Source: Membranipora membranacea (taxonomy: Eukaryota > Bryozoa > Gymnolaemata > Cheilostomatida > Membraniporidae). From it: DNA of 64,000 bases. The stretch covers positions 36,704,001 through 36,768,000 of the forward strand of contig OU612065.1 in assembly GCA_914767715.1 (NCBI GenBank), in the 5' to 3' direction. The notes beneath the pieces are model-generated. The model was not told the origin of the DNA. It made no database searches and saw only the letters and a list, made by a program, of their open reading frames with translations. A program made the position numbers and the translations under genes. Positions 1 to 64,000 of the stretch are shown here, piece by piece; position 1 is the first letter of the stretch; the number at the start of each line of letters is the position of its first letter.

Positions 1-1
1 G

Positions 2-3000
2 CAGGCGATTTATCAGTTTGCCTACCAATTGTCAGATAGATCCCAGTACGTTCCCATGCTCGTCATAGACATTGCTGAATTTGACCGTCTGGTAACTGAA
101 CAGGGAGAAGAAGTTGCCTGTGAAACAGTTTGTTTTCAATGGCTCTCCCACCTCTACCTTGCAAGCCCCAAGGCAGGCCCGCCATTTGTAGTGTTGACCC
201 ACTGTGATGTTATCGATAGCCAAATCTGCGAAACTAGGCTGAGATTGCTGATAGAAGTATCAGAACGCTTACGATCAATATTATTGAAGGAGGAGAAAGC
301 CATGGTACCAGAGAAAAGCCCAATTTTGATCATGAAAAGTTTCCAGGATACATCCCAGCCCCTTCTCACTCATCACACACCACGCTTCTTTTACAAAGAT
401 TCTGCCACTGAAGTAATTTGTGATCTGAAAACCTTCCTCGTGTCTATTGGATTATCGCTGCTCACAGAAATACCAGGTAGCTGGTATGTTCTGATGGAAC
501 TGTGTGCAAACAACAAGCAGCCATACCTGACGCTGGAAGAGCTGGACAAGCTATTTCCTGGTGACAAAGACCGCGTAATTCTTCAATACCTAAATGAAAT
601 AGGAAGAATCAAGTGGTACAGTAATAGAGAAAACCTATCCAATATAGTGTTCCATCGAATCGAGCTGCTCACACACCTGATCGAGTTGCTCTACGACCAT
701 TCCAGAAACGATACCTGGGATCAGCGGATAAAGAGTTTCCAAGCTTTTGAGGATGTGAGTCAGGATGTGAGAATAAACAAAAGGAAATACAACGACATGA
801 TTAGATCCTTCCTAGACACTGGGGTCATAAGGGATATTCTGCTACATCATCTAATCAGCCAAGAGTCTGAGGTTAGACCTGAGGTGGCAATAGAAGTATT
901 GAAGGTGTTCCATCTGATCTGCGGTCCAGTACAGAAGGGTAGTGAGAGTCACTACGTCATCCCATACTTCAGTCCGAGAGTAATCACAGTAGAGGAATCT
1001 GGGAAATACATCCCTTTGAAAGTTGACATTTGTTTCAATGGATTGGCACTTCCAAGCTATGCATATGATCTGCTTACAGCAATATATGTCAACCTCCATA
1101 TCACACCTTCCAATCACATTGATGTCGGCTGCAATGGTGCTTGTGTTAGTGAAAACAACCGCACAATCAAGTATTTATTTCACGACCGTATTGAGAAAAC
1201 CGTCACACTTATCATACTATCACCAACAGAAGAAGTAGCCACATCCTGGGGCAGCCTGCTGAACACTTTGCAACATCTGACATCACAACTAGAAGAAGTA
1301 TGGAAGGGAGCTCACTGGGAGGAAGTGTTTTACTGCTCACACTGTCTGCTTACCAAACAGGAAGACCCAACAACTCAGATTGATCCTGAATGGCAAAATA
1401 GAGCAGAGCGACAGTATACAGGGAAAGAAGTTTGTGTCTGCCAAACAGCTGGAGGTCGATCATCGGTTCCTCATCCATTCCTCTATCCATGTAAGTTCAT
1501 CACACAACTTATGTAATCTAGATCATCTGTTACTTATGATCAAAACCACTAGAATATACTATTTTTGTGCCGATTTCTACTTTAATAACTTATTCTCTTG
1601 TAACATATTCATTTATTAGGTAGCAGCATCACAGAGAGGGGGATACATACTTTAGATGAATATATATCAGGCCTTGAAGCGGAGAAGAGACAACTAGGTC
1701 AGTCATTTATATTCCTTATTATAACATATCAGTATCATAAACCGGTGATGAACTTTGTTAATGTAAGAGGGATCACTTTGTGCATGGTTGACTATTTATA
1801 CCATTTCCATTTCTTAGTGTGCCTTGATGAATGATTGAAATTCAAGATTCTTCTAAAATTAACAATCTTGATAAAAATGAATATGTTTGGCTGAATCAAG
1901 TTTTTGAATGGTTATTTAAATTTAATGGTTAGTCAACCTGCTACTATCCACAACGCTACAGGTGTTGGAGGCATCTCCAAAGTCTCCGCAAAAGCCTTAC
2001 AATCCATTATAAGCTTTACATCTTCTTTCCAGCTACAGCCTCATCACCATCTACCCCTCCTGATGTACCACCTCCGGCTGATCTACAGACAGCACAGATA
2101 GATGAGATTGTGGGTATGGTGAACTCAGATACAGCATTGATAACCCTGGACCCAACAACAGCCGATCCATCCGGTCCTCACTTTGCTACTCAGGTAAGAG
2201 TTGTACACGAGAATATAACAGTTTGTTGAAACCTATCCCTCACAGAGAAAATAGAAATGAAAATGCATAACACTGGAAGCAGCAAGCCAATCAGATCTTT
2301 GAAATTCTGCAGAAGTCAGCATACTATATCATTATCTGTACAAGTGTTTATGTAATTTGCAGAGGGTTTACGAAATGTCTGAAACTCGTGGAAGAGCTCT
2401 GATTTTATCAAACTCATACAACAACACGAGAGAAGGGTCAGCTCAAGATTATATGAATATTAAACAAATGCTTGACAAGTTCGGATTCATTACTGTAGGA
2501 GGTCACAAAACCTACACTGCACAGGTAATCGATCTGCATTGCTACTCTGTAACATCATATCATGCACAGCTCTTTATCTCCAAACCCATCACCATTCCAA
2601 ATTGATTTTAGAGTCTCAATGTACCATATTTGTCCTCTCTAAATTTAACACACACAACATATATATTTTATATTTAGAACTGTTTTGAATCAGTATTGGC
2701 GTCATTGATAATTTATAGGGACAAGGTTATTCAAGTAATTAGGTATTTGAAAGCTGATTGATCTCAATTTATGCGACACAATCACTGAAAAGTTCTTAAA
2801 AATTTGGCAACAAAACAGGCAGACATCAATATAAATAACCATCCGAAATCATAATTTTTTTCCCAACCTACGCCCCACGATCTATCTCAAAAGCGGCGTT
2901 CAGGAAAGGCAGTTTATGATTGATGGTTGAGGTTTATGATTTATGATTTCCCTATATACCGCTGTCAATATTGAAATTCACTGTTGCAATAAAATCCTAT

Positions 3001-6000
3001 GATCTTGAAGTGTGATGAGTCAACACATGGAATTCCATTCAATTACATAGAAAAGAGAGTTTTCTGAGCTCGAATTGGAGTTGTCCTCTCTCAATTTGGG
3101 TACTGTACCGTCTGCTTTGTATTATATCTCTACAGCTTTAGAATCATTAAAAACCTAGAATGGCATGCTTTTTCAAATCATTAAGGGTTTAAGAGCTGAT
3201 AAATCTCGGGTTCAGTGACAAAAACTGCGAATAATTCCAGAGAATTTGTCAACAAAATGAGCAGAAATTGATATAAACAGACAGTCAATACCAAAAAGAA
3301 TTTCCCAAGCCATGTCCCCATGAAATTTCAATGGGGAAGATGCTGATTCGGAAAGATTTTTTTCTCTTTGATTAGGTTTTTTAAAGATATTCCCATTTCT
3401 GCTCCCATTTATGCTGCATGGGGAGAACACGACTCGGAAAATAGGCTCAGATTCGAGCTGGTAAACTGTCTACTGCATTACATCATTTCAACCACTCTCT
3501 CACTCCCACCCCCCCCCCCACACTCACTCACTCTTTCTATTACCGTTTGTTTAGAGGATCGTCGCGGATATCAATTCAGAAACACAGCTCACAGATGGAG
3601 ACACAGGAGAATCATTACATAAACATCTCAACTCATTTGTGCTAGTCATTACAAGTCACGGTCTTGAAGGGTCTGTATCTGGTTATGATGGTAAACATCT
3701 CAAAATCACAGAAATATTGGGACTTCTCTCACCCAAGAACTTTCCTGCTATGAAAGGGAAGCCCAAGCTTGTGATTATACAGGCTTGCGCTGGTAGTAAG
3801 TATATTTATTTAATATTAGTTTTACCATTTTGATATATTTCTGATAAAATCAACAAAGAGACTAACTTGTTTTTAGATGTGTGAGGGGCGAAAACACACG
3901 ACCCTCGTATTGAACGTCAATTACAAGAGCAATAGGTTCCGTCCTGCACACTTCTTGTGTTTACTATATGAACGTATGATTTAAGTACTAATATTATTAT
4001 AGTTGTTTTATAGTTGTTCTCTATGGTGTAATAGTATAACTGTGCAATGGTATAATAATGTAATGGTTAGCACTTCTAAACAAAGGACTTGAATGCAACT
4101 TTGCAAATGTTACTCCTTGCTAATAGTACGGGACACCCCTTGCTCATAGCTCAAACAAATTAAATATCAATTAGATCTATAAACCAGACAAGATTAGCCA
4201 AGTTACAATTAAACAAGGAGTAACAGGAGTAACAGTCCCCTGTTACTCCTTGCTATTAGAGATTATGAATGCTACTATTTATGAATAACAGTAGAGAGTG
4301 AAAATCCAGTATTAATATGGCTGGACTAAAGCGCGAAATATAACAAGCGCAAAGATTAACAGTATAGCTAGCCACGACACTTACCACGAAAATGCCAATA
4401 GAATTGCTTCTCTCAGAAATCAGATTCAAGATATATTTGATCCGCCGCGGGAAGGTTGCAAGTGGCTGTTTTGCAATATCAAATGGACCCTCAACAACGT
4501 TTTCGACGATCAGTCGAAAGAACCAAGGACTTTTTTTTGCCTTGAACTGGAGCTTTATCAATAATTAATTGGAAGGGTTTCAACCTCGAATATTGCCTTG
4601 AAATAAAAATTAAGATTTTTCAACAATGTGATAAACTTACCTCGCCATCAAATGACGGTCTGCTCCTTGCTCCCTTCGGCCGGAATTCGATATACGTGAT
4701 TTGAACTAGTTCAATAATTTCACCAAGTTGTTGGTTTATGTTCTTTCTTTATTTTGTGATTCAAATTAATTCGATAATTTCAACAAGTAGTTTGTTTGTG
4801 CTCTATCTTCATTGAAGGTCTCAGTTTGAAAATTAGTATTCTATCAGAGAGAATCAAAAGTGTACTACTCCTTAGCTATCCCTAAGATGAGCTGCCGCTT
4901 GCGTTTTCTGCAGTTCTTTAGAAAGTCATATTATTTGTTGAGTTATTCTTTCTTCAGTAAGCATCACTTGACAATCAAATACTTGGATAACTAAAAATCT
5001 AAAAATTCTGAAAATCTAAAATAATCTCATCTAGTAAATTATAAAATTATTGTCGGTTGAAAGTAGAAATAAAAATCTAAATTTATGAAAATCTAAAATA
5101 ATCTCATCTAATAAATTATAAAAGTATTGTCAGTTGAAAGTAGTAACAAAAATCTAAAATTATGAAAGTAGTAAACATGGATTATATATAATGATTTCAT
5201 AAAAATGTACGCGTTAACAATTATTTCCATTTAATAAAATGTAGGCTTCTATTCCGAATGATTGTACTAGATGTGATAATTATAATAATTTATGTGTCTA
5301 TAGTGAGGTGTAGTGTGGTGTATTGTAGCGTAGCGTAGCGCAGCGGACACTATTTAATTCATCCTGATTTGTCACTTGGTAGGTAGAAGAGAAATGTTTC
5401 TCACAGATACGCCCTCGCCTCAAGTAACGCTCAATCAAAGTCCACCTACAGTAGAGACCCTCAATCAGCCTTCTGTCTCATGTGATGAGAACAATGATGA
5501 GGAAAGTGCTGACCACATCGATGAATCACCTACTGCTGTCGCTCATGATATCTCTACAGCTGACTTTATTATCATGCAGTCAAGCTTTGATTGTAAGTTT
5601 CCAGAGAGTTGTATATGTTAGGTAAATTCGCGCCCTTGGTATCTATATTAAATAATCAATAGAAATCCCATTTTCATGGGGAAATCCAACTTGAATTCAA
5701 GTTGTCTCCCTATTACCAATCAGGAGATAATTCTAAGTTTCATAGATACCAAGGGCGCGAATTTACCTATTATTACCATGTTCAATAAGAGATTGATTTA
5801 GTAAGCAATTCCTGGCCAGTCACCAAGTTTAATCCAAGGTTTCATTCTGTAGGGTATTCCACTACATAGCATAAGTAGAATAATATACACAAATGAAAAA
5901 GAGTCAGATCAAAGATCTTACTATGTGATAGATCAGCAAAGATAACACAATCATGATATGTCATGCAGTAAGAAATCAATACGTTGTGTATGTGTTAAAC

Positions 6001-8439
6001 TGACAATCTGACATAATTGACAAAACTGACAATCTGAAACTTCATTTAAATTTTTCAGCGTTTATGTCATTTCGGAGATTTGCAGTCGGTTCAGTATTTA
6101 TTCGTAGCCTGGTATCAACATTCTATAGATACGCTGCTACACATCACCTTGAGGAACTGGCAGCAATTGTAAGTTTTAGAGAATAGACACTACTGCTATG
6201 TTTATTATACCCAATGCATTGGAGAAGTTTTGCACAAGACAAATAGTGTTTAATACACTCTTTGTCTGATTACGTTAACTCTTTGGTTTCGTCAAGAATG
6301 TTAAATTGCCATGCCCAAGTTTCTGAACATGCCCCACAAGTGAAATATCTCCCTTTAGGTGAACTCTGCTTGAGCTATGATATACGGTGTGTTCGCATAA
6401 CACATAAATATACCGTAACTCAATGACATTTAGAAATCCATTTTTATCCTCAATAGTATTTCAGTTCAGTATTTCACATTGAGATACCGTTCTTGCTAGT
6501 ATCAAACTCTTCAATTTATCCAAGAAGAGTCATGTACTGGCTGGCTGACATCCCAGGCATTTGGTCCCATAAACTAAGCATGAAGTTTGTTCCTAAACAA
6601 CTAAATCAACGCTTAATAACGCCAAAAAATTTTCAAGCATATAACAAGTTGGTTGATTTCAGGTCTCAAAACCTTTTTTTAGGAAAAGACCAGTACTAGT
6701 TCGTACCTCACACTTATATATAAGTGGTTATTTACCCACTCCTACAACTATGATTGAATTAACAGGTCAGAGAGGTAGTGGCTAAGGCTGGGACTAAAAG
6801 AACAGAATATCTACTGAGGACCCGGACGAATCCAAGGAGCATTGTGAAGGCTCATCGTGCCTCAATGCCGCAGACTAGGTGTACTTTCCTGGGTAATAAG
6901 TTCTATCTGCAGCCTGGTATCAATATGAGAACAGAGGACCACCCAGAATCCCTGAGACATCCTGTGCTACCCAATCCTACTGCTACGAGGATTAAAGAAC
7001 TACCAGGTAAATACAAACAGCTGCATCATAGAGGAGAATCTGATGATGTTCAGGCATGAAATCCTCACCCCTGGTTTCCTGGCCTACTGGCGATTCAGAA
7101 AACTCTTCTCATGTCCTCATGCCCCCCAAATCAATTATTCTCCTTGCGTTGTAACTATTGTCCCTTCATTCCACTAAATTTGGTCAACTTCTGGGGAAAT
7201 ACGTCCAAAATTAGAGCATATTTTATCAGTATAGTATGGCATAGTTGAATTATTAAATATAAGATTCTTGTAAATCATCACAAATTGATGTAGTTTGTAA
7301 GGAGATGGCTTCTTTTTCTTGGCAAGGGTCTAGCCGTTGTTAATTGCACTGACCTGATTTAGGGTATTGGACGTCTACAGCTTCTCTGTACGCCAAAATT
7401 GTAAACTAATGTTAACTGAACTAAAACATGATTCGAAACTGTAAGTTGAACAACAACAAAATCACCTCGGCTCCAATAAACAACAACATATTGCTTGGCA
7501 CTGTGTTTTGGTGCTTAAAACTGGAGATGTACATACACTAATTATATAGGTAAAAAAAGCTTCAGAGAACTCTTTTCAGAGTCCTAAGTACTCCAAAACA
7601 GAGCTATATAGGGCATTTCCCATACATCAAAATAAGCTATTAATTCCATATCCTAAACACACAGAATTAAATTCTTTTCTTAGAATGGAAATAGTATCAT
7701 AACATCATGCAGTTAGAACACTTAACACAGGGGCTCATCTGAAATTGATCTGATTGGCTGTCCCTACTAGCATGAATTATATAGCCTGGGAAATCAACTT
7801 CTTTACAAAACTGCAGACAGTATTAAAATGCCTTCAACGCATTCTGCGCATGCTCAGCTCTGGGCATGAGCTGATCTCTGCAAAATTGAGTCTCGGAATT
7901 CTGAAGCCATCTGATTGGCTACCTGCTCTAGTGACATACTCCCCAAAGCGTGCGGATTTGTTATTAATAGTTATCCTCTCTTGTCATTATTAGCTGATTT
8001 TGATTGACAGTTTATGCAGGGGATATCACATTTCCCCTTTCCAAAGTTGCAATCAGAACCCAAACTAAACTCATTGTTCTTGCACATGCGCAAATTCAAG
8101 TCACGCCTGATGCATACTTAGCCTTACGACAACTGCTTTGTGGTAATGATAGCCTAGTTTATCAGTGATCTACATGCTCAGTCAGATCACGAGAGTCAGT
8201 ATGCCTTCAACGTCGATGATTTGGGCTTTTCCAGAATGCTACTAGGGACTGGCTATTTTTGCAAGCCCATTGTTTGGCAAAAGAAAGCTAATGATGCTAT
8301 TCCAGATATGGAATTCAATGCCTAAACAATATATACCATCTGATTTCTTTCTTTAGACAAGATACAATCAGTCACAACGGGAGGGAAGGTGGAGACAACG
8401 ACTTATTACCAGTGGTTAGTTGAGAAGAACACACAATGA
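2..8439 (+). CDS. ROCO (Roc-COR) GTPase fused to a caspase domain; 5' end outside window
   Basis: Exons: 2-1490 (open to the window edge; an AG at 3-4 could be an acceptor), 1620-1697, 2033-2193, 2363-2524, 3555-3795, 5383-5592, 6059-6168, 6766-7006, 8357-8439. All junctions are GT-AG, phases agree and the visible part is 924 codons plus TGA. Residues 1 to about 150 are the second half of a Roc GTPase domain, with a THCD G4 motif at 66-69 (LRRK2-type THxD). About 155-450 is COR. A Pro/Thr-rich linker (about 520-580) leads to a caspase: RGRALILSN at the start of p20, His665 in SHG, Cys708 in QACAG, a linker with acidic Asp sites, then p10 with SFRR and a KFYLQPG end. From family knowledge, Roco proteins are dimeric GTPases and caspases cleave after Asp. 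I infer GTPase-regulated proteolysis. The LRR or other N-terminal region is not visible. Confidence 0.9.
2525..3554 (+). other. Intron 4 of the ROCO-caspase gene, with a diverged internal duplication
   Basis: No coding exon was found here. Two segments, about 2611-2960 and 3072-3420, share a run of similar blocks in the same order: a GTCCTCTCT block, an AGCTGATxxATCTC block, then AAATTTGGCAACAAAA or its variant, and TTTCCCAA. I read this as an old, diverged tandem duplication of roughly 460 bp. Confidence 0.45.
3555..3795 (+). CDS. Caspase p20 catalytic exon of the ROCO-caspase gene
   Basis: This exon carries both catalytic residues. The His codon is at 3657-3659 (context ITSHG) and the Cys codon at 3786-3788 (context IIQACAG). 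The usual pentapeptide is QACxG with Arg most common at x; here it is Ala. The S1-pocket Gln before Ala-Cys is kept. The acceptor follows a pyrimidine run ending at 3554 and the donor is GTAAGT at 3796. The frame is phase 0 in and phase 1 out, matching its neighbours. Confidence 0.92.
3796..5382 (+). other. Intron 5 of the ROCO-caspase gene, repeat-rich
   Basis: This intron separates the catalytic Cys exon from the p20-p10 linker exon. It contains inverted GTTACTCCTTG motifs (4105-4255), a roughly 78-bp direct duplication at 4690-4812, an 84-bp tandem duplication at about 5002-5165, and a short GTAGTGTGG/GCGTAGCGTAGCGC-like run just upstream of the acceptor. The open frame on the minus strand at 4256-4561 has no recognisable product. 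Confidence 0.5.
5002..5165. repeat. 84-bp tandem duplication in an intron
   Basis: Two adjacent copies of an AT-rich unit run through AATCTAAAATAATCTCATCT and then TTGTCxGTTGAAAGTAG. They differ at a few positions. No coding content is evident. Confidence 0.7.
5619..5769. mobile_element. MITE-like foldback element with perfect 28-bp terminal inverted repeats
   Basis: The first 28 bases, starting TAGGTAAATTCGCGCCC, are repeated exactly in reverse complement at 5742-5769. The 95-bp interior is AT-rich with its own small palindrome (CAACTTGAATTCAAGTTG). There is no coding capacity. It lies 26 bp after the splice donor of exon 6 of the ROCO-caspase gene. Perfect arms suggest recent insertion or conversion. 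Confidence 0.85.
7007..8356 (+). other. Last intron of the ROCO-caspase gene
   Basis: No exon or named element was seen. Reading through the donor at 7007 would give a short alternative end with a stop at 7057-7059. Splicing to 8357 restores an open frame with a matched phase (G plus AC gives Asp) and adds 27 residues before TGA, so I prefer the spliced form. Confidence 0.6.
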
Positions 8440-9436
8440 GATCCTCCTTCCTCTCGTCACCTGACGGCTCTGCACCTACTTATAAACACCTTTCATATCA
8501 TGATGCTGATGATAATCTGAGTGTATTTGATCAGATACAAACTAATATGGAGGTGAAGTGATCAATTAACAGCCATTTGCGTTAAATATTCGATCTGTGC
8601 TTCTTAATTGATTTTCTCAGCCATTTTAAATGTATGAACAACACAGATTTGACTCACCATTGCACACAGAAGAATGGACTGGCCAATGAGACTTCAGTTT
8701 TATTTTAGGATTCTGGGGCAAGTTTGCACCATAATTCATCCGTTGTAATTATGTAGAATATGTGAGGTTGTGTGTTATTTTCTTTTAATTTTGAAGAAGA
8801 GTTCCTTTTCACAGCGCATTTTTCATCGTGTATATACTGAATTTTATTATTATAATTTTCCTACAGAACAGTTCATAACTGGGAAATGATGTAACAATTA
8901 AATATCAGGAAATTTTTAGCAGGCTTGAGATTGCGGATAACAATATTCTTAGTCAAATGTTACCATAAGGAATTCTCCATCCTAAAATCTGGAAACTGAA
9001 TTGAGTTGAATTGGGTTAGCTTTATTAACTGTTGACTGATCTGCATTGTGATCATTTATACTAAATGACTTGTTGTAGTAAGTGGTTTGCAATATATGTC
9101 CATTTTATTGATATAATATGACATGATAATATTAATTTATCTACCCTTATGTTTAGTAAATATTAAGTTACAACAAAAAATCACTGTACAGTAGCTAAAT
9201 GCGCAAAGAAAGTCCAAGTGTTTATTAAATATTGGAGCAATGAGACAACAAACATTACTAATATGCCTTCCTAGACAGTAAACATAAATACCAGAATTAC
9301 GATAAAGAGTTACAGGGATTAGACTGTATCAGTCTGATCAGACTGATACAGTCTGATACAAAATTTGGTGACATATTCATCCGAGACACTAAGAATTGAG
9401 TATATATTGCTTTTATCCTGCACGGTCAGCCCTATC
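8440..9436. other. Tail-to-tail region between ROCO-caspase and SMARCA4
   Basis: This AT-rich interval must contain both 3' UTRs. The only structure I can support is the 32-bp perfect palindrome at 9322-9353. No other gene was found. Confidence 0.6.
9322..9353. repeat. Perfect 32-bp palindrome beside the SMARCA4 stop codon
   Basis: The sequence GACTGTATCAGTCTGA is followed directly by its exact reverse complement, with no loop. It lies 84 bases past the predicted SMARCA4 stop on the transcribed strand, so it would probably fall in the 3' UTR, where it could fold as a hairpin. Part of the unit is repeated once more just after it. Confidence 0.9.
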
Positions 9437-25418
<15,982 letters not shown>

Positions 25419-26304
25419 TGTGAGCTCAATATGTCAGCATTACACACAGCTGCCCTCTACATATAATAAACAAGAGTGTTAATGACTGACCAGATCCAAA
25501 CCAGTTCCCTCATATCTCTTTTAAGGTAAATACTGTAAGCAGCTGTGGTTGAAAATCTGGGTTGGAAAATAGTTGTATTATTTTCTGCAATGCAGGGCCC
25601 AGTTTTGAAATTTTCATTCGAACAGAAAACAACAGCGAATTTTCTTTTCCAGACGAAAAGCACGATTCTGGGACCTGTTAAAATCTCCCTAAATTCCGTA
25701 AGACATGGGAGACCGCACTAAGTGTCATGGGCTTAATGAATCTACGATGCCCGCTGTATGGTTAGGGTTCGGGTTCAAGATTCTGATTTATTTATTGAAT
25801 GACCCAGATAATTGAATGATTCTTTCTGCTGCGTGAGGCAATTGGCAGACCAATCACTATTTGTATTTTTGTTGACCCATTCAACAGCCCAAACAGAATT
25901 GCTATATTTAACCAAATCTTAAATTCAGCTTTTGTTTCTGGATGTGGACCCGTTCATCAGTAAAATAATACTGGGACAAAAATACTTACATCTTGATTAA
26001 ACCCAGTGTTAGAGGTGAGTGGGAACTGGATGGAAATGTAGAAGGGGACCGTTTAGAAAAACAGTTCCCATTATATTCTGTGTAAAAAAATGTGTGGAAA
26101 TGTCCCTTTTTGCCCAGATATCAATCATTTAAACCACTGCTGACATAGCTGGGCTTTGCCCAGCAGAGCCACCAAACGAAAATTTAAATATAGAGTTGTG
26201 GCATCATAACATCTAGCCAGTAGTAGCTTTGCATGGAGTTATATGACCTCTCAAAATGTAGGGAGTTTCTTCTTCCCCAGCCATCCACCATTAGTGATGA
26301 CTTA
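25419..26304. other. 5' flank of SMARCA4
   Basis: This is the upstream side of the SMARCA4 start codon (25416-25418 on the minus strand) and should include its 5' UTR and promoter. I see no TATA element that I can place with confidence and no coding exon. Confidence 0.5.
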
Positions 26305-26414
26305 AGTTGACCCTGAACAATCAAGTGTCTTTAAAACCTAGCTGAGATCCAGCACTTTTATTAATGTTGGATCTCAGCTAGATTTTGAAGGCACCTGATT
26401 GGTCAGGGTCAATT
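26305..26414. mobile_element. Short foldback (MITE-like) element
   Basis: The arms are about 48 bp. The left starts TTGACCCTGAACAATCAAGTG and contains CTAGCTGAGATCCA; the right arm is the reverse complement with several mismatches (TGGATCTCAGCTAG, CCTGATTGGTCAGGGTCAA). Only a few bases separate them. It lies in the SMARCA4-ARMC8 intergenic repeat island. Confidence 0.85.
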
Positions 26415-26855
26415 TCTGACTCGGTGAGTAGAGTACCCACATTGAAAGATGACCACATAGACCACTGCTTCCATGTCTGGGGATTTCCACAGTCAAAAAC
26501 CTTGGGAACATGTGGGATCAATAAAAATTCAAGGGCCGGTATGCTTTCTGTTCGTGTGAGAATAATACCTTCAACCAGAAAACTTGAACGATTATGGAGC
26601 TATTACTTAGGCATACACATATCTCTAAAGTACAGTACAAACAACAGACAGCTAACAGACAGCTCTCATACATCTCATGTATAGCTTCATCAGATAGCAG
26701 GGCCTGACGACTCGGTAAATATTTTTGAGACATCTAAAATTTTCTTCAAGCAACTCACTAGAATATCGCTCACTAGCAGGTATCGCTCACTCAGTGAGTG
26801 AGACATACCTGCTAGGCTCTTGCCTTGATGCCTTCCGACTATCTCCCGCACACTG

Positions 26856-27797
26856 GTGTTTGGTATAACTCATGTGAAATTTGAGGTACCAGACCATGAG
26901 CGGTGCATAGAACTGGATGTTAAAACTGATTATGACATCAATGTGTATACAGATGGTTCACGAAATGATCTCGGCGTCGGATCAGGTGTAAACATTACTA
27001 GTAATAATAATCCTCCTTTTGTACGAGATATAGAAGAGTTTCAATGCCTTGGAAACACAGTAACAGTATTCCAAGCTGAAATTACTGCTGTCTCAAATGC
27101 TCTCACAGCTGTTCAATTCTTAGAAGGGCTGAATATTGCCATCTATATTGATAGCCAGGCTGCAATACATGCGCTTAAATCACATCTACACACTTCCAAA
27201 TTAGTCTTAGAATGCCGAAACAAGCTGAAATTACTTGGACATAGAAATAAGATCAAGGTCATTTGGGTACCAGGACACATTGGAATTTATGGAAATGAAC
27301 AAGCGGACTTACTTGCGAATGCTGGTTCTGCCCGTGACTTTTATGGTCCAGAACCAGCACTCCCTGTAACCCAATCAGTCATAAAGCAGGGAATCAAAGA
27401 GTGGGTGATGGATTCGAAAATAATTTATTGGAGAAATTGTAAACATGGTAATCATACAAAATCACTCATTAGTGAACTGAATCTAAGATTTGAAACTGGT
27501 CTCCTCTGCTTTGAACGCTCAGAGATCAGTAACCTCATATCAGTTGTAACTGGTCACGGGCCATTCAAGGTACACCTACAAAAACTCAAGCTAACAGATG
27601 AAATAGACTGTCCAAAATGTGGTCAAGACAAGGATACAGCCCTTCACTTTGTAACCTCATGCCAATTCTACAAACAGATGAGGCAGCGAACCTTTGGTCA
27701 ATCCGTCCTAAAGGGGGCAGCTAAGCCAACTTGCATCACAGTTTCAGATTTGCTCCGATTCATTCGTATTTCGGGGCGTTTTGAACAACGATGCTAG
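26856..27797 (+). mobile_element. 5'-truncated non-LTR retrotransposon: RNase H and CCHC C-terminus
   Basis: A 313-codon open frame, translated from the first usable codon, has an RNase H fold with the catalytic set Asp33 (YTDGS), Glu75 (FQAEI), Asp99 (YIDSQ) and Asp151 (NEQAD). The motifs WVPGHIGIYGNE and a CPKCG-x-H-x4-C cluster (Cys252, Cys255, His264, Cys269) follow, and it ends at a TAG. This is the usual C-terminal layout of LINE polyproteins that carry RNase H. No reverse transcriptase or endonuclease region lies upstream, so the copy is a dead 5' truncation, although this segment has no stop. A domesticated RNase H gene is possible but has no support. Confidence 0.88.
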
Positions 27798-28083
27798 ATT
27801 AAACTTTGTTTTATGGAAGGCTTGAGTTCTATGGGTCCCTGAGACCTGAACCCAGGTTGATTCTAGCTACCTCGATCAGCCCCTTCTCAAAGACAAGACA
27901 AGGCTATCGCTTTCAAACCGCTCAGTCATTGATGGAACTATACATATTCTGAGTGAGCAATTTGCAAAAGAATTTGACTAATGGTAAGACCAAGTCAGTG
28001 ATAATTTTGAGCGATGTGATAACTTGCTCAGTAATAAAGCATCGTTCATTCTAATTGAACGACACCCTGGCTGGGGGTTGGTT

Positions 28084-28214
28084 TGTTTGTAGACCACCAT
28101 GTTTGGTCCATTTGCCTGCATTCCGAGTCGCTCCCGATCCACTGCAGCGTGAACAGTGGAAGGGAGCAACAGGAAAGCAGGCAATTGGCCTAAACTTGTC
28201 CTAGTTTGTTTGTG
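28084..28214. mobile_element. Foldback (MITE-like) element, family B copy 2
   Basis: It shares TTTGCCTGCATTCC, GCTCCCGATCCACTG and the reverse-complement right half (GGGAGCAAC, GCAGGCAATTGG) with 12252-12387. The TTTGGTCC / GGCCTAAA arm pair is also shared. Divergence between the two copies is moderate. Confidence 0.75.
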
Positions 28215-28993
28215 AATAAAACTAAAAGAAGTAAACTCAGGCTGCTGTATGCTCAATCAATCATATATTCATATTATTGGTATGTATTTATACATGTATA
28301 TCTTACTTAGGTATGCATAAAGTGTAGACTTTAATATCAGTATATAATATCAGTAACATTCAATCAATGTCCAAATACTAAATCAAAAATTTAAACTGAA
28401 ACTCACACATCAAGACTTCTTAGTCAGTTAGTTACACCACCAAACCATACCAAAGGTTAGAAAAAAAAAGTTTCAAAAAACTCACGACACAACAAACAGC
28501 AATCAATCACACTCAATTAGGATGGTTTTAACTGCATCTTGTTTAATAGTTTCAATGTAGTACCCATTGACTGGGCAGAATTACTTACATTGCCACTTTA
28601 AGCAGCAAGCTGTCTCTAAAAGCTAGTTCAGCTGGTTTATCATTCAATCTAATTTGGCTTCATTTGTCTTTCTTCTCCAAATTTTTGTAGCCCAGTTTGA
28701 ATAAGTTTAACCTATGTCTATATGTTAATTCATATGCACACAGTCTATTCTTTTTTAATCGGACTACTCAAAAGTTCAGCTTTACCACTAGAATAGTTAT
28801 GTTTTTTCTCATAACACTTTTTTCTCAAAAATAATACACTTAGAAATATTGATAGAGAATTTAAATATTTTTAAACATTTTCACACATGTAATAATCTCC
28901 TTATCATAAACATATATTTTTTGTATCCACTTGTGTTGAGCTGTTCTTCTTCCATTTCCTCTAAGTAATAGGTCAAGGTCAACCGGTTTTGTG
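28215..28993. other. 5' flank of ARMC8
   Basis: AT-rich sequence upstream of the ARMC8 start. A good acceptor (pyrimidine run ending TAATAG at 28970) lies 24 bases before the ATG, so a 5' UTR exon further upstream is likely. No coding exon was recognised. Confidence 0.45.
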
Positions 28994-31900
28994 ATGAAGT
29001 TCTTAGAGGCTCCTCAACCAGTTATGGTAAGAGAGTGATACCAAGTAGATATCATGTAGTTGCATAATTTTAAATGTCATACAAGAAAACTCATAAACCC
29101 ATTCTTCAGTCAAGAGATATTGTTGTACCATATCAAAGAGTCTGGGCACCGAAATTAGGCCACTGATTCTTGATAGATTATTATATTATTATTATCATCT
29201 CCTCCTTTTAGAAAACAGTCAATTAGAAGAATCACTCATTTATTTGAGCTTTCAGGTGCATTCATCAATATTTATCTCTACTTACTAAAGATATTTGGTA
29301 TTTAAAGGCTTATTCTGTAAAGATTTTCAGCTCAGTATCTAGGTCACAATTGGGTCCATTTGACATGAGATAAACTAGCACCAACCCTGTCCTGTGAATG
29401 TATATATGCTATGGCCTCTAACCAAAGCCATGTGAGCAGCCCTCTATGCTATAACTGATAAACAGTGTTCATAAAATGTGACTCATGACCGAGCCTATAA
29501 TGAATTATTGTCCTGACTCCCCATTCAAAACTTGAACTGAACTTGAACTTGGATGATTACTATGGGGGAAATTCCCTCTGTTTATGTGTGGCCGATGCCG
29601 ATTTTTCTTTCGGTCCGAACAAAAACTGAGAATTTTCTTGTTGTAGGATGTTGACAACAGTGTCAACTTACCAGCTGTCCTGCTTGATGCCACAAATGCT
29701 GAAGATCTACTGATACAGATAGCGTAAGTCTTAGTCCTGCACTGCTACAGAGTGAACACAGTCCAAAGACTTTCAGAACCTCTTGATTTTTTTTAGCTAT
29801 ACACAATAAATGCTTGTAATCACTAGGCCTATGTAGCCTATACTTGACTGAACTATTGAAATATAATTATATCTTTAGACCTTTTGTCTTATTGCAGAAC
29901 TGTTAAGAATCGAGTCATAGGGAACAGGAGACAGAAGGTTAACTTGATTAATCAAGGCATCATAATCAGGCTTCTAAATATCCTAAACGACGAACAGCAG
30001 ACAGATGAGATCCGGATTGAGAGCGTTATCGTGTTAGGCAGTCTGGCTAAGAGTCAGGATGAGCATGTCATTTCTATTCTCTCTTCTGGGGCCATCGAAA
30101 CACTAATTAGAGGTAAGTGCGCTCGAACATCTACTTTCAAATAATATGTAGCATTATATTTAGAAAGTATAACTCAACATTGCCGAATCCCCCACCTCAT
30201 GAAATACTGTTATGTCATCCTGCAATTACCTGAGAGTATTGCCACAAAGAATGTTTTTTATGGACATTCTTGGCAACTTTCAAAATACAACAAAATTTAA
30301 AGCCCTACTCCTCAACCTTTTTTTGCTTTGACATTTTAACAGAGTTTCCAAGTTTTTATTGTTCATTACTAACCCTGTATATTTTTGCACATGCTGTAGG
30401 TTTAGGACATATGAACTCAAAGTATGTCGAGCTGTGTCTGTGCTGTCTTAGATCTCTCGTACAGTCTCCTGTGTGCCCGAGGGATTTCATCTACGCTGAT
30501 CCGTGTATCGTCTCCCATCTTCTCTCCTTAGTTGATATGTCCATAAACTCACAGGCCTGTGTGGCTACTATCCTAGCTGAATGTTGCCAGGTTAGTGACA
30601 CTTATCTGAAATATTAGCCTGTCTTGACGAGCTTTGTTTTGGGGGAAAAACTACCTACTCTGACCCACCGAACAAAGCTTGTCAAGACAGGCTACTTGAA
30701 CGTATGAAACAACTCTTTGCTTCCTTTGACCGATTACACATCTGTGTCAAACTAGGGATTATTTAAATATTGATAATTAATAATTTGCACAGTGAATATT
30801 TGTGAAAATATTAATTAAAAGTTTACCAGCTTTTATGGTTATTCACGCCTGCTAAATTATAGTTGTTTGTGTTGAGATATGGTTCAGGTTTCTAAGTCAT
30901 ACTTTTTGTTTGTAGAAAGAAGAGCAGCAGAATTATTTGCACAGTAAGAGAGCAGTTGAGATATTACTCCCAGCTCTCCATTCTAATCTAGTCAAGGTAA
31001 TTAATTAGCTGATGTGTCCTGCAAATTTGTCCCTCCGATCTATATAAATATATATGTCTCATTTGTTTGAGAACAAGTGGAAGAAAACCCTCTTGCTAAC
31101 AAATTTCTTAATTGCAACAATACAGATATCATCCTGAATCATGGGTATAGCGTTATAGTAACTTCTGCTTATATCTCATATTCAATACTCAAGCAGTGTT
31201 TCCGGAACTGGTAACATTTTAATCACACGTAATAAAAGTAATGAAATACAAAGAAAATAATGAGACATAATTGCCATGTATGGTAACAGTTCATGGAATT
31301 TTGGAGACCTGCCCGATATAGTCAGACTATGACACATCAAAATAATACTGTAATACTACTAATGTTTTCTGATATATTTGACAGCTGGAGCTGGCGGTTT
31401 TAAGGTTCTATACTTGTCTCTCCTATCAGAACAAAGTTGTCTCAACCCAGATGCTGGTGGCCTCTCACGACCAAGTTGAACTGCAGCAGACAATCATTAA
31501 ACATCTGGGTCGAGACAAACCACTGGCTATAAGGAACCTTGCTGCTAAGTGGTAAGTATCACTTTATTATTATATACTCTCGATAGCCTCTCCCAGTCCA
31601 AAATCGATACTAAAACAGAAGTTGCCTTACCTTGTTGAAGAGATGGAAAACCCCAATTACTTTGATAATTTTAACTGGGTTTATCAGATTCATAACATAT
31701 AACAGTTTTATTTACCACTGCCTCTCTCATGGTAAACAAATTCTAATTAGTTGATTGTTTCTCGCGCTCTGAAGCTCGAAACTACATCAGAGAAATATAT
31801 AAACATGCTGAAGGTTTATTATTCAGACTGAACAAACATGTAGTACACAAGTATTTCCTAATTTTGATCTGATTAATTCTTTCCAACTCCTTTAAATTTG

Positions 31901-34900
31901 CCGATTGGCATTGTACTCACAACATTGTACTCACAACATTGTACTCACAACATTGATATAGCTACCCAGAAAGTATCTATATGCTGTGTATTTCCCATTC
32001 TGAACTGAGCAGCTGTTTTATTTATGAATTTGTATTTTTCTAGTGTCACTAACATGTACAGAGCGGGAGCCCTACCTGCCACAGACCCTGTAATTACTAT
32101 GAAGGTATATTATAATCTGTACTGTAATGTTGTCATGTCGTTACCTATCAATATATAGTACACTCTTTGTAAATTTTTTTATAAATCCGAGAAATGTTGA
32201 CTTTGGTTTTGGATTGCCTTTCTATGTCAGTTCTACTTTGTGTCAATAGCATTTGTGAAGTTGGCATTGCTGTTTAGGTATTAGCTAACACAAATCTTTG
32301 GCATAGACTACTGATTGAATTGTATTGGGGGAGATTAGTTGTATAGAAGAATAGCTACAGGAGTTTATCTCAATCCTTAGGTGATGATTATTCTACGCTT
32401 TATCCTCAACAATAGCACCATACTCTAATGATTTTAGGTTCTACCGACACTTGTAACAATGTGTAAGCCTGATCGATCTATGCCTGAGCGTATCGAAGGT
32501 GCCGAGCTCATAGCATATCTAACAGAGGTGGATGTAGACCTTCAGAAGAAAGCCAGTATTACAGATCATTGTATCCCTGTGATAGCCGGATACTTTAGAA
32601 TTACTGAGCTGTCTTCTCCTAATAAAAGCAAGGTATTGTGGTAAACATAGCTTGAGCTCTCAAACATTGGGCTAGTTTAAGCACTCACACTCCACTCGAG
32701 TTGCTAACTCTGGCATTCCATTATCCAGCAAATTCGAATCACAATCAATTGTTTGGTGGTTGAATGGGAATCCCACTGTGATAAGCCTAGTCCAATTTCT
32801 CCAACATTAAGTCGCAGGACAGGAGTGTGTGCCTATCAATCAACCCAGCAAACAACCTTTTGAGAACATCAACAAACAAGCATATTAGAATTCAAATTCA
32901 GATTTTATCTCAGACCTAGTTTATGAAAATGGATTCTTTTTTCACTTGGTTTAAACTAATTTTTGTTGTCATTTTAGCAAGACGAGCAGGAGAGGTTACA
33001 GCAGGCGGGATTAAAAGCTTTTGCTTCATTAGCTGCTAATGATGAAGATATCAGAACGAGGGTAAGTTTCTCAATTGTGGGAGACAACTTATTGTAGACT
33101 TTTGTATCCTTAATGTCCGTCGGTAATTTGTTATTTAGGAAAATGGAAAACACTTTTTCACTGCACGGTAATTGCATGTCAGAAGACTTGTTCTTTAAAG
33201 GTTCACCACATCTTGGCTAATGTAGCTTGAAGTTGAGGAGTATAGTGTTAGTATGGGTAAAATTATGGCTGTTATTCTATTTCACTCCCTGACACTCGCC
33301 TTCACATATATAGATAATAGAGACAGAGAATATAATGACACAGATAGCGCGAGGTTTGGGTAGTGACAGTACTGGATTACAGTTAGCTGCTGCCCGATGT
33401 CTACACAGTGTATCCAGATCTGTACAACAGCTCAGAACAAGCTTCCAGGATCATCAAGTCTGGAAACCGCTGATGAGTGTGAGTAATCATATTAATAATA
33501 AATAATATATTTATTTAGTCACTATACGGTGTTATCATGTATGTTTTGTGTTGAAGGAGTTGTCTTCCTATTGGGAGTGGTCAGATAACTCTATTCAATT
33601 GAATTGACATTGTTTTCTGTCATTTGACAACAACTAGAGCTATGACACATGAAAAATGTGGGAAAATGAGAGGTGGCCCTATTAATGAGAAATCAGCCAC
33701 TGCAACCTATAGGCCTAGAGGTGGTGTAAAAATATACAAACACTACAAACCCCTAGATTAGCTGTACATAGTCTTACATCCAAAATCTTTCTTCAGACTT
33801 GTTTTGCGTGAATCGACGCTGCTAACAATAATTTTCACTGAATGCTTCCTTGTCTGACAATCCAAGAATAACATGGGCATACGTATAAATATAATATAAA
33901 TATAATAATACGTATATATACAATATAAACTTCTCAAAAACTATTGTAGATTTTAAGACGAGGAAAATGTGATGAGCTTATGAATGTGGCCTCCTCGACG
34001 TTGTGTAATCTCTTATTAGTTTTCTCCCCCTGTAAAGAGGTGAGGACATCCTGGGTTCTTGACTATAGTATTAGTATAAATAATATTTTAAACATCCTCA
34101 GAACTTTTTAAGTGAAATTTTCGACTCTACGCTTCAACTAGAACAATCGATTCTGCAATCTTTAAGTTGACTTATTTAATTTGACTGCATACAGAACATT
34201 TCTGTATCCAACAAGTTCGATAGAACAAGGAAAAATATCACAGTATTCATACATATTTGTTTGTATTTACATGTGTGTTTGTTCTTGCTTCGTCTTTAGC
34301 CAATGCTGGAACTAGGTGCTATTGAATTGTTGGTGTCCTTAACATTCAGTGGGAAAATACCTCTACGTCTCAACGCAGTATGGGCACTGATGGTAAGTAA
34401 CATTAGATAAAAATATGCTGATCATGAACAGTGGGAGGCACAGTTGTGAATTTAAGGGATCATCGCATTCTGAAGGCTAAATTACATGACTTGGTTATTG
34501 GAATCGGGCAGAAGAGTTTTATGTTGCCCGAAAACTCAAACTCTACACAAACAGAATAAATAATTATTTTGACACAAACAGAATAAATAATTATTTTGAC
34601 CCTTTTTTTTAATGTTTTTTGAGGTCAACTCATCATCATATTCTCACATTACAGAACATGGCTTTCCAGGCCGACCAGAAGGTGAAGTCTGAAATATTAA
34701 CTAAGCTCGGTACAGATCAGCTTTTCTGTCTCCTCAGAGATGCTTTTATCGATATCGTGATGAAGACCCTGGGTCTGCTACGGAATCTTCTCGCTCACAA
34801 ACCACACATAGATCATATCATGCTGCAGAGCGGTGAGCAGGTAAATTATGACACATAGCTCACCTTCATAGAAGAGTGAAGTATTCACAGGAGCAAGGGT

Positions 34901-36787
34901 TCACCTATTGGCACTGCTTTAAAATTGTGAAATCTGTGGCTAGCTAACCTTTATTTTATAATTACTTAGCTTGATATAAACTCCAAGCTAAGCTTGGTAA
35001 AATTGGTGATAGCTAACATTAATTGGTGATAGCTAACATTAATTGGTGATAGCTAACATTAATTCCCGAAAAAAAATCTAAACTAAACTCTAGCTAAGAT
35101 TCACATCTCTAGGCTCTTTTATTTGTAAAGATAACACCTGCAGCCGACTCAACTTAATTCCTAAACTAATCTAACAACGCTAACACTATGTAGTGAATGA
35201 GTGGGTGTGTTAGTGGTGTGGTGGGTGGGCTGGACCTGATCTTTCTCGAGAAGACTAGATGAAGATTTGATTATATAATTTAAAAAGTTTGCATAAATAA
35301 TAAGAGATATTCTATCTTGGTTGAAATTTCAACCAAGATAGAGTATCTCTTATTATTCGTGCAAACTTTTCAAATGGAGAGGTAAGCACCCACGGGTGTA
35401 TACCTCTCCATTTGAAAAGTTTGCATAAATAATAAGAGATACTCTATCTTGGTTGAAATTTTGATGGGAGCTGTGGCAGAGGAATGTTATTTTCAATAAC
35501 CCACCTCTCTAGAGATAATAGTGATATGGCCTTGTGATATGGCCTTGTGATATGGCCTTGTGATATGGCCTTGTGATATGGCCTTGTGATATGGCCTTGT
35601 GATATGGCCTTGCAATCAGGCAAAGGAAATAATAACTCTAGTATGATATCATCACAATTTATTATTTCAGGTGATTCAAGCTGTGGTTATGATATTAGAA
35701 AGTGATCACACATCAGATATAAAAGAGCAAACCCTTTGCATTCTGGGTAATGTAGCTGACGGAGATGCCTCAAAAGAATATATAATGAACAATGATGACA
35801 TCCTCAAGAAAATACTAGACTATATGGTGAGTCGAGAGCAAGCTCAGGGTTATAAGGTGTAACCGTAGACTTAATATTCATATACATTCATCCATATATA
35901 TAATATATATATATATATATACATGGTGAGGTAGTGTATTAAATCTATGGATGTGACGGAATACTTGGGACTTGAACAAATGCTGTCAAAAATCGATTTG
36001 CATTGGATACTGATTTCTTTACAATGACTGTCCAAAGGTTATAAGCAGAAATCAGTTACGATTCGTATATTTAATTCTCAAGAAAGATTTTACATATCAC
36101 TATATCGTTTTGAGGTCCAATGATGATAACACTTTCAGCCTAAGCTTGTCTGCCAGTACCAGATGAGACTCCAATATCATAAAGTTTGATTCAAATACTA
36201 CCGTTCATCTTGACTTTTTTACTACCGCTATGTATATATAATATTCACCTCAGCACATCTCCATACATTAAGAAAGAATATTAATAGTGTTTTCACATAT
36301 GTCAATCTGTCTTGTTGTAGCAACACTCTAACCCCAAGCTGCAGGTGGCAGCAACCTTCTGTGTGTGTAACCTTGTGTGGAAAGAAGAGAATGGCTCAGA
36401 AGAGAGGCAGCAGAAAATGAGATCTATGGGAGCTCATAAAATACTACAACAGCTTCTCAATACTAACGATAAAAGTTTATTTGAAAAGTTAGTAACTCTC
36501 TCTGCGGCAAAGTCAAAAACAAGTTCATTAGGATTTTTAAATATTGATGTTTGATTTCCTGTTTGTTGGTTGTTTTTGATAATGGCCACTCAGTTTAGTG
36601 TTATAACCGAGAGGGAATCACTTCTGAGTTGACAAACACACAATTCTGAGAGCAAATCGGGCCCATATATCTAAAAAAAATTATTTTTAACTGCCGTACT
36701 ATTCATACAAGAGGTTGTTAGCTCATGTTCACGCCGTGGTATTATTATTTATACAGAGTTCAGTCGACGCTTCAGCAGTTTTCCTGA
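28994..36787 (+). CDS. ARMC8: ARMC8, armadillo-repeat subunit of the CTLH/GID E3 ligase
   Basis: Exons: 28994-29026, 29647-29723, 29898-30112, 30400-30590, 30916-30996, 31385-31551, 32044-32104, 32438-32632, 32978-33061, 33314-33478, 33950-34039, 34300-34392, 34655-34840, 35671-35826, 36321-36487, 36757-36787. Total 1,992 nt, 663 codons; human ARMC8 is of similar length. Helical ARM repeats span nearly the whole protein. Family-specific runs include [11 protein letters not shown]-like N-terminal sequence, [35 protein letters not shown] and [14 protein letters not shown]. The last exon gives TLQQFS, matching the human LQQYLA end. In the family it acts as a substrate-recruiting scaffold in the CTLH complex (yeast Gid5). 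The first exon, 11 codons, is the least certain. Confidence 0.96.
30615..30694. mobile_element. 80-bp foldback element in ARMC8 intron 4
   Basis: 24-bp arms, TAGCCTGTCTTGAC then GAGCTTTGTT on the left, are mirrored by AACAAAGCTTGTCAAGAC then AGGCTA on the right with one mismatch. It starts 24 bp after the splice donor at 30591. Confidence 0.85.
31909..31955. repeat. 14-bp tandem repeat in an ARMC8 intron
   Basis: Just over three copies of CATTGTACTCACAA. Confidence 0.9.
35001..35064. repeat. 20-bp tandem repeat in an ARMC8 intron
   Basis: Three identical copies of ATTGGTGATAGCTAACATTA. The surrounding intron repeats the shorter AGCTAA word several times. Confidence 0.9.
35282..35462. repeat. 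Compound inverted repeat (A, A', B, B', A) in ARMC8 intron 13
   Basis: Unit A (about 47 bp, with GTTTGCATAAATAATAAGAG and TCTATCTTGGTTGAAATT) is followed at once by its reverse complement. Next comes a second hairpin, CAAATGGAGAGGTA ... TACCTCTCCATTTG, and then unit A again in the first orientation. The copies differ by only a few bases. This looks like a nested or partly duplicated foldback element. Confidence 0.88.
35521..35612. repeat. 13-bp tandem repeat in ARMC8 intron 13
   Basis: Seven near-perfect copies of GTGATATGGCCTT, ending 58 bp before the acceptor of the exon at 35671-35826. Confidence 0.95.
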
Positions 36788-38135
36788 CTAGACAGCAGAC
36801 AGAGTCAGGCCTGGCATAGAAGTCTGGGTAGGATTTGCTGTATAACTGACAATCAACCCTGATTATCTCCCCTACAGTAACTCAAGGTCAGCTCAACTTG
36901 CTGGTTTGTGGTTTATGCCCAGTGTGTATGAAGCACTGCTACAGTATTAGCTGATCACTTCTACAAAGCTAGTTTGATGTAACTCAGTGGATTTATGGTG
37001 GTTTTTCGCTACTTTTCAAAGAAGCTCAATGAAGTATTTTTCTCTTTTAATTGTCAAAGTCCACCTTTTCTGTGACATGTATTCACCAGCAGCTCCATAT
37101 AAATGAAATTCTTGATAAACTGACTATCAAAACATTATCTGACTCGGCTGTGCATCATATACTGTTATGTCGGCTGTTTTATTTTACTATGCAGATGAGG
37201 TTACAAACAGTTGGTGAAACTACATGGTTTGTAGCTTCTTATTCTGGCCTTCTTGACAGGATATGGTTTTTCAATTAAAAAAAACTTTTTATTGAGGTTT
37301 GAGATTCTACTTTGCGAAGTTAGAAATTCTCTTGGGGGCAAATGATCAGAATTCAGTTGACCATACTGCTATGCTTGTTAATTTTTCAGCTCATTTTTTC
37401 TGTTGTCCTTTTTTTGTCTTTTTTTTTACCTCTTTTTTCTTGGTATATTATCTGCATGTAAAAGTAATCAACCCCCATCATATCGGGACGACAAGCCATC
37501 GATGTGCCTGAGAGGCCTCAGTAAGCTATGAAAACTCAAATCTGATTATTGAGGCAAGCAACTCACGACAATGGCCAAAACCAGGAGTGATCTTTCTAAG
37601 CACCTGAGGAACTGAGTTGAAATTTTGATTTTATTATCTCAATTTACTATCTCACCTCAACTCTAAAAGTGCCAGGAAAAACTCGTTATTGCAATCTCCC
37701 TGAATTCTATATCAGTGTCTCAATTAACTGTTACGCTATTAAGCTTCTAAGTTGAAGGATTTAAGATCCACGGACTCATTTTCAACGTTCCATAATGCGA
37801 ATGCACTGCACCTACATACGCCCTGTGTGATAATATGATGCTCTTATTTACATGTAAACTTCTGCTAATAACTTATTTTGTTTCTCTGTTGATGAGTATA
37901 TTTTTATATTTCAGCTTTTATAAAAACAAAATAAAATGTTTACTGCTCTAACTCAAATTCACTTGTGCTATATTGTCAGAGTCCTGGGAAAGGATGGGGC
38001 GTAGCATTCGATCTATTGCCGCTACTATGTATTCACGCCTGACATATTCTTTTTGAGAGTTGAGATTTTCTTAGAGGTAGGATTCTTACGCTTTGGGGTC
38101 ACACAAGTATTTGTTAGAATATCAAGCTGCCTTGC
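36788..38135. other. Tail-to-tail region between ARMC8 and the speriolin gene
   Basis: AT-rich 3' UTR and intergenic sequence, 1.35 kb. The small plus-strand open frames at 37051-37278 and 37299-37511 have no family similarity and are taken as chance. Confidence 0.6.
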
Positions 38136-38755
38136 TCACCATATAAACAATGGCATACCGTCATCTGCGGCCATAACAGCTAAGCACTGTAGCAAAATAA
38201 GAATGTCCTGCCTCTCTTGCTGGGGAGCCACCTGGTCGACGATATCCCTCATCAAACCTTCATCGGCCACCTTAATGTTAATCTGTCGAGATTCTGCTTT
38301 ACCCTGCTTCATGACTCCGTGCTTATTAACCAACATGCTGGCAAAGTTACCATGATGGGGCACAACGTAACCCAGAGAGTGTAAAGTTCTCATCAGAAAC
38401 GTGTATCTATCTAGCATTACTTCTTTGATCTCACCAGTTTCCCTCTCTATGATTCGCTGCTGCAGATTTACCACATTGTAGCCATAGAAGCTCTTATAAC
38501 GACATTCTCTATTGAATTTACCATTGAGGACGAAGCTGAGAATACGCTTGTCAAGTTGGAACGCGATTTCACCGAGCACTCTAGCATGATTACTCTCAAG
38601 TAAGCTCAACTTGTCCAAATCTGATCCCTCGCCTATTGCCTGTGATATTGGCGTATTTTTGTCAGCTTTTGACGGAGATTCAGTTTTGAATGTTGACTGT
38701 TTCGGCGTATAAGAAGTCACCAGATGTTTTGGTTTGTCTGGTGGCTTTTGTCTGC
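38136..38755 (-). CDS. SPATC1: Speriolin C-terminal domain exon
   Basis: This 620-nt terminal exon holds the whole conserved speriolin C-terminal domain and ends in TGA right after the invariant-looking LFIW. A TTTTAG acceptor at 38756-38761 sets its start. The in-frame ATG further upstream (38810) lies in the intron. Confidence 0.93.
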
Positions 38756-41700
38756 CTAAAAGGGAAATTGGGGATCGAGTAGTGACCAACAATGGTGAGA
38801 GAGTGATCAACAGATATTATACTACAACCTAAGGCAGAATCGCTTATATCAATTGCTTCCTCATTTCAAACATACCCCTCAATTATTCGATTTCTAACAT
38901 GACAAGGATCCATCATTCAGATCATGAAAGCAATCTTCCAAGCTCGCAGTAAAAAAAGGGGTTTTGTAAATTTTAGGTCAATTGTGACTGATTACTTTCA
39001 AGACCACTAACTCCAAAAACTTAAGAGCACTTCGGAACCTAACCGTCATATAACCTAGGAAAATATGCACTCTACTCTACAACAAGTTTGTTCCTTCTGC
39101 GGTGGCAGAGTGATTTTGCAAAGACGGTATCAATTTGCGGGCCTTTATACACAGACACAGCTTTCTAGGTGTTTCTCCACATTCACTGAGGAAACATTTT
39201 TGTTCTAACTCTACCCCCAACTGGATCAACCAACTCCAGACAAGGTGACTACTATTAGGATACAAGGTTTGCCTTGGAAATTCTTTTACCTGCAGTGATA
39301 GTTTTTGGACAAGGCTTGGAGGTCTTCCCGTTTGTATATATCACTTTATGGCCATCTTGTGCTATCGTATAAGTCCTGTTGAGGTCAACCTTTGATGGTT
39401 TCAAACCCTAAAATTTCAACGAAAAACTTTAATAACCAGACATACCAAATATGTTAAATAATATATTTGTATACATATTATATGTTATATATGGCTGATG
39501 GCTGATGGCTGAGCGGTTGCTAATTGTTTGAAACTGAGTCATGGACATTATCATAGTTTGGGATAAATTCCGATATGGTGTAAAAAAAATGGCTGAGAAC
39601 TAGACCAATAACGACAATATATTCCTCAATTTTGAGCCTCACCCCTCACTACAGTAGCCAACTAGAACAAAAACACGGGTAAAAAGGAACCCACTGCAAT
39701 CTGTGCACTAAAAATATCGAGAACCGCTTCTCATGGTCTGAAGATAAATTTGATGTGGGGGTATCTACCTCACTGGTTTATTACTCATGTTGATTGGTAA
39801 AGTTACATCTGGTTACTCATCGTGTTGCTAGATGGTAACTTATGAGTCATTGCTATATACATATTATGTATCAGAACATAGGGAGCTGGGTCACCGCCTT
39901 TTCACACATGGGATTATGATCCATGGTTGTTTGGATCTCTCATGCTGTTATTGAGGAAAATGATGCAAAATGCTGTGATTACTCTCCTCCAGATGACTTC
40001 TGACCAATGGTGGGCGGAGACTAAAGGCAAAGGGTATTATGCGATTGTATACAAAATATTGTTGAATGGAACCTTAGATAGTGTGGATCCTTTCGTGTTT
40101 GTAGCGCCTGTCGTTTTCCTTTCTGGTGGTTTTCTAGGAGCAACATGCAGATGACTGTTCTCACATGCTTCCCAATGGGTAAGGAGTTGCCCTTTCTGTT
40201 TGGGTTGGTTTTGTAGATGTTTGTCACAATGTGATGTGAAGTAGCTGGACCTTGTGCCATCTTTACTTTGTAGATTCAGACCTGTTCAAAAGTCAGTCAG
40301 CGATGTTCTGGCCGAACCATAATCCATTAATTTTTTTAAATTAAACTTTTAGCGTTGCGAGCTATCTTATTCCAAATCGTGAATATCAAGGTTTAGAGAA
40401 ACAGGTGAATTGTTCAAAACTTTAATCCAAGGACTGTAAGCTGTACTGTGACAAAAAAAAACTTGATACATACTGTCACTGTCAGAGGTATGGCTCGTAT
40501 CTGAATATCCAGTCTGCACACAACGCGGAGATAAATGATATGCATTCACATTGCAGTTGTCTCCCTTGTCACGCTGTGATTTGTGAGATGGTGATCGCTT
40601 GTAACTCTCTGAGGAACAAATAAAAAGACATTAAACTATAAGCTAATTCTGCCTAAATACTATGGTATTCGGTATGAATATCAAATATATCAAATATCCC
40701 TCAAACCCATAAAACAAGTATAGAATTCTCATTTCACAACAGACAGACCAGGCTCCTTAAGGAATTATCCTGATAATACCTTCGGCCATTTATCGTAAAC
40801 ATTGGCCATATCTGAATCATTTAAATTTCAACTCCCTCAAAGAAAGGAAAAAATTGTAGTAACTAAGTTTTATTGCATTATCTTTTCTAAGTTTGAATGA
40901 AATCGCACGTCTTGTATAATTTAAGACTACCAACTCCTGATTATATTAAATCCAATAACTTTCACATGTTGTTAACAATATAAAATAAGCCCTGAAACTA
41001 CCCCAACATTCGCATCATTTTTGTAGTAAATTATCCTTATTTGCAAAACCTTGTATTCTCACACAATCACACAAAATTATGGATCTCGACCTTAACACCT
41101 CGGATTCTCCGTCATACGGCTGGAAACTTCCATCAGGGACTTATGATATGACCTAGATTAATAATCTTCACTAATAAACACCTTTCTATGTGCCTATATT
41201 TATTGGCAGCAATATTACTGGGTATCTCCCATGTCTATAATTCAACTAAATATTGGTAACATATTTTTATGTATAAGCCCAATTTACCCGAACAATTCAA
41301 TAATATCGATAAAACACGTAGGTGACTGACTTCTCTCGATATCAGCATGGTCCAAGAGCATTGGTGGATCAAGGAAAGCACAACTACTAAACAAACCTAC
41401 GCCCAGCTCTCCTCCACACTAACGCGTAAAAAGGTGGCACAGTTTTAATAAAATAATGACAGCATGATTCGGAGTTATGTTCTTATGATAGGATATAACC
41501 AAAGATGGCATATGACATATGACCGATCTGGCTTGGGGATATGTATATATTACAATGCTATGTTATATTGTCAGTTTCAGCAAAGTGAAGTTGGCTTGGA
41601 ATGTTTTATTAAAGTTTTTGAAAAACCCAGCTTGCCAATATTTTCTCCCACGAAATTGATCACTTTTCGGCATGCTCTTGCCAAACGTTTTAAAGATTGT

Positions 41701-44700
41701 AGATAATATGATTGGCAAAATATAAAGCTGAATACTTGGGTATTCGAGCAATTGTGGTTAGTCAGTACTCGATCCTCTTCTGCAAAGAGTGGGAGACGAA
41801 GGACCACTTCTCCCCAAATAGTTTACAGGTATACAGTCATGTAAGTCAAGCTGAGAATGTGCTCTGTACTCACTGTAAGGTGTACTCTTATGCTTGGGAG
41901 AATTTGTAAAGCCAGCTGTACTTTTTTCTAATATATCCTCTAGTTCCATAGAATCTAATGATGGACTCCTTCTGACACCAGTCGATCTCTGAGTATCACA
42001 TCGAGGCTTGTATTCAGATAACACTGTCTCTCTGCAAACAGGACACAAGCCATCGTCTAGCTGGTTGGCTTTACCAGCTTGTTGACCCCCAACCCCCCAT
42101 CCCTTCCCTATCAACTACATAAAACCTCCAACTGATTCCCCTCTGGATGGGGAAAGTATACAGTTATAGAGTGAATTTTTTTTAGCTCCACTGACAACAA
42201 CCCCATAAGTATTCATGCTTGTTCATTGAATGAATTGCCATTGCTAGAAATTATCTACTCTAAAGGCCCTAAAGGCCTTTTGTTTTCATGTATATTTCAT
42301 ACAGTGGGTAATTGATATGAAGGTGGATGAGTGTAGACAACTCCGAGTGCCACCTAGTCCCTCGAGCAGGGCCAAAGGTTTGGGGGCTCAAACTATCGTT
42401 GCAGAATATTGAAAATATGTCTTAACACTAGTAGCAGCAAGGTACTTTTCAGGATGAGATAAAATCAACATATTCAGATTTTCTAAACCAGTTGTTCAAA
42501 TTCCTAGACCTTTTCCAGCAATCTCATTTCCAGATATCAAGTTATAAGACGTACAGGCTGGATAGAAACGATGCGCTAATATGGGATTCTCAGATGAATC
42601 TTCTGCAAATAGAATTTGATTGATTAAACCAGATATTCCATCAGATATATGTATGAGACCTTATTCTAAGTACCTTAAAGTGTTATTTAGAGCGTTTCTT
42701 CTGGTTGTTTGCTCTAGGAGCCTGTGTTGGTTTCTCAGATTGCCCTCATACGGTGACTCACTGCGCTGAAATGTCAATGAGAGACATGGAAGGTTGTAAT
42801 TTATATTTCATCATCCTGTTCGACACCCTTTGTTTAAACTTTTCTCTTAGTAATTAGCATGGTGTGATTGTTTGTGCAATTTTGTATGGCTCACCCGTTG
42901 CACGTTATGCCTGGTGGAGAGCTGAGGTGATCGAGGTGATCGGTTCCTTCCTGTCCTCATGGGTGATATGTCATTAGCTGAAAAACAATATATAGGTGAT
43001 GAGTGGTTATACTATGGGCTATGGCCATAGTAAATAATCTAGTTCCTACCAAATTGACAAACTACAGGAATAACTGTTTTCTATCTGGTAACATGTCTAA
43101 AAGTTGTTGTTTCAAAAGGTCCATAACATCAATAAATTTTGACTGTTGGAAATAATTTGCTTTCATGGTCTAATTAAGCATCTGTAAAACAATGTTTCAG
43201 TCAATATGAAGAGGGTTGCAGCCCCAGGGTAGGCCTCACTACATGATGTACCGCATCGTCTTATAGGCACCTTACCTTCAATATGCTTGATCAGTAAATA
43301 AATAAAAACAAACAAATATTTCGTATCCATATTTATTCTACTTACTTACCTCTATGTCTTCTACATTCAATGTGATGATTGTCAAGCAGATGAATAACAT
43401 CCGACATGATCTGTATACCGTGAAGTCTTAGTGCGTCTTCCTTCAACTTTAACTGTTCCTTCAGTAACTCATTCTCCTTAGAGAGGCGGATATTGTGTGC
43501 TTCCAATCGCTCTAAGGAGTCACCATAGTGAAAGACCTCATCATCGTTGCTAAATGAATAACCATAACAATTTTTTCCAGACGGCTTAAACCTCTAGTCA
43601 GTCTATATATCTATTTATCAAAGCACACATGCATCATTAGCTTGAACTGGGATCCAAAGCTGGCACAACTTAGGCATGGTTTGTGCCTGGCAATCAGAAA
43701 GGAAACTTGCCAAAAACAGACTTGCCTACAGTCATTACAAGTTATAAAATAATTAGAAGCAAGATGTGCGTGCATGAACAGGTATTATAATATAATATAT
43801 GCTACTTTTTTATTTGGTTCCGTCATTATTAATTTTGTTGTTTTTACATCCTACATGAAAGATTTGAAACATTTAACTTCTGGTGATCAAATCTACTTCA
43901 TCATCATACAAACAATTATGCAACATGGCAGTGTCACACCTGGTCACGTTTTGAGTAGCGTGCAGGTAAACATCAGACAACGCCTACACGGGATGAATTG
44001 TCTAGAAAACCTGAACCATCACGACTATGTTTGAAGAAGTCGAGTTTGATGACTAAGTCAAGGCAAGGAGTTATTGCTACATGGTTAAACCAAATAGTTA
44101 GGGACTCCGAACTACTAGTACTTGGTTTTTAATTTTTTTTATTTTTTCAAAAAGGGAGAGAAATATTCCTCTGTTATATTGGTCGTTCTCTGGTACTATA
44201 GCTAGTATTGCGAGTGAAACAAACCATAGGGGAACTGTCTATCCATAACGCAGTGGGTGGTACTGCCTAAACCATAGAAGTTTCATCATGCGCCTAGACT
44301 TTGGTTCTTTTTATTGCAGGTCAGAAAGGAACCTCTCTTTAGTGGTTGATGGTGTAGTACTGACAATCACATATTAGCGAACATCTCATTCTATCAAAGT
44401 GGCAATGACCAGAAAACTTGCGTTTCCCAGCAAATAGTCTTGTTGTCATGTGCAACACAAAGTCCAGGTAAGCACGCGTTTGGCGCCTGATGGATTAGTC
44501 TACCTTGTCTATGGGAGACAATGTAATCATTTTCCAGAAGACACTTAGTCACAGCCATTTCATACTCAGGTCACAATTATTGTGTCCGCTAAACTAGCCC
44601 TAGTCCAATGTGCATGTACAGATTTGGTCTTTGTTTCATGCAAGTCGGGGTGTTGCTGAAAAACAGTCCAATACATCTGATTCACTGATATTTAATATTG

Positions 44701-45375
44701 AACGTAATACTCAAGCCTTGGTTTGCTACAGAATATTGTCTCTCTTCTGGTGAAAACATTCTCATTCAACTTCAACCTTCATAGAAACCCATAAAATTTT
44801 GTTTATTTGTGTTTGGTGCTTTTTACAGGTTTTCATGTTTTTATAAGACATAGCTATAACTATAATGCCAAATTTTTTTATTTTGCCAACTGAATTCATC
44901 ATACCCTAGAAGAGTATTTATTAGCTAAGGTTTAGTTTAGTTAGTTTGTGGTGATAGCCAGCTCTAAATCTTGGCTAGCTGAGATGGGAGACCACACAAA
45001 GTGAAGGGGGTAGTAAATGTTAGCTAGCCTTAAATTCAGCTATTTCAAGCATGTGCGAAATAGTGAACTTTTCCTCCTGCGAAAACTTCATAGGGTATAA
45101 ATTGTTATGTATGTATCTTTGATGGATGACATCAGCTTCGAAATTCTTTGATTCTTGAATCATTGATTGATTTTGTCTGATCACTCTTTTCACTACCTTG
45201 TAACATAGGCGTGTGGAGTGCAGGTGAGTTAGTAAGGGTGGGGGTAGCCGTACCTGATAGTGACACGCTTACCGCCATGCTGCTGAGGGCTCTGCTTTCG
45301 CCTCGAGGAGCTGTGTCTGTATGATGACCCAGAGGATAAGTCTGACAGCCTCAAAGTCTCAGCTCTGCCTGACAT
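38136..45375 (-). CDS. SPATC1: Speriolin (spermatogenesis and centriole associated, SPATC1-type)
   Basis: Exons in transcript order: 45254-45375, 43350-43549, 42895-42977, 42674-42765, 41874-42031, 40474-40608, 40073-40281, 39290-39407, 38136-38755. Total 1,737 nt, 578 codons, close to human SPATC1. Residues about 48-85 form a Leu/Lys/Glu coiled coil (LEAHNIRLSKENELLKEQ). The middle is Ser/Pro/Arg-rich and poorly conserved. The last 120 residues are the speriolin C-terminal domain: GEIAFQLDKRIL, FYGYNVVNL, LDRYTFLMRTLHSLGY, LVNKHGVMKQ and a terminal DDGMPLFIW. In mammals speriolin binds Cdc20 and sits at the centrosome and sperm neck. The gene symbol is by family; SPATC1 and SPATC1L may have split later. 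The donor at 40072 (GTTCCA) is weak, so the middle exon 40073-40281 is the least secure. Confidence 0.9.
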
Positions 45376-47231
45376 GTCACAAAACTAGGATAACTAATCT
45401 ATAATGATGACTGAGAAGCTTCCAATTACAAGCAGTTAAACATTTTGTTCAGCATTACTACATTCGTCAGGAAATTCTCTGTGCAAACTATTGTTGACGG
45501 GGTGCTTAACTCGGTACACATTATATTGGATGAGAATGCACAAGTCAGTTTTTCCTTTGTCATCTTAATTTACAACAAAATGGTTTGTTCTCTCCAAAAC
45601 AGTTTAGTTAGATTTAATCACAACAAATTGTGCCATCACATTTTGTGTAGTAATTGTCAGCATTTCCTATAATAGGAAACCCTTAGACTTCATTGTGCAT
45701 ATTGAACGTTGTGCAAAAACTGTTATTGTATTCACGGGCAGGCCCCAAATAATGCTCTGTTGGGTATCTATACGGATTTTTGGTCACCATTCAAATACTA
45801 GATCCTTGGCCGATTTAATCATCAAACCTGTTACAGGAAAATACGGGACACAAGTATCAGTGGTGGAAAATAACTGCTTAGGATTTCACACTTTGATATC
45901 CAGGAATTTTGTTTTGTCAGAAAACACATGTATATCACTGATCCTTTGTTTTTATGTCACATCATGTAAAACATCTTTTCAAGATGATGTTGATGACAAT
46001 AGAGTGATAAAAAAAATAGAGAGTGAAATAATTCACTTAGTAAGAGTACCATCACAAGTAACGACCCCTTGTTCAATTTTAATAATTAGGGCTAGATACA
46101 TGTTAGGCCCTGCTACTAAATTGACTCTAACGATCAGAGATACACATGTTGATAGTGTGATCAGGATGTCAGCGTGGACCCAGAGGCCGGTTGTTGTTGA
46201 ATTCCAGTATCACCACAAATGCTGCGACTGATGGGGTTTTATGGACAGTAAAGAGTATGCTGAGAGGCAGCATCAGCTTAGCGCATGACGCTACGCAAAA
46301 CTCTTTGTAGTTGCTGACTCTTCACCAAATAAACTTCCAGTTTAAGGAAGGCTCCAAGACATTACAGTAATAATGACTGAGCACAGGCTAAAATTGTGAG
46401 ATTGAGCAGCTTTTATGATTTGATTTCAAATATAATTGTGGGATCAAAACTTATTTTAATGCATAATTTGCAATCTGCAACTGATCAACAGTGACTTGTC
46501 TGAAATCTTTGTAGACTTGGTAAATTATATGTATATTCGGCATTTGTTTGTCATCAATACTACTGTTTCTCAAATGCAGATATTTAATAATGGATAAAAT
46601 GGTATAAACACACAAAAAAACAATATTATAGAACATTTTCTTTTGAATTCTTCAGATAAAAAGCAGACGTGATATTAAAGTCCAGCCTGTGGAGGACGTA
46701 CCGGGATAGATAAGAACCTTATATCGCAAACATAAATCAAAACACTCATGAGAAAATCCAGAAAATTAAAGTTGGCATTTTTAAAAAATCACAGGTGAAG
46801 ATTTTCATTATTATGGATTTGTAGGCGTAAATTAACATATTGATATAGATATTGCTATATTATTATTTTTGATGGCGGATCAATATAGAACTAAGACTAT
46901 GTCACTTTGCTGGAAAAAAAAGGAGAGGATGATTTTGTTGCTTAGAAGAATTTTGTTACAATAGAACTTTTCACCGAGATTTGAGATAATATCAACGTAA
47001 TTTGGACTGGGTAATTTCATATTTCTCCACAATGAGAAATTCGATTGCAGAAATTTGGCTGAATAAACATGCATTGAATATCAACTTTAAGAATATTGAG
47101 AATAATGGTATGTAGAAAAGAGATACCACATTGTAAGTGAAGTGAATGAATTGTAGAGCTCTTGATTATTAATGCTCTTGCACTATAGAATCACCGTAAA
47201 AAGGTTAAGAGTTGCTTCTCTATGCCTTCTC
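45376..47231. other. Between speriolin 5' end and thyroid receptor 3' end
   Basis: Holds the likely speriolin promoter and the receptor 3' UTR. A 178-codon plus-strand open frame at 45695-46231 has no similarity that I recognise, and codons look like AT-rich background. I leave it as unclassified rather than call it a gene. Confidence 0.5.
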
Positions 47232-47579
47232 TCATATGTCCGTTGTACTAGTTGATGTGATGGTCGAGTTGATCGTACAGGAGGGTACCGGGACAGCCGA
47301 CAGCTCCACCTTCTCTGGTGCAACTGGAGTTTTTGGTGTTGGAGGCAGACTAGGCAATCCGAGAAAGTTAGGATTGGACCAGAATGGCTGAACTGTGGTG
47401 AGAAGATTGGGAGTTCTGAGGATGGGAGAAGTTAGAGCGTGAAAGTCGCTCAGACTCGGCACTTTCTGCAGCGCCAGCGGTGAGAAGAGGCTGGGAATAC
47501 CTGGAGATTTAAGGTAAGGTGAGATAAGTGGTGATGTGTTCTTCTGAGGAGACAGTGATGCCATCAACATATGGTTATT
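47232..47579 (-). CDS. THR: Thyroid receptor C-terminal (F-domain) tail
   Basis: The last 116-117 codons follow the AF-2 helix. The tail holds many Ser/Thr-Pro pairs ([43 protein letters not shown]) and repeated hydrophobic PSL/SPL words. Vertebrate TRs end within a few residues of AF-2, so this is an added domain. No known fold is evident. Confidence 0.85.
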   Translation of the reverse strand, partial: NNHMLMASLSPQKNTSPLISPYLKSPGIPSLFSPLALQKVPSLSDFHALTSPILRTPNLLTTVQPFWSNPNFLGLPSLPPTPKTPVAPEKVELSAVPVPSCTINSTITSTSTTDI

Positions 47580-50500
47580 ATCTCCCTCGTCGAACATCTC
47601 AAAGAAGAAAGGAGGTATCTCTGTCGGTTTGTCTAACTTTACAGCCAAAACTCGCTCTGCATGTCTTGTAGAAATGGTGCGTAAATCTGTCACCTGGAAA
47701 AGTCAGGAGAGGCTTAAATGATACTTATCTTCTAGAATAACATAAATAATTGGTAGCTATCGGAGGTCGTCCTCTCTCAGACATATTCTGATAAATTCAC
47801 CCGGCACGCAATGTTTCTTAGAACGGAATAAAAAGCTGACTGTGTAAATCAGGACTGGACAATTGTCAGATCATTGGAAGCCCTAGTAAGATGTGCACGG
47901 CATTATAATCTTAAACTGAAATATGTCACCGACCTTTGCGGCTCATTCATATGTGGCAATCATTTTGTCAGCAAAGAGCATAGATAATTGCTATATACGC
48001 AAGAGTTGCCCACCCTCAACAAGCTTTTCCAGTTACAACAATTCTGTGATTAAATGCAATAGGTTCTGTTCTCAGGCAAACCGATGAACTCAGCAAACTT
48101 CACCCAATAAATTACCATCTCTCGACTGCGAGACAATTACTAACGTACACTCGGCTGTATAATTTACCAATTGCAATCAGTTTTTAGAGCTAAGCGTTGA
48201 TGATATGGCAGTTTGTGTGGAAATATTTGTTATTTGACGCTTTACAAAAGCCAATGTCTAGTGATTCAATGCTCAACAAAATTACAGCTGATATTTCTCA
48301 AGAATAATGTTTTTGAAGAACTATTTTTATCGATAAATGCTTTGTATTTTATCCCATTTTCCCAAAACTATAAAATATATAATCGTTAAAATAAACGGAG
48401 AGTTACATTTGGCCCATGAGTTCTGTGACTGGTTGTATTAAGAATACCTTCATAAGGATAGTAGCCCATCTCCCTAGAGAGTGTTTGCGCTGCTCACACA
48501 CATATCGGTTGAATGCACCAAGAATAGTCTCCAGTAATTTCTCTACTTCGAGGCTGTTTTTCAAACCTGTCCGATCTGTAATGAGCAATATTTTAACACA
48601 TAAAAGCAACAAAAAGCTTTTATTTATCGTAAACCAGAGATTGTTAAATATGGTAATTCGGTAATATGGTAAAATAAATGATAACATGGTAAAATAAATG
48701 GTAATATGGTAAAATGGTAGTATGGTAATATGATATTGAATCTCTCTCACTCTCTTATGGAATTGGTAGATATTTGATAATTTTCCATCACCCACCCTAT
48801 TACAAACTTCAATAACTATTATTGATGTTTTTTTTTCCGATGTTTTTATTTTTATACGCTACCTTTAAGCCATAGACCATGAAAAATCTCATCCCAAAGA
48901 ACTCGATCATTTTCTTGGATATTAAATATCCTTGATATTATATTATTTCACATGATAATATTGGTTGTGTGTAGTCAACAAATTATTGTTAGAAGTTAAC
49001 ATTAAAAAAAGATAAAAAAATAATTGAATAAATCTTCTCTTATTGTAACCCTTCATTTACCAACCTTCACCTCTTCCTGTAGGAGTACTCGCAGATGATA
49101 CAATTCTAAAGCTGTATATATATATATATACGTATATCATACAATCTTTGATTTATCTTAAGGTGACAACTGGATGATAAAGTGATGACCATTCTCACCT
49201 GATTGCATTAGGAGCACTGCAGCCAACATGGCGACCTCTGTACTGTCAAGGTCAAGCCTTGAAATGCTTTTTGCGAACTCGAATATGGGGACCATGAGCA
49301 TACTGACGCCATAGTGTGAGATCTCACTAAGCTGATTCTGATACAGCTTGTAACCGTTAGCCAACGTCAGCGACTGATCTGAATTGTTGTAGCGACATGC
49401 CGCTCGTAGGCACATGATCTCCATACAGCACGACTTCAACAAGAGTATGCGGTCGTCTAGGTTGAGCTGAAAAAAAAATGACAATTTATTTTTTGCCTGT
49501 AAGATATTACATGGGAGACTGATTAATTTATGATGTTCGGAATAAATAGTCGAGAGATGTATTAAAATGAGGACAGATTATCGTAAGAGTGACCTCAACA
49601 AACATGATAGAGGACATCGCTCAAGGGATATACTTCAAAGCAACATGAAATATTATAACTTCAAGTAATATAACTTCAAGTAATATAACATTAAGTAATA
49701 TAACATCGAGTAATATAATATGACATTAAGTCATATAACAAGAAGTAAATAACATCAGGTAACATCCAGTCACACCAAGTAATATAATTGTATGAAATGG
49801 GAGGGAACCGTGTTTAATCCGGATCAAATCTGCCACATTTCTAAATGTCTGTCTAGTGACGGTGCATCAATTTTGAAAAAAAGATTGCGCCAATTCTGGA
49901 GTAACAGAAGATGATTATTAGATGATTCACATACCATTTCAAAACCAGGAACATTTTTGGCGAAATCAACAACTTTAACAATGGAAGGTGTTATGACCTC
50001 CGCCAGTTGTTGCCACATTTTATTGCTGTTGTCTTCCGTCTCCATAGCAACCGATGGCTGTAACATATAATTTACATTTTATTCCAGTCTGTCACAACTT
50101 GTTTGGTAATCATGGTTTCATCACGAAACAAATTAGAGTACAATGCTGCGGTGTGAACTGGCCTGTAATTATTTGAGCCAGTCTCATCTCATGCTATAAC
50201 GCCAGCGATGATGAGCTAATGTAGAGGGGATGTGCTCAGCAGAGCTATTACAGTGTTGAGGTGACATGACATGGTTCTTTATAAAGTAATTGTCAGTTTG
50301 TGAGTGTTTTGTTTAGGCTTTTACTAGGTCACATGTGAATCTTTGTAGGACTAATGCAAAATTATAGCTTTGCCATAATAAAGGTTCTATATAAAATCTT
50401 AATTCTAGGTGTTCAATGACTTCTGGTAATAATACAGTGTATATGTGGTTTCAAGTACAGATAGTTATTGTGACGAGGTCAATATTTGCACTAATCAGTT

Positions 50501-53500
50501 CAAGTCCTCTGTTCAAGCGTTATAATTATGGGCAGAATAACCGCATACCCAGACAGCCAAGCTTTGCTGTCTCAACAATGAATGGATGTGAATCAAATTT
50601 GTTTAGCTTATTTGTTGTGGTCAGCAACAAAACAGAATGGCTGGTAGGGAAAGAAAAAACGCACAGCTCAGACCCAACACCTGGCCAGTAGCCTCAGGCA
50701 TAACTCAGACCGAGACTACGCACAGAAAGTCTAACACAGACTTACAGACAGCGGTTCGTTGACCTTTGCACTGGCAGCGCTTTTCTCGAATGCCTGAACA
50801 ATGCTGCTGATGAGGTAAGCATCAGGCTCTCTAAGGCTTGAGAGACTACTGCTGGAAGATTGTACACTTGTAGAACTACCACTTGGGCTTACTGAAGCTC
50901 CAGAACTAATTGATGACATGCCAACTTGATTAGGCATTGTAGCGGTCTGTAAAGACAAAATAAGAAATATTCAAATTTTGAATATATCTGTGATGATTTT
51001 AGCACAGAATCAGAAGCAACTTCTTGTTTTCTTGATCACAGAAGTCTCACTTGGGATTATTCCACAGAATGTTTCACCTTTAAGTAGGAGGGGGCTTTGT
51101 AGAGCTTCATGATGATAACATAGTGCTGCCTAGAGGCATCTCAACCTCACACTGTCTCAGGTCAGCTACTTGTAACCTGAGGTGCTGTCTATATAAGTTG
51201 CCCAATAGTCTTTAGCTCAATACGGATCAGATCAAGTGAGCTGAATTAGCGGATTAGAGATGTCACAGCTGATAAGGAGAATGTGTTAAGCACAATAATA
51301 ATGACAGAAGTGTACAGACCTCCATGTCACGTCGCCGGCGCTCCCGATTTTCCTCAATCAGCTTACGTTTTGCAATTCTTTGTTTCTCGTTGAGAACAAC
51401 TGAAAGAAAATCAAATGGAGAATAGGTAACACCAATGGAAGCATCATAAAACAAGATTAGAGTATTCCCAAAGTCACCTCACCAATTTGAATTCGAGATC
51501 AATAAAGAGAGCAGACAACTTCTGGAGAATTATTTTGCAGACACCCTTAATTCATGGTATATATATAATACATAAAATACATTATTCTACAATATAATAA
51601 ACCTAATTCTATTGTAACTTAAGACACCTTTATCGTGTAGGATAACTTATATCTTGTGATCAGCTGGGCAGTGTGGTAAGACCAAACACATGTCAGGTGA
51701 ATTTTTGCGTAAGGTCTCTCAGCTGGTGCTGGGTCAAAGAGAGTTAATTTTTATAGGAACAAATATTTATCCTATAATTTTTGAAGGTGAGAGAAAAGGA
51801 AGATCAAGTAGAAATGTGTAATTCACTGATAATATACCAAGGAGTTAGAGGAACTCCTTGAACAGACAGATTCGCTTGAAATGATTGCGAACTCTGTGAT
51901 TCAGTTTGACCCAAAGTTATCAATTAGGAACTTATGAGCAAGAAAGGCCGAATAAACATGATCAGTTAGGGATATCTACTCACGATCAGTGGCCATTCCG
52001 ACAGCTAGACACTTGTTAAATCTACACTGCTGACACTGGTTCCTTGTGTTCTTGTCGATGACACACTGTCCATTCCATTTACAGTGATATTTCAAATTCT
52101 TCTGGATGGTTCGCCTGAAGAAACCCTTGAAAATAGCAGAGAAACGGATCATGTAAGCAAAACCCTGCAGCTCATAGCAGTTGCGTAACAAATACAATAA
52201 CATGAACTTTCACTACGCCAGAAATTCCAACAGCGGTATTAAATTCACTGTAGTATTATTTATCTTTCCAATGAAGTGCCAGAAAAAAAGTCTCGATGAA
52301 TCAAGTAGAAGTTTTTGGCCATTATTTTACATTATGTTTTAAGCTGAACGTATAAATGATCAACGAATGTTTTATGGTATAAGTCATTTGGTCGAGTACA
52401 GTGTTTGCCTCGGAAAATTACACAGAAAACTGGATTGCTCAAGGACAATACGGTTCCAGGGTGTCATTGTCAGAATGACAACACAACACCTGCTGTTTGC
52501 AGCACCTTGAGCTTTGAAACTACAATATGGGTCAATTCTCAAAACTTTGAAGAATAGAATATTTTAAATGGGACAATTGAAGATATGTTCAACAAAACTC
52601 TAAATGATAATAATACATACATAACATAATGAATAAATAGCCTTATAATCCTTCGAATAAAGACATTAAGTGAGAGAAGCTTACCTTACACCCCTCACAT
52701 GTCATACATCTGTAGTGGTAGCCAGTGGCAGCATCAGAACAGACAACACAGGGCTCTGGTCCATTAGTCAGGTCCATATAACTAGGTATATACGGAGTAC
52801 TACCTCCAGTAACCCCACCTACAATCAGACAAAGTACAAATCTGATAGGAGTACTACCTCCAGTAAGCCCACCTACAATCAGACAAAGTACAAATCTGAT
52901 AGCCTGCTTTGGTCTTATATACTGAGAGAAGAGATGTGTAGTAGTGTGAGATAAGCTGTGGCCATGGCCATGGTGAGGGTGAGGTCTGTAAGGACAGGTG
53001 ACTCCATCAGGCATAATTATCGATATCAAAAGGAACCATCTCTAAGCAGGTGCTATCACTCATCAGATACAACTACATCTGCTGTCATCCTTATAATAAG
53101 CATGGTTTAATTTACGCCACCGCCACTGTTATCATTTCATCATATGTGAAGATGCTATCCCGTAAGGCTTAAGCCAAGGTGTGGCTTTCATTAACCAGAG
53201 GTGTTACAAAGGAACAGCCCTAATCAATGGCAGGAGGGTTTCTTTAGGACCACACTGTGCCTGGTGAAGATGGCCCACACGGATTGTTTGGTGTGAGTTT
53301 GTGAAAAGCACATTATATTATGTAGTTGAATACGCTGTGGATGGCAAAAGCAAGAAAAAACAACTTGACTTGCATTCCAAATAAAATATATCTGTGATTA
53401 ATGAAGGATAATTCAGTAGGACTCACGTAGCAGCATTACTAACAGTAGTCTACTGCCTGGCACAGTATACAGTTTGGGGAACTATTGTATTCGCAGTGAT

Positions 53501-56500
53501 TTACCCTGATGCTGTTGGATACTGACGGCAGCTGGCAGCCACGCTATATTATAATTACCACACATAACATTGCAGTAAGGGAAAATTATATACCCATTGA
53601 ATTTATAATTCTTGCTTGACCTAAGCTATTCAATTATTGACGGCTGATTCAGTTAACCTGGTGTGCTTAGGTCAAACACACAGGCAACTAAAGTCCCGGG
53701 AATGATAAAACTCGATAGTTAAGGGGTTGCTGACCTATCAGGCTTTCAGGGGTGGACCGGAAATTTAGTTTAAGGGGTTGCTGATGGAATGTTTTCATGT
53801 CAGAGCACCACAGCTTGTGGTAACAAAAGTCACTCTAAGGGCCTTGGAGGCGCTTCTGTAAATATTCAACTGTGGAGATATTTCACAACACTGGTGGTGA
53901 TAGATTTCCTCTGTTAAAAAAGGTGATTTATTGGAATATGATTTTCTTACAGTGGGTTGGCGTGTTATGTAATTCTAACGTATAGTCTGTTATGAGAATA
54001 GCGTTTGTATGATAATGTGAGGGCATTGTCCAGACATTAATCAGAAATAGTTCACTCATCCCACTCCCATATCCCATATCTTTGTCTCAATCATTCAAAA
54101 CAGTCTACTGCTGCATTTTATTCCTCTCCTAGTTTTAGGCTATCATTAGTAAGATTGGAGTCATCGACCGTGTGTTTTATAATCATGCTTCTTGGCTAAC
54201 TGAAGACATAGTATAACCCTAGAAGGTCATGATTCGTAAGCCGAACAACCAGAAAATACTAGTAGCATTGGACAATGCAGCACAAAATGTGGATGTTGTT
54301 TCTTCTTCTTCTTAAAGCCATGTATATATACAGACTGCAAACAACAAAATAGTCTTGAACAGATTATCACAACTAATTGGTTCGATGATTTCATTGAGCG
54401 TCTTGGATAATTCATGCCAATCAAAGTATTAATCACACAGCTCTCGATCAAAATGGGAGAACAGAAGTAAGGGCAAGTAATGGTGAAAGTATTGAGTTGC
54501 CTGCACTTAATACTGGCGAGGCCTTGAGTTAAGTTCGTCGCATTGAGGAAATGCAAACCTACGATAATTCTGTTATCTACAGCTCTGTTTATTGAAGGCA
54601 ATCAATTGGTAGACGACAACGGCTTGTAACCGTGAAACCTGAAAATTGCACACAGCCAAGGTTCAATTTATCAGTCTGGCATTGCTAGCAATTTAAGCCA
54701 TTACTAGCCATGGTCTGTTTAAATAAGCTGATGTTATGTAATTTGTTGTTGACCTACTCAGGTCATTTACCCATCCAGATGCATTCTATAGACGCTAAGC
54801 TCTAGAAATGAGCTTGGCAACAAATGGATTCGAATCTAAAGACCCACTCAGCCAGTGTATACTTTGTGAGAAGTGAAAATTATTAGTCGATCAATCCCAG
54901 ACTCAAGTGGAATGCTCACTAGAGTTCGAAAAAAGTCAAGTTGATTAATAAACAGATACTGTGATTCGGGTACAGGTCAATATTTCGCTTTCCTTTGTGA
55001 CGCGTGTGGAAACGAGTCTCTTCGGCGGACATTATACCAGTCAAGATGGCGACAAAGTACATAAATTACAAGAAAGTTCCCATGTTCCGAAATTTTCAGC
55101 CTTGACCCACGAGATTCACATTATTGTTCTTAAATTAATATAGTATATAGTATATATTAAGTCAATGGTTCTACCCCAGAGCCTCCTAGGTTTACCAACC
55201 TACCTGAAACAGAGATAGGAGATTATCCTCCGCTTGCCTGAACTAAATATGGTTCCTGTATTTACTTTTGTAAAACAACAACCATTTCAACATATACCAG
55301 GAGTAATAAGTGTTATGATGGTTGTGTTTATTTGTTTTGCCGGTAAAATATGGTGTGAGAAACCTGTGATTTTTCCGACAATTTGTTTATGATTCAGAAG
55401 GTCATCTAAGTTTTCCGGATTCTGATTGTCGGAACAACAAAAGAATTTCAGGGTAATATATATTATTAGAGTGGTATTGGGAGTTGTTACGCTAAGATAT
55501 TTATAAACTCTGTATGGATAAACTTAAAGGCACTTTTTACAGTAAATTTTACACAAATACTTTATAGCTAAAGTCAAGTGAAGCTAGTTTGAGGATGACC
55601 TAATGTTAGCTACCACCAAACTTTCACTAGCTTATGTTTTAGACCATTATAACCAGGAAGCAAAATCTTAGCTGGCCGCAAATCTCACTATTTAAAGCCT
55701 GCGTAACATGTTGAAGATTTCCTCCTGCGAATACTTGTCACCTCTACTTTACTTCATATGTTGTGTTATGTCCAGCTAGCCGTATTCTGCCACCACATCA
55801 CTATTCCCCACAACACTTTACCAACCAGAATCTCCTGTGATAAGATCCTAGGTGACTATGGAAACTTCCATGAATCAACATCTATGTATGTATTATTTGA
55901 AATTTTTTCATGGTCTTTTACCGATCCAAGATTGACAAGATCCCCAATATACAACTAACTCAAGCAACACAGAAAATCTCTGGTCGATAAAATTCATGCA
56001 TTTTGAAGACTCCTATTATGCAGTCAAACTGAAAATTAGCTAGTCAAGCGATGTTAGATAGTTTGGGTGAGCCAGTAGTCGCAACTCTATGGACTGGTCA
56101 CAGCTTAGAAAGAGAATACAACCGGATGGATGTTTAGAATTTTTAGAACTGGATTTGAGGCAACTGAAAAAATTTAATTGAATCTGACATGTAGCTTATG
56201 AAACATGGTCATTCTTTAAATTTGAGGTTAGAACTGAAAAACTGTTTGTTTTTCCATCGCTGAATAAACTCACACTTAGGGATTTTAAGGATACAGGAGA
56301 CGCAATCTGAAAACTGTTGACAACGTTTGAGAAAAGAAAATTACATAAAAATTTAATACTAATAAAACTTTGTCAACAGTACCTACTATTTCTTCATGTT
56401 TTGACATTCACGGACCCAACTCTTCACCCCATAGAAGGGTATAAATGAACCGGACAGTGACAATTGCTCACAACTTCCTCGGGCAGTGAAAAGGGGTTAA

Positions 56501-59217
56501 AATTTCCCGTTTACTACGCCTCTGTAGACGGTGACGAGACTTGTGACCTGAGTCTTCTAGGGCAAACTTTGATTACATAATAGAGTTTGATAAACAACTT
56601 ATATTTTCTATTCACATATTGATGAATCAGAATTATGTAAGCTAGCCAATAATCAGCTATAAGCGTCATAGAGAGTCTGTGTTAAAAATTTTCAAACCAT
56701 GAAGAAGGAAAAAGATTTAAATTGCTGCTAGAACAGTTTGATGACTATGCACTGCTCAGTAGTCTATAATGTCTAATTAAGTCTGTTGGAAGGAGCAATC
56801 CTACAGCGCTTGCTATTCATTGGAGTGGGTGGGTGAAAGTCCGATTGGGGAAGTATACTTGTTCGATTGTTCAAGCCACAAGAACCAGCGTGGCTTGGAT
56901 AAAACTCTGGGTTTACCATTCCAATGCCATGTAGCCTGTGAGTTTACCATTCCAAAACTATGTACCCCGCATCCATAGGAGTCTCCTCTTTCTTGTATAA
57001 ATAGCACCAGACAAGACTTTCTCGTTGTATATGCCTGCCACATTTAATCCGGATTGTATGTCGTATCCTTATAACAGGTGACCGAAAGAAGGTCAGATCA
57101 TCTGGAGTTTACCAATACCAGCCAGAGACTATACAGGAGAGAGGCTTTCGATAGTAACAACAACTTTGTTTATCACCAAAACGAGCCAGGGTTCTTTTCC
57201 AGCAAAACATAGACGTATATATCGGGAAAAAACCTGTTTTAGCTTGTGGCCCTAACCTCTATCAGGGCTACTTCCATTGGCTGTAAGCTAAGGCACTTGG
57301 TCTGAAGCAGTTTCTTGAGCTAAAGAATCATGAAGGGTGTTGAGAGAATTGTTCGGTTTAGGAATTAAATAAAATTTCACAACTGCCATGAGGCTTATGG
57401 GATAGTGTCGACAAAGCTGTGAAATCTCACATTAAGGTTTGGCAATGGTCCCCCTTTTCACACTGGGTTTCTTGTACATGTTGATACAGAGGTCAATGCA
57501 GGATTCATGAATACTCAACGGGATCATAATTGACAATTTAACAATTGCGGCATCAAAAATTGCTAAATTTCAATTTCATTTTTCATTGTTTTTCGGAAAA
57601 TTTTCAATGTCAGCTTATACATCGGAACTTTGGTAATCATGAATCATTTGGATTCCTGGTCAGTTCGCTAAATTTAAACCCATGAATATGATGGTACAGT
57701 AGGATGAATTGTTTCCATGCATTCCATTTCGATGCACTATCTTTGACAGAAAATTCTTTGGTAAGAATACATCACGTTATACACCGCAGAATTTGAGATT
57801 TGGTATTTAATTTCAATTATTCACATCACAATCAATCCTATCATTTTGGTACTTCAAACATGGGTTGTAAATTTGTTCAATTCAATTCAAATTAAATTAT
57901 TTTTCATTTTTCAAACTGAAGTGAATAGGCTACATACCATGGTATCACCTCAAAATGACAGCGGCCATTTTTTTGTTACACCACATTAGAAGTACCCTGT
58001 CTTTCTATTCATAAAACAGTTTTTTAACGCTGTTAAAAAATTTCAATTTTATTTAATTGTTTTAATTATTTGTTTTTAATTGAATCATGGAAGGAGTTTG
58101 ATACAGGGATTTTCAGTATTGCAGCTATTTTTAAAAATTAAATAACTAACTAAACATCATATACCAACTAATAAGGTTACAGGTCAAAGGTTAATTGTTA
58201 TTAATTTCATGCAAAAAATCCATAAGCAGATATGATTTTTTAAAATTTTCTGCAAATTCTCAGATCTGTTTTTTCTTAATACAAAAAAACTAGTTATAAT
58301 CCATGTTTCAATAAAACTTTAGTAAATTACGTCACGTCACGCTCGCAAGCCACAGCCGCTTGAACATTTTCAGCAGTAAACACCTACCGTATTTTCGACA
58401 GGAAAATGAAAGTACCGTACAACCTGCCAAAACCACACAAGTTTAAATTCAAACTACTTAGTATACTAAAGTTCAACTTAGTATTTCGAAATTTGGATTT
58501 AAATTATCACTTGTAAGCAAAGTGATGATTTTGTTTATTGCCTGTAAGGTCATAACACCTCATATCAGGACTGGCATCCTCCTATTACTTTTTGAGGCTA
58601 CATAACTATAAATTCAATTCGCAATATAATTCTATCAAATTCAGAACTTCTTCTATCATTGCACAAATTTACTGATAATTATAAAATGTCTCCTGACAGA
58701 GCAATATTAAAGTTAGACAAAAGAAGGGTTCTTTTACTTAGATTGAGGCATATACTTTCAGGTTGGACTTTGAAGGGTTTCGAAATTGTGAAAGGAAATA
58801 GACAATGATATTGCACATATTGTCATGTCCTTTGAACATGTTAAAATGCGCCCAAATTAAGATGCTAGCGTCTTGTTTTACTTTACTGCATGTCGATAAT
58901 TTTCATGCAAGCACTAAGCAGTAATAACATAGCAAAACACATGACAACATGTTTTAATAAAAGTAAAGTGCTAAAAAATTGTCCTTAGTAGATAAAGACA
59001 ATTTGTTACCTTTCTTACGTTGTGTTCCATCCTGGCCGTTCTCCGATGGTGGTCTGAGAAGCTGGCTGGAGCTTGAATGAGGTGTGGAGCTGTAACTGTT
59101 ATTGTTGTTGAAAGGTGCCGATTGATGACTCTGAGGTATCTGTATTGCAACAGGAAGGCCGATCATTCCAGCAGCTGTCATTGGTGGTCTCAAAGGAGCA
59201 ATATTTTGATTTGACAT
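47232..59217 (-). CDS. THR: Thyroid hormone receptor (nuclear receptor NR1A)
   Basis: Coding exons in transcript order: 59010-59217, 52685-52818, 51984-52125, 51320-51399, 50746-50946, 49935-50057, 49199-49466, 48448-48575, 47232-47693. Total 1,746 nt, 581 codons. A/B region 1-80; IPSY then DNA-binding domain with zinc Cys 93, 96, 110, 113 and 129, 135, 145, 148; P-box EGCKG; hinge extension [17 protein letters not shown]; a Ser-rich hinge (189-240); ligand-binding domain from about 256, with [27 protein letters not shown] and [18 protein letters not shown]-2 helix [10 protein letters not shown] (455-464). IPSY, MATDLVL and SCCMEIMxLRAAxRY place it with TR rather than other NR1 members. Ligand-contact equivalents Arg317, Arg321, Asn333 and His439 are kept, but Lys283 stands where vertebrates have Arg. 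A 117-residue tail follows AF-2. It regulates T3-type response genes, usually as an RXR heterodimer. Confidence 0.95.
48655..48735. repeat. Short ATGGTAAAATAAATG-type repeat in a receptor intron
   Basis: Several imperfect copies of a 10-19-bp AATATGGTAA/ATGGTAAAATAAATG unit. Another run of TAATATAACATxxAG units is at 49668-49780 in a neighbouring intron. Confidence 0.7.
51984..52125 (-). CDS. THR: Thyroid receptor second zinc-finger exon
   Basis: Begins [10 protein letters not shown] and contains the second zinc module with C-x5-C-x9-C-x2-C spacing, ending MATD plus one base. The intron after CEGCK|GFF is at the position that classically splits nuclear receptor fingers. The out-phase base joins the next exon to restore MATDLVL. 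Confidence 0.95.
52685..52872 (-). CDS. THR: Thyroid receptor first zinc-finger exon with two tandem 3' splice sites
   Basis: The proximal acceptor gives exon 52685-52818. A second, nearly identical acceptor 54 bases upstream in the transcript would start the exon at 52872. Both give the same phase and both stay open, so use of the distal site would insert 18 residues (GGLTGGSTP then IRFVLCLIV) just before the DNA-binding domain. Both acceptors have the same TTTGTCTGATTGTAG tract. Confidence 0.85.
52794..52901. repeat. 54-bp tandem duplication across a splice acceptor
   Basis: Two copies of a unit that starts GGAGTACTACCTCCAGTAA on the plus strand and ends AATCTGATA differ at one or two bases. 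Each contains a full polypyrimidine tract, AG and the first coding bases of the receptor exon. Confidence 0.95.
52873..59009 (-). other. THR: First coding-region intron of the thyroid receptor gene (about 6.1 kb)
   Basis: This is by far the longest intron in the window. I found no exon in it on either strand; the open frames at 54227-54601 (minus) and 55758-55958 (plus) have no family similarity. First introns of nuclear receptors often hold regulatory DNA, but I cannot point to a specific element here. Confidence 0.6.
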
Positions 59218-59822
59218 CACTGGAGAAACAACCAGCCATTTACAAAAAGCAGTGATAAGAAATTCAGGAGAGATGATAAAAAATCTAGCGCGCTGATGAT
59301 GTGCCGACTGGTAGTGGTAGCCAGACGAGTAATTGTTGACACGTCCTGAAACTTTAATACCCTCACCTTATTACCCTCATGATCAATTCCTCCTTGTTGT
59401 ATTATGTACGATTAAGAGGTCTCAAATTGGAATGATTAAGGGGTAGCATCTATCAGGAGATGGTGCTGACGAAATTTTGAAAAAATAGGTATGAGATATT
59501 GTGCATATCAGTACTGATATGATTTTGATTGATGTTATTTTTATATCATTAGGAACAACAGCCCAAAAGATGTCTGAATCTTGTATGCATGTACCCTTTG
59601 TAATCTCAGCGTCAACCACCAAGAAATACATTTATGTGAAGCATGCGCATGCAGCTCTTAGCGCATCACCGCCACAGTGATAACTGAAAAAGCTGCTTGA
59701 CCAGAGCGTCTCCCACAGACTGATGACTAACGTAGGAAATGAAGCATGAATCAATAAACATTTAGCTTGTGTTTAAACATAGTTGGATTATAAGGATGGA
59801 TACAGACTACTTGGTTAGTTAG

Positions 59823-59905
59823 TTATCTATTTTATTTCGTATACAAATTTACAGAAAAAGCCTCTATTTGCAGGCATAATATTTTGAACAACATTTTGGA
59901 AAATT
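59823..59905 (-). repeat. Retroelement-like 3' end, minus orientation
   Basis: Read on the minus strand it gives CAAAATATTATGCCTGCAA, ATAGAGGC, a T run and an ATAAAATA end. It shares the GCCTGCAAATAGAGGC core and the trailing AT-rich end with 60364-60470 on the opposite strand. Confidence 0.5.
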
Positions 59906-60363
59906 CTAGTGTAACTGCAGTGTTGTACGCTTTTATATTTGTTTTTAAAAATTGTTATGGGGAGGGTAACTCCTGTGGACATTATTTTCCTAGTTTTGAA
60001 TGACCATATAACTGTCCTCTGCTTGATTTCTGTCATCCCCGTGGCTCCATCTCCTCTCCAAGTCTTTCTCTAATCAGATGCATGCATCAACCATAGCAAG
60101 AGACACAGAGTGATATTTCTTTCATTGAGATCCTAGATCAGGCTCAAAATTCCTGCCCTCACATTGATCACGTCAGATAGGTTCTGGTGGCCTCTAACCG
60201 GAACCGTCCCATTTTCATTGATCTATATGTGCTGGTGTGGACCGCTGTGCTGTCAGGTAGTGATCAGTTACTAGACTATTTTTTATTTTCATGCCTCAAA
60301 CTGTATTTCATTATTATGTCATTTATAATACTTGTAAAAACTGTACAAAAACCAATTTTTATA

Positions 60364-60470
60364 CATTCTCAAATATTATCCTTTCATCTTTGCCTGCAAA
60401 TAGAGGCATTTTATTTTTTTTCGTGTATTATTTTATCAATAAAGAGTTCATCATCATCATCATCATCATA
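60364..60470 (+). repeat. Retroelement-like 3' end with a TCA microsatellite tail
   Basis: Carries TTTGCCTGCAAATAGAGGCA, a T run, AATAAAG and then (TCA)n. A polyadenylation-like signal followed by a simple repeat is typical of non-LTR element tails. The reverse copy at 59823-59905 shares the core. Confidence 0.5.
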
Positions 60471-60868
60471 AGACTCTGGTCAAATAGATGCCACCCCTAT
60501 TGAATATAGAGCACTCCAGTCCATTACATAATGACCGGGATAATGTCCTCCAATTACTGCCTTTATTCTAAGAATCTTCCCAATAGAGTGTATGGATTTG
60601 TCGTGTTCACCCGCATTGAGCCAAAAAACTAAGGTTATTAATTGCGGGAAATTCCAAGGCCACACAAAAGTCACTTGAAGCTAATTTTCTCCCATCTTGG
60701 TTTCTCACCTTTGTACACATTATTATTGCACATCCAAAACAGTGTGCACTGGTGAACTGTTTGGATTACCATGAGATACTAGGTAATGTTGCTGAGTCCT
60801 GGTTGGAGGGGAAAAAAAAATGACTCCTCTAGTCTCTCTCTCTTTTAAAAACTCATCATTGGATATTT

Positions 60869-60870
60869 GC

Positions 60871-60892
<22 letters not shown>
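60869..60892. repeat. (AT)n microsatellite
   Basis: An uninterrupted ATATAT run of about 12 units between the thyroid receptor and the right-hand gene. Confidence 0.9.
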
Positions 60893-60902
<10 letters not shown>

Positions 60903-62547
60903 TGTTATGAGTTGGATGATATGATTATTATTGTCACTTTGACCTAGGAGCAGCCTGTTACTCCTTGCTGTGACACATTGACTGGTTTGATGACACTTCT
61001 ACTAGTAATTTTATACTAGTAAGTAGTCTAGCCTCATTTAGCCAGCCTCTTATTATTATTGTCTCTGTGATAAAACACTGTGACTACTACTCATCATTGC
61101 TTTGGTTGGCGTTTGGTTGGTGGACAGTATTGTAGTAAGATCATGTTTTTAATCTTCTAGGCCAGGGCATTTTCAAAACTTTGATTAGTTACATTCCCTG
61201 ATAATGATAATCATCAATCAGTAGCATCAATGTATGAATAGAATAGATAGATGCAGCATATGAATAGTTGTATCTTGTTAGCATTTTACTGCGCTAAGTT
61301 GTAATACACCAAGGAGTTAACTCCTTGAATACACCCATGCTTGCTTTGACATATATTGTGTCGGCAAGGAGTAAAAGGAGAAAGGAGTGAAACTCTTTTA
61401 CTCCTAGGTGTATGCTTATTTAAAAAAAGTATGCAGGCCTTTCTTTAGCTACATAAATTGTACATGACACTCATCTTCCCTGTATCACTTTTTATGTTCT
61501 TTCATGATACTCTCCAAGGACATTGCATGACTATTCAGGGGTTCTCTCAATTTATATTTGCCGTGATGCTTTGATGAGATCTAGTCCATGCCTGGTTGTC
61601 ATTGTAGTTTTTCATTAGTTATACTTGGCGTGTCAAATTTGAACAAGGATGATTCAGTTAGGGTCTAGCTTGCCAGCATGAAGTCCCCTTTCTTGTGGTT
61701 GGGTGGGGGAGAGCCAATGCCAATCCATATTGATAACTAGGTCTACTTCCATAGCATGCAAACGTTAAGAGGGCACTAACCAATTGCGAAATCAGAGAAG
61801 ATAATGTGATGCATGTAAATCAATAAACTGTGTCAGGCTTCCTCACCAGGAACTCTCAGGGAATTATCCTATTATATGACTTGATGTTGACTCTCCCCAC
61901 TTGACAGCCAGTCAAGCTAACACACTGGCTAGTGTTAACCAGCAAAAAGAGTTTTTATGGAATTCAAGTCAGGTAGTCAGGACTATTGAAACAACCCCAT
62001 GAGAAGAATGTGGAACTTATATTAATGAATTGCATTAATTAGACTGCAAATGTCTCTTAATTTTGCACACTGACTCCAGGACGGAAGACAAACATCACCA
62101 GAACATCACACAGAACCCGAACAATTATCACAAACATTAACAGATCATTAACATCACACTATTTTTAGGTTGTTTTTGGAAACTGTTGGAAGTGTCAAGT
62201 GTCAAAATGAAATGAAAACAAGAATAAGACCTTACTAAGCCTGTTGGTGTTTGTGATATGATCAGGTTAGCACTGTTGATCTTATCCTGCACAATGTGTG
62301 GGGGAACAAATAGATGTGGAAAAAGCAAACTCAACTAGATATTGTTGATGGGAAATCAAGCTTGAGTGACATACCATTGGTTGCCCTTCATATTTCCATT
62401 GATCAAGCTATAACTGGTATTTGGACATGGGGTGGAGATGTCACACTCTTGTTTGATAAGATCCAATTGACATAACCCTACGGATGGGTGTTCAAGTCAG
62501 AGTAATTTTCACCTCAATAATGGTTTGTGTTTATAAGATTTGACGGG

Positions 62548-63213
62548 ATGGCAGATTTTCATATTCCCTCCGATGATGAATTTGATGAGGAGATGGAGGT
62601 ACCTGATAAGCAGGTAAGCAAGGACAACTTCTGTATGCACAAACAAACACACTTTTATTGAGTAACGATATATCCGAATCATTATATTTGTTAATATATA
62701 TTTTATATTCATTTTATGAATTTTTATATTTTATTATATACATTAAATTTATTTTTGGATAATCAATACCTTTACAAATTGCTTTTTTTCCTTTCTTCTT
62801 GTGGCACTGAACGAAAAGAAGTTCTTTTCTTAAAAATGATTCTGATGCCAATAAAAGTACTAAAATAAATCAAAACTCACGAGTCACGATAGCATGCTTA
62901 GCAGAGCAGGTTAGGTTGAATTGACTGTAAAGAGAGCATAATTCCTCACTACATTATTTATGGGTAGATTTTATTTTCTATTGCAGTCTTTATTTGATCG
63001 GCGAAAGGAACTCCCGACACAAACAAATGAACATCACAGACAGTCCGATCAGCCAAAGCAGGAAAATGCATCTACTGAAATTACTAAGCAAGAACACAAC
63101 AAAACCACACAGCTGAAACCGCCCGAGGCCACCGCAACAAAAGTGGCTGTGAATGTTGTCAGTAACACTAAAGTACAATCTGAAGGTGCATCCACATCAT
63201 CAGCTCCTGTCAG
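62548..63213 (+). CDS. 5' end of an unidentified gene (two exons, continues past the window)
   Basis: Exon 1 (62548-62613) starts at ATG and encodes an acidic leader, MADFHIPSDDEFDEEM and on to PDKQ, then a GTAAGC donor. Exon 2 (62987-63213) follows a CTATTGCAG acceptor in phase and encodes SLFDRRKELP, then a hydrophilic Gln/Thr/Lys/Glu-rich stretch with STSSAPVR at the end and a GTAACA donor in phase 2. I do not recognise the family from this N-terminus. The acidic start followed by disordered sequence resembles many nuclear proteins, but that is only an impression. The intron after exon 2 runs into a minisatellite. Confidence 0.7.
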
Positions 63214-63409
63214 GTAACAACATCCAGTGGCAGCCTAGAGAGCAGGGACATCAAACTATCCTACAGCAAGAAAGCTTTCCACTGAATCTGGTGTTTTCTG
63301 ATAGAAAGTTTGTCCTCCGAACTGCTTCTCGTAAAATAAATATGAATAAAATTGGTTAGGGTTATAAACATGTAAATACAAACTGGTGGTGAGTTAGAGG
63401 CTTGTGTAA

Positions 63410-64000
63410 GTGTGTAATGTGTGTAAGTGTGTAAGTGTGTAAGTGTGTAAGTGGCAATGTGTGTAAGTGTGTAAGTGGCAATGTGTGTAAGTGGCAATGT
63501 GTGTAAGTGGCAATGTGTGTACGTGTGTAAGTGGCAATGTGTGTAAGTGGCAATGTGTGTAAGTGGCAATGTGTGTAAGTGGCAATGTGTGTAAGTGGCA
63601 GTGTGTGTAAGTGGCAATGTGTGTAAGTGGCAATGTGTGTAAGTGGCAATGTGTGTAAGTGGCAATGTGTGTAAGTGGCAGTGTGTGTTAGTGGCAGTGT
63701 GTGTAAGTGGCAATGTGTGTAAGTGGCAATGAGTGTAAGTGGCAATGTGTGTAAGTGGCAGTGTGTGTAAGTGGCAGTGTGTGTAAGTGGCAATGTGTGT
63801 AAGTGGCAATGTGTGTAAGTGGCAATGTGTGTAAGTGGCAGTGTGTGTAAGTGGCAATGTGTGTAAGTGGCAATGTGTGTAAGTGGCAATGTGTGTAAGT
63901 GGCAGTGTGTGTAAGTGGCAATGTGTGTAAGTGGCAGTGTGTGTAAGTGGCAATGTGTGTAAGTGGCAATGTGTGTAAGTGGCAATGTGTGTAAGTGGCA
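63410..64000. repeat. 16-bp minisatellite running off the window
   Basis: At least 35 copies of GTGTGTAAGTGGCAAT with CAAT/CAGT variants, after a few shorter GTGTGTAA units. Because 16 is not a multiple of three, the repeat stays open in three minus-strand frames and produces long Thr/His/Leu-repeat translations that are not genes. Confidence 0.97.

Follow-up and report, generated by a model that had tools for sequence, protein, structure and literature searches.

Caspase activation in animals usually involves sensors and adaptors that are distinct from the protease itself, and to our knowledge none of the standard animal Roco families carries a caspase. The locus at the left end of the window, which is the whole stretch of 64,000 nucleotides that was analyzed, raises the question of whether a Roc-COR GTPase and a caspase can be encoded together in one animal gene. 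With sensor, GTP switch, and protease in a single chain, control of a caspase by a Roco GTPase could be addressed directly, and the chain would lend itself to a construct in which protease activity reports changes in Roco conformation, a topic that is still open in the case of LRRK2. Furthermore, the LRR-GTPase-COR-caspase order would be common to animals and bacteria by descent, transfer, or convergence, which is relevant to how death and immune modules arose.

The gene model has been rebuilt from the raw sequence. It comprises nine exons between positions 2 and 8439 of the forward strand, which together provide 924 open codons leading to a TGA stop at 8437–8439. All eight introns have GT-AG boundaries and the phases agree at all eight junctions, confirming the coordinates and codon count of the initial annotation. 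Exon 1 (2–1490) is open to the left and contributes 496 full codons up to its donor; it encodes the C-terminal end of Roc, beginning immediately downstream of G3 and including the G4 motif THCD, followed by COR-A and COR-B. The linker between COR and the caspase begins in exon 2 (1620–1697) and continues in exon 3 (2033–2193) as a Pro-rich stretch leading toward the caspase. The caspase p20 is encoded by exon 4 (2363–2524), which contains the RGRALIL and TREGS stretches, and exon 5 (3555–3795), which contains the catalytic SHG and QACAG. The donor of exon 5 is ambiguous, as 3792 is an alternative to 3795 that leaves the phase unchanged and shortens the protein by one residue. Exon 6 (5383–5592) encodes the intersubunit linker and the start of p10 (DFIIMQSSFD), while exon 7 (6059–6168) encodes the part of p10 that contains SFRR and GSVFIRSL, and exon 8 (6766–7006) encodes the end of p10 (FYLQPG) and the beginning of a tail. 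Exons 4, 5, 7, and 8 are covered by the Pfam caspase match described below, and exons 4, 5, and 7 by alignments with CED-3 and caspase-1. Exon 8 has been aligned with the C-terminus of caspase-1, where that piece scored alone falls below zero. Exon 9 (8357–8439), which contains the C-terminal tail and the TGA, is the weakest-supported exon, as it is placed by phase and GT-AG boundaries only and no homology found covers it. Just inside the intron that follows exon 6 is a perfect 28-base inverted repeat (arms at 5619–5646 and 5742–5769, 95 bases apart), which resembles a small mobile element with a palindromic structure. A search with Rfam at gathering thresholds gave no match anywhere in the window.

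The identity of the C-terminal half is the clearer of the two. The initial annotation described a complete caspase, and this description is borne out by a match to PF00656 (Peptidase_C14) with E = 3.3e-30 at residues 585–864, which spans the full model (positions 1–233 of 233), as well as by the catalytic His (SHG), the catalytic Cys (Cys708 of QACAG), an Asp-containing linker, and a p10 containing SFRR and GSVFI. The best matches among solved sequences are animal caspases (caspase-1, 1.8e-12; CED-3, 2.7e-12; caspase-4, 9.6e-12), and 163 distinct PDB sequences match the caspase at E < 0.001. In three alignments, the SHG, QAC, TREG stretch, and SFRR/GSVFI of the window protein line up with caspase-1 or CED-3, and we take the Arg residues of TREG(S) and SFRR to be S1-pocket positions. 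As judged from its p20 His and Cys and its putative p10 S1 Arg, the window protein is a caspase (peptidase C14A). The linker at residues 711–770 holds six Asp residues, which is no more than suggestive of Asp-specific proteolysis and self-processing. The active-site pentapeptide is QACAG in the window protein and QACSG in a related protein from Bugula neritina (described below), as opposed to the usual QACRG. No CARD or DED is found among the Pfam matches of the 924 residues at E values up to 1, with the true N-terminus lying outside of the window. Pfam also finds no protein kinase domain in the 924 residues running from Roc to the stop; in the DAPK order the kinase is N-terminal of the LRRs, a region outside of these residues.

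Assignment of the N-terminal half as Roc-COR depends on relatives, because the Pfam support of the window protein itself is weak. On its own, this protein gives a COR-A match with E = 0.076, which is below the cut-off for that model, and no Roc match, as its Roc is cut off at the window edge. The G4 motif THCD is the only Roc G motif inside the window, with G1–G3 and the P-loop to its left, and when the COR exon alone was compared with PDB sequences, two matches were obtained (best E 0.72), neither of which is credible. A protein search identified 23 relatives (P0001–P0023), among which P0001, encoded on another contig of 2.5 kb, is 97% identical to the window protein over 410 amino acids. P0001 contains LRR-like repeats, recognized by eye, followed by GQTMAGKTS, DFGG, and THCD, and an LRR and Roc P-loop probably lie to the left of the window in the same manner. 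As P0001 could represent an allelic copy, a close paralogue, or the counterpart in a sister species, the left part of the window gene itself can only be inferred. Exon 1 also aligns, fully or partly, with the 22 relatives other than P0001, and all 18 relatives (of these 23) that were put into an alignment share the same P-loop residues and the T-H of G4.

With a profile search, the family gained five more fragments, and P0029, a distant, bacterial-looking LRR-Roc-COR protein of 1029 amino acids, was also reached (family profile E 5.3e-9). Among the 28 relatives P0001–P0028, G1 is present in 19, DxGG in 21, and G4 in 23 (THxD in 22 and THTE in one). Most relatives without these motifs are fragments in which this region is missing, and the true exceptions are P0020 (DFAG), P0016 (THTE), and P0028 (no G1 stretch). 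Pfam scans of 14 sequences, comprising the window protein together with 13 of its first 23 relatives, matched Roc (PF08477) in 12, COR-A in seven, COR-B in three, and the caspase in two, which are taken to be the window protein and its Bugula relative; the LRR models match only a few members (LRR_14 in three of the 14). The predicted fold of the relative P0002 matches CtRoco, LRRK1, and LRRK2 across Roc-COR, with LRRK1 and LRRK2 among the best structural matches. The family profile also matches CtRoco in the PDB (2.3e-15), but in the LRR-Roc region only (profile positions 48–166), which corresponds to sequence left of the window. The predicted fold of the Bugula relative is poor (pLDDT 51, pTM 0.34) and was left out of the evidence. 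The proposed Roc-COR identity is therefore upheld through the relatives, and by its motifs the family is assigned to the Roco proteins, as it has Roc G1, G3, and G4 motifs with COR directly after Roc.

The remaining question is whether the two halves belong to one gene. A protein of the bryozoan Bugula neritina that is annotated as 'CASP2' (P0021; UniRef A0A7J7KAE5_BUGNE) aligns with window residues 226–712 in one stretch that covers COR, the linker, and p20, with 33–34% identity over 53% of the window protein and 46.5% identity over 86 amino acids at exon 5. P0021 unites the same parts in one model as the window gene, but it has QACSG in place of QACAG and is incomplete at both ends, as it begins within COR and ends early in p10. 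P0022, in which Pfam recognizes Roc and COR-A and inspection by eye suggests LRR-like repeats, overlaps P0021 with 97% identity over 289 amino acids. Due to this overlap and the upstream LRR-like repeats, Roc, and COR, P0021 and P0022 are probably one gene of Bugula or a near relative, with P0022 as its upstream part. As the B. neritina gene set is reported to be an AUGUSTUS prediction guided by transcriptome hints (PMC7576161), the P0021 junction may lack read coverage.

It could be argued that two neighboring genes have been wrongly joined in the window, namely a Roco gene that ends after the COR exon and a caspase gene that starts near exon 4. The presence of a Met at residue 581, which is encoded by exon 4 and immediately precedes the caspase core, and the encoding of the Roc-COR part by a single long exon are both consistent with such an arrangement. 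However, the annotated Bugula gene has the same junction at 33–34% identity to the window gene, which argues for a real one-piece gene and against a local accident. Furthermore, the similarity of the linkers exceeds that of shuffled sequences. When the window sequence was shuffled 1000 times, only one shuffle reached the score obtained for the linker alone (end of the COR exon to the caspase core; 87 residues in the window vs 89 in P0021; z 4.7), and none did so after removal of the last 11–12 residues (z 4.0); the same test gives z 28 for the COR part and z 19 for the p20 part. The introns at this junction are only 129, 335, and 169 bases in length, and neither AATAAA nor ATTAAA occurs on the forward strand in 1491–2362. 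In the window, the COR exon is bounded by a donor at its 3' end, and the residues of the relatives suggest the same for them. A Pro-Cys near the end of this exon is found in the window protein and 22 of the 28 relatives, and at the same place in P0021. In the 22 sequences that read on (21 relatives and the window), the following residue is E in 15, K in six, and R in one, as expected for read-through of a T/GTRAG donor, where the DNA was seen for the window only (T/GTAAG) and the donors of the relatives are deduced. Wrongly joined neighbors are thus very unlikely, and the view of the initial annotation that one gene joins Roc-COR to the caspase is supported by the frame, the phases, the Bugula junction, and the linker. 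Among the relatives, which were seen as proteins, continuation into a caspase is known for P0021 only.

The initial annotation was made without awareness of this layout in the standard animal families. No animal Roc-COR-caspase protein was found in the open-licence PubMed Central literature, a scope that does not include bioRxiv and most subscription papers. In contrast, bacterial LRR-AP-GTPase-COR-caspase proteins (PMC8195603) and animal LRR-caspase hybrids (PMC2575513) have been published. The bacterial LRR-AP-GTPase(Roc)-COR proteins have an identical order in which a caspase is possible as the C-terminal effector, and are present in several copies per genome; no fewer than 24 domain types, TIR, caspase, and trypsin among them, occur at their C-terminal position, their LRRs evolve rapidly, and they are proposed to be counter-invader systems (PMC8195603). 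The window gene differs from these proteins in its eight GT-AG introns and in its caspase, which among solved structures is closest to animal caspases, where the bacterial caspase members were compared by description only. The LRR-GTPase-COR-caspase order of the window gene is itself a composite, in which P0001 provides LRR-Roc-COR and the window provides the end of Roc followed by COR and the caspase. A bacterial origin or gene form does not fit the introns, the animal-gene neighbors, or the lack of any close relative of the COR exon among the bacterial and archaeal genomes searched; the family alignment has no close relative in viral contigs.

Among animal proteins, the LRRs-caspase and TNFR-caspase 'shortcut' proteins of amphioxus are similar to the window gene in that a receptor part is fused straight to a caspase, and the terms GTPase, Miro, and Roc are absent from the main text of that paper (PMC2575513). 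The cnidarian LRR-Roc-COR-TIR proteins, found in sea anemones (PMC5094078), the Roc-COR protein with TIR of Aplysia (PMC9334734), and the Roco proteins with CARD or death domains of Trichoplax (PMC4104024) are described as having an immune or death output, but this output is a TIR or an adaptor domain and not the protease itself. A survey of bivalve caspases reports CARD, DED, death, and dsRNA-binding prodomains, while 'GTPase' and 'leucine-rich' are absent from its main text (PMC7836458). LRRK1 and LRRK2 have the Roc-COR fold in common with P0002, whereas the partner of Roc-COR in the window gene is a caspase; MFHAS1 and DAPK1 represent animal Roco families that were set beside the window gene by description only. 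Consequently, the domain order is known from bacteria, and its animal form appears to be undescribed in the searched literature, with one member present in databases as 'CASP2'.

The reach of the protein searches affects how the distribution of the family should be viewed. These searches return only proteins that share exact words with the query and are 0.55–1.75 times its length, and the first protein search and the profile search scored the 7998 candidates that share the most words. Due to these word, length, and candidate limits, absence from other phyla is weak evidence. A second protein search, with words from residues 300–924, gave five matches, all among the first 23 relatives, and no caspase fusion; its silence on fusions means little, because Bugula P0021 itself was not returned.

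From its domain content, it is reasonably probable that the window gene encodes sensor (LRR), switch (Roc-COR), and caspase in one chain, and the protein looks like a one-piece immune or death receptor. It is predicted to begin with LRRs. Induced proximity is a general rule for caspase activation. In the proposed mechanism, the LRRs would sense a ligand, and ligand binding would alter the nucleotide state of Roc. COR would then change its dimer or higher-order state, such that the caspase domains joined to it either come into proximity or are set free. Finally, the caspases would cut their own Asp-containing linker, leading to cell death or an inflammatory response. Such a protein would act in the manner of an inflammasome or apoptosome reduced to a single polypeptide, without the CARD/DED adaptor step. 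The nearest published mechanism is that proposed for the bacterial LRR-AP-GTPase-COR proteins, as LRR sensing, Roc-COR switching, and caspase output would follow its logic. Artificial dimerization of a caspase domain leads to apoptosis, as cited in the amphioxus paper (PMC2575513). GTP-bound CtRoco is reported to be an active monomer (PMC11052575), which leaves two possible signs for the switch, with the caspase either assembled or released by GTP; by analogy, this behavior would speak against a simple step in which GTP makes the dimer.

The main rival to a death receptor takes the gene as real and joined and assigns the caspase a regulatory or non-apoptotic role, either as a substrate-binding decoy or as a signaling protease. 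While QACAG and QACSG in place of QACRG and the 924 residues without CARD or DED are in keeping with such a role, the His, Cys, and S1-pocket Arg positions, the functions of which we presume from other caspases, are retained in the alignments. About 70% of effector-position caspases are inactive in one bacterial conflict-system set (PMC7159879), but the amphioxus hybrid caspases, which have QACXG with X = R, Q, or G, were judged likely active by the authors of that study (PMC2575513). On balance, a non-death role is rather unlikely. If the animal is colonial, the one-chain receptor could also serve in allorecognition or in the rejection of colony fusion instead of pathogen defense. B. neritina, the source of the only relative among the matches that bears an organism name, is a colonial bryozoan (PMC7576161), bryozoans are named as one of the colonial groups in which allo-incompatibility involves cell death (PMC8195603), and the relatives P0002–P0020 are diverse, with best stretches 38–57% identical to the window protein. 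This assignment is nonetheless quite improbable.

The identities also bear on how large the family may be. The best stretches of P0021–P0023 are 26–33% identical to the window protein, and each relative other than P0029 is 34 to 97% identical to its nearest relative, a span that implies many loci or species. It is tentatively proposed, with more doubt than is attached to the one-chain receptor itself, that these proteins form a bryozoan-centered family of one-chain LRR-Roco-active caspase death receptors. This family would exist as many diverging copies that provide an immune or self/non-self repertoire, in parallel to the bacterial LRR-AP-GTPase-COR-caspase proteins, and would carry out adaptor-free cell death.

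The remainder of the window contains several other features. A gene on the reverse strand at 10700–25100 contains a bromodomain (11139–11414), a helicase C domain (14607–15107), and an SNF2 domain (15853–16221), and is presumably a SMARCA2/4-like chromatin remodeller. The Gln/Met/Pro-rich frame at 24185–25090 on the same strand may be the N-terminal part of this gene. A thyroid hormone receptor-like gene is located at 49161–53041 on the reverse strand, with a ligand-binding exon that matches THRA best (5.8e-21) and a C4 zinc-finger exon. The SNF2/bromodomain and thyroid hormone receptor-like neighbors identify the DNA as animal. A bryozoan is the best guess as to its source, given that Bugula is the sole organism named among the relatives, and at about 33% identity this source would be distant from Bugula. 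An open frame at 26829–27794 on the forward strand encodes RNase H (Pfam 6.7e-15) and is perhaps a retroelement piece, and a frame at 38139–38816 on the reverse strand contains a Speriolin C-terminal domain (Pfam 1.2e-28). The right end of the window (63264–64000) is a simple repeat that reads as THCHLHTLPL-type sequence in more than one reverse-strand frame, and is an array and not a gene.
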